Assembly (NCBI GenBank): GCA_029238785.1
Contig: JAQWFN010000035.1
Coordinates: 1-40,651, forward strand
Source of the DNA: Flavobacteriales bacterium
GTDB lineage: Bacteria > Bacteroidota > Bacteroidia > Flavobacteriales_D > Sanyastnellaceae
Length of the DNA stretch: 40,651 bases
Direction: 5' to 3'
Of this stretch, positions 1 through 40,651 are shown piece by piece. The position numbers and the translations under genes are program-made. Under the pieces are notes generated by a model that saw only the letters and a program-made list of their open reading frames with translations, was not told where the DNA came from and did no database searches. Numbering within the stretch: position 1 is the first letter of the stretch; the number at the start of each line of letters is the position of its first letter.

Positions 1-135
1 GCTTTTACAAGATTCTCCCATGTGGTCGACTTGAAATCATTCAATCCCGTTCGAAAGGTGCTGTTAGCTTTGATTTTTGGAATGGCTTTGTTGACCTTGC
101 AAATCGGAATTGTTTGGTGGATCTTACACGAATGA
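1..135 (+). CDS. C-terminal fragment of an unidentified membrane protein
   Basis: An open frame runs from the first base of the window to a TGA at 133-135, giving the last 44 residues of a protein whose start lies outside. The tail contains one strongly hydrophobic stretch (about residues 20-41, rich in Leu, Ile, Val and Trp) bordered by Arg-Lys, so it looks like a final membrane helix with a very short tail after it. No family can be recognised from so little sequence. The frame could be chance, but its composition and its clean end before a non-coding stretch make a real gene end likely. Confidence 0.5.
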   Translation, partial: AFTRFSHVVDLKSFNPVRKVLLALIFGMALLTLQIGIVWWILHE

Positions 136-208
136 TTCCTAGTGACCTTTGCATCGCCGCTTGAGAAAATGACTGTTGTTGTTGTTGGAATAAGCCTTAA
201 CAACCCCT

Positions 209-349
209 TCACTTCTTCCACTTCCCACACCGATACTTCGTCAAATCTTTCTGGTGTCCGTTCCCCGCTTTGTGAGATGCACAAGCGCTGAGTGAAACAA
301 GAAACAAAATGCCCAATAAGGCCAAAAGGTGAGTGCTGTACTTCTTCAT
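209..349 (-). CDS. small lipoprotein, 46 aa
   Basis: This short frame starts MKKYSTH, continues with a hydrophobic stretch, and has a lipobox LSAC with the acylated Cys at residue 23. The mature part is only about 24 residues, basic, and ends CGKWKK. The signal says it is exported and lipid-anchored; nothing indicates a function. It is divergent from the glycerophosphodiesterase gene, with 66 bp between the two starts. A weak promoter-like TACGTTCT lies just upstream. The textbook type II signal peptide in so short a frame is the main reason to believe it is real. Confidence 0.6.
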   Translation of the reverse strand: MKKYSTHLLALLGILFLVSLSACASHKAGNGHQKDLTKYRCGKWKK

Positions 350-377
350 CGTTAATAGAACGTAATTTTAAATGTTT

Positions 378-411
378 TTGGTGCATCGTTTCAAATCATT
401 ACCGAACTTAG
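378..411 (+). promoter_or_regulatory. promoter of the glycerophosphodiesterase gene
   Basis: The -33-like TTG is at 378-380 and the -7-like GAACTTAG at 404-411, ending 4 nt before the ATG at 416. The box is a weak match to TAnnTTTG, but its spacing is the same as for the metallo-hydrolase gene at 12531 (TATCTTAG). Confidence 0.4.
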
Positions 412-415
412 TTGT

Positions 416-1372
416 ATGAGAGGGATGGCTTCACGTTTATTTTCATTGTTTTTACTGCTCTTCTTTCTAAGCGCATGCAATGAAGCAGAGCAGAAGGAGC
501 TTGAAGCAGTAAGTCCTGTATTACCCAAACCAAAAGCGAGCGGCTTTGAGGTGCAAGGTCATCGTGGAGAGCGCGGACTGGCTCCCGAAAACAGCATCTC
601 GGGCTTTTTGATGGCACTTGATGAGGGAGTGGATGTACTGGAAATGGACGTGGTAATCACCAAAGATGAACAAGTTATTCTTTCGCACGAACCTTGGATC
701 AGTGCGGAGATTTGTTTGGATGAGGACGGCAAGGAATTGCCAAGTGATGCGCTGGCCATGGTGCAGCACAACATTTATCAAATGACCCTCGAGGAAGTTC
801 AAAGCTTCGATTGCGGATCAAAGCCCCACCCCCGTTTTCCCACGCAAGCGAAATTTCCTGTGGCAAAACCTACCCTAAGTGCTTTAATTGATAGTGTGAA
901 GGCGTATTGTGCTGCCAATGAGCGAGCACTGCCCGGTTTTAATATTGAGTTGAAGCACAAGAGCATGAGCGAAGACCTCTATCACCCCAGTGCTGAACGT
1001 TTTGCAGAATTGGTTTTGGGGATCACAGTGGTGAAAGGAATCGATGAACAATGCACCTACCAAAGTTTCTCTCTTCCTCAACTAAAAGCGCTACATCAAG
1101 TCCATCCAAAGAACCTAGTACTTTTGAACGAAGCAGACACGCCACTTTACGTGTTATGTGATAGCTTGGGCTTCATCCCAGAGGTGTACAGTCCCAATTA
1201 CAATTTGCTTACTTCAAGCGACATGAAATTTGCTCGAGCACAAAACATGAGGATTATTCCCTGGACCGTTAACAGTGTGGAAGACATGGAACGTTTGTAC
1301 AATCAGGGAGTTGATGGCATCATTACGGATTACCCCAATCGCCTTTTAGATTTACTCAAAGGCGTGCGCTGA
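416..1372 (+). CDS. glycerophosphodiester phosphodiesterase family lipoprotein
   Basis: The product has a lipoprotein signal (residues 1-20, lipobox LSAC, Cys21) and then a GDPD TIM-barrel. The family motif is clear: GHRGERGLAPENS near residue 50 with the catalytic His-Arg-Gly, followed by the metal-binding acidic pair in VLEMDV. The end (IIPWTVNS, then GVDGIITDYP) is the usual GDPD barrel ending. These enzymes hydrolyse glycerophosphodiesters to glycerol-3-phosphate and an alcohol; the lipid anchor would place this one in the periplasm or on the outer membrane. At 318 aa it is full length for the family. Its 3' end overlaps the convergent membrane-protein gene by 21 bp. Start 416 fits the promoter spacing; ATG 425 is an alternative. 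Confidence 0.88.
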   Translation: MRGMASRLFSLFLLLFFLSACNEAEQKELEAVSPVLPKPKASGFEVQGHRGERGLAPENSISGFLMALDEGVDVLEMDVVITKDEQVILSHEPWISAEICLDEDGKELPSDALAMVQHNIYQMTLEEVQSFDCGSKPHPRFPTQAKFPVAKPTLSALIDSVKAYCAANERALPGFNIELKHKSMSEDLYHPSAERFAELVLGITVVKGIDEQCTYQSFSLPQLKALHQVHPKNLVLLNEADTPLYVLCDSLGFIPEVYSPNYNLLTSSDMKFARAQNMRIIPWTVNSVEDMERLYNQGVDGIITDYPNRLLDLLKGVR

Positions 1373-2773
1373 ATTGGCTTTGGTGTAAATGATGTACACG
1401 GTGTCTTGGTGCCAAGCATCGATGAGTTTTTTTCGAGGCACGAAACCTTCTTTTTCCAAACGTTCAAAACTCACTCCAGCTTCAAGCACCGAAAAATACT
1501 TGTCCCAAATAATGATGGGGTCTTCTTTTAAAGCTGCCTTAGGGATTTGGTGCATGTTTTCTACTCTCTCGTAGTTCCAAGGGTCTACATTTAACTTCAT
1601 ACGCACGTGGGGAGAGTCGGTAAGAATGTAGTCTGCCCCTTCAAAGCTCTTTTGCGTGGTTTTTTCTTTGATGAAGTCGTTAAATAAGACCTGCACATAA
1701 TTGGCCGAAAAACTTTCAGGGTACACCACCTTGTATTTGGCAATCACAAAAGGCAAAATCAACATCCCCAATACCAAGGCACCCTTTGTTATGGTTCGGA
1801 GCCACTGGATTTTAAATCCTTGGGTCCAGTTCACCCCAAAAGCAGCCAAGAGTGCAAAACAAGGCAAGACGCCCATCAGCACGCGCGACATCCCGTAGCT
1901 GTGAAAGAGTCCGTAAGTCCAGAAAACCGAATGGGCCACGATGAACACCAGAAAGCAGCTCAAGGCCAGCCACAAGACCTTGTTTTCCTTGATTTTTCTG
2001 GGCGAAGCGAGGAGTCTGATCAAACCCAAGCATCCGGCCACCATCACCCCAATACCAGTAATGTAAAAGAGCTGTTCAAAAAAGTGAAAGGGCTTTCCTG
2101 AGCCGTAATTGTCGGCACCAATCAAATAAGGTGTTTTGGTCCATACCCAAAAAAGATCTGCATGATGAAAGGCGCCGGCGATGGAGTAGATGAGTGTTCC
2201 GCCCAGCAAGAAGGGCAGCGATTTCCACTGTTTTTCGAGGAAGAGGAATCCGCCCAAAACGCCCATCATCATCAAGCCTTCAGAGCGAATAAAGGGCATC
2301 CAAGAAATGAGGAAGGCTGCCAATATAAACCGCTCTTTTTGATATGCAAGCACAGCCGCCATCAGCCAAAAAGCAAAAAGATGCTCCGTTAAACCACCAA
2401 AAACTTGTGGGAAGACGTAAGGACAAGCCCACAGTGCCAATTGAGCAACCCAGGGAGAAAGTTGGAGGTTCTGAGCAATTTTACCTGTAAGGAAAAGGGT
2501 AGATGTAAAAACAATCAGGTTAAACACCTTCATTCCTTCCATGCCAAATTGCGAGAAGGGAGAACTGAGCAGGGTAAATAGCGGTTTTCCCCAATGATCG
2601 AGAAAAAGTACGGGGTGTTGCCAAGCGTATTTTGAGATGAGGTAGTGCTGAACGCTATCGCCATTGTCTGCCGTTCCATCACAAGTGAAAGCAATGAATA
2701 AACCTACGAAAAAGGCCAAGAGCGGGATGCCCATGGCCTGATTCTTCGTTATTTTTTTCATGAAAGAACTCAT
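1352..2773 (-). CDS. multi-spanning membrane protein, GT-C glycosyltransferase-like
   Basis: The 473-aa protein has about ten hydrophobic helices. An early first-loop acidic motif (TADNGDS, around residue 36) and the overall layout of a GT-C membrane part followed by a soluble C-terminal domain of about 110 residues resemble the mannosyl/arabinosyl-transferase superfamily that uses lipid-linked sugar donors. The match is structural in style, not to a named enzyme, so substrate and product are unknown. The ATG overlaps the yebC stop codon as ATGA (2770-2773), which supports this start and suggests translational coupling with yebC. ATG 2761 is an alternative. The 3' end overlaps the convergent GDPD gene. 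Confidence 0.6.
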   Translation of the reverse strand: MSSFMKKITKNQAMGIPLLAFFVGLFIAFTCDGTADNGDSVQHYLISKYAWQHPVLFLDHWGKPLFTLLSSPFSQFGMEGMKVFNLIVFTSTLFLTGKIAQNLQLSPWVAQLALWACPYVFPQVFGGLTEHLFAFWLMAAVLAYQKERFILAAFLISWMPFIRSEGLMMMGVLGGFLFLEKQWKSLPFLLGGTLIYSIAGAFHHADLFWVWTKTPYLIGADNYGSGKPFHFFEQLFYITGIGVMVAGCLGLIRLLASPRKIKENKVLWLALSCFLVFIVAHSVFWTYGLFHSYGMSRVLMGVLPCFALLAAFGVNWTQGFKIQWLRTITKGALVLGMLILPFVIAKYKVVYPESFSANYVQVLFNDFIKEKTTQKSFEGADYILTDSPHVRMKLNVDPWNYERVENMHQIPKAALKEDPIIIWDKYFSVLEAGVSFERLEKEGFVPRKKLIDAWHQDTVYIIYTKANSAHAFE

Positions 2774-3480
2774 TCTTCCATGTTGTGATAGACGTTTTGT
2801 ACATCGTCGTCTTCCTCAATTTTTTCGAGTAGTTTTTCGATGTCGGCCACCTGTTCAGGATTGAGTTTGGTGGTGTTTTGTGGGATGCGCTCAAAACCGG
2901 AAGAGAGGATTTCGATGCCATCGCCTTCGAGTTTTCCTTGGATGGCACCAAAGCTTTCGAAGGGGCCATAGATCAAGATGTGTTCGTCTTCAGCGAAGAT
3001 TTCATCCACACCAAAATCAATCATCTCTAATTCGAGTTCTTCTAGGTCGTGATCAGCCTTAGCGATTTTAAAGTTGCAGGTGTGATCAAACATGAACGAC
3101 ACAGATCCGGAAGTTCCCAAGTTTCCGTTGCACTTGTTGAAATACGAACGAATATTGGCCACTGTTCTGTTGTTGTTGTCTGAAGCCGTTTCGATAAGAA
3201 CGGCAATTCCGTGCGGACCATAACCTTCAAAAAGCACCTCTTTGTAGTCGCCTTGGTCTTTGTCTGTCGCCTTTTTGATAGCACGGTTAACGTTTTCCAA
3301 AGGCATGTTGGCTTCTCTAGCATTTTGAATTACCGCACGCAAACGAGAATTCGCTTCCGGATCAGGTCCGCCTTCGCGAATCGCGATAACGATGTCTTTA
3401 CCAATTCTAGAGAACGTTTTGGCCATTTGCGACCAACGTTTCATCTTACGTGCTTTTCGGAATTCAAATGCTCTTCCCAT
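2770..3480 (-). CDS. YebC/PmpR/TACO1 family protein
   Basis: The protein begins MGRAFEFRK, the usual YebC opening (with F in place of the more common H), and has the family blocks AREANMPLENVNRAIKKA, YGPHGIAVLIE, NRTVANIRS and LGTSGSVSFMF. At 236 aa it is the normal length. YebC proteins were long annotated as DNA-binding regulators; work on bacterial YebC and mitochondrial TACO1 points to a role in translation through difficult sequences such as polyproline. It is first in a two-gene transcript with the GT-C-like membrane protein. It is divergent from smpB, so a translation-quality pair may share the 3481-3656 promoter region. Confidence 0.93.
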   Translation of the reverse strand: MGRAFEFRKARKMKRWSQMAKTFSRIGKDIVIAIREGGPDPEANSRLRAVIQNAREANMPLENVNRAIKKATDKDQGDYKEVLFEGYGPHGIAVLIETASDNNNRTVANIRSYFNKCNGNLGTSGSVSFMFDHTCNFKIAKADHDLEELELEMIDFGVDEIFAEDEHILIYGPFESFGAIQGKLEGDGIEILSSGFERIPQNTTKLNPEQVADIEKLLEKIEEDDDVQNVYHNMEE

Positions 3481-3641
3481 AATGCTTGTGCTTTCTTCTT
3501 ATTTGCAGGTGTGAAAATACAAAAGTTCCCTTTTTTAGCTAAGTATGACCTGCTTTTTCCTTCGAATTCAATTTTCATTGTTTTTCAGGCAAGCTAGAAT
3601 CAAAAAATGCTCGATTCATCGGGTCTCGGCTTATGATAGTT

Positions 3642-3649
3642 TATCTTTG
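3642..3649 (+). promoter_or_regulatory. -7 box of the smpB-bioA operon
   Basis: TATCTTTG, a perfect match to TAnnTTTG, lies 7 nt before the ATG at 3657. An upstream in-frame ATG at 3633 precedes this box and so is not the start. Confidence 0.65.
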
Positions 3650-3656
3650 CCTTCCT

Positions 3657-4100
3657 ATGGCAGTAGAAATTAAAAATAAGAAGGCGGCTTATCGCTATTT
3701 TTTAGAGGATGAAATGATCGCTGGGATCTCCCTTTTGGGTTCAGAAATCAAGAGCGTTCGTGCTGGAAAAGCCAGTATTGTGGAGGGCTATTGCCGATTT
3801 AAAAACGGTGAGCTTTTCGTGTACAACATGTTTATTGCCGAATATGAAAACTCGGGTTATGTGAGCCACAAGCCAAAGCGACCGAGAAAATTGCTCCTCA
3901 CCAAACACGAGTTAGAGAAGCTAGAAAAGAAGCTTAAAAACGTTGGTTTGACCATTGTGCCCATACTCATGTTTATCAGTGAAACCGGCTTCGCGAAGCT
4001 AAAAATAGCCGTAGCTAAAGGGAAGAAGCTCCACGATAAGCGCGACGACCTCAAGCAGAAAGATTTAAAACGAGATATAGATCGAGCAGGGAGAATATGA
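3657..4100 (+). CDS. smpB: SsrA-binding protein SmpB
   Basis: At 147 aa with the full SmpB fold, this protein binds tmRNA and brings it to stalled ribosomes for trans-translation. Visible family motifs are NKKAAYRYF near the N-terminus, GSEIKSVRAGKASI (the LxGxEVKSLR-type block), EYENSGYVSHKPKRPRKLL, and the C-terminal GKKLHDKRDDLKQKD segment that enters the mRNA channel. The start at 3657 is chosen from the TATCTTTG box. The stop overlaps the bioA start as ATGA (4097-4100), so the two are translationally coupled. One copy of the palindrome GCTTCGCGAAGC lies inside it (3988-3999). The ssrA RNA itself is not in this window. Confidence 0.96.
   Translation: MAVEIKNKKAAYRYFLEDEMIAGISLLGSEIKSVRAGKASIVEGYCRFKNGELFVYNMFIAEYENSGYVSHKPKRPRKLLLTKHELEKLEKKLKNVGLTIVPILMFISETGFAKLKIAVAKGKKLHDKRDDLKQKDLKRDIDRAGRI
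3988..3999. repeat. palindrome GCTTCGCGAAGC, copy 1
   Basis: A perfect 12-bp palindrome within smpB, followed by TAAAAATAG. It is one of four exact copies in the window, two of them in this operon. Confidence 0.9.
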
Positions 4101-5392
4101 AGATAGACCTTAAAAGCTATCCCATTTGGCACCCTTTTAGTCAGATGAGCGAATGGGCTGAAATGCCGAAAATCATTCGGGCTGAAGGGGTGTGGTTGTA
4201 TGATGAAAAGGGCAATAAAGTAATGGATGCCATTTCATCGTGGTGGGTGAATTTGCATGGACACGCCCATCCGCACATCGCCAAAAGAATTAAAGCCCAA
4301 CTTGATCGCTTTGAACACGTCATTTTTGCGGGCTTTACGCACGATCATGCCATTGAATTGTGCGAGCGTTTACCAAAGCATTTACCGCAAGAAGACTGGA
4401 AGTTTTTCTTCTCAGATAACGGTTCAACTTCCATTGAAGTGGCCTTGAAGTTGGCCATTCAGAAGTACATTCAGCACGATAAAGTAGAAAAAGTCACCAT
4501 CATTGCGCTTGAGGGTGCTTACCACGGCGATACCTTTGGGGCGATGTCTGCCGGTGAGCGCGGATTTTTTACCGATCCTTTCGAACAGCACTTGTTTGAC
4601 GTGAAATTTATTCCATCACCCACAAAAGAGAATGCCGCTGTTTGCATGAAAGCGCTTCAAGAAGCCTTGGGCGAGCACAATGTCTTGATTTTTGAGCCTT
4701 TGGTTCAAGGTGCAGGAGGGATGATCATGCATGATAAAGCGCTTTTGGACGATTTGCTTCGCGAAGCTAAAAAGAACAAGACCATCACCATTGCAGACGA
4801 AGTGATGACCGGTTTTGGTAGAACTGGAACTTGGTTTGCGAGCAATCAGTTGAAGCATGTGCCCGACATGATTTGCCTGTCAAAAGGTTTGACTGGAGGG
4901 GCTTTGCCCATGTCATTAACCGTTTGTAAGCAATGGATTTACGATGTTTTTCTTACGGAGGATTTGAGCTTGGCCTTTCTTCATGGTCACAGTTTTACAG
5001 GAAATCCTTTGGCTTGTGCTGCGGCTTGTGCCTCATTGGATTTGATGGAGGAAAAGAAAACGTGGGAGCAAATCGAGATGATTTCAAGCATGCACCGAGA
5101 AGCTGCTGAAAGGATGAAGGACTGGGGCAGTGTGAAGTCGGTACGAACCTGTGGAACCATACTCGCCATTCAGGTGGAAAGTGACCTTGAGGCGGGTTAC
5201 ATGCATCCTGTTCGGGTTCGTTTGTACGATGCTTTCATGAAGCAGGGCATGCTCATTCGTCCGCTCGGCGATGTGATTTATTTGCTACCGCCCTATGTGA
5301 TTAAAAAGGAAGACTTACTTTGGGCCTACCAAATGATTGAGGAAGTGCTTTACACTGAAGTAGAATCCAACTTGAAAGCAGATGTACATTAA
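4097..5392 (+). CDS. bioA: adenosylmethionine-8-amino-7-oxononanoate transaminase
   Basis: This PLP-dependent class III aminotransferase makes 7,8-diaminopelargonic acid from KAPA with S-adenosylmethionine as amino donor, a step in biotin synthesis. The N-terminal YPIWHPFSQMSEW and SSWWVNLHGHAHP are diagnostic of BioA rather than other class III transaminases. The PLP Asp-Glu motif is ADEVMTGFGRTG, and the Schiff-base Lys is Lys263 in SKGLTGGALPMS. Length (431 aa) is normal. It overlaps smpB by 4 bp and the following ketoacyl synthase by 11 bp, so the three are probably co-translated. No other bio gene is nearby. A copy of the 12-bp palindrome is at 4756-4767. Confidence 0.95.
   Translation: MKIDLKSYPIWHPFSQMSEWAEMPKIIRAEGVWLYDEKGNKVMDAISSWWVNLHGHAHPHIAKRIKAQLDRFEHVIFAGFTHDHAIELCERLPKHLPQEDWKFFFSDNGSTSIEVALKLAIQKYIQHDKVEKVTIIALEGAYHGDTFGAMSAGERGFFTDPFEQHLFDVKFIPSPTKENAAVCMKALQEALGEHNVLIFEPLVQGAGGMIMHDKALLDDLLREAKKNKTITIADEVMTGFGRTGTWFASNQLKHVPDMICLSKGLTGGALPMSLTVCKQWIYDVFLTEDLSLAFLHGHSFTGNPLACAAACASLDLMEEKKTWEQIEMISSMHREAAERMKDWGSVKSVRTCGTILAIQVESDLEAGYMHPVRVRLYDAFMKQGMLIRPLGDVIYLLPPYVIKKEDLLWAYQMIEEVLYTEVESNLKADVH
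4756..4767. repeat. palindrome GCTTCGCGAAGC, copy 2
   Basis: An exact 12-bp copy inside bioA, followed by TAAAAAG as in copy 1. Confidence 0.9.
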
Positions 5393-6446
5393 CGCTTATT
5401 CTTTCATCAGCGCAGCCGGCGAGAACCATTTCAAAAACGAAGTGGCTTTGAGCAAAGTTAAGGGCAGGTGGGCTGGTAGCGTGGATCTTCCTTTGGTTTT
5501 TGACCAGCGTTTTCAGCGCGACGATCGCATAGTACATTTGGCTTTGCATTGTGCTCGCTATATCGATTTCCTTCCTCACCTTGAACCTGCTTTAGTAAAT
5601 TTGGCTTCTTCCCGAGGAGCAACTGCCACTTTGGAGCAGTACATGAAGCTTTTCTTGAGTGATGGTAAATTGCCTCCTCTGGTTTCACCCCTCACTACCG
5701 CGGGAAGATTGTCGAGCACAGTGGCGGATTACTTGCAAGTTTCAGGGCTGGTTTTGGATCATAGCATGACCTGTTCTGGAGGTTTACAAGCCTTGATGAA
5801 TGCACAACAATTTTTGAATTCGGGTAAAGTAGAGCAAGCCCTTGTTGGTGCTTCTGAGGCCTGTTTGACCGATTTTACCTTCGCTCAATTTGATGCTTTA
5901 AGGCTCTATTCTCAAGAAAGCGACATCGCATGTAAGCCTTTGATTGAGAAGGAACACAATACCATGGTTTTGGGTGAAGGCGCCGGACTCTTTGTTTTGT
6001 CGAACGTGCGCGGACCCGCTTGTAGATTTAGGATTAGTGGCATTGGTCAAGGCATTGAACACGCTCAACATGCAGTAGGTTTGAAGGGCGACAATCTCAT
6101 TGCGAGTATGGAAGGCGCCATGCTCAATGCCAATGCGCCGAGCGTTGATTGCGTGATCGCCCATGCTCCTGGTACTATTTTGGGAGATCAGCTTGAAATG
6201 GCGGCGATTCGTTCTGTTTTGGGTGATGTTCCCGTGATTTCAAACAAGTGGAAATTCGGACACACCTTAGCGGCATCTGGAATTCTGAGTATTTTCTGGG
6301 CCATGGAGTTGATGAAAGGCTGGAGGCCACAAGTTCCCGAAGCCTTGAGGGCCGCTCATCAAGCGCCAGATCAAATCAATATAGTAATGGTCAATGCCTT
6401 AGGTTTTGGCGGAAACGCCACGAGTGTTTTGGTGGAAAGGTGTTAA
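5382..6446 (+). CDS. beta-ketoacyl synthase-like protein coupled to bioA
   Basis: This 354-aa thiolase-fold condensing enzyme has the catalytic set of FabB/FabF-type synthases: nucleophile Cys131 in SMTCSGG, His261 in AHAPGT and His294 in KFGHTLAASG. The LGEGAG motif is also present. It is about 55 residues shorter than FabF, with a reduced N-terminal half. The start overlaps the end of bioA by 11 bp, so it is almost certainly made with BioA. I infer that it supplies or elongates the acyl chain for the pimeloyl part of biotin. A role in other lipid synthesis cannot be excluded. It is not a FabH/BioZ-type enzyme, which would have a Cys-His-Asn triad. Confidence 0.78.
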   Translation: MYINAYSFISAAGENHFKNEVALSKVKGRWAGSVDLPLVFDQRFQRDDRIVHLALHCARYIDFLPHLEPALVNLASSRGATATLEQYMKLFLSDGKLPPLVSPLTTAGRLSSTVADYLQVSGLVLDHSMTCSGGLQALMNAQQFLNSGKVEQALVGASEACLTDFTFAQFDALRLYSQESDIACKPLIEKEHNTMVLGEGAGLFVLSNVRGPACRFRISGIGQGIEHAQHAVGLKGDNLIASMEGAMLNANAPSVDCVIAHAPGTILGDQLEMAAIRSVLGDVPVISNKWKFGHTLAASGILSIFWAMELMKGWRPQVPEALRAAHQAPDQINIVMVNALGFGGNATSVLVERC

Positions 6447-6985
6447 TCAACCACCTTAAATTTCTCATTAAAAGCTTCAAAGTCCCACAAGAACATCTTT
6501 ATGATTTCATCCAAGTTTTTGGTGAAGATGGGGTTAGGCGTTTTGGCATTTTTAAAGAATTCTTCTTGAAAATCATTCAGCTTGTACTTGAAGAACACCG
6601 CTTTAGACATCGCATAAATGGTGTTTTTCGAAGGGTGATTGATCCGTCCCATGAAGGTTCTGTACTCCTTTAGCTTTGTAGCGAAGTCTTCTTTAGAGAT
6701 GTCAAAAACCTGAGCGAACTTTTCGATACAGCGTCGGATAATCTCGCGATCGTGTCCATCAGGAAAATGGTTAGGAATAAAGTCGAAGTTACCAGCGATA
6801 ACAATCATCAAGAATTTCCCGAGATCATCTTCGCTCACATTTGGGTTGCGCACGAATTCCGGACTATCGTTGATGAAGCCGGCCACCTCTGGCCACCCTT
6901 TTTCAACAGTCTCGATAGTGGTATTGACAATGATGTTTGCCACTTTTTCGTCCGTGAGTTTCTTCTTTCCGAAGATTGCTAGCAT
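6443..6985 (-). CDS. conserved cytoplasmic protein of unknown function, 180 aa
   Basis: I do not recognise a family. The sequence is mostly helical in character, begins MLAIFGKKKLTDEKVAN, has no signal peptide or membrane segment, and contains a charged block HFPDGHDREIIRRCIEKF in the middle and an aromatic-rich C-terminus (KMFLWDFEAFNEKF). It is a single gene with its own good promoter. Its stop overlaps that of the convergent ketoacyl synthase by 4 bp, and no terminator is visible between the two. Confidence 0.75.
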   Translation of the reverse strand: MLAIFGKKKLTDEKVANIIVNTTIETVEKGWPEVAGFINDSPEFVRNPNVSEDDLGKFLMIVIAGNFDFIPNHFPDGHDREIIRRCIEKFAQVFDISKEDFATKLKEYRTFMGRINHPSKNTIYAMSKAVFFKYKLNDFQEEFFKNAKTPNPIFTKNLDEIIKMFLWDFEAFNEKFKVVD

Positions 6986-7017
6986 TCTGAGTGATTAGAT
7001 TAATGATTCTCTAATCT

Positions 7018-7047
7018 CAAAGGTAGATTGATAAAGGGAGATGTCAA
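7018..7047 (-). promoter_or_regulatory. promoter of the 180-aa protein gene
   Basis: The -7 box TACCTTTG is at 7018-7025 and a -33 TTG at 7045-7047, 19 nt apart. The box lies 32 nt before the ATG at 6985, so this gene has a normal leader. Confidence 0.65.
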
Positions 7048-7105
7048 GTTGTACCTGTAGTCAAGTTTCAACAAAGTTATTCACGACAAGCAGCAGTGGA
7101 TGGAT

Positions 7106-7180
7106 TCAGATAACTAAAAGAAGCGCGCTCGAGATGATCATGAGCAGCAGCAAACACTTCTTCAAAAGGGCATGAGACAT
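7106..7180 (-). CDS. possible 24-aa hydrophobic peptide
   Basis: A short frame, MSHALLKKC followed by 15 hydrophobic or small residues ending LLLVI, would form a single membrane helix. No recognisable promoter box sits immediately before it, and the length is so short that chance is a serious possibility. It is listed because short hydrophobic peptides are often missed. Confidence 0.25.
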   Translation of the reverse strand: MSHALLKKCLLLLMIISSALLLVI

Positions 7181-7340
7181 TGTTGGTACGTTTTAAGTTG
7201 TGGTGAAATTACATTAATTGTGGAAAAATGCAATGTTTTCGTTAATAAAACTGATATTTTTTCAAACGAGGGGTGCTTGAGGGTCAATTTGTTAGGAGAT
7301 TAACTATCGTTTCTCGATTCCAGTTAGTGTTAATATGAAT

Positions 7341-7348
7341 TACCTTTG
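7341..7348 (+). promoter_or_regulatory. -7 box of pyrD
   Basis: TACCTTTG ends 4 nt before ATG 7353. It rules out the longer frame beginning at ATG 7335, which lies upstream of the box. Confidence 0.7.
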
Positions 7349-7352
7349 CGGC

Positions 7353-8396
7353 ATGTATAAGCAGATCATTCGTCCTTTGTTCTTCACCATGGATCCAGAG
7401 CGGGTTCATCATCTCAGTTTTTCGTTGTTGCGCGCTACTTTAAAGCTACCCGGAATGAAGTCCTTTTTCAAAAAGCGCTTTGTTTTTACGCATCCTGAGT
7501 TGGAGACCACCTTATTTGGCTTGACTTTTCCAAACCCTGTTGGTTTGGCGGCCGGTTTTGATAAGGATGCCACCTTGTTTAATGAGTTGGAGTACGTTGG
7601 TTTTGGTTTTGTTGAAGTGGGGACATTAACACCTGTTGGTCAGGACGGAAATCCCAAGCCACGCCTTTTTCGTTTGTCGGAAGACGAGGGTTTGATTAAC
7701 CGCATGGGCTTTAATAACGGTGGGGTAGAGCAAGCTGTTCTGCGTTTGAAAAAGCGGAATACCAAGATCATCATTGGAGGAAACATCGGCAAGAACAAGA
7801 TAACGCCCAACGAATTGGCCACCGAAGACTATGTGAAGTGTTTCAATGCGCTTTTTGATGTGGTGGATTATTTTGTGGTGAATGTCTCCTCGCCCAATAC
7901 CCCAAACCTTCGGGAACTTCAGGAGAAGGAACCTTTGAAACAACTGCTGAATACCTTGATGGACCTGAATCAACAGCGTCCGTCACCAAAACCGATTCTG
8001 CTTAAAATTGCGCCAGATTTGAGTAATGAGCAGTTAGACGATATTGTGGAGATTGTTCAGGAAACGAGGTTGGACGGACTGATTGCTACCAATACCACCA
8101 TCGACCGCAGTGGTCTAAGTACCTCTGCCAGCAAGGTTGAAGCCATTGGAGCAGGGGGTGTGAGCGGGAAACCTGTTACAAAACGATCCACCGAGGTGAT
8201 TGCTTACTTGCATGAGAAGAGTGGCGGTTCGTTTCCAATAATCGGAGTTGGCGGAATTTCATCTGCGGAAGACGCCATTGATAAAATCAAGGCTGGTGCA
8301 AGCTTGGTGCAAATTTACACGGGCTACGTTTATGAAGGTCCGGCACTGATCTCCAAAATCAACAAAGGAATATTGGCTTACAGAAAGGCTAAATAG
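7353..8396 (+). CDS. pyrD: dihydroorotate dehydrogenase (quinone), class 2
   Basis: The enzyme oxidises dihydroorotate to orotate with FMN and passes the electrons to quinone, the fourth step of pyrimidine synthesis. Class 2 features are the N-terminal helical membrane-association segment (residues 1-45, [14 protein letters not shown]), [24 protein letters not shown], and the catalytic Ser in [22 protein letters not shown] and the following [16 protein letters not shown] close the FMN site. At 347 aa the length is typical. It is monocistronic by position; dihydroorotase, the preceding enzyme, is encoded about 13 kb away in this window. No terminator is visible; an 80-bp tandem repeat follows the stop. 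Confidence 0.97.
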
Positions 8397-8425
8397 CGCT
8401 TTTGTGACATGATAGGATAAGGCCC

Positions 8426-8626
8426 TTTTCCTTGCGATGTGCGCTTTGGCTACGTAAATGGATAAGTGTTTTCAGAGGGAGAAACAGAGCGGAGAAAGAG
8501 GATGGTTTTCCTTGTTCTGTAGTACTTGGCGACTTAAATGGATAAGTGTTATCAGAGTGAGAGTGAGCGCGGAGAAAGAGGGAGGTTTTCCTTGTTTTAT
8601 AGTACTTGGCTACTTAAATGGATAAG
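8426..8626. repeat. 80-bp imperfect tandem repeat, about 2.5 copies
   Basis: TTTTCCTTG recurs at 8426, 8506 and 8586, and TAAATGGATAAG at 8455, 8535 and 8615, so the period is exactly 80 bp. Blocks shared by the copies include GCGGAGAAAGAGG and GGATAAGTGTT. The copies differ at scattered positions. Because 80 is not a multiple of three and no frame runs through, the array is non-coding. It fills most of the 275 bp between pyrD and the convergent beta-barrel gene. Confidence 0.9.
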
Positions 8627-8671
8627 CCTTCACCAAAACCAATTCATCATCAGCCCAAAAACAAAATTGAA

Positions 8672-9229
8672 CTACCTGAAGGGATACGTAGTGATGTAGA
8701 AACTCAAGGTGATGCTGTTCCTTGGACGATAAAGGTCTGATTTATCGATGTAGAGGTTCCTTCCATAATTCAGATATCCTTTGTACAAACCAAGACCAAT
8801 TTCTGGTCGGAAACCCAAATGCCAAGGATCGCTTTTGTGCTGATAGCCCATGGCGTATGCTCCAAGTTGAACGCCTCCCAGGAACGAAAATGAATGAAAA
8901 AAGCCACCAGCGTGAAATTGCATGCTTTGGTCGAAAATGTAGTAATCATATCCGGCACCCCAAACTTGGGCGTAACCACCCCAATGGCCCACGGAGAGCT
9001 TGCCCTTTTGAATCGATACACCAAGAAACCAATCCTGATCATAGCCTATTCTAGGGCTTAGGCCAATGGTTTTTTCAAGCCCTCCCCAATAGGCATACAT
9101 GTTATCATGCTTGCGGTAAAAGCGTGGGAGCTCCTTTGTTTTGAGGGTGTCATTCGGAGTTTGGGCTGAAGTGGTGAAGGCGAGAAACCATGGAATGAGC
9201 GCATAAAAAAGTTGCTTGCTCTTATGCAT
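8672..9229 (-). CDS. predicted outer-membrane beta-barrel protein, 185 aa
   Basis: A signal peptide (MHKSKQLFYALIPW, cleavage after TSAQ) is followed by alternating polar/hydrophobic strands rich in Gly, Tyr and Trp, such as GGYAQVWGAGYDYYIF and FSFLGGVQLGAYAMGY, with aromatic residues near the C-terminal Phe-Arg. This is what a small outer-membrane barrel looks like; function is unknown. The frame can be extended to ATG 9262, six bases after the ABC exporter stop; ATG 9229 gives a more usual signal peptide, so I prefer it. It is the last gene of the purB-ABC operon. Confidence 0.65.
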   Translation of the reverse strand: MHKSKQLFYALIPWFLAFTTSAQTPNDTLKTKELPRFYRKHDNMYAYWGGLEKTIGLSPRIGYDQDWFLGVSIQKGKLSVGHWGGYAQVWGAGYDYYIFDQSMQFHAGGFFHSFSFLGGVQLGAYAMGYQHKSDPWHLGFRPEIGLGLYKGYLNYGRNLYIDKSDLYRPRNSITLSFYITTYPFR

Positions 9230-9268
9230 GAATCTTCGTTCTTTTTCCTTGCTTAAGCCCATTTTAGC

Positions 9269-11104
9269 TTATTCAAAGGCTTGCATTTCCACGAGCTTGG
9301 CATAAACACCGCGAAGTTCAAGCAGTTCGGCGTGGGTGCCTTGTTCTGCAATAACACCTCCCTGAACAACAACAATTTTATCGGCATTTTGAATGGTACT
9401 CAAACGGTGAGCAATCACCAAAGAGGTTCTGTTCTTCATCAATTTCTCAATGGCTTCTTGAACCAATTTCTCACTTTCAGTATCTAAGGCTGAAGTGGCT
9501 TCATCCAAAATCAAAACGGGTGGATTTTTATAAACGGCACGAGCAATGCTCAAACGTTGTTTTTGTCCGCCAGACAATTTTCCACCAGAATCACCAACGT
9601 TAAATTCATACTGTCCGTCTAAACGCAAAATAAACTCTTCGGCATTGGCAATTTTCGCGGCTTGCTTCACCTTATCAAGGTCTAAACTGCCCTCTGCAGA
9701 ACCCAGTGCAATGTTGTTGGTAACGGTGTCGTTAAAGAGAATGGAATCTTGGGTAACAATTCCCATTTGAGCACGAAGGTCTTTCATCTTGGCCTTCTTT
9801 ATTTCTACCCCATCAAATAAAATCTGTCCTTCATTGACATCGTAAAATCGCGCCACCAAATTCGCTAAAGTTGATTTCCCACCACCACTCGGACCAACCA
9901 AAGCAACGGTTTCTCCTTTGTTGATGGTGAGGTTAATTCCTTTCAGGATTTCTTGATCGGCGGCATAGGAAAAACGAACGTTCTTCAGTTCAATAGATTT
10001 TTCAAAACCTTTTATTTCAGCGGCGTTTTCTACATCAAAAATACGGTCAGGGGCATCGAGGATTTCATTGATTCGCTCCATGGAAGCACCTCCTTTGTTG
10101 ATCTTGAAAAAAGCGTCGGTGATGGCTTTTGCTGGTGGAATGATCTGCGAAAATACCACCAAGTAACCGATAAAGAGGTCGCCACCCATAGCGGTATCAG
10201 CACTTAAAATCATGCTCCCACCCACAAACAAAAGCACTGAAATTACCAAGAGGGAAATAAATTCGCTCATTGGAGAACTCAAGTATTCGCGTTTGTAGAG
10301 TTTTCTCATCAAGCGGAAGTAGCTGTTGTTGATGCCTTCGAACCTGCGAGAAAACTGTTCCTCGGCATTAAAAGCCTTTACAATTCGCATCCCACTTAAG
10401 GTTTCTTCAACGGTAGAAATCAACTCACCGAGTCGGGTTTTTCCTCTGCCTGCAGCGTTTTTCAAGCTCTTAGCGATTCTTGAGATCACAAAACCACTGA
10501 TGGGCAGAAAAATCAGAGCGAAGAGCGTCAGCTGGGTGTTGATCACAAAGAGCGTTACCAAACTTAAAAGGAGCATTACTGGAGATTTGAAGATCACTTC
10601 AACGGCCCCAATAACTGAAAACTCAACTTCCATCAAGTCGTTGGTCATTCGAGAAAGCACATCGCCCTTTCGTTCATTGCTGTAATAAGAAAGCGGCAAG
10701 CGCAGTAGCTTGTTGTAAATCATCGAACGCAAATCGCGCGCAACGCCGGTTCGAATGGTGGCAATGCTGTACAAAGCTGCGTAGTGCACGAGGTTTTTTA
10801 GGAAGGCAAGAACAACAATCGACAAGCACATGTAAATTAAGGCGCTCATGGCCCCGTTTTCTACAATGTACAGATCGAGTTTGTAGCTGAAGAACTGGTA
10901 CCAATAATCGCCGTCAAAAAAGCCTTTACGCTCTGGAACTACAACAGCGGCGTTTCCATCAGAAAAAAGAATGCGCAAAAAGGGCACTACCGCAAGGAAG
11001 GTAAAGAGCGACAATACCGAGGCAAGGATGTTGAACACCAAATTGGCAACAAGGTTCAACTTGTAATTGGCGGCTAGCCCGAACAGTTCTTTAAATTTCT
11101 TCAA
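9269..11104 (-). CDS. ABC exporter, fused permease and ATPase (MsbA-like)
   Basis: This 611-aa half-transporter has an N-terminal six-helix exporter domain (about residues 15-335) and a C-terminal nucleotide-binding domain with Walker A GPSGGGKST (about 403-411), signature LSGGQKQR (about 508) and Walker B VLILDEATSALD (about 525), followed by the switch His in IAHRLST. It would work as a homodimer exporting lipids or other hydrophobic compounds. MsbA-type lipid A flipping is possible but cannot be told from sequence, since Bacteroidota carry several paralogues. It sits 9 bp downstream of purB, so it is in the same operon. Confidence 0.92.
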   Translation of the reverse strand: MKKFKELFGLAANYKLNLVANLVFNILASVLSLFTFLAVVPFLRILFSDGNAAVVVPERKGFFDGDYWYQFFSYKLDLYIVENGAMSALIYMCLSIVVLAFLKNLVHYAALYSIATIRTGVARDLRSMIYNKLLRLPLSYYSNERKGDVLSRMTNDLMEVEFSVIGAVEVIFKSPVMLLLSLVTLFVINTQLTLFALIFLPISGFVISRIAKSLKNAAGRGKTRLGELISTVEETLSGMRIVKAFNAEEQFSRRFEGINNSYFRLMRKLYKREYLSSPMSEFISLLVISVLLFVGGSMILSADTAMGGDLFIGYLVVFSQIIPPAKAITDAFFKINKGGASMERINEILDAPDRIFDVENAAEIKGFEKSIELKNVRFSYAADQEILKGINLTINKGETVALVGPSGGGKSTLANLVARFYDVNEGQILFDGVEIKKAKMKDLRAQMGIVTQDSILFNDTVTNNIALGSAEGSLDLDKVKQAAKIANAEEFILRLDGQYEFNVGDSGGKLSGGQKQRLSIARAVYKNPPVLILDEATSALDTESEKLVQEAIEKLMKNRTSLVIAHRLSTIQNADKIVVVQGGVIAEQGTHAELLELRGVYAKLVEMQAFE

Positions 11105-11113
11105 GGCGTATGT

Positions 11114-12457
11114 TTAGATTCCGGTGTAATTCGAAGGTGTAATGGTTTTCAAATATGCCTTCGTTTTATCATCAACGTTCAAGGTATCAATAAAATCGTG
11201 AATGCTTTTTTGGTTGATGACTTCGTTCTTCCGCGTCAGTGCTTTCAAAGCTTCATATGGCGCAGGATAGTTTTGTCTTCTCAAAACGGTTTGAATGGCC
11301 TCAGCAACAACGGCCCAATTGCGCTCGAGGTCGGCAGCAAATGCGGCTTCATTCAAGAGTAATTTCCCGAGTCCTTTTTCCAAAGATTTCAAGGCAATCA
11401 TACCATGCGCGAAGGGCATCCCAATGTTGCGAAGTACGGTAGAGTCGGTAAGGTCGCGCTGCAGCCTAGAAATGGGCAACTTCGCAGCAAGGAACTCCAA
11501 AAGTGCATTGGCAATACCGAGGTTTCCTTCGCTGTTTTCAAAATCAATGGGGTTAACCTTATGCGGCATTGCTGATGATCCCACTTCTCCTTGCTTGATT
11601 TTCTGCTTGAAGTAATCCATCGAAACATAGGTCCAAATGTCGCGGTCCAAATCAATCAAGATGTTGTGAATGCGTTTCAAAGCGTCGCACAAAGCGGCGA
11701 GGTTGTCGTAGTGCTCAATTTGTGTGGTGGTTTGCGATCTGCTCAATCCAAGAACATCGTTCACAAAGCGGTTACCAAATTGCTTCCAATCCCTTTCTGG
11801 GTAAGCCACATGGTGGGCGTTGAAGTTTCCTGTAGCTCCACCAAATTTCGCTGAATAAGGTATGGCATCCAATTGCTTGAACTGCACATCCAAACGTTCC
11901 ACAAAAACCATCATTTCTTTGCCTAAGCGGGTAGGAGATGCCGGTTGTCCGTGCGTTCTGGCTAACATCGGAACGTCTTTCCAGTCGTTCGCCAAAGCAG
12001 CAAGTTGATCGCGAACGCTTTGCAACATTGGTCGGTAAACCTCGTTCATGGCTTCCTTCATACTCAAAGGAATAGCGGTGTTGTTGATGTCTTGCGATGT
12101 TAAACCAAAGTGAATGAACTCTTTGTAGTCTTGAAGTCCCATTTCATCAAACTTTGCTTTAACGAAGTACTCCACTGCTTTTACATCGTGGTTGGTGGTT
12201 TTCTCTGTTTCTTTGATGATGAGCGCATCGGCTTCTGTAAAATTGCGGTAAACATCGCGAAGCGCTTCAAAAACACTTTTATCCACGGCTTCTAACTCAG
12301 GTAAACCTGCTTCAACTAAAGAAATAAAGTATTCGATTTCAACCCAAACACGGTAGCGAATTAGTCCAAATTCTGAAAAATAGGGCGCCAGGGCCTTGGT
12401 GTGTCTGCTGTATCGGCCGTCTGCAGGAGATACTGCAGTTAAAGGGTTGAGTTCCAT
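11114..12457 (-). CDS. purB: adenylosuccinate lyase
   Basis: The enzyme releases fumarate from SAICAR and from adenylosuccinate, two steps of purine synthesis. Family evidence is the opening MELNPLTAVSPADGRY, TTNHDVKAVEYFVK, HFGLTSQDINNTA, the catalytic-His region RTHGQPASPT, and the fumarase/aspartase superfamily signature GSSAMPHKVNP at about residues 291-301. The length of 447 aa is standard. It heads an operon with an ABC exporter and a beta-barrel protein. It is divergent from the metallo-hydrolase gene, and the two promoters are only about 30 bp apart. Confidence 0.97.
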   Translation of the reverse strand: MELNPLTAVSPADGRYSRHTKALAPYFSEFGLIRYRVWVEIEYFISLVEAGLPELEAVDKSVFEALRDVYRNFTEADALIIKETEKTTNHDVKAVEYFVKAKFDEMGLQDYKEFIHFGLTSQDINNTAIPLSMKEAMNEVYRPMLQSVRDQLAALANDWKDVPMLARTHGQPASPTRLGKEMMVFVERLDVQFKQLDAIPYSAKFGGATGNFNAHHVAYPERDWKQFGNRFVNDVLGLSRSQTTTQIEHYDNLAALCDALKRIHNILIDLDRDIWTYVSMDYFKQKIKQGEVGSSAMPHKVNPIDFENSEGNLGIANALLEFLAAKLPISRLQRDLTDSTVLRNIGMPFAHGMIALKSLEKGLGKLLLNEAAFAADLERNWAVVAEAIQTVLRRQNYPAPYEALKALTRKNEVINQKSIHDFIDTLNVDDKTKAYLKTITPSNYTGI

Positions 12458-12479
12458 AAATTTTGCTTGTAAGAAGCGG

Positions 12480-12487
12480 CAAAGATA
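12480..12487 (-). promoter_or_regulatory. -7 box of the purB operon
   Basis: TATCTTTG on the minus strand lies 22 nt before the purB ATG, giving a short normal leader. No purine-type riboswitch structure is visible in that leader. Confidence 0.65.
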
Positions 12488-12492
12488 ATTAA

Positions 12493-12526
12493 TTGTGGGG
12501 AGGGTAAACAGAAGGACTTATCTTAG
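12493..12526 (+). promoter_or_regulatory. promoter of the metallo-hydrolase gene
   Basis: The -33 TTG is at 12493-12495 and the -7 TATCTTAG at 12519-12526, ending 4 nt before ATG 12531. Confidence 0.55.
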
Positions 12527-12530
12527 TGCC

Positions 12531-13382
12531 ATGAATTTATATCCTATTAACAATGGTTTTTTCAAGCTGGATGGCGGCGCCATGTTTGGTGTGGTTCCAA
12601 AAAGCATTTGGCAGAAAAGCAATCCGGCAGACGCCAACAACATGTGCTCTTGGGCACTGCGTTCACTTTTGATTGAAGATGATGGTCGTTTAATGTTGAT
12701 CGATTGCGGTATGGGAAACAAACAAAGCGAGAAGTTCTTTGGCTACTATTATCTTTTTGGTGATGATTCATTAGACAAATCGCTTGCGAAATATGGCTTC
12801 CACAGAGATGATATCACTGATGTTTTTCTCACGCACCTCCATTTTGATCATTGCGGTGGAGCCATTGAAATGAATCGGGAAACGAATCTTCTTCAACCTG
12901 CATTTAAAAACGCTCATTTTTGGAGTTGTGAACCGCACTGGCAATGGGCAACAAATCCAAACCCCCGAGAAAAGGCAAGTTTTTTAGCTGAAAATATCAA
13001 CCCTATTGAGGCAAGTGGACAACTCAAGTTTGTTGAACGAAATGGTGTTTTCACCAAAGAGGCTTTTCCTAAAATCGACATTTTTTTTGCTGACGGTCAC
13101 ACGGAAAGCCAGATGATTCCTCACATTCAGTACAAAGGAAGAACGGTGGTGTTTATGGCAGATTTGCTTCCTTCAACCGGACACATACCACTCCCTTATG
13201 TGATGGGTTATGACACACGTCCACTACTTACTTTAGACGAGAAGGCCAGCTTCTTAAACAAGGCTGCCGATGAAAATTATATCTTATTTTTGGAACACGA
13301 TTCAACCAACGAATGCTGCACGGTAAAACACACAGAAAAGGGAGTTCGCTTAGATCAAACTTTCAGATTATCAGAAATTTAG
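12531..13382 (+). CDS. MBL-fold metallo-hydrolase, 283 aa
   Basis: A metallo-beta-lactamase fold with the complete zinc set: HLHFDH at residues 102-107, His in ADGHTESQ, Asp in FMADLLPSTGH and His in LEHDS. No signal peptide, so it is cytoplasmic. The layout resembles lactonase/YtnP-like hydrolases in the MBL superfamily, but the substrate cannot be assigned. Start 12531 is fixed by the promoter box and avoids the upstream frame at 12495. The 3' end overlaps the next gene's likely start by 70 bp. Confidence 0.85.
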   Translation: MNLYPINNGFFKLDGGAMFGVVPKSIWQKSNPADANNMCSWALRSLLIEDDGRLMLIDCGMGNKQSEKFFGYYYLFGDDSLDKSLAKYGFHRDDITDVFLTHLHFDHCGGAIEMNRETNLLQPAFKNAHFWSCEPHWQWATNPNPREKASFLAENINPIEASGQLKFVERNGVFTKEAFPKIDIFFADGHTESQMIPHIQYKGRTVVFMADLLPSTGHIPLPYVMGYDTRPLLTLDEKASFLNKAADENYILFLEHDSTNECCTVKHTEKGVRLDQTFRLSEI

Positions 13383-14275
13383 TACTTACAACGGTATTTT
13401 TGTTGAGCACGCTCTTGGGGAGTGCACAGACATTGAAATACAAGTATGAATCGGCTCAACTCGCAGAATGGCTTGGAGGAATAAGCATTGTGGTGCTTGA
13501 AAATGAAGTTCAAGAGTCGAGCACAATTCGTGTTGCAGGGAGTGATCGCGATCATGCTGATTCACCCGTAAACAATAAGCAATTTATCGCAGCAGCAGAG
13601 CAGTACTTGGAAGGTATTGAGCATTATTATTGCTATTTGAATCCGGGCGAAGAACTGAGCGCTGATTTGAGCAAATTGGAACTCTTCACGAAAAATAAAG
13701 AGTTGGTTGAATATGATCGAATCATCGGGAGAAGCTTCTTCACCCTAAGGATCGTCAAAGGTTTGTATGCCGAATACCACGATTTCGAAATCATGAAGAA
13801 AGGGAAGTCATGGTCGAGCCACACGGCAGATCCACTCTTGGCGCCCATCGTTCAACAAGTTCAAAAAAGAGAGCGCTTTCAGCGGATTCTGAACGATTGG
13901 ATGAGTGAACGGGGGTATCTTGTGTATACGAGCGGACTTCAGCAAGCAAAAAAACAGCTCTTGAACGATAAGCAAATCGAGGAATTAAGGGCCATGCAAA
14001 AAAAGGGCTTGGACATCAACGGCAGAATCAGCGGTACGCCAACGGAATTGAGTGTATTGCTTCAGGAAATCATCGATGGAAAACGCATTTATCAGGCCTT
14101 GGTGCTTGAGCGCTTCGTTCCATTTGAAAAGGCTAAAGGGAATAAGCTGCACAAGGTAAATTACCGCCACTATTATTATCTCGACGCTGCCTTGCCTCCG
14201 GGCCGACGAGTAATGAATTCAATGGAAGGACTCATTCGTTTGATGAGAAGCAGGTTCATTGACTACACCGATTAG
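13313..14275 (+). CDS. secreted protein of unknown function
   Basis: The protein has a clear export signal (hydrophobic core NLVLTTVFLLSTLLGSAQ with cleavage after SAQ) but an uncertain start. The only in-frame ATG (13313) lies 70 bp inside the metallo-hydrolase gene and adds about 20 residues before the signal core. A non-ATG start nearer 13370 is possible. The mature part, about 280 residues, has charged, helical segments and two conserved-looking blocks: LNPGEELSADLSKL and the Tyr-rich NYRHYYYLDAAL. I do not recognise a family. It is likely co-transcribed with the metallo-hydrolase. Confidence 0.6.
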   Translation: MLHGKTHRKGSSLRSNFQIIRNLVLTTVFLLSTLLGSAQTLKYKYESAQLAEWLGGISIVVLENEVQESSTIRVAGSDRDHADSPVNNKQFIAAAEQYLEGIEHYYCYLNPGEELSADLSKLELFTKNKELVEYDRIIGRSFFTLRIVKGLYAEYHDFEIMKKGKSWSSHTADPLLAPIVQQVQKRERFQRILNDWMSERGYLVYTSGLQQAKKQLLNDKQIEELRAMQKKGLDINGRISGTPTELSVLLQEIIDGKRIYQALVLERFVPFEKAKGNKLHKVNYRHYYYLDAALPPGRRVMNSMEGLIRLMRSRFIDYTD

Positions 14276-14338
14276 GCGCTTTTCTCGGCAAAGGGCCCTT
14301 GTCTTTTATTAAATCATAAATTTTCCAAAGGATTTAAC

Positions 14339-15622
14339 TTGGAAGCCGCGCAAAGTCTTACCTTAATAAGGCTTAAACGAAATACCGTGCGCTGGACATT
14401 CTTCTTTTTTCTATTTCTTTCTTTTTCTTTTCTGGGTGAAGCACAAACATCATCCCGGGCAGAAGCCATTCGTTTTCTTCAAGATGGTGAACGCTTCTTG
14501 CAACGCGGTCAGCTCACTGAAGCTTTAGACCAGTTCACCATTGCCATTCAAGCCGACTATTCTTACGCCGATGCTTTTTTAAAGCGTGCTATGATTTATC
14601 AAATGCAAGGCCGATACAGAGAGGCTGAAATGGATTATAATCAGGCACTACAGCTCAATCCCAATGCGGCCCTGCTTTATGATCAGCGCGGGCGATTGAA
14701 GCTTTTGGCAAAGGATTATTCAGGCGCATTGGAAGACCACAACACGGCCCTCAAGCTCAAGCCCAACGACCTCACCTTTATCGATCACCGTTTAGACGGT
14801 TATTACGCTTTGGGCAATTATAATTTGCTCCTCAGTGCTTTGGATGAAATGATTGTTACGAGTCCGAACGACGAGGTATTGCACGAGAAAAAAGCACGTG
14901 TGCTCTACGAAATGAAAGAGTGGAATCAAGCGTTGAAAAGCATCAATAAAGCCCTTGAAATTAACGGAAGTTCTGCCTTGGCTTTTGATTTGAAAGGACT
15001 CATTTTGATGCAGCAAGGAAACTACGACGAATCCTTGAGTGCCTTTAATCAAGCCATCTTCATCAACCCCGTTTTTCCAATTGCTCACCTCAATAGAGCT
15101 ATTGTTCATTATGGATTGGGAAATGAAAAAAAGGCCATCGAAGATTTGAATACCGCCATCGAAATGGGGAAAAACTCGTCGAATATCTACTTCTTTCGCG
15201 GAGTTTTAAGGAAGGAGTCTGGAGATTATGAAGGAGCTTTGAACGATTACGACCGGGCCATCGACCTAGACAGCACTTATACCGATGCCATTTTCAATCG
15301 ATCGGTGACTTTGAAAATGATGGGCGATTATAGCGAAGCCATGGTAGGCGCTGAAGCCCTACTTAGGGTAGCTCCAGAAACGGCGTCTCATTGGAACTTG
15401 AAAGGCAACATTCAAATGCTCTTTGGCGATTACTTTGATGCAATCAACAGCTATGATGAAGCAATCAGAGAGGATGCAGATTATGCAGAAGCCTATTTCA
15501 ACAGGGGCTTGGCTTACACCTTGATTTACGCCATTGATCGGGCTTGTCGAGATTTCGAAGATGCCAAACGTTTGGGTTATGATGAAGCCATCGAAATTCA
15601 GGGGCAATTCTGTGGTCAGTAG
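14339..15622 (+). CDS. secreted tetratricopeptide-repeat protein
   Basis: After an export signal (core FFFFLFLSFSFLGEAQ) almost the whole protein is TPR repeats, about ten 34-residue units, for example AEMDYNQALQLNPNAALLYDQRG and AINSYDEAIREDADYAEAYFNRG near the end. TPR arrays are protein-binding scaffolds; here they would act in the periplasm. There is no ATG at the start: the candidates are TTG 14339 and GTG 14387. The latter gives a more compact signal peptide beginning RWTFFFF. It follows the previous gene by 63 bp and converges on chrA with a 6-bp gap. Confidence 0.82.
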   Translation: MEAAQSLTLIRLKRNTVRWTFFFFLFLSFSFLGEAQTSSRAEAIRFLQDGERFLQRGQLTEALDQFTIAIQADYSYADAFLKRAMIYQMQGRYREAEMDYNQALQLNPNAALLYDQRGRLKLLAKDYSGALEDHNTALKLKPNDLTFIDHRLDGYYALGNYNLLLSALDEMIVTSPNDEVLHEKKARVLYEMKEWNQALKSINKALEINGSSALAFDLKGLILMQQGNYDESLSAFNQAIFINPVFPIAHLNRAIVHYGLGNEKKAIEDLNTAIEMGKNSSNIYFFRGVLRKESGDYEGALNDYDRAIDLDSTYTDAIFNRSVTLKMMGDYSEAMVGAEALLRVAPETASHWNLKGNIQMLFGDYFDAINSYDEAIREDADYAEAYFNRGLAYTLIYAIDRACRDFEDAKRLGYDEAIEIQGQFCGQ

Positions 15623-15628
15623 TTAACG

Positions 15629-16780
15629 CTAGACGAAATGGTGAAGCAGAAAGCCCATCAGGCTTCCAAAGAGCACAATAATCAAGGCATTACTTCTTTT
15701 CCAAGTGTAATTGAGAATGAGGGCAGCGATGAAGATGAGGCCTGCTGTCCACTCGAAATCACCTAAAGGGAAAAACACATCTTTGCCCATTTTAATCACA
15801 ACTCCTGCCATTACAGCCACTGCTGCCGCATTCACTCCATCTAAAAAACCGCTGAGGAATGTTGACTTTCGCATGCGGTCTACCAAAGGATTAAGCAAAA
15901 GCACAAAGAGAAAGGAAGGGAGGAAAATACCCGCTGTGGCGGCAAGTGCTCCCTGCCATCCGCCAAGTTGCCATCCAATAAAGGTGGCTGTTGAAAGCAC
16001 AGGTCCGGGAGTGAACTGACCAACGGCGATGGCTTCGAGTAAATCGGGCCGACTTAAATAGCCGGGAACCACCAATTCCGCATCGAGGTAGGCGAAAAGC
16101 ACGTATCCGCTTCCGTAAAGTATGGCTCCAACTTTCAAAAAGCTCAAGAAGATTTTCCCTTGAGATAGCACCAGTTCATTTTGCGTTGCGCTCAAGGGGA
16201 GTGCCAAGAGTAAAAGGTTTTTGAGCGACTTGTTTCTGCTTCGCGAAGCAAAAAAAGCACCAGCCAAAACCCCCGCCGCTAACAAGGCATAAATTTCATT
16301 CACCCCGAGGAGAGAGCATATCAAAACCAGGAAAGCGATGAAGTAAAGCCACTTCGTTTTTAAGGCCTTTTTGCCCAATTTTAGGATGGCTTCAAGAATG
16401 ACAACAAGCACTGCTGGGGTAATTCCTTGAATGAAAGGTTTTACTGCAGGCACTTGGCCATAGCTCGTGTAGCACCATGCAAGTACACCAGTAATCGCAA
16501 CAGCAGGAAAGATGAAACAAATACCGGCAACAATAAGGCCTTTCCAACCACCACGTTCATAACCGCAGTGCATGGTGAGCTCTGTACTGTTTGGCCCTGG
16601 GATGAGGTTGGTGGCGCCCATGAGGTCGAGGAAACGTTGCCTGCTGAGCCATTTTCGCTGGCTTACAATTTCAGTTTCCATGAGGGCGATGTGTGCTGCC
16701 GGACCACCGAAGGCGATGCAACCCAGCTTAAAAAACACACTGGCTATTTCTCTTAAGTTGCCCTCACTTTTTTCCTCCAT
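15629..16780 (-). CDS. chrA: chromate transporter, two-domain ChrA
   Basis: A 383-aa membrane protein made of two homologous halves, as in long-chain CHR proteins. The first half has FGGPAAHIALME and NLIPGPNSTELTMHCGY. The second has GQFTPGPVLSTATFIGWQLGG. ChrA exports chromate in the proteins that have been studied; many genomic homologues have no tested substrate. It has its own promoter and is separated from the upstream dioxygenase gene by that gene's terminator. The third exact copy of the 12-bp palindrome lies at 16238-16249, where it encodes part of a cytoplasmic loop. Confidence 0.9.
   Translation of the reverse strand: MEEKSEGNLREIASVFFKLGCIAFGGPAAHIALMETEIVSQRKWLSRQRFLDLMGATNLIPGPNSTELTMHCGYERGGWKGLIVAGICFIFPAVAITGVLAWCYTSYGQVPAVKPFIQGITPAVLVVILEAILKLGKKALKTKWLYFIAFLVLICSLLGVNEIYALLAAGVLAGAFFASRSRNKSLKNLLLLALPLSATQNELVLSQGKIFLSFLKVGAILYGSGYVLFAYLDAELVVPGYLSRPDLLEAIAVGQFTPGPVLSTATFIGWQLGGWQGALAATAGIFLPSFLFVLLLNPLVDRMRKSTFLSGFLDGVNAAAVAVMAGVVIKMGKDVFFPLGDFEWTAGLIFIAALILNYTWKRSNALIIVLFGSLMGFLLHHFV
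16238..16249. repeat. palindrome GCTTCGCGAAGC, copy 3
   Basis: An exact 12-bp copy inside chrA, followed by an A-run (AAAAAAA). Confidence 0.9.
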
Positions 16781-16784
16781 GCTC

Positions 16785-16792
16785 GAAAGTTA
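16785..16792 (-). promoter_or_regulatory. -7 box of chrA
   Basis: TAACTTTC on the minus strand ends 4 nt before the chrA ATG. Confidence 0.5.
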
Positions 16793-16847
16793 AGCAAGGG
16801 AGGTGAAATTGCGGGTTAAGAAGTGGTTAAGCCACGATGTTTTGGAC

Positions 16848-16878
16848 AAAAAAAAGGGCGCTTACTCAAGGCGCCCTT
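16848..16878 (-). terminator. terminator of the dioxygenase/rhodanese gene
   Basis: On the minus strand, an 8-bp stem AAGGGCGC/GCGCCCTT with a 9-nt loop is followed by a run of eight T. It lies 20 bp past the stop of the upstream gene. Confidence 0.88.
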
Positions 16879-16897
16879 CTCTAAACCAAACATCAAA

Positions 16898-18310
16898 TCA
16901 CAACATTGTTGTAGGACAGATGTATTCTGAAACTTGGAACTTTCCAAGGCTTTTTATTTCGCTAAAACCGCCTTTTACATTGATCAGATTATCGTAACCA
17001 AGTCCTTTGAGCAGCGATACGAAAATCATCGATCTGTAACCGCCGGCGCAGTGGACGTAATAGGTTTTGTTGGTGTCAATTTTTGCCAATTGGTCTTTGT
17101 AATAATCGAGCGGAGCATTGATGCTACCAATCACGTGCTCACTCATGTGCTCACTACTTTTTCTGACATCCAAGATGTTCGCATTTTCTATCTTGGCCAA
17201 TGCTTCAGCATCAAGCGATTCAATGGTGTTGAAAGTTTTCCCTGCATTTTGCCATGCTTCAATTCCGCCTTTCAAAAAGCCTTTGTTCTTGTCAAAACCA
17301 ATTCGAGCTAGACGGGTTGCAATTTCTTCCTCACGTCCTTCATCAGCAACAATCAAAAGGGGCTGTTTTACGTCTTGAAAAATCACGCCTACCCAATTGG
17401 CGAAACTTCCGTCGATACCAATGTTGATTGAATTTGGAATGAAGGCTTTTTCGAAATCGTCAGCGGCTCTGGTGTCGAGAATTTTAGCTCCAGTTTCGGC
17501 AGCAATGGTTTCAAAAGTACGAACCTCCAGTGCTGTTGTTCCTTTTTTAATGACTTCGTCGATGGCTTCATATCCTCCAATGTTCATTAAAACATTGTGT
17601 GGGAAGTAGCCAGGAGGTGGGGTTAAACCGTCGAGAATAGCGGCTTTGAAAGCAGCTCTATCCAATTCGGGGTTCAAGGCGTAGTTGGTGAGCTTTTGGT
17701 TTCCGAGGGTATCGGTAGTTTCATCGCTCATGTTTTTTCCACAAGCACTTCCTGCTCCATGACCAGGGTAAACGATAATGTCGTTAGCCAAAGGCATGAT
17801 TTTGTCTCGTAGCGAATCAAAAAGCATTGAAGCCAATTTGTCTTGGGTGAGTTCTGCAATGACCTTTTGAGCCAAATCTGGTCGTCCAACATCCCCATTG
17901 AAAAGGGTGTCTCCTGAGAACAGTGCGGTGTCTTTTCCATGTTCATCAACCAAAACATAGCAAGAACTTTCTGTAGTGTGTCCTGGCGTATGAATCAAGC
18001 GCACTTTCGCATTTCCAAGCTCGAATTCCTGTCCGTCTTCTGCAACCAACATGTCGTAACCTGTTTTCATTGTTGTTGGTCCGAATACAATCGGAGCTCC
18101 AGTTTTTTTGCTCAAATCAACATGACCAGAAACAAAATCGGCATGAAAGTGAGTTTCAAAGATGTACTTAATAGTTGCACCTCTTTCTGCTGCCATATCG
18201 ATGTATGCTTGCACTTCTCTTAAAGGGTCAATAATTGCCGCTTCTCCGTTACTTTCGATGTAATAAGCGCCTTGTGCTAGGCATCCGGTATAAATTTGTT
18301 CGATGTTCAT
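16898..18310 (-). CDS. persulfide dioxygenase with tandem rhodanese domains (CstB-like)
   Basis: The N-terminal MBL domain (about 1-250) carries the ETHE1-type iron motif THFHADFVSGH (His54, His56, Asp58), HTPGHTTES and FSGDTLF. It is followed by a rhodanese-like domain (about 262-350) whose active loop reads VADEGREEE with no Cys, and a second rhodanese (about 365-460) with Cys421 in HCAGGYRS. This order, dioxygenase, inactive rhodanese, active rhodanese, is that of staphylococcal CstB, which oxidises persulfides and makes thiosulfate. Length is 470 aa. I infer sulfide or persulfide detoxification in the cytoplasm. It is monocistronic, with an inverted repeat just upstream of its promoter. 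Confidence 0.88.
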   Translation of the reverse strand: MNIEQIYTGCLAQGAYYIESNGEAAIIDPLREVQAYIDMAAERGATIKYIFETHFHADFVSGHVDLSKKTGAPIVFGPTTMKTGYDMLVAEDGQEFELGNAKVRLIHTPGHTTESSCYVLVDEHGKDTALFSGDTLFNGDVGRPDLAQKVIAELTQDKLASMLFDSLRDKIMPLANDIIVYPGHGAGSACGKNMSDETTDTLGNQKLTNYALNPELDRAAFKAAILDGLTPPPGYFPHNVLMNIGGYEAIDEVIKKGTTALEVRTFETIAAETGAKILDTRAADDFEKAFIPNSINIGIDGSFANWVGVIFQDVKQPLLIVADEGREEEIATRLARIGFDKNKGFLKGGIEAWQNAGKTFNTIESLDAEALAKIENANILDVRKSSEHMSEHVIGSINAPLDYYKDQLAKIDTNKTYYVHCAGGYRSMIFVSLLKGLGYDNLINVKGGFSEIKSLGKFQVSEYICPTTML

Positions 18311-18338
18311 ATCGTGGTGTTTTAAATAATTGATACCC

Positions 18339-18346
18339 CAAAATTA
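18339..18346 (-). promoter_or_regulatory. -7 box of the dioxygenase/rhodanese gene
   Basis: TAATTTTG on the minus strand lies 28 nt before ATG 18310. Confidence 0.55.
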
Positions 18347-18368
18347 GCGTGCAAGTGCTTGATAATCT

Positions 18369-18382
18369 GTAACGAACGTTAC
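18369..18382. promoter_or_regulatory. inverted repeat GTAACGAACGTTAC, possible operator
   Basis: Perfect 6-bp arms (GTAACG, CGTTAC) are separated by 2 bp. It starts 23 bp upstream of the -7 box, where the -33 element should lie, so a bound protein could control the gene. The regulator is unknown and not encoded nearby. Confidence 0.45.
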
Positions 18383-18447
18383 TTTCAGAACTGATCTTTG
18401 TCAGTTTTAAAAACCACAACAGTCAGCTTTAAAAAAACCGGGTAAAA

Positions 18448-18480
18448 AAAAAGTGCAGTTGATTGTCAACTGCACTTTTT
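18448..18480 (-). terminator. terminator of the DUF4252 gene
   Basis: The stem GTGCAGTTGA/TCAACTGCAC with a TTG loop is flanked by A-run and T-run, so it could work on either strand. It lies 24 bp after the stop of the minus-strand gene at 18505. Confidence 0.88.
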
Positions 18481-18504
18481 TATAAGACATGCTTATTATT
18501 GAAC

Positions 18505-19281
18505 TTACTTCACAACAATAAATTGCTCGTTATAAACACGTGTATTTCCGTCCCAAATCGAAACCACGTAAGTTCCTGAGGGAAGTTCACCTGTAGGAAG
18601 TTGAATGTTTTCTTTTGTGATTCTAAAGGTTCTAAGTGCGGTTCCTTTTGTATCGGTAATTCTACCTTCAAGGCCTTTCATACTTTCGGGCAGTTCCATT
18701 TTTACTTGGTTTCCTTGTCGAATAGGGTTGGGGTAGATTTTAATTTCTCTCGCTGCTTGGATTTTTTCACCATCAAACTCTTCCATGCCTATTAAACTCA
18801 TTTTCTCGGTAATTGGGCGAAGGTTTTTCAGGTCGATTTCACCCCAAATATCTACTATTCCGAAACCGTGATCTCCAATACCAACAATGAGCATTTCTTC
18901 AACTACACCATTATTTTCGTCAATAAAGAATTCAAATTTTGCATTGGGATTGTCAACAACCATGAGGCTCTCAAAACGATTTCCTACTCTTTTTAAGGCT
19001 CCTTGGTATTGGCTTTTTGAATTAGGAACAGAGTCTTTCATCACGACTTGAATTCCTTGAATACCGCTAACGGCATCTTTTAACTCTTGTTCTTCCTCAT
19101 TTTCAGTTTCGAAGAGCGCCATCATCTCAAACATTTTTCCAGAAATGGTAATTTGAGTGTAGCTTTCATCAGAAGTTAAATCGCTATAATAACTCTGTAC
19201 TGCATTTTTTTGCTGCGCGAAGGCACTTGTTGTAAGTGCGATAATCGCTGCGGTGGTGATCCATTTTTTCATTTTCTTCAA
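18505..19281 (-). CDS. DUF4252 protein with a T9SS C-terminal sorting domain
   Basis: After a signal peptide (cleaved after AFAQ, about residue 23) the middle region (about 25-165) looks like DUF4252: QSYYSDLTSDESYTQITISGKMF, a helical centre with LKDAVSGIQGIQVV, and VVEEMLIVGIGD. The last 75 residues are a Por-type sorting domain: IKIYPNPIRQGNQVKMELPE, then LPSGTYVVSIWDG and FIVVK at the end. DUF4252 proteins are usually periplasmic or lipid-anchored, so export through T9SS to the surface would be a variation. Two start codons (MKK at 19281 and the ATG nine bases later) are equally good. The family's function is unknown. It is followed by a strong terminator and divergent from the DUF983 gene. 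Confidence 0.75.
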   Translation of the reverse strand: MKKMKKWITTAAIIALTTSAFAQQKNAVQSYYSDLTSDESYTQITISGKMFEMMALFETENEEEQELKDAVSGIQGIQVVMKDSVPNSKSQYQGALKRVGNRFESLMVVDNPNAKFEFFIDENNGVVEEMLIVGIGDHGFGIVDIWGEIDLKNLRPITEKMSLIGMEEFDGEKIQAAREIKIYPNPIRQGNQVKMELPESMKGLEGRITDTKGTALRTFRITKENIQLPTGELPSGTYVVSIWDGNTRVYNEQFIVVK

Positions 19282-19436
19282 GATTAAAGTTTATCAAGTC
19301 TCCGGAACTCAAGTGGAAGACGAGCTAAATAGCACGATGTTACACTTGCCTAATTGGAACACTTCTAAATTGGCTTCTTTTTGCATTCCCAGAGTTTAAG
19401 TTACCTAAGTTACACTACTGGGCGAGTGAAGAAAAC

Positions 19437-19444
19437 TATCTTTG
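19437..19444 (+). promoter_or_regulatory. -7 box of the DUF983 gene
   Basis: TATCTTTG ends 4 nt before ATG 19449. Confidence 0.7.
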
Positions 19445-19448
19445 CGCT

Positions 19449-19862
19449 ATGGCCTGGAAAGACACAATGTTATATTCGATTTTTGCGGAGAAATGTCCTA
19501 AATGTCACGAAGGGGATTTGTTCGAAGTGCGCAACGCGTACAAGTTAAAATCGCTAACGAAGATGAATAAGCGGTGCCCTCATTGCGGCGAAAACTTCCA
19601 ACCAGAACCGGGATTCTATTTTGGTGCTGCTTACGTAAGTTATGCTTTAACTGTGGCACTATGGGTTGCTGTGATTGTTGCCTTAATTACTTTCGATGCC
19701 TTGGGTTGGATTGAATACGGTTTTCTCACGCATCCTGCAACTAGCTTAATTACGGGCGTTGTAATGCTTCTTCTACTCTTACCTGTATTGTATCGCCAAA
19801 GTAGAGCAATATGGATCAACCTTTTTGTGAAATTCGACCCTGAAAAACACAAAAAAGTATAG
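19449..19862 (+). CDS. DUF983 family membrane protein
   Basis: The 137-aa protein has an N-terminal zinc-ribbon-like part with CPKCHEGDLF and CPHCGENF, then the family block EPGFYFGAAYVSYAL, and two or three membrane helices (about residues 57-80 and 92-112). This is DUF983, a bacterial family without a tested function. It is transcribed alone, from a promoter whose box abuts the start codon, and ends in a hairpin terminator. Confidence 0.88.
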   Translation: MAWKDTMLYSIFAEKCPKCHEGDLFEVRNAYKLKSLTKMNKRCPHCGENFQPEPGFYFGAAYVSYALTVALWVAVIVALITFDALGWIEYGFLTHPATSLITGVVMLLLLLPVLYRQSRAIWINLFVKFDPEKHKKV

Positions 19863-19871
19863 AAAAACAAA

Positions 19872-19906
19872 GAGCTGTTCGTGCGTTTCGAACAGCTCCT
19901 GCTTTT
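19872..19906 (+). terminator. terminator of the DUF983 gene
   Basis: A perfect 10-bp stem GAGCTGTTCG/CGAACAGCTC with a 7-nt loop is followed by CTGCTTTT. It starts 10 bp past the stop. Confidence 0.75.
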
Positions 19907-20079
19907 AAGTTGCTAAACCTAAATCTTAACCTATTGCTTAAATTATAAAGTCGGTGTCTACGCGACTTCAGGTGTATTTACTGCATCAGCTAAGCTTTGG
20001 TTACGTCTTTAATTATTTTTTTTCTTCCCTCGATGTGTCTAAGTGTTGCCTTATGGGGTTTAAGTTTCTGTTTTTTCAG

Positions 20080-20098
20080 CGGTTTTTAAACCGTTTTT
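20080..20098 (+). terminator. weak terminator-like hairpin
   Basis: CGGTT/AACCG around a TTTA loop, followed by TTTTT. It lies just beyond the convergent stop at 20113 and may separate transcripts from the two sides. The 180 bp before it hold a small AAGTCG/CGACTT inverted repeat (19948-19968) and nothing else I can identify. Confidence 0.4.
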
Positions 20099-20112
20099 AG
20101 ATGGAAAAAAAT

Positions 20113-20949
20113 TTAAGGATTACAGAAATCACAATACGTAGGATCTTCACTTTCTAGGTCATTTGGATAGAGTGCTTCATTGTTGAAGTCACAAGACTGA
20201 CACTTGTAGATGTAACTCAAGGTAGACCGAGTTGGAGCCCCACAAAGCGAGCAAGGCAAACCGGGTTTGGCTTCATGGATTCCAAAACCGGGCGTGTCGC
20301 ATTTCGGACAAGTGCTTTTGATCTTTTGAATTAGCTTTTCCGTGGCCGAGGCGATAACACTCATCCTGGTGGGGTTAAACATCGCACGCATGTCGGTTTC
20401 AACATACACTTCGCCTTGGCTTTGGTGAATGCTGTTGAAGCCCAACTCCAAGTCTTCATAGCTGGTAATGCCTTTAATCACGCCTTCATTGTTTTCTTTA
20501 GATTTTCTGAGAATCAAGGCATGACTGGGGAAGAGGGCGCTTGTGGCAAAGTCGAGAAGTTCTTCGTAGCTCCTAATAAGTTTGCCTTTGAAGTTGGTTT
20601 TGGTGCTGACTTCCCGAACGATGATCTCTAGCTTGTTTTTCTGATCAATGAAAATGAGGAGTTCATCATCAGCAGGAACAAAAAACAAGTTGGGATGGGC
20701 AGCAAATGAGCCTTCACTGGCCAAGCCCAAATCGCAATTGCTAGCCTTCATGGCTGCAAGGCACTTTTCCCGGGCAGTGCTCAGTGGATCTAGGCTTCGT
20801 TCTATTTCGCCAGAGAATGTGCCAAATTGATCGCTGTCAAAATTTTTAGGCACAAGGCATGAAACACCAAGGGCACTTTCTAGCAAAGGCGCCATCACTT
20901 GTTCTTTCTGGTGTTTGGTGGCGATAACTAAGCTTCTGTTGGCAAACAT
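20113..20949 (-). CDS. DUF6671-like protein with C-terminal zinc ribbon
   Basis: The 278-aa cytoplasmic protein has the pattern I associate with DUF6671: an N-terminal ATKHQKE block, then GTFSGEIERSLDPLSTAREKC and DLGLASEGSFAAHP. The C-terminal 65 residues carry paired cysteines in CPKCDTPGF, CSLCGAP, CQSCDF and CDFC, which look like two zinc sites. The reaction or role is unknown. It starts 10 bp after the dihydroorotase stop, so the two are co-transcribed; whether that reflects a pyrimidine link is not known. Confidence 0.65.
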   Translation of the reverse strand: MFANRSLVIATKHQKEQVMAPLLESALGVSCLVPKNFDSDQFGTFSGEIERSLDPLSTAREKCLAAMKASNCDLGLASEGSFAAHPNLFFVPADDELLIFIDQKNKLEIIVREVSTKTNFKGKLIRSYEELLDFATSALFPSHALILRKSKENNEGVIKGITSYEDLELGFNSIHQSQGEVYVETDMRAMFNPTRMSVIASATEKLIQKIKSTCPKCDTPGFGIHEAKPGLPCSLCGAPTRSTLSYIYKCQSCDFNNEALYPNDLESEDPTYCDFCNP

Positions 20950-20959
20950 CTACCTCGAT

Positions 20960-22313
20960 TTAGTTCTTTTCTTCCAAATACGTAAGGTCAGTTCCTCGCG
21001 AACGTTCATCAAACTCGCCTTCGCTATAAACCAGGTTTCCGTTCACGAAGGTATGGGTGATTTTAGTGCTAAACTTGGTGCCCTCTAATGGCGACCAGCC
21101 GCACTTGTACAAGAGGTTTTCTTTGCTCACGGTCCATGAATGATGGAGGTTCACAAGTGTTAAATCAGCGTGGTAGCCTTCGCGAATGAAACCTCTTTTG
21201 TTGATCTGATAAAGGATGGCCGGGTTATGGCACATCTTCTCCACAATTTTTTCTAGGCTGATCTTGTCCTGCTTATAAAACTCCAACATGCAATTCAAGG
21301 AGTGCTGAACCATTGGCGCTCCTGACATGGCTTGCATGTATGGCCTTTGTTTTTCTTCCAAAGTGTGCGGCGCATGATCTGTAGTGATGATGTCGATATG
21401 ATCATCGAGCACGGCAGCCAAGAGTCCGTTTTTATCTTTCTCCGTTTTAATGGCCGGGTTCCATTTAATCAGCACGCCCAAGCGCTCGTAGTCTTGATCA
21501 GAAAACCAAAGGTGATGTACAGAGACTTCGGTGGTGATTTTTTTCTCTGATAGGGGAAGGGTGTTGTTGAACAAAGATGTTTCTGCAGCAGTGGTTAAGT
21601 GCAAGATGTGCAAGCGCGCACCGTGCTTTTCAGCAAGGCTGATGGCTCGCTCTGTGGCCTCATAACAAGCTTGTTCACTCCTGATTATGGGGTGAAGCGA
21701 AACGGGGATGTCATCGCCATATTGAGCAACATATTTCTGCTCATTCGCTTCAATAATGGTTTCTTTTTCTGAGTGAATGGCAATGATGGACTTGCACTTC
21801 GAAAACAGCTTTTCCATGGTTTCAGGATTGTCTGCCAGGAGGTTTCCTTTTTTGGTGAAGTACAAACCGTCATCAGAAACACCGATGAGTTTGCTGGTGT
21901 CGGAATTCGCAATTTCATCTACATTATCACCATTCACGCCTAAGAAGAAAGCGTAATTGGCCAATGATTTCTCTGCGGCGATGGCACGTTTCTGATCCAA
22001 GCTGGCGTAATCCAAGATGTTGGGAATGGTGTTAGGCATGTCAATAAAGGATGTCACCCCACCTGCAACTGCGGCCTTGCTTTCAGTATATAAATCACCT
22101 TTATGTGTGAGCCCAGGATCTCTAAAGTGCACCTGTCCGTCAATCACTCCAGGTATCAAGTGCTTCCCTGTTCCGTCAATTACCTTGTATGCTGGACGAG
22201 CAGGTATTTGTCCGATTTTTTTGGATGATTCCATCAACAATAAGCACATCAGCTTGAATGATTTTTCCTTCGTTAACAATGCTTGCGTTCTGAATGAGGG
22301 TACTTGGCTGCAT
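20960..22313 (-). CDS. pyrC: dihydroorotase, with an apparent frameshift near the N-terminus
   Basis: The enzyme cyclises carbamoyl-aspartate to dihydroorotate. Motifs include DGQVHFRDPGLTHKG (Gln in place of the first metal His, as in other Bacteroidota members), IAIHSEKE, LHILHLTTA and TTDHAPHTLEEKQ. The main frame lacks a sensible start. The expected N-terminus, MQPSTLIQNASIVNEGKI and on to VLIVDGII, is in another frame starting at ATG 22313, 22 nt after a perfect -7 box. The frames join at seven A (T7 at 22216-22222 on the plus strand): one A fewer gives an unbroken protein of about 450 aa. Extending the main frame to 22351 would start upstream of the promoter and is wrong. This may be a sequencing error, a real mutation or slippage. 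Confidence 0.85.
22216..22222 (-). other. homopolymer at the pyrC frameshift
   Basis: Seven T on the plus strand (seven A in the mRNA sense). Six would keep VLIVDGII and QKIGQIPARP in one frame. In the start frame a TGA follows at 22176. Confidence 0.8.
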
Positions 22314-22335
22314 ATCTTGGCTGTTTTCTTGAGCG

Positions 22336-22343
22336 CAAAGGTA
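22336..22343 (-). promoter_or_regulatory. -7 box of pyrC
   Basis: TACCTTTG on the minus strand lies 22 nt before ATG 22313. It lies between the DAHP synthase gene and pyrC, so pyrC has its own promoter. Confidence 0.7.
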
Positions 22344-22381
22344 ATATGCAAACGAACACGATTTAAATTTTCTGGACGATC

Positions 22382-23479
22382 TTAGTCCTTCATATTGTTC
22401 ATCACTTTTGTTTGAATCCTGATGCTTTCTTTGTGGAGTTGCTCTAAGAAACTGGTAATGAAATCTTCACTAAATCCAAGTTCAAGTGCATGCTCAGAGC
22501 GGGTATTGAAAATTTCTATCCATCGATCAAGTTGCAAAATGGTGATGTCGTGCTTCTTCTTGAAGGTCCCGATTTCCATGGCCACATCCATTCGTTCGGC
22601 CAAGAGTTTAATCACTCCTCTGTCGATCTCATCAATTCTCGATCTCAAAGTGGCCAAAGCTGCTTCTTGATCGATGTCGTTGTTGTGGGTTCTTCTAAAT
22701 TGGATGCTATCAATAATCTCTTTGAAGCGCTCTGGTACCACTTGTTGCGCTTTGTCGCTAAGTGCTTTGTCAGGATTTGGGTGAGATTCAATCATCACGC
22801 CCTGCATTCCTAAATCGAAAGCTTTTTGAGCAACAGGCAAGAGAAGTTCTCTATTTCCTGAAATGTGACTTGGGTCGCAAATGATGGGTACTTCGGGGTG
22901 TTGCGACATCAGAGCAATGGGCAGCTCCCACATGGGATCGTTGCGGTAAATGCTTTTCTGTGAGGAGCTAAAACCACGGTGCATGGCCATGAGTTTGTTA
23001 ATTCCCGCGAGTTGGAGTCGCTCCAAGGCGCCAATCCAGAGTTGTAAATCAGGGTTAATGGGATTTTTTATAATCACGGGAATGTCCACTCCCTTCAAAG
23101 CTTCTGCTATTTCTTGCACGCTAAAGGGGTTGACGGTGGTTCTTGCTCCAATCCAGAGCACATCTACTCCAGCTTTGAGGCAGGCTTCCACGTGGTAAGC
23201 GTTGGCAACTTCAGTTGTAAGGGGCAAGCCTGTTTCGGCCTTGGCTTTCATCAACCATTCTAAAGCGGGAGCACCAATTCCTTCGAATGAATTTGGCCGG
23301 GTCCGAGGTTTCCAAATACCGGCTCGTAGCAAACTCACTTTGCCCGTTTTCTTTAAGGCATGAGCGCTTTCAAGTACTTGTGCTTCGCTTTCTGCGCTGC
23401 ACGGACCAGAAATGATAAATGGAAAAGCCGTGTTGATTGGCCAGTCGCTAAGAGGGGCGATATTGAATTTCGGACTCAT
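22382..23479 (-). CDS. bifunctional DAHP synthase / chorismate mutase
   Basis: The N-terminal domain (about 15-260) is a DAHP synthase of the KDO8P-synthase-like type: FIISGPCSAES, RAGIWKPRTRPNSFEG, IKNPINPDLQLW and CDPSHISGNRELL. It condenses phosphoenolpyruvate with erythrose-4-phosphate. The C-terminal domain (about 270-360) is an AroQ-type chorismate mutase, starting LRSRIDEIDRGVIKLLAERM and including IGTFKKKHDI. This fusion, with the mutase after the synthase, is common in Bacteroidota and probably gives prephenate feedback control. Start ATG 23479 is fixed by the -7 box; an upstream GTG at 23485 lies within the box. Confidence 0.95.
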   Translation of the reverse strand: MSPKFNIAPLSDWPINTAFPFIISGPCSAESEAQVLESAHALKKTGKVSLLRAGIWKPRTRPNSFEGIGAPALEWLMKAKAETGLPLTTEVANAYHVEACLKAGVDVLWIGARTTVNPFSVQEIAEALKGVDIPVIIKNPINPDLQLWIGALERLQLAGINKLMAMHRGFSSSQKSIYRNDPMWELPIALMSQHPEVPIICDPSHISGNRELLLPVAQKAFDLGMQGVMIESHPNPDKALSDKAQQVVPERFKEIIDSIQFRRTHNNDIDQEAALATLRSRIDEIDRGVIKLLAERMDVAMEIGTFKKKHDITILQLDRWIEIFNTRSEHALELGFSEDFITSFLEQLHKESIRIQTKVMNNMKD

Positions 23480-23484
23480 GTTCA

Positions 23485-23492
23485 CAAATGTA
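23485..23492 (-). promoter_or_regulatory. -7 box of the DAHP synthase gene
   Basis: TACATTTG on the minus strand ends 5 nt before ATG 23479. Confidence 0.65.
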
Positions 23493-23558
23493 CACTTTGG
23501 TGCTTTTCGAGCACATTCTTTTTATTGAAACCTCAAATTGGATAAGTTTGTTTCTCTT

Positions 23559-23574
23559 TTGCTTCGCGAAGCAA
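23559..23574. repeat. palindrome TTGCTTCGCGAAGCAA, copy 4
   Basis: The core 12 bp (23561-23572) are identical to the three intragenic copies, and here the palindrome extends to 16 bp. It is the only copy between genes, about 45 bp before the next start codon. Confidence 0.9.
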
Positions 23575-23619
23575 GATATTTAAGCCATTTTGGCAACTTA
23601 CTACTGAAAACACAAGTCA

Positions 23620-24498
23620 TTGAGTTCTTTAAAAAACATTCGCATTGGAGGCGTTCCCGAACACTTCAATTTACCATGGCATTTGGGCATGGAGCACGAC
23701 CATTTTAAAAAGCATGGAGTTCGTCTAGAATGGCAAACCTTCAAAGGTGGAACCGGTCAAATGACAAAGGCGCTGCGCAACGATGAGGTGGATGTGTGTA
23801 TTCTGCTTACGGAAGGAATTGTTGCCGACATTGCTAATGGAAATCCTTCGAAGATCATTGGCCCGTATATCAATACACCACTCATTTGGGGTATTCATAC
23901 AGGAGTGAACAACAGCTTGGAGCGTTATGGTGAAATCTACGATAAGCGTTATGCGATTAGTAGAATTGGTTCTGGTTCGCACCTCATGCCTATGGTTGAT
24001 GCTTTTTCAAAAGCCAAACCTTTGAATGAAGATCAATTTGTGATCATTAAAAACCTCGATGGTGCGCTAGACTCTTTGGCGAAAAATGAAAGCGATGTTT
24101 TTTATTGGGAAAAGTTCACGACTAAGCCTTATGTAGACGAGGGCAAACTAAGAAGAGTGGGGGAGTACATTACGCCTTGGCCTTGTTTTCAAATAGCTGC
24201 AAGCGATAAAATCATCAAGGAGCACCCGGATGCACTGAGAGCAGTTTTGAAGTCGATTTACTTTATTACCGACCAGTTCATGAATAGTTTAGATGCGGTT
24301 GAACAAGTGGCATCCCGTTATGAATTGGAGTTGAAAGATGCTGAGCAGTGGTTTTTCTGCACGGAGTGGAGCACTTCGTCGAAGGTGTCGAAAAAAATGA
24401 TTCAAAACGTCATCTTCACCCTAAAAGAAGCGGGAATAATCCACCATAAACCATCATTTGAAGACTTGGTTGTTGACGTGATGGAAACTAGCGAATAA
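23620..24498 (+). CDS. cytoplasmic substrate-binding-fold protein (NMT1/SsuA-like)
   Basis: The 292-aa sequence has the periplasmic-binding-protein type 2 fold of the NMT1/SsuA/ThiY group: an opening IRIGGVPEHFNLPWHLGMEHDHFKKHG, then GGTGQMTKALRNDEVDVCILLTEGIV and a late YFITDQFMNSL block. It has no signal peptide or lipobox and no transporter genes beside it, so it probably works in the cytoplasm as a ligand sensor or an enzyme rather than in uptake. No ATG is available; the start is TTG 23620. It converges on the next gene with an 11-bp overlap. The ligand is unknown. Confidence 0.75.
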   Translation: MSSLKNIRIGGVPEHFNLPWHLGMEHDHFKKHGVRLEWQTFKGGTGQMTKALRNDEVDVCILLTEGIVADIANGNPSKIIGPYINTPLIWGIHTGVNNSLERYGEIYDKRYAISRIGSGSHLMPMVDAFSKAKPLNEDQFVIIKNLDGALDSLAKNESDVFYWEKFTTKPYVDEGKLRRVGEYITPWPCFQIAASDKIIKEHPDALRAVLKSIYFITDQFMNSLDAVEQVASRYELELKDAEQWFFCTEWSTSSKVSKKMIQNVIFTLKEAGIIHHKPSFEDLVVDVMETSE

Positions 24499-26926
24499 TG
24501 CTAATGGTGCCCGTGAGTTCATCGGTGAAGAAGTTCAATGCTTCCACCTTCATCACCCAAATATAGGTCCCGTCTGGAACAAAGTGAGTTCCGTTTTGAT
24601 GCGATCCGATCCAAAATTCTCCAGGGGTATTTGAATACCACACCTGCTCACCCCAACGGTTGAAAATGAACATCTCGAATTTCTCAACGCCGTTTAGGGC
24701 ATATTCAAACACGTCGTTCACCCCGTCTTGATCTGGTGTGAAGGTGTTTGGTACGTAAATGTCTAGCGGAGGGGTGATGCTTCTTCGGATACTATCACGA
24801 CACCCAATTTCATTGGTAGCCAAGAGTTCAATGTCGTAATAACCGTAAATGTTAGCGTAGGCATGGGTAGGGCTTTCCTCTTCGCTAAATGCCCCATCAC
24901 CAAAAGTCCAAAAGTAGGTATCGGCTTCAAGAGAAGTGTTTTCAAAGCTGTACTCATCGCCACCGTTCCAATCAATATCGAAATCAGCTTCAATGCGCGA
25001 TACTTCTACGGTAACTTCATCGCTTACACTTATTCCACAAGCATCAGTGACGGTAACTTCGTAGGTTCTCGTATTTAAAGGTGCTACAGCGTTTAAAGCG
25101 GTAGTTCTATTATTACTCCAAAAATAGCTGTGTCCGCTAGCACCTCCTTCAGAAACGGCAAGTAAATTCGCACCTCTTCCAAAACAAATGATGGTGTCGT
25201 TACCGGCGTCAATGCTCAATGGTTCGTAGTCGCCAATAATCACTTCCACTTCATTGGTGCTGAGCTGTCCGCACTCGTCGTTAACAAGAAGCTCAACGAG
25301 GGTGTTGGTATCATAAAATTGGTTGAAAGCACTTTGTTCACTGACGGTAATACCATCAATTGTCCAATCGTAGCTGTATTCCCCAATTCCACCGCTCACC
25401 AAGGCGCTGATGGAGTGGTTTTCCGGACATTCACTCTCGGGGTTTTCGTTGATGATGGCTTCAAGTGGTTCAGGAACGGGCACTGGAGCGAGTATACTTT
25501 GAGTGATGCTTGCGCCACATTGATCTTCAACCGTAAAACTAAAGGCTTCCGGCTCTAATGGGGTAATGGTTTGAGTTAAATCTGCAGCGCCGTTGCTCCA
25601 AACGAAGTTGTAATCTGGGAGTCCTCCTTCAATTAGAGCACTTAGGGTAAGCTCGTCTCCAGGACAAAAAGGTGTTGTTGTTTCAAGTTCTAATTGTAGA
25701 GGAGTATCGTCGATGTAGAGCGTGAACTCCGCAGAATCACTATTACACGCTTGAACGTCAACGCTAAAAGTAACAGTTTCTAATCCTTCAGTAATGCCAT
25801 CAGCAATGGTTTCAAAGTTGAGTGTTCCCGTGCTTTCTCCAGGCATTAGGGTGATGGTGTTGGGCATGTCGAAATAATCTACCCCGTACAAGGCCGAGCC
25901 GCTGTATTCAACGTTGATGTCGAGTTGGTCGTTCAAACCTGCGCTTCTTTGGAAAACGACTTCAGCCAAGCTGCAGCCTTCAAATACGGTAGAATCGTTG
26001 ATGGCACTTGAAATGTTAGCGAAAAGGTTAACGCCTTGACTTGAGAAACTATCCTTTTGAAGAAATACAACAGAGTCGAAAGCCGTATCTCCACCATCAG
26101 CAATAGCAATTTTTATATGATAGGTTTCGCCACAAATCACCTGTGCACTGGTTTGCAGCACCACCGTGAATCCATCAAATTCGATGATTTCAACATCAGT
26201 GGTTTGCGTAGCGTTATCGATGTAAAATTCGGTGTTTTGGTCCCAGTCAGCACTCACTTGGGTGCAATTGTCGATAAAGCCACTCGTTCCAACAGTACCA
26301 TTGTTTACGGTATTGATGGTAACAGGAATTTCTGTTCCGGGGATGAGTGCGAGGTTGATGGCGTTGTTGGTGTACGGACCGTTAATTCCCGGACCAGAAA
26401 CGAAGAATCCGAAAGCGTCGTTCACACTACCACAAACATATTCGTTGTATTCTTCTGAGGCGAAAACGTAACGAAAAGAGATCGAGTCGCCCGTTGGTAC
26501 GAAGTCGAACTCGAGCACTGCCGCATCATTGGTATCGAACGTTGAAAGCGCATCAAGGTCGGGATCGTTTACACCAAAGTTTGCATTCCCAAGCGAATTT
26601 CCGGTGCCATTATTTCCGCCTTGACCGGTTATTTGTTGAAAGGTAATGGGGTCGAAACCAACACCTGTAACGAGGGTAACATCTCCTGTTCCCATGATCA
26701 TGCCTTCGTCGAGCCCCAGGTTGGAATTCAGACCGTTGAAAGAACCAATTTGCTCAGGATCACCACTAAAAGTGATGTTCAAGGCGTCAACTCCTTCTCC
26801 AAGTAAGATGTCTACAGCTTCTTCTGGTGTAGTAGCGTTGTTCACCTCAATTTGCGCAAACAAGCTTGTGTTTAAGCAGAACAAGGAGCAAAAGGAAAAA
26901 AGTACTGAAAGAGAGACTGAACGCAT
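24488..26926 (-). CDS. T9SS cargo: choice-of-anchor L protein with gliding-motility C-terminus
   Basis: An 812-aa secreted protein. Signal peptide (1-24, ending SLFAQ), a choice-of-anchor L domain (about 26-290, with FASEEYNEYVCGSVND), a Calx-beta-like region (about 305-415, with YSGSALYGVDY), three Ig/SprB-type repeats each with a Cys pair, a PKD domain (about 640-715, YFWTFGDG) and a CHU_C gliding-motility C-terminal domain (about 720-812, VPNTFTPDQDGVNDVF and FNRWGEQVW). The last domain directs export through T9SS to the cell surface. It is a surface adhesin or envelope protein by architecture. Start ATG 26926 lies 4 nt after the -7 box; longer frames run upstream through the promoter and are wrong. 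Confidence 0.88.
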   Translation of the reverse strand: MRSVSLSVLFSFCSLFCLNTSLFAQIEVNNATTPEEAVDILLGEGVDALNITFSGDPEQIGSFNGLNSNLGLDEGMIMGTGDVTLVTGVGFDPITFQQITGQGGNNGTGNSLGNANFGVNDPDLDALSTFDTNDAAVLEFDFVPTGDSISFRYVFASEEYNEYVCGSVNDAFGFFVSGPGINGPYTNNAINLALIPGTEIPVTINTVNNGTVGTSGFIDNCTQVSADWDQNTEFYIDNATQTTDVEIIEFDGFTVVLQTSAQVICGETYHIKIAIADGGDTAFDSVVFLQKDSFSSQGVNLFANISSAINDSTVFEGCSLAEVVFQRSAGLNDQLDINVEYSGSALYGVDYFDMPNTITLMPGESTGTLNFETIADGITEGLETVTFSVDVQACNSDSAEFTLYIDDTPLQLELETTTPFCPGDELTLSALIEGGLPDYNFVWSNGAADLTQTITPLEPEAFSFTVEDQCGASITQSILAPVPVPEPLEAIINENPESECPENHSISALVSGGIGEYSYDWTIDGITVSEQSAFNQFYDTNTLVELLVNDECGQLSTNEVEVIIGDYEPLSIDAGNDTIICFGRGANLLAVSEGGASGHSYFWSNNRTTALNAVAPLNTRTYEVTVTDACGISVSDEVTVEVSRIEADFDIDWNGGDEYSFENTSLEADTYFWTFGDGAFSEEESPTHAYANIYGYYDIELLATNEIGCRDSIRRSITPPLDIYVPNTFTPDQDGVNDVFEYALNGVEKFEMFIFNRWGEQVWYSNTPGEFWIGSHQNGTHFVPDGTYIWVMKVEALNFFTDELTGTISIIR

Positions 26927-26930
26927 GAAC

Positions 26931-26938
26931 CAAAAGTA
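26931..26938 (-). promoter_or_regulatory. -7 box of the choice-of-anchor L gene
   Basis: TACTTTTG on the minus strand ends 4 nt before ATG 26926. Confidence 0.65.
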
Positions 26939-27090
26939 AGTTTTTTTACATCTTAGGACATCCATTTTTTGAAGGAAGTTGCATGGCTGAAGTGGGAATA
27001 AATTAGGAATTGGGAATTTGTAAAGTATAAAAGAAACAGATCCAGAGCTTGGCCATCCGCTAAACAAATCCGCGTCAGCGATCTAAACAG

Positions 27091-27128
27091 GAGCGAAGCG
27101 ACCTAAACCGAGCGAAGCGACTTAAACT
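27091..27128. repeat. two tandem 19-bp repeats
   Basis: GAGCGAAGCGACCTAAACC is followed directly by GAGCGAAGCGACTTAAACT; a degenerate third unit (CAGCGATCTAAAC) precedes them at 27076-27088. No role is evident. Confidence 0.8.
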
Positions 27129-27186
27129 CTGGTGTGAAGTTCATTGCTCGGGCATCATGACGGAAATGGAAGGGCTTGAAAACAGC

Positions 27187-27236
27187 AAAAAAAACAGCGT
27201 GGGCAACACCGCTTTCGCTTTGTTTCTCACGCTGTT
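27187..27236 (-). terminator. terminator after tRNA-Leu
   Basis: On the minus strand, AACAGCGTG and CACGCTGTT pair around a loop of about 30 nt that has its own small GCGAAAGC fold; eight T follow. It starts 4 bp past the tRNA 3' end. Confidence 0.75.
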
Positions 27237-27240
27237 ATCG

Positions 27241-27324
27241 TGCCCAGAGCGGGACTCGAACCCGCACGTCCTAATGAACACATGGCCCTCAACCATGCCT
27301 GTCTACCAATTTCAGCACCTGGGC
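27241..27324 (-). tRNA. tRNA-Leu (anticodon GAG)
   Basis: An 84-nt class II tRNA with a complete cloverleaf: acceptor GCCCAGG/TCTGGGC, discriminator A, anticodon loop TTGAGGG in a CATGG/CCATG stem, a long variable arm, and the T arm with GGTTCGAGTCC. The 3' CCA is not encoded. It reads CUC and CUU. It lies about 175 bp downstream of tRNA-Lys on the same strand. Confidence 0.96.
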
Positions 27325-27460
27325 AGGTACCTCAGTCTAAAAAAGACAAGGGATTCAACGATGTCAAATTCAAATCTGAGGCTCGGTAAGACCGGAAAGC
27401 ACCAGATCAAAATGAACAGCACCTTATCTGTCTGACCTGAAAAAAGAAAAGATCGTATTA

Positions 27461-27490
27461 TACAAAACAGGCAGTCGTTAAAACTGCCTG
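27461..27490 (-). terminator. terminator after tRNA-Lys
   Basis: An 8-bp stem CAGGCAGT/ACTGCCTG with a 7-nt loop, followed on the minus strand by TTTTGT. It suggests that tRNA-Leu has its own promoter or depends on read-through. Confidence 0.7.
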
Positions 27491-27497
27491 AAATCTG

Positions 27498-27570
27498 TGA
27501 TCCCGCTGGGGCTCGAACCCAGGACCCTATCATTAAAAGTGATATGCTCTACCAGCTGAGCTACAGGATC
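27498..27570 (-). tRNA. tRNA-Lys (anticodon TTT)
   Basis: A 73-nt class I tRNA: acceptor GATCCTG/CGGGATC with discriminator A, D arm AGCTCAGCTGGTAGAGC, anticodon loop CTTTTAA in a TATCA/TGATA stem, T loop GGTTCGAGCCC. The CCA is not encoded. Its promoter is 22 bp upstream. Confidence 0.97.
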
Positions 27571-27591
27571 ATTCCCTTAAAATTGGGAGTG

Positions 27592-27623
27592 CAAAGATAG
27601 CGACTAAAAAATTTATCTTGCAA
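27592..27623 (-). promoter_or_regulatory. promoter of tRNA-Lys
   Basis: The -7 TATCTTTG is at 27592-27599 and a -33 TTG at 27621-27623, 21 nt apart on the minus strand. Confidence 0.65.
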
Positions 27624-27666
27624 GCATAGAAGTGTCTTTTTTTTAGACGATATCTTAACTTGTTGA

Positions 27667-28827
27667 TTAGCCTACGATTGGGGCTCTTTTAAAGGGCTTA
27701 TTTTCATCAAATAGTTTGCGATAGGTGTAGAGTGTGCGGTATTTAGAAGCGCCTAAATTCTCTGCAATCTTGATCATTTTTGGATTAAAATCTCCAATCC
27801 AAGTAAGCGTGGTACTCTTGTATCGATTCAGTGGCACCACATTTTCTTCCGTCCACTTAATCATCGCCCCCTCAATTCCTTTTCCATGATACGCGCGGTC
27901 AATCCCAAAAACCAAGCCCACCATGATGTCGCTGGTCTTTCTCCATTTGTGGTACAAGAACTTCAGTTTACCAATTAAATTAAGATTGCCATTTACCTTA
28001 TTGAAAATCTGATTGAGCTCTGGAATATTCACGTAAAAGCCAATGGGTTTACCTTTGTGCTCAACAAAGATGATGATGTCTCGATCAACCACCGGTTTTA
28101 AAGCCTGAATGATTTTTTTAGCCTGAACCTCGGGCATTGCTTTGAAACCGTGGTGACCGCCCCAAGCGTTATTGTAAACAGTTCTGAAGTCCTCTGCTAC
28201 TTGGTCCCAAGATTTTCCGCGAATGTTTCTAATGGTATAATCCGGATTTTTAGCGATGCGCTCGCTTTTTTCAACAAACACATCCTGAACCGGTACATAC
28301 ATGTCGCGCCAATAAATATACTGCTCGTAATACACCTGAAAGCCTTCTTGCTCAAAAAAGCGCTTATAATAAGGAGGGTTATAATTCATCGCATAACTGT
28401 TGATGCTGGTAAAATTGTCCACCAACAATCCCCAAAAGCGGTCCTTTTCGCCGAAGTTAATCGGACCATCAACAGCCTCCATTCCTTCGTCTTTGAGCCA
28501 TTGATAAGCCGTTTCAAAGAGCAGATGCGCCGCTTTGTCGTCGTCAACACACTCGAAAAAGCCAATTCCACCGGTCGGCTGTTCCATCCCCTTGGCATAT
28601 TTCTGATTCACGAAAGCAGCAATGCGTCCTATCGTAATGCCGTCTTTTTCCAAAATCCAACGCTCCGCTTTTCCATGACGAAACATCTTGTTCTCCTTGG
28701 TATTGAAGACTTTTTGAATATCCTGCGTCAAATGCGGGATATAGTTGGGGTCGTTTTTATAGATCAAAGCGGGCAGGTCTAAAAAACGAGACTCCAGTCT
28801 TTCATCAATTACTTTAGTGATATTCAT
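27667..28827 (-). CDS. GNAT-fold protein, 386 aa (YghO-like)
   Basis: A cytoplasmic protein with the two-part layout of large Bacteroidota GNAT-like proteins. Its N-terminal half contains RFLDLPALIYKNDPNYIPHL and DGPINFGEKDRFWGLLVDNF. The C-terminal acyltransferase domain has FGIDRAYHGKGIEGAMI, the acetyl-CoA loop position, followed by TLTWIGDFNPKMIKIAENLGA. It most resembles the YghO group, which has no firmly assigned reaction. The likely activity is N-acyl or N-acetyl transfer with an unknown substrate. It is transcribed alone, from a promoter shared back-to-back with the secreted-protein pair at 28930. Confidence 0.7.
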   Translation of the reverse strand: MNITKVIDERLESRFLDLPALIYKNDPNYIPHLTQDIQKVFNTKENKMFRHGKAERWILEKDGITIGRIAAFVNQKYAKGMEQPTGGIGFFECVDDDKAAHLLFETAYQWLKDEGMEAVDGPINFGEKDRFWGLLVDNFTSINSYAMNYNPPYYKRFFEQEGFQVYYEQYIYWRDMYVPVQDVFVEKSERIAKNPDYTIRNIRGKSWDQVAEDFRTVYNNAWGGHHGFKAMPEVQAKKIIQALKPVVDRDIIIFVEHKGKPIGFYVNIPELNQIFNKVNGNLNLIGKLKFLYHKWRKTSDIMVGLVFGIDRAYHGKGIEGAMIKWTEENVVPLNRYKSTTLTWIGDFNPKMIKIAENLGASKYRTLYTYRKLFDENKPFKRAPIVG

Positions 28828-28834
28828 GGTGGGG

Positions 28835-28842
28835 CGAAATTA
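28835..28842 (-). promoter_or_regulatory. -7 box of the GNAT-like gene
   Basis: TAATTTCG on the minus strand, one mismatch from TAnnTTTG, lies 7 nt before ATG 28827. Confidence 0.45.
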
Positions 28843-28929
28843 AATTTTTTATTTTGCCTTCTTTCTAAGGAAGTGGGGCAACTTTTTGCTAAAAAGTGTT
28901 GTCAAGCTTCTGAAACCTGTAATATTTTG

Positions 28930-29337
28930 ATGATGATAAAAATCCTAAGCCTTGTTTTTGGGGCATTTCTTTTGGGGAGCATTCAGGCGCAAACGCTTGA
29001 AAACTATCCAAATGTTACTGAAGCTTTCGAACTTGAAACGGTGCAAGAAATGCTGACTGATGGTAGATTTGATGAACTTGAGAACTTGGAGTTTTTTTCC
29101 AAGGAAGGTTGGACTATCGCCCCAGAAAAAGAAGGAAATGATTACCCTGCACTTGAATTAATGGACGGACAAGCCTTCGATAGCGCTAATTTCAATCCGC
29201 TTCAATACAATTTAAAGGCTGCTGAGGGAGCTCATCAATACTATAGTTTACCAAATGGAGAAGTGCTGATCATCTTCTCAGAAGAGCGTTTAAATGTGTT
29301 GTTCGCTCGTTACCAAAAACTGAAAGGGAAGAATTAA
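28930..29337 (+). CDS. small secreted protein of unknown function, 135 aa
   Basis: The signal peptide (MMIKILSLVFGAFLLGSIQAQ) is followed by an acidic mature part of about 115 residues, without Cys, ending YQKLKGKN. No family is recognised. A -7-like ATATTTTG abuts the start codon, so ATG 28930 or the adjacent 28933 is the start; the upstream extension to 28873 would precede the promoter. Its stop is one base before the start of the large T9SS protein gene, so the two are a transcriptional and probably translational pair, and it may be a partner or chaperone of that protein. Confidence 0.7.
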   Translation: MMIKILSLVFGAFLLGSIQAQTLENYPNVTEAFELETVQEMLTDGRFDELENLEFFSKEGWTIAPEKEGNDYPALELMDGQAFDSANFNPLQYNLKAAEGAHQYYSLPNGEVLIIFSEERLNVLFARYQKLKGKN

Positions 29338-29338
29338 G

Positions 29339-32095
29339 ATGAAGAAGATACTAAGCCTCGCATTCGCGCTTATCGTGTTGAGCGTTCAAGCACAAGAAAT
29401 TTCAATCTCAGACGCCAGCCAAAGTCCTTACACCGGTTGTGGCGGAGCATTGCTGGATACAGGTCTGAACCCAGGTCCCTACGGCAACAATGAGAATTTC
29501 ACCTTTACTGTTTGCCCAGAAGCACCTGAAACCATCACGTCGCTCTATTCTCCTTTCTTTGATCTCGGAGCAGGAGACGAAATCGTGATTTATGATGGAG
29601 ATAATACTGGTGCGCCGGTATTGGGAACATATACAGGTATCGACTTGCAGAATCAAAGTGTTGTTGCTAGTGAAACAAATACCTCAGGTTGTTTAACAGT
29701 ACAATTCACCTCTGATGCAGCTGAGACGGGAAACTTTGCTTTTGTGTTCGATTGCGGACCGCCTTGTGAGCGTCCGTTCTCTGTGATTACTACAGACCAA
29801 GAAGTGCCTCACAGAATTTGTCCGGGTGATGAAGTTGATTTTTCTGCAGCCGAAACCATTGTTGCTGATGGAGCTACTATCGCAACTTATGAGTGGAATT
29901 TCGACGACGGTTCAGGTTTCATCGATGGTGGAGAAACCATCTCTCACGTTTTTGAAGAAACAGGAATCTACCTTGTTCAAGTGAACATTACCGACGATAA
30001 CGATTGTGGAAATGCCAATCGTGCCGACTTCAGAGTTGAAGTGAGTAACGAGCCCATATTCCTTGCAGATCAAAGTAACTTGTCGCTATGTATTGGAGAA
30101 ACAGTAGAACTCACCAACGGCGCCATCCCTCAAACCTATGTTGATGCACCGGGAGCAAATCTTGGTGGAGACCTCTTCATTCCAGATGATCAAACAACTT
30201 GTTTTTCTAGTGAGATCATCTTTGGAGCATTTGAAGCAGGAGCGGTGGTTGACGAGGTTTCGGATATCGAAAACTTTTACATCAATTTCGAACACTCTTA
30301 CATGGGCGATTTGGTGATTACTTTCATCTGTCCTGATGGTTCAGCCATGGCCGTACACCAACAAGGTGGTGGAGGTACTTATCTGGGTATTCCTGTAGAT
30401 GATGAATCTGACACTCCAGGAGTAGGTTTCGATTATTTCTGGGCACCTGATGCTACAAATGGAACATGGTCTGAAGAGTCTGGAGGAACACTTCCAGCGG
30501 GTACTTACTCATCAACCCAGCCCTTCGAAAACCTTATTGGATGTCCGTTAAATGGTATTTGGACCATCGAAATTTGCGATCTTTTTGGAATCGATAATGG
30601 ATTTATCTTCGACTGGACGGTAAACATCAGCCCAGAAAATTATCCAGAGGCGGCATCATTCACACCAAGCTTTGGTGCAGGTTGCGATAGTACTTTTTGG
30701 GCGTCTGGTCCCTTTATTACTGATACTTCAGAGGATTGCAATACCATCTCTGTGTTCACTGAAGAAACTGGGGTGTTCGAATACACCTATGAAGCAACAA
30801 ACAACTTCGGTTGCACTTACGTGAATACGATTAACCTCGAAGTACTTGAACCATTTGATCCAGGTTTAGGAGCGAGCACCATTCAATGCGAGTCGGCAAC
30901 GAACGTTCAATTGTTCAACATCCTTAACGGAGATCCGGATGCAGGTGGTATCTGGACCAACCCTTCTGATGGTGTTGTACCAAACGGCTTGTTCAGCGGC
31001 TCCATGGAAGAAGGTGATTATACGTATACGGTAAGCGGACCAGGAAGTTGTCCGGAAAGCTCTGCTAGTGTTATGGTGGAAGTTGCAGAACTTGGTAACC
31101 CAGGGCAGAACGGCACCATCTATCTTTGTGAAGAGTCTGATTCAGCCAACTTGTTTGAGCTTCTTGATGGAGCCGACGCCGGTGGTACGTGGTCTGGACC
31201 AGGTGGTGCAGCTTTTGACGGAGTATTTGATCCGGGTACGGATGATGAAGGAACTTATTCTTACACGGTTCCTTCCGAAAATCCTTGTCCCGCAGTGAGT
31301 GCTGATGTGCTCACCATTATCGTTCCGTCGCCAATACCAAACATAGATCCTGTTTACTTCTACTGCGGAACCCCTCTCGTTCTAGATGCTCAAATTACCA
31401 ATGAAGTACCAGGTGTGGGTTATACCTATTCTTGGGAAAACGGCGCGGCTGAAGGAACAACTTACACGCTCAACAATGTAACAGAAGCCACTGAAATCAT
31501 CGTAAGTGCTTCTTTAGATGATTTCCCTGAATGCAGCAATACGGTTTCAACTTTTGTTCAAGTTCCCCAAGCTCCAGATCCAGGAAACCCTGCGGTAGTT
31601 TGTCTTGGTGAACCTTTGGTAGCGGCACTTCAAAACGAAGTGTGGGACTATACGTATAACTGGACATACACGAATTTAGAAGAACCACCACAGACGAGTT
31701 TTATTTCTGAAGGACAAGGCATCGAAGCCGATTCATTGGGCTTTTATACTTTGACAATTCAAGAAAACATCTGTGGGTATGAAGCAACTCAAGAGTACTC
31801 TACGGAAGTGTGTGAAATCATTATTCCAAATGTTTTCACTCCTTTTGACCAAGATGGTTTGAACGACGCTTTTGTTATTGTTGGCGTAGACGCTTTCCCA
31901 GGAAGTGAGTTAATCGTTTACAATAGATGGGGTGGAATTGTTTTTGAAAGTGATAATTACGGATCTGGATCTTATTGGAGACCAAGAGAAGACGAAGCAT
32001 CTGACGGAACTTATTATTACACCTTGACCATTAAAAAGCCGGGAGGGGGAACAAGTGAGTTCTCAGGAACGGTAACCATTTTAAGTAGGCCATAA
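29339..32095 (+). CDS. T9SS cargo: CUB-like/PKD/P-domain protein with gliding-motility C-terminus
   Basis: A 918-aa secreted multidomain protein. In order: signal peptide (1-18, ending VQAQ), a CUB-like domain (about 20-137, with FFDLGAGDEIVIYDGDN), PKD (about 142-232, YEWNFDDG), a proprotein-convertase P-domain-like region (about 245-435, with FEHSYMGDLVITFICPDGS and IWTIEICDLFG), two related repeats of about 80 residues (about 505-585 and 587-665) sharing ILNGDPDAGGIWT- or LLDGADAGGTWS-type blocks, two further Ig-like regions, and a CHU_C domain (about 825-918, VFTPFDQDGLNDAF, VYNRWGG). No protease or hydrolase domain is visible, so an adhesive or structural surface role is likely. Confidence 0.88.
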   Translation: MKKILSLAFALIVLSVQAQEISISDASQSPYTGCGGALLDTGLNPGPYGNNENFTFTVCPEAPETITSLYSPFFDLGAGDEIVIYDGDNTGAPVLGTYTGIDLQNQSVVASETNTSGCLTVQFTSDAAETGNFAFVFDCGPPCERPFSVITTDQEVPHRICPGDEVDFSAAETIVADGATIATYEWNFDDGSGFIDGGETISHVFEETGIYLVQVNITDDNDCGNANRADFRVEVSNEPIFLADQSNLSLCIGETVELTNGAIPQTYVDAPGANLGGDLFIPDDQTTCFSSEIIFGAFEAGAVVDEVSDIENFYINFEHSYMGDLVITFICPDGSAMAVHQQGGGGTYLGIPVDDESDTPGVGFDYFWAPDATNGTWSEESGGTLPAGTYSSTQPFENLIGCPLNGIWTIEICDLFGIDNGFIFDWTVNISPENYPEAASFTPSFGAGCDSTFWASGPFITDTSEDCNTISVFTEETGVFEYTYEATNNFGCTYVNTINLEVLEPFDPGLGASTIQCESATNVQLFNILNGDPDAGGIWTNPSDGVVPNGLFSGSMEEGDYTYTVSGPGSCPESSASVMVEVAELGNPGQNGTIYLCEESDSANLFELLDGADAGGTWSGPGGAAFDGVFDPGTDDEGTYSYTVPSENPCPAVSADVLTIIVPSPIPNIDPVYFYCGTPLVLDAQITNEVPGVGYTYSWENGAAEGTTYTLNNVTEATEIIVSASLDDFPECSNTVSTFVQVPQAPDPGNPAVVCLGEPLVAALQNEVWDYTYNWTYTNLEEPPQTSFISEGQGIEADSLGFYTLTIQENICGYEATQEYSTEVCEIIIPNVFTPFDQDGLNDAFVIVGVDAFPGSELIVYNRWGGIVFESDNYGSGSYWRPREDEASDGTYYYTLTIKKPGGGTSEFSGTVTILSRP

Positions 32096-32117
32096 GCCAG
32101 CATGTGTTAATGATTTC

Positions 32118-32146
32118 AAAGCCCCGCCTTCAAGCGGGGTTTTTTG
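32118..32146 (+). terminator. terminator of the secreted-protein pair
   Basis: The stem CCCCGC/GCGGGG with a CTTCAA loop is preceded by AAAG and followed by TTTTTTG. It is 23 bp past the stop. Confidence 0.92.
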
Positions 32147-32170
32147 TGCTTGAAGCTTTCGGTATCTTTG
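32143..32170 (+). promoter_or_regulatory. promoter of the helicase gene
   Basis: A TTTG at 32143-32146, inside the T-run of the previous terminator, and TATCTTTG at 32163-32170, which ends 4 nt before ATG 32175. Confidence 0.65.
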
Positions 32171-32174
32171 CACG

Positions 32175-34052
32175 ATGCAATACAAGGATGCAATAGAAGA
32201 ACTCGGGAAGCTCGCAGAAGCCCTCGTAGTGGAGAGGGAAGACGAGCTGAAGATGTTTCAGTCGATTCAAGAAGAACGTTCGATCAAAGAGCGCTGTGCT
32301 GAAGGCGTGAGTATTCACCCCTTGAAAGTCATCAACACTGGAATCAGCTTTGGGAGTTATCCCTTTCTTTTGTTGGGACGAAATAAGGGCGATGATCGGC
32401 CTACTCAAATTCAAACGGGGTCGAGTGTTTCCTTATTTAGAACGAGCGAAACGGAAACGGAACGCTATAAAGGTAGGGTGCTTTTTGCCGATGATCAACA
32501 GGTAAAGGTCTTGCTCTTCAAAGACGATTTGCCTGATGGCGTGCGCGAAGGAAGGTGGGGAATTGACTTGATGTTTGATGACCGCACCTTCGACGAGATG
32601 GCCAAAGCCCTGAGCGAACTCATCAACACAGAAGACAAAGCACTCATCAATCTGCGAGACGTGCTTTTGGGTTACAGAACACCAGAAATAAAGCAAGTCA
32701 ATCCAATTGAACTTCCTACTCTCAATGAAGATCAAAACAAAGCACTAAACCTCTGTTTATCGGCGAACGAATTGGGCGTAGTTCATGGTCCGCCAGGAAC
32801 GGGGAAAACCACCACCTTGGTGGCCATCATTAAACAACTCAAAAAAGAACTGCCCCAATTGCTGGTTACGGCTCCAAGTAATACTGCGGTTGATGTATTA
32901 ACTACGCGCCTACTTCAAGAAGGCTTAAAAGTGGTGAGAATTGGTAATGCAGCAAAAATTGAAGAGAGCAATCTCGACGCAACGCTCGACCAACTCATAC
33001 GTCAACACCGGGATTTTAAGATGATTCGCGATTTTCATAAACGGGCAGACGAAATGCGTTCAATGGCTACCAAGTACAAACGAAATTTTGGTCATGCAGA
33101 ACGCGAACAACGGAAAGCCCTTTTTAACGAGTCGAAAAACCTCAGAAAGGCGGCAAAAGATCAAGAGCAGGCCATAATATCGGGCATTTTAGATCAAGCG
33201 GATGTGATTACTTGCACCTTTATTGGCAGTGCGGATTGGCATTTAAAAGAGCGTCGTTTTCCTTGTGTTTTGATTGATGAAGCCGGACAAGGCCTAGAAC
33301 CTGGAGCATGGGTGCCTATTTTGAAGTCTGATAAGGTGATTTTGGCTGGAGACCCTCAACAGCTGCCGCCAACAGTGAAGAGTGAACGCGCAGATAAAAT
33401 GGGCCTCAGTGTAACGCTCATTGAAAAGGCCTTGGAGCGACAAAAGGAAGCGGCTGTATTGTTGCGCACCCAGTACCGCATGAATGAAGTGATTATGGGC
33501 TTCTCGAGCGAGCAATTTTATGAGGGGAAGCTCATCGCTCACGACAGTGTTAAGCATCACCTCATTCATCCCAATCAAAACCCCTTCGAGTTTATTGATA
33601 CGGCGGGTTGCGGATACGAAGAAAGCAACGGAGACCACGCCACCAGTAAGTCAAACCCAGAAGAAGCAGCACTGCTCGTGAGGCACTTTCAAAGTTTGAA
33701 AGAAAGCCTGGACAAGGAGCACTTGGATCTTGGCGTTATTAGTCCGTATCGCGGACAAGTAAAGGTTTTGCGAGATCTACTCAAGGGTGAAAACTTGAGT
33801 ATTCAATCTGTTGATGGTTTTCAAGGCCAGGAAAAAGACATTATTTATTTGTCTTTGGTGCGAAGTAATGAAAACGCACAGATTGGTTTTTTGAAAGACT
33901 ATCGAAGAATGAACGTTGCCCTCACCCGCGCTCGGAAAAAGCTCGTAGTGATAGGAGACAGCGCTACGCTAGGCAATGATTCTTTTTTCGGAGCGTTTCT
34001 TGATTATGCTGAAAAAAACAATGCCTACCATTCTGCTTGGGAATGGATGTAG
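32175..34052 (+). CDS. superfamily 1B helicase, UPF1/IGHMBP2-like
   Basis: The 625-aa protein has the full helicase motif set: I (GPPGTGKTT, residues 205-213), Ic-like TAPSNTAVD, II (DEAG, 368-371), III (AGDPQQLPPT), IV (LRTQYRMNE), V (VDGFQGQEKD) and VI (RRMNVALTRAR). The first 190 residues form the 1B beta-barrel region with a GSSVSLFR block typical of the IGHMBP2/SMUBP-2 group. Members unwind DNA or RNA 5' to 3'. In Bacteroidota the role is untested; DNA repair or RNA surveillance are the usual guesses. It is a single gene with a leaderless-type promoter, followed 26 bp later by a lipoprotein gene. Confidence 0.9.
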   Translation: MQYKDAIEELGKLAEALVVEREDELKMFQSIQEERSIKERCAEGVSIHPLKVINTGISFGSYPFLLLGRNKGDDRPTQIQTGSSVSLFRTSETETERYKGRVLFADDQQVKVLLFKDDLPDGVREGRWGIDLMFDDRTFDEMAKALSELINTEDKALINLRDVLLGYRTPEIKQVNPIELPTLNEDQNKALNLCLSANELGVVHGPPGTGKTTTLVAIIKQLKKELPQLLVTAPSNTAVDVLTTRLLQEGLKVVRIGNAAKIEESNLDATLDQLIRQHRDFKMIRDFHKRADEMRSMATKYKRNFGHAEREQRKALFNESKNLRKAAKDQEQAIISGILDQADVITCTFIGSADWHLKERRFPCVLIDEAGQGLEPGAWVPILKSDKVILAGDPQQLPPTVKSERADKMGLSVTLIEKALERQKEAAVLLRTQYRMNEVIMGFSSEQFYEGKLIAHDSVKHHLIHPNQNPFEFIDTAGCGYEESNGDHATSKSNPEEAALLVRHFQSLKESLDKEHLDLGVISPYRGQVKVLRDLLKGENLSIQSVDGFQGQEKDIIYLSLVRSNENAQIGFLKDYRRMNVALTRARKKLVVIGDSATLGNDSFFGAFLDYAEKNNAYHSAWEWM

Positions 34053-34078
34053 TATATTGCTTTAAATCAGTTGAAGGT

Positions 34079-34960
34079 ATGAAAAAGTCACTTCTTCTTT
34101 TGGGTGTAGTCGCACTCTTGTTTTCTTCTTGTAAAAAGGAGGATGAAAATGAATCGCCCGTTTCAAGTGCGGAAAATGGACCGTATTTGGTTTTGAAATT
34201 TCATTTTGATGAAGACCAAGAACGCCTTGATAATTTTGGTAACCCTTCTGTGATTCCAGCAGGAAACGCAGCTCAAACACCTCAATTCAATAGCCTTAGT
34301 GCTCATTACGCAGAGTTGATTCCTAACGCCAACACCTGGTTGGGCGATGGAGAAGTGATTTATGAAGGTCCGGAAACCACCGCCGGAGGCGATCTCGCCA
34401 TTGATTTTGATCAAGCTGTTTTGGCGGGTGAAGGAGAGGTGTTCCAACGCATTCCCTTATCGAGCATTTCTGCCGGAACTTACGAATACCTCAGGATGTC
34501 GCTTTCCTACCAAAACTACAACATCGCACTTCAGGCCAACGGCTTTGATTTGCAGGGCACTTTGGCCGGATTTATAGGGTACAACAATTATATCACTTCT
34601 TATACCATAGAAGGTGATGAAGTGGCGGTAAATGGAAATAAGTTACAAGGCTATTGGGGCTTTGAAACCAATTTTGGTGTTGTAGAAGGCCAGGCTCCTG
34701 AAGGAGCAACAACTGTTGTGAATCCGCTTTGGGACACTTCGCCAATACCCGCCGGGAGCTGTTTGGTCACCGGACTGTTTCCGGAAGCATTGCAAATCAC
34801 CGGTACTGAAACACAAGACATCGTTGTTCAGGTTTCTTTAAGTGTGAACAATAGTTTTGAGTGGATTGACGGGAATTCAGATGGAATCTATCAACCAGGA
34901 GACAACGAGCAGGTAGTGGACATGGGAATCAGAGGGATGATTCCAATGGTGCAAGACTAG
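34079..34960 (+). CDS. lipoprotein of unknown function, likely surface-exposed
   Basis: The 293-aa product has a lipobox FSSC (Cys18) directly followed by KKEDENE. A basic residue and an acidic cluster right after the Cys resembles the lipoprotein export signal described in Bacteroidota, so display on the outer face of the outer membrane is plausible. The rest is rich in Gly, Asn and aromatic residues in a beta-sheet pattern. Near the C-terminus DGNSDGIYQPGDNE looks like a calcium-binding Asp-rich loop. No family is recognised. The start is ATG 34079, because the upstream extension lacks a signal. The gene may be read from the helicase promoter. Confidence 0.7.
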   Translation: MKKSLLLLGVVALLFSSCKKEDENESPVSSAENGPYLVLKFHFDEDQERLDNFGNPSVIPAGNAAQTPQFNSLSAHYAELIPNANTWLGDGEVIYEGPETTAGGDLAIDFDQAVLAGEGEVFQRIPLSSISAGTYEYLRMSLSYQNYNIALQANGFDLQGTLAGFIGYNNYITSYTIEGDEVAVNGNKLQGYWGFETNFGVVEGQAPEGATTVVNPLWDTSPIPAGSCLVTGLFPEALQITGTETQDIVVQVSLSVNNSFEWIDGNSDGIYQPGDNEQVVDMGIRGMIPMVQD

Positions 34961-34977
34961 AAGAGAGCATCGTGTGT

Positions 34978-35526
34978 TTATTCCAGGATTTCTCCCGTTT
35001 CATCATCCACATTAAAAGGAACTCCTTCTTCACCCACGCTACTTCCAACAGAGTGGTAGCCTTTTGCGATGAGTTTGTTTCGTTCGCTGTTTTCTTCAGC
35101 TATAGGATATACCTCGATGATTTTGGTGTATGAAATGCTTGGGATAACGAAATTTGAAATCGTTCCCTTCATGAATTTCTCCACGCGCTCGTAAGCGTCT
35201 TTTACATCGTGAGCACTGATGAGGAAGTACTGGTTGGCTTGCTTCTCTTTCCCTGTTTCATCATCAAAACTAATAAAGGCAATTTTGATTTTGAACCACA
35301 AATCACCTTCATCTGAACGAAGTACTTCTGCAAAGTTCGACTTTGTGATGTGAGTGATTTCGTAGGCACCAACACCCATTTCTTGAATAATCTGAGTCAT
35401 TCTGGCTTCTGCTTCGGTGTAGGTGTATGCATCCAATAGGAATTGATCGGTAACCTTTCCTTCTTTACCGCTTTCATCCAACTTTACATACCTTACTTTA
35501 CAAGTGAACCAATTCTTCGTCATCAT
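34978..35526 (-). CDS. DUF4494 family protein
   Basis: The 182-aa cytoplasmic protein begins KNWFTCKVRYVKLDESGKEG and continues DAYTYTEAEARM, the characteristic DUF4494 opening, followed by WFKIKIAFISFDDETGKEKQ and a conserved second half ending DDETGEILE. The family is restricted to Bacteroidota and has no known function. The start is one of two adjacent Met codons (35526 or 35523). It converges on the lipoprotein gene with a 17-bp gap and no visible terminator. Confidence 0.88.
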   Translation of the reverse strand: MMTKNWFTCKVRYVKLDESGKEGKVTDQFLLDAYTYTEAEARMTQIIQEMGVGAYEITHITKSNFAEVLRSDEGDLWFKIKIAFISFDDETGKEKQANQYFLISAHDVKDAYERVEKFMKGTISNFVIPSISYTKIIEVYPIAEENSERNKLIAKGYHSVGSSVGEEGVPFNVDDETGEILE

Positions 35527-35542
35527 TCAAAATTTGAGATGT

Positions 35543-35550
35543 CAAAGTTA
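35543..35550 (-). promoter_or_regulatory. -7 box of the DUF4494 gene
   Basis: TAACTTTG on the minus strand lies 16 nt before ATG 35526. The remainder of 35551-35787 is an AT-rich spacer in which I see no other element. Confidence 0.6.
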
Positions 35551-35787
35551 CTTGAAGCATGAGGGAAATGAGCGATGTAAACCCTTATTCTTTTGAACAT
35601 CTTTTCACCACTTAATACAGACAATCCAAGTCCTATCAATTAACTTCTGAAGTTTAGATTTTTGCTGTAGCAGGAGAGTTTCGCACAGCTCGAAGGGAAT
35701 TGTCTTATGGATTTATGTGTGCGCTGTATTACACAATAGTTCGAGGCTGCTGCGTTTATTTGCCCTGAAAACAATTAATAACACGCA

Positions 35788-36207
35788 ATGAAATCTGGAT
35801 TTTTTGAAAAAGGGTCTTCTGATGAAATGACTGCATCAAACCACCTCGCTTTAGGTCGGATCTATAGTAGTATGCACCGATACGATTTAGCTTTTGAGCA
35901 TTTTTCAGCAGCGCTTGATCTCGATTCTTCTCTTAGCGAAGCACTTTACTATCGAGGGATTTGTTATTGGAGAATGGGCGATTTCCAACTTGCTCTAACA
36001 GATTTTATGTTGGCAGCAGATTTGGGATGGAACCTCAAGGATGTGCGAAACTTCACCAGCTATGTTCGCTTCAAAATGGGCGATTACCTGGGGGCAATTG
36101 CAGATTTAGACCAACTCTTTGAAAGCTCTTCGATTTCGTTGCGTGAATTGCTTTTTACCAAAAAAGAATTAGATATTTTAAAGAATAACACCTCGAGGAT
36201 ACACTAA
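35788..36207 (+). CDS. small cytoplasmic TPR protein, 139 aa
   Basis: Three tetratricopeptide repeats are visible: residues about 17-50 (LALGRIYSSMHRYDLAFEHF), 51-84 (ALYYRGICYWRMGDFQLALTDF) and 86-115 (FTSYVRFKMGDYLGAIADL). There is no signal peptide. TPR proteins of this size are protein-binding adaptors; the partner is unknown. A possible -7 element TTTATTTG lies about 25 nt upstream. The stop is followed by the hairpin region at 36283-36355. Confidence 0.75.
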   Translation: MKSGFFEKGSSDEMTASNHLALGRIYSSMHRYDLAFEHFSAALDLDSSLSEALYYRGICYWRMGDFQLALTDFMLAADLGWNLKDVRNFTSYVRFKMGDYLGAIADLDQLFESSSISLRELLFTKKELDILKNNTSRIH

Positions 36208-36282
36208 AGCATAAGTAAGTGTATTTGACACAATTCATAGTAAAAAATTTAAGATGTAATTCATTTTGTATTACTTTTAAAC

Positions 36283-36355
36283 CGCATGACGTGGTCATGC
36301 GCATTAGTTTTTCAGTTTAAGCCAAAAGCCTCCACAACGGAGGCTTTTCGTTTTT
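36283..36355 (+). ncRNA. candidate small RNA or structured 3' end
   Basis: Two hairpins stand in a row: CGCATGAC-GTG-GTCATGCG at 36283-36301, then the terminator at 36324-36355. A -7-like TACTTTTA at 36272-36279 lies 4 bp before the first hairpin, the right place to start a transcript of about 75 nt. It could equally be the 3' untranslated end of the TPR gene. No known RNA family is recognised. Confidence 0.4.
36324..36355 (+). terminator. strong terminator
   Basis: A 10-bp stem AAAAGCCTCC/GGAGGCTTTT with an ACAAC loop, followed by CGTTTTT. It ends the TPR gene or the candidate small RNA. Confidence 0.9.
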
Positions 36356-36402
36356 AGTAGGTTTTTTTTAACTGAAAAGAGGCTTCCTTAATGCATGTAA
36401 TT

Positions 36403-36867
36403 CTATAGCAATGAGTATTCTATGAACTGAGAAAAGTAATAAAAGGCAACAATGCTGATCGAGAAAGCAGCAGAGATAAGTGCGAGTGATTTAGGTCGTT
36501 TCTTCACCAAGATGTACACAAAAGCGATAAGGCTAAAGATCGAAAGGGCTTTTATTTCGGTTGGATTCATGCTGAGCGACCATAAAAAAGCGATGATGAA
36601 TAGCGGTACGGAAAGAAAAATCCATGCTGGAGAATTCGGTTTTGCTTTCAAGCCGGTAATGGCCGTGAGCAATGTTCCAAGGAGTAAAAAAAGAATAAAG
36701 AGCATGTAGGCTCCGGGAGTGTAACTCTGAAAAAAGAATGTTGTGGCCGTTCGATTCAGCAGCGCCAAGGCCATAAAAAAGCAGGCCAGTTTTTCGGTCC
36801 ATTTCCCCTGCTTTAAAAGCGCAAAGAGTGCAAAACAAATTCCGGCAATAGAAAAGAAATGGATCAT
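36403..36867 (-). CDS. membrane protein of unknown function, 154 aa
   Basis: There are five predicted membrane helices with short loops: about residues 2-18, 26-44, 50-71, 80-97 and 103-118, and another hydrophobic segment at 127-148. No motif or family is recognised. It follows the oxidoreductase gene by 28 bp on the same strand, so the two are probably co-transcribed. Confidence 0.7.
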   Translation of the reverse strand: MIHFFSIAGICFALFALLKQGKWTEKLACFFMALALLNRTATTFFFQSYTPGAYMLFILFLLLGTLLTAITGLKAKPNSPAWIFLSVPLFIIAFLWSLSMNPTEIKALSIFSLIAFVYILVKKRPKSLALISAAFSISIVAFYYFSQFIEYSLL

Positions 36868-36895
36868 ATTTTGGGTGCTGAATGAATTTGCTCGT

Positions 36896-37891
36896 TTACA
36901 TTTCCTCTACTGCAGGATAGTTAAGTTTGAGTTTTTCTAGGATTTTATAAGCCACATCTAAGGCACGGTATCCGTCTTCTATGCTTACCACAGGTATGGT
37001 GTTGTTTATAACCGCGTCGTGAAAGCTTTTTAATTCATCCTGAATGGCATTGTTGGCCTGAATTTCCGGTTTCTCGAACAAGATTTCCTTTTGGCCTTTA
37101 CCTTCGCCAAGATCGATGGTAATGCTGAACGGATCTGCTTCGCCCTCGATGCTTCTCATTCTAACGATCTCTGTTTTCTTTTCAAGGTAGTCTACAGAGA
37201 TGTAAGCATCTTTTTGAAAGAAGCGCGACTTTCTCATATTCTTGAGTGAAATTCTACTTGCCGTTAAGTTGGCTACACATCCATTGTCGAATTCTAAACG
37301 GGCATTGGCAATGTCTGGGGTTTCACTTAAAACAGCTACACCACTAGCACTTACTTTTTTGACATTGGCTTTTACCACGCTGAGAATCGCATCAATGTCA
37401 TGAATCATCAAGTCTAAAACTACACTTACATCTGTTCCACGAGGATTGAACTCAGCCAAGCGGTGGCTCTCAATAAAGCGCGGTTGGTCGATGGCTGGAG
37501 AGGCAGCAGTGAATGCGGGGTTGAAACGCTCAACGTGTCCTACTTGAATCTTCACATTAGCTTCTTCGGCCAGTTTGATTAAGTTTTTGGCTTCGTCGAG
37601 GGTGTTGGTAACGGGTTTTTCAATAAATACATCTTTCCCTTTTCTAATCGCGTGCACCGCGCAAGCGTGATGCGATAGGGTAGGAGTAACAATATCGATC
37701 ACGTCACATTGATCCATAAGTTCGTCCATATCCTCAAAATGCTTTACTCCGTATTGTTCGATTGCGGTTTGCGCAGAACTTGGGTTAGGATCGTAGAAAC
37801 CAATTAGTTCATAGTCTTTCTCAAGCGCTAAAATGCATTTGATATGAATTCTCCCGAGGTGTCCTGCCCCCAATACGCCAATTTTCAACAT
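36896..37891 (-). CDS. Gfo/Idh/MocA family oxidoreductase
   Basis: The 331-aa protein has an N-terminal NAD(P)-binding Rossmann domain: LKIGVLGAGHLGRIH, then IDIVTPTLSHHACAVHAIRKGKDVFIEKPVTNTLDEA, where EKP carries the catalytic-type Lys. The C-terminal GFO_IDH_MocA domain includes VGHVERFNPAF and DVSVVLDLMIHDIDAIL, whose HD is the usual active-site His-Asp. Members act on sugars, inositols or related compounds; the substrate here is unknown. Start ATG 37891 is chosen because the -7 box lies at 37908-37915, inside the longer frame that extends to 37969. Confidence 0.88.
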   Translation of the reverse strand: MLKIGVLGAGHLGRIHIKCILALEKDYELIGFYDPNPSSAQTAIEQYGVKHFEDMDELMDQCDVIDIVTPTLSHHACAVHAIRKGKDVFIEKPVTNTLDEAKNLIKLAEEANVKIQVGHVERFNPAFTAASPAIDQPRFIESHRLAEFNPRGTDVSVVLDLMIHDIDAILSVVKANVKKVSASGVAVLSETPDIANARLEFDNGCVANLTASRISLKNMRKSRFFQKDAYISVDYLEKKTEIVRMRSIEGEADPFSITIDLGEGKGQKEILFEKPEIQANNAIQDELKSFHDAVINNTIPVVSIEDGYRALDVAYKILEKLKLNYPAVEEM

Positions 37892-37907
37892 GTGATCAAG
37901 TTTTAAC

Positions 37908-37915
37908 CAAAAATA
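37908..37915 (-). promoter_or_regulatory. -7 box of the oxidoreductase gene
   Basis: TATTTTTG on the minus strand lies 16 nt before ATG 37891. Confidence 0.6.
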
Positions 37916-37988
37916 CATCGCTTGCTTATCGACATTCAATGGTTCGTTTCTACTTTTCAACATTAGCAAGATGATTGAAGTTCTCAGC

Positions 37989-37996
37989 TACTTTTG
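37989..37996 (+). promoter_or_regulatory. -7 box of pcm
   Basis: TACTTTTG ends 5 nt before ATG 38002. Confidence 0.65.
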
Positions 37997-38001
37997 TATT
38001 C

Positions 38002-38664
38002 ATGAATGGCTTTACTGATACATACAAGCACAAGGGACTTCGTCGGAAACTAATTGCGAGTTTGCGCGAGATGGGAATTCACAATGAGGATGTGCTGGAA
38101 GCTATTTTTCAAACACCTAGACACTTCTTCTTGAGTTCGGCATTCTTGGAATTTGCCTATGACAATAAGGCTTTTCAAATTGGAGCAGGACAAACCATCT
38201 CCCAGCCTTACACGGTGGCGTTTCAAACCCAACTGCTCGAGCCAGTGAAAGGAGAAAAGGTGCTGGAAATTGGAACAGGAAGTGGTTTTCAAACGAGTGT
38301 TTTGTGTCAGCTCGGTTTAAAGGTATTTAGCATTGAACGCCAACGCTTGCTCTATGATAAAACAACACCGCTATTGAAAGCACTCGGACACCGTCCACAA
38401 CTTTTTTATGGCGATGGCTATAAGGGCAAGAAAGCATACGCTCCTTTTGATAAAATCTTGGTAACCTGCGGCGCTCCTTATGCCCCGGAAGAATTGTTGG
38501 CCCAACTAAAAATTGGAGGGAAAATCATTATCCCAATTGGTGAAGGAGATGGTCAAATCATGACAGAAATCGTGCGAACTTCGGAGAATACATTCGGAAA
38601 AAAAGAACACGGTCCCTGCGCTTTTGTACCGATGCTCCAAAATAGAGCGAGAAAGGCTCAGTGA
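38002..38664 (+). CDS. pcm: protein-L-isoaspartate O-methyltransferase
   Basis: The enzyme methylates isoaspartyl residues in aged proteins with S-adenosylmethionine, which starts their repair. Motifs are TPRHFF, IGAGQTISQPYTVAFQTQLL (the PCMT substrate loop), motif I VLEIGTGSGFQTSVL and FDKILVTCGAPYAPEELLAQLKIGG. Length (220 aa) is right. The start is fixed by the promoter box; an upstream in-frame extension to 37975 lacks ATG and overlaps the promoter. It is divergent from the oxidoreductase gene and converges on the Sua5 gene with a 24-bp gap. Confidence 0.94.
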   Translation: MNGFTDTYKHKGLRRKLIASLREMGIHNEDVLEAIFQTPRHFFLSSAFLEFAYDNKAFQIGAGQTISQPYTVAFQTQLLEPVKGEKVLEIGTGSGFQTSVLCQLGLKVFSIERQRLLYDKTTPLLKALGHRPQLFYGDGYKGKKAYAPFDKILVTCGAPYAPEELLAQLKIGGKIIIPIGEGDGQIMTEIVRTSENTFGKKEHGPCAFVPMLQNRARKAQ

Positions 38665-38688
38665 AAAACGAGCTGAATTTACTTGTAA

Positions 38689-39309
38689 TTAGATCAATCC
38701 TTCGATCGGACCAATTCCTTCACGAACCAGTTCGGGTTCTCCTGAAGTACAATCGAAAATGGTTGAGGCATGAATGTTTCCCATTCCGCTATTGATCACC
38801 AAATCAACGATCTTTTCGTATTTCTCGTGAATGAGTTCTGGGTCTGTGATGTACTCGAGAATTTCATCGTCTGCGTGCACGGATGTAGCAATAATCGGTT
38901 CACCCAAAACTTCAACAATGCGCTGCGCAATGAGGTGGTCGGGCACACGAATACCAATGGTCTTTTTCTTCGACTTAAAGATCTTCGGAACAAGATTGCT
39001 CGCGTTTAGAATGAAGGTGTATGGACCAGGTAAAGCTCTTTTCATGAGCTTGTAAATGTTAGTGTCTACCTGTTTAGCGTATCGAGACAATTGACTCAGG
39101 TCTTCACAAACAATCGAAAAGTTGGCTTTTTCTGGCTTGATTCCTTTGATTTGAGCCACACGTTCTATGGCTTTATTATGACTAAGCGCACAACCAAGGC
39201 TATAAACAGCGTCTGTAGGGTAGATGATGACACCTCCTTTTTTCAAAACCTCAACAACTTGTTGGATTTTTCTTTCGTCTGGGTTTTCTTGATGAATGTC
39301 GATTAACAT
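38689..39309 (-). CDS. L-threonylcarbamoyladenylate synthase (Sua5/YwlC/YrdC family)
   Basis: The protein catalyses the first step of the t6A modification of tRNAs that read ANN codons, making threonylcarbamoyl-AMP from Thr, bicarbonate and ATP. Family blocks are GGVIIYPTDAVYSLGCAL, IERVAQIKGIKPEKANFSIVC, RALPGPYTFIL, IGIRVPDH and EPIIATSVHADDE. At 206 aa it is the short YrdC-type form without the C-terminal Sua5 domain. The start ATG 39309 lies 4 nt after its -7 box, so the upstream extension to 39324 is not used. Confidence 0.93.
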   Translation of the reverse strand: MLIDIHQENPDERKIQQVVEVLKKGGVIIYPTDAVYSLGCALSHNKAIERVAQIKGIKPEKANFSIVCEDLSQLSRYAKQVDTNIYKLMKRALPGPYTFILNASNLVPKIFKSKKKTIGIRVPDHLIAQRIVEVLGEPIIATSVHADDEILEYITDPELIHEKYEKIVDLVINSGMGNIHASTIFDCTSGEPELVREGIGPIEGLI

Positions 39310-39454
39310 AGTTCGAAGATACAACCTATTCCAAGATTATGACCCACGAAGAGCCTTGAGATTTATTGAAGAATCGCTCAGAAGACAAGAGCTTTTGCAT
39401 CACCCAGAAGAAAAAAAGAACTTTTTTGTAACCAAAGAAGAACAGCTGGCGTAA
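39296..39454 (+). CDS. possible 52-aa basic protein, overlapping the Sua5-family gene start
   Basis: An open frame from ATG 39296 reads like a real small protein: MSINIVRRYN, then DYDPRRALRFIEESLRRQEL with an amphipathic helix pattern, ending VTKEEQLA. It overlaps the first 14 bp of the Sua5-family gene and covers its promoter on the other strand. A plus-strand terminator 50 bp downstream implies that some plus-strand transcript ends there. No promoter box is obvious, no family is recognised, and coincidence is possible. Confidence 0.35.
   Translation: MSINIVRRYNLFQDYDPRRALRFIEESLRRQELLHHPEEKKNFFVTKEEQLA
39314..39321 (-). promoter_or_regulatory. -7 box of the Sua5-family gene
   Basis: TATCTTCG on the minus strand, one mismatch from TAnnTTTG, ends 4 nt before ATG 39309. 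Confidence 0.55.
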
Positions 39455-39504
39455 ATGCACTTGTAACTTGTAGGTTACTAAACAATCACTCAATAAAAAG
39501 CATT

Positions 39505-39534
39505 TAGCCGGTCTAGTCAACCGGCTTTCTTTTT
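39505..39534 (+). terminator. plus-strand terminator with no assigned gene
   Basis: The stem AGCCGGT/ACCGGCT with a CTAGTCA loop is followed by TTCTTTTT on the plus strand; the minus strand has no T-run. It would end a plus-strand transcript such as that of the 52-aa frame. Confidence 0.75.
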
Positions 39535-39551
39535 GCCCAAAAATTTGGGAA

Positions 39552-39587
39552 TAAAAAAACGCTAGACCTATCGTGCCTAGCGTTTTT
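39552..39587 (-). terminator. terminator of the aldolase gene
   Basis: An 11-bp stem AAAAACGCTAG/CTAGCGTTTTT with an 11-nt loop, followed by TT on the minus strand, 21 bp past the stop. Confidence 0.9.
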
Positions 39588-39608
39588 CAAAGGTTTTATT
39601 TCAAAAGC

Positions 39609-40274
39609 TTACTTGTTCGCTGCTGCTGATTTTGCATGATCTGCAAGGAATTGAGCCAAACCACTATCTGTAAGTGGGTGTTTCAATAAACCTGTAATTG
39701 CGCTTAAAGGTCCGGTCATTACATCAGCACCAATTTCAGCACATTCAATAACGTGCATGGTGTGACGCACAGAAGCAGCAAGAATCTCCGTTTCGAAAGC
39801 GTAGTTGTCATAAATCAAACGAATTTGTTCGATCAACTGGAGTCCGTTCGTTGAAATATCATCCAAACGACCGATAAAAGGAGATACGTAAGTAGCACCC
39901 GCTTTGGCAGCTAGAAGCGCTTGTCCGGCTGAGAATACCAAGGTGCAGTTGGTTTTAATTCCTTTGTCTGAGAAGTACTTCAAGGCTTTGATTCCGTCTT
40001 TAATCATTGGGATTTTTACAACGATGTTCTCATGTAAATCAGCCAATTTCATTCCTTCAGCAATCATTCCTTCGTAATCTGTAGCGATAACTTCAGCGCT
40101 CACATCACCGTCAACGATTTCGCAAATCGCCTTGTAGTGGTTAATGACGTTTTGTTCTCCCGTAATGCCTTCTTTGGCCATGAGAGATGGGTTAGTGGTA
40201 ACACCATCGAGAATCCCAAGGTCCTGTGCTTCACGGATTTGGTCGAGGTTTGCTGTGTCGATGAAAAATTTCAT
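39609..40274 (-). CDS. fsa: fructose-6-phosphate aldolase / transaldolase-like protein
   Basis: This 221-aa TIM-barrel protein belongs to the short transaldolase group (FSA/TalC). It begins [16 protein letters not shown] and has [28 protein letters not shown] with the Schiff-base Lys region, [32 protein letters not shown] and an ending [21 protein letters not shown]. It either transfers dihydroxyacetone units in the pentose phosphate pathway (transaldolase) or cleaves fructose-6-phosphate; sequence alone does not settle which. A full promoter and terminator show that it is transcribed alone. Confidence 0.92.
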
Positions 40275-40293
40275 AGTAGGAATTTATTTTTTG

Positions 40294-40324
40294 CAAAAGT
40301 ACACTTACTATCGCTTATTGACAA
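40294..40324 (-). promoter_or_regulatory. promoter of the aldolase gene
   Basis: The -7 TACTTTTG is at 40294-40301 and a -33 TTG at 40322-40324, 20 nt apart, with a 19-nt leader before ATG 40274. Confidence 0.65.
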
Positions 40325-40406
40325 GCTTTAGAACGAAGAAGCGGCGCAAGCTTAAAACACAGGGTAGTGCAGCTTGAACCGCCTTTTCAAAATACAATTT
40401 GGTGCT

Positions 40407-40651
40407 TTATGCTTTCGGCGGATGAGTTGCCTTTCCCATCTTCTCAGCCTCGCCCAAACGCCGAGAAGTCTCGAATGAGGTGATCATGTCGGAAAGCAAA
40501 GAATTGGCAGAACTTGGACTGTTCGGCATCAAAATTAAGTTTGAATTTGAATTTTCTCCCACAGCCTGAAGCGTATCATAATGCTGGGTAACAATTATCA
40601 GTGAAGAAGCTTCGATACTTCCAATCCCAACTTTGTTTAGCATTTCAACCG
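40407..40651 (-). CDS. C-terminal part of an SPFH/band 7 (stomatin-like) protein
   Basis: The frame is open to the edge of the window, so the gene starts outside it. The visible 81 residues match the end of stomatin/paraslipin proteins: SLIIVTQHYDTLQAVGENSN, NLILMPNSPSSANSLLSDM, then a charged tail ending ATHPPKA. These proteins oligomerise at membranes and are often paired with NfeD; no NfeD gene lies downstream here. The internal ATG at 40643 is not the start. Confidence 0.75.
   Translation of the reverse strand, partial: VEMLNKVGIGSIEASSLIIVTQHYDTLQAVGENSNSNLILMPNSPSSANSLLSDMITSFETSRRLGEAEKMGKATHPPKA

Follow-up and report, generated by a model that had tools for sequence, protein, structure and literature searches.

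A KAS I/II-type ketosynthase family from the biotin operons of Flavobacteriales, with a probable role in pimeloyl synthesis

In alpha-proteobacteria, biotin synthesis involves BioZ, which is described as a KAS III-type enzyme that joins glutaryl-CoA to malonyl-ACP (PMC7645780, PMC8024396). Ser84, Arg147, and Ser287 of BioZ are proposed to neutralize the carboxylate of the glutaryl group, and the R147A variant is reported to retain partial activity (PMC8024396). BioZ is also the described precedent for an unmasked 3-ketopimeloyl chain that enters FAS II (PMC12915131, PMC7645780). In Desulfovibrio, a biotin cluster that is described as being without bioC or bioH includes DVU2563, a ketosynthase annotated as FabF; this gene is reported to be needed in the absence of biotin, and mutants in the cluster are unfit without biotin (PMC10102598). 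A mask-free route to biotin via this ketosynthase was first proposed in PMC545781, and the mutant fitness data in PMC10102598 are presented as support. A different solution is BioE, a diiron oxygenase that is reported to cleave long acyl chains; the six iron ligands of EmBioE and CpBioE are given as E-x26-E-x2-H-x68-E-x29-E-x2-H (PMC12915131). As for the late steps, one survey reports all four late biotin genes in 69.3% of Flavobacteria (PMC9561691).

We analyzed a ketosynthase gene (hereafter KAS) that follows bioA in the genome of a Flavobacteriales bacterium. The window, that is, the whole stretch of DNA that was analyzed, is 40,651 nucleotides long; the features around KAS are listed in Table 1. 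Ketosynthases of biotin clusters are already known, and what is new here is the type of ketosynthase, the lineage, and the acyl pocket. A literature search, mostly of titles and the openings of abstracts, found no report of this ketosynthase as a biotin gene in Bacteroidota.

Table 1. Coordinates of KAS and its neighbors in the window
Feature	Position	Strand	Remarks
smpB	3633..4100	+	Pfam SmpB, 178.4 bits
bioA, adenosylmethionine--8-amino-7-oxononanoate transaminase	4097..5392	+	TIGR00508, 515.1 bits (cutoff 405)
KAS I/II-type ketosynthase (KAS) of the biotin operon	5382..6446	+	354 aa, ATG start
Codons of KAS residues 78-83 (RGATAT), inside the family signature S-S-R-G-A-T	5613..5630	+	

As the preliminary description had noted, bioA and KAS overlap by 11 bp (5382-5392). 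The same pair of genes is found in a sister species (G001), where the overlap, worked out from the coordinates, is also 11 bp. The overlap suggests that translation of KAS is coupled to that of bioA. On the other side, smpB and bioA overlap by 4 bp, so smpB is perhaps the first gene of an smpB-bioA-KAS unit; among the 10 relatives that were read, six (L034, L038, L039, L041, L042, and L043) also have smpB upstream of bioA. The genome that contains the window is 3.11 Mb and 99.57% complete, and it has a bioF-like gene together with bioD on another contig (C34). When this genome was searched with the window's KAS at E = 1, the only matches were KAS itself and one other ketosynthase, on contig C99, which has 415 amino acids and groups with FabF in the tree; it is the genome's own FabF.

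The window's KAS has both ketoacyl-synt domains (PF00109, 54.9 bits, and PF02801, 50 bits; the cutoffs are 20.8). AlphaFold2 predicts a complete KAS fold for it (mean pLDDT of 94.6), and the model aligns to the structure of FabF (2rjt) with Z = 47.7 and an rmsd of 2.1 over 352 residues. The best-matching family model is the FabF equivalog TIGR03150, yet the score of 97.2 bits is below the cutoff of 493.75. The FabH-type model gave 18.8 bits (cutoff of 249), and Pfam's ACP_syn_III was barely above its cutoff (24.5 vs. 24 bits) across residues 125-160, around the Cys. The Cys131-His261-His294 triad had been pointed out at these positions before, and it is accompanied by Lys289: these four residues and Arg78 are invariant in a 46-row alignment of the family, and the Cys, both His, and the Lys are kept in all 92 rows of another alignment (91 of which are distinct; L058 and L183 are one contig). 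In particular, the third position of the triad is His in 92/92 rows and Asn in E. coli FabH. We considered whether KAS might be a BioZ, and rejected this because the Cys-His-His triad and the sub-cutoff score for the FabH-type model indicate the wrong type of KAS.

KAS had also been described as shorter than FabF. This is correct for the window's protein, which at 354 amino acids is shorter than the FabF of E. coli (413) and that of the same genome (415), but it is not a trait of the family: the short form (354 and 353 amino acids) is confined to the window's genus, and the median length among the best 80 public relatives, using mechanical ORF calls, is 387 amino acids. The stretch that is absent from the window's KAS is in the N-terminal third.

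The acyl pocket distinguishes the family from other ketosynthases. Ile108 and Phe202 are described as the gating residues of FabF's acyl pocket (PMC7138838). At the position of FabF's Ile108, which was set by alignment rather than by atom coordinates, all 92 family rows have Arg (Arg78 in the window), and a comparison of profiles with hhalign gave the same register. None of 14 other ketosynthases has Arg there; in them the position is occupied by Ile, Val, Thr, or Gly, or is a gap in the alignment. These 14 are FabF and FabB from E. coli, the genome's own FabF, two ketosynthases from a cluster of E. coli CFT073, and nine from relatives. Other positions, which we presume to line the pocket as well, have also changed. 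Residue 134 of KAS is Ser in 92/92 family rows and in 0/14 of the others (it is Val in E. coli FabF). Leu111 and Gly198 of FabF are replaced by Thr in 92/92 family rows, with Thr also in 1/14 and 6/14 of the others, respectively, and Ala162 is replaced by Thr in 91/92. Phe133 is replaced by Ala, Thr, Ser, or Val across the family; Phe398 is altered in every row, and Phe400 is retained in 92/92. The Arg at the Ile108 position, invariant in the family, would suit a primer with a free carboxylate, and would suit it better than a methyl ester. If so, Arg is used by two types of ketosynthases from biotin clusters, BioZ and the family of the window's KAS, which we read as convergence.

The family is also separated from other ketosynthases in phylogenetic trees. 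In a tree with the 14 other ketosynthases, 20 family members lie on one side of a branch with support of 100/100; in an earlier tree, with a FabH outgroup and 26 family rows, support for the family's clade was 83/97. As judged from these sequences, the family is a clade apart from FabF, FabB, and the aryl-polyene-type ketosynthases of E. coli CFT073 (we take the CFT073 cluster to be an aryl-polyene cluster). Grouping with polyketide or aryl-polyene synthases had been named in the preliminary description as evidence against a biotin route. No grouping with the aryl-polyene type was seen: the tree, which included the two ketosynthases from the CFT073 cluster and no polyketide ketosynthases, placed the family in its own clade at 100/100 and gave no support to KAS being of the aryl-polyene type.

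We then surveyed the neighborhoods of KAS genes. A strong match (E of 7.3e-50 or better) was found in 10 of the 59 relatives that were searched, not counting the genome itself, and in all 10 of them KAS is downstream of bioA on the same strand. Within the stretches fetched for these relatives, two have bioF-bioD-bioA-KAS-bioB and one has bioD-bioA-KAS. Across public contigs, at least 587 stretches matched, at least 467 of them relatives, and the best 80 loci, which are mainly from Flavobacteriaceae by title, were kept. In 75 of these best 80 public loci, bioA, bioB, bioD, or bioF is near KAS (up to 8 kb was fetched on each side), but the loci were ranked by similarity to a seed alignment built entirely from bioA neighborhoods, so they sample one clade and not all ketosynthases. 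Also, 22 of the 80 end early at the ends of contigs. In 71/80, bioA is upstream and on the same strand, and in 47 of those 71 it is no more than 300 bp away, going by mechanical ORF calls. The order is bioF-bioD-bioA-KAS-bioB at 37 loci and bioF-bioD-bioA-KAS at 29, for a total of 66 of the best 80. Thus KAS does follow bioA, but the emphasis that the preliminary description had placed on bioA alone was too narrow, as whole bioF-bioD-bioA-KAS-bioB operons are common. Neither bioC nor bioH was matched in the best 80 loci, nor were BioC and BioH matched in 91 neighborhoods of the biotin KAS (using E. coli queries). In the 91 KAS neighborhoods, E. coli queries at E = 1e-4 identified FabG-like proteins in 3, AcpP-like proteins in 2, and a FabZ-like protein in 1: no dedicated reductase, dehydratase, or ACP regularly accompanies KAS. 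An 811-amino acid gene before bioD in L168 was considered as an early biotin gene and rejected, as it encodes the beta chain of phenylalanyl-tRNA synthetase. A search of plasmids found only distant ketosynthases (all 472 records were under 60% identity).

No bio gene was found in the fetched stretch for the other 5 of the best 80 loci (L056, L063, L064, L091, and L106). Three of these (L056, L063, and L064, from Pedobacter, Solitalea, and a Bacteroidetes MAG) form a single branch of the Sphingobacteriaceae type, with support of 100/100. Because this branch stands by itself and has no bio genes nearby, it may have a role other than biotin synthesis. The link between KAS and biotin was shown for the Flavobacteriales and for one MAG labeled as Saprospiraceae (L105), and not for this branch. 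Some MAG labels in this set are doubtful: L060 is labeled as Bifidobacterium, and L112 (Lentimicrobium) and L116 (Sphingobacterium) are placed among the Flavobacteriaceae in the tree.

Could KAS be an ordinary extra FabF, for fatty acid or pigment synthesis, that adjoins bioA by chance? In favor of this, FabF is the best-matching family model, the fold is that of FabF, and five of the best 80 loci are away from bio genes. However, the score is far under the FabF cutoff, a separate gene on C99 encodes the genome's FabF, the family is a separate clade with bio genes at 75 of the best 80 public loci, and the acyl pocket has been rebuilt. We consider a chance neighbor highly improbable. Rather, this is a distinct family of ketosynthases that is found mainly in the biotin operons of Flavobacteriales.

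KAS also co-occurs with bioA across genomes. We used a sample of 177 genomes from the order, each at least 95% complete, with thresholds of E = 1e-60 for KAS, 1e-105 for bioA, 1e-10 for BioE-like proteins, and 1e-20 for BioC. KAS was found in 10 genomes, bioA in 98, and a BioE-like gene in 1; BioC was found in 0/177 at E = 1e-20, and no match was over the BioC cutoff. All 10 genomes with KAS have bioA (Fisher p = 0.0024). Within the window's own family (f1, 35 genomes), KAS is present in 7 of the 8 bioA-positive genomes and in 0 of the 27 bioA-negative genomes (Fisher p = 1.2e-6); both p-values overstate the independence of the genomes, which are related. At the same thresholds, KAS, BioE-like genes, and BioC were all absent from 87 of the 98 bioA-positive genomes (77 from family f9, 7 from f3, and 3 from f10), so the lack of early genes does not, by itself, point to KAS. 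A search for bioF across the order was discarded: in the window's genome, the top match (on C84) outscores the bioF that is linked to bioD (on C34), so matches to the bioF model in other genomes may be paralogs, and L134-L163 were left out.

We also looked for the known early genes in 51 genomes: 50 with KAS as well as G007, a relative without KAS. Of the 50, 12 are the G genomes that carry KAS, and the other 38, for the most part named isolates, were hand-picked from the best 80 public loci. The preliminary description had suggested looking for bioC and bioW elsewhere in the genome. BioC was not over its cutoff in any of the 51, and so in none of the 50 with KAS, and just one, Zunongwangia, had a match at E = 1e-20 or better (91.7 bits vs. 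a cutoff of 184.95). BioW had no matches in the 51 genomes, and so none in the 50 with KAS; among 14 control genomes, it was matched in two (B. subtilis and M. jannaschii). The model for BioC reached just 5 of the 14 control genomes at E = 1e-20 and exceeded its cutoff in 1, which means that a divergent BioC might have escaped detection. KAS might then elongate the methyl ester of malonyl-ACP, with the mask supplied by a divergent methyltransferase encoded elsewhere, as part of an unrecognized BioC/BioH pair. The operon context fits this explanation equally well, and besides the match in Zunongwangia, the BioC model has twelve weak hits in the window's genome (the best is 49.2 bits, vs. the cutoff of 184.95). 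Nevertheless, it seems unlikely to us, given the lack of over-cutoff matches in both genome sets (0/51 and 0/177) and the lack of BioC or BioH in the 91 neighborhoods, and also because the invariant Arg of the pocket should favor a charged chain terminus over one capped as a methyl ester.

The one bioA-positive genome of f1 that lacks KAS is G007, and its operon is bioB-bioF-bioD-bioA-bioE, with a BioE-like gene as the last gene. We identified this gene as BioE-like from its ligand spacing and its place in the operon, not by comparison to a published BioE sequence. The exact spacing of the iron ligands is present in the BioE-like proteins of G007 and Pedobacter (L180 and L185), and the L180 gene was the sole match to this spacing among 1,824 ORFs scanned. 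The AlphaFold2 model of the BioE-like protein is all-helical and weak (pLDDT of 67.2). Using the G007 gene as the query, BioE-like genes were found in 2 of the 51 genomes, G007 and Pedobacter BS3. KAS and a BioE-like gene occur together in one genome, that of Pedobacter G196, the source of L056. This coexistence, along with the 87 of 98 sampled bioA-positive Flavobacteriales that do without either gene, would be consistent with a role for KAS in biotin synthesis other than condensing the pimeloyl chain: for example, it might supply a chain that is cleaved later, act as a decarboxylase, or be BioF's partner for acyl transfer. But a protein that served just as a decarboxylase or scaffold would have no need of the condensing Cys, both His, and the Lys, which are present in 92/92 rows, and the sole KAS-less genome among the bioA-positive members of f1 carries a BioE-like gene in its place. 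We give such a role quite a low probability.

Overall, KAS is probably a dedicated ketosynthase for biotin synthesis that lengthens a dicarboxylyl primer, without a mask, on the way to pimeloyl-ACP, similar to BioZ but on a different scaffold. The preliminary description had suggested that the lineage could reach the pimeloyl chain by a route of its own, through a FabF-type enzyme dedicated to this step, and this idea gains inferential support from KAS's place in the operon, the lack of an over-cutoff BioC or of any BioW match in the 50 genomes with KAS, the apparent swap for a BioE-like gene in G007, and the Arg in the pocket. From these observations we infer the substrate of KAS and the reaction it catalyzes, the participation of housekeeping reductases, and a phenotype linked to biotin, as follows. 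Because the KAS I/II fold and the Cys-His-His-Lys are kept, the acyl group would be loaded on Cys131 and then condensed with malonyl-ACP. The primer would most likely be a short dicarboxylyl thioester, either glutaryl or malonyl followed by glutaryl. Its free end carboxylate would be held by Arg78, in a pocket whose hydrophobic lining appears much reduced relative to that of FabF. The cell's ordinary FabG, FabZ, and FabI could then reduce the 3-keto product to form pimeloyl-ACP for BioF, and the methyl-ester mask of BioC/BioH would not be required. It is possible, but doubtful, that this one KAS I/II enzyme performs both condensations, from unmasked malonyl-ACP (C3) to C5 to C7, with the Arg reading the carboxylate each time. 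We know of no biochemically proven precedent for a FabF-type enzyme that accepts dicarboxylyl groups as primers unaided.

If the proposed role is correct, then KAS closes the missing pimeloyl step for many Flavobacteriales, and auxotrophies that were predicted from BioC and BioH would need to be corrected. BioZ (on a FabH scaffold) and KAS (on a FabF scaffold) would also form a matched pair for understanding how ketosynthases accept charged primers.

Compared to FabF and FabB, KAS shares the fold, the catalytic residues, and both Pfam domains, but it belongs to a separate clade, its family has Arg at the position of FabF's Ile108, and it scores far under the cutoff for the FabF equivalog. In other Bacteroidota, the gap that KAS would fill is filled by BioE, and the operon of the KAS-less G007 ends with a BioE-like gene, but BioE is unrelated to KAS both as a protein and in its chemistry. 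The cluster from Desulfovibrio also contains a KAS, BioC and BioH are absent there, and its KAS is proposed to elongate unmasked malonyl-ACP. However, that cluster adds ACP-, FabG-, and FabZ-like genes, which the operons with the window's type of KAS do not. Finally, both BioZ and KAS are ketosynthases from biotin clusters with Arg and polar residues at the end of the pocket, and both would condense a dicarboxylyl group with malonyl-ACP independently of BioC and BioH, a reaction that has been assayed for BioZ and is predicted for the window's KAS. Yet BioZ is a FabH-type enzyme that has Cys-His-Asn, whereas KAS is of the KAS I/II type, with Cys-His-His-Lys.

In the KAS locus L183 (G062:C128), the genome search reported one TAA within the match to the ketosynthase. 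The fetched stretch contains a KAS reading frame of 381 amino acids, downstream of bioD-bioA, and the end of the match coincides with the stop of this frame; thus, the TAA is probably an ordinary stop codon.

The gene that lies beyond KAS in the window encodes a protein that had no Pfam matches at E = 0.001. Of the 10 relatives that we read, 6 (L034, L038, L040, L041, L042, and L043) carry a homolog of this gene beside KAS, on either strand. A small gene (median length, 135 amino acids) lies upstream of bioD in 33 of the 80 KAS loci, which are the best 80 public matches; all 14 copies that we inspected are between bioF and bioD.

Three KAS proteins, from Pedobacter (L056), Solitalea (L063), and a Bacteroidetes MAG (L064), form one branch of the family's tree. 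Their fetched stretches, which extend up to 8 kb on each side of KAS, contain no bio genes, and this branch perhaps has a different role.

Within our sample of Flavobacteriales, 77 bioA-positive genomes of family f9, 7 of f3, and 3 of f10 had no matches to KAS (E = 1e-60), BioE-like proteins (E = 1e-10), or BioC (E = 1e-20). These bacteria may use another early route or a divergent enzyme, or they may scavenge.

Features discussed in the text, with positions in the window or in the fetched locus
Feature	Location	Strand	Remarks
180-aa gene	window 6443-6985	-	directly past KAS, opposite strand
Small gene, L095 copy	L095:4138-4521		weak DUF2007 match (20 bits, below the cut-off)
BioE-like protein	L180:590-1222		genome G007
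BioE-like protein	L185:1489-2094		Pedobacter BS3

The BioE-like protein of G007, a bioA-positive genome from the window's family that lacks KAS, matched no family in Pfam or NCBIfam at the E-values used. It is 53% identical to the Pedobacter protein, and in both, the spacing of the diiron ligands is exactly as published for BioE (PMC12915131).
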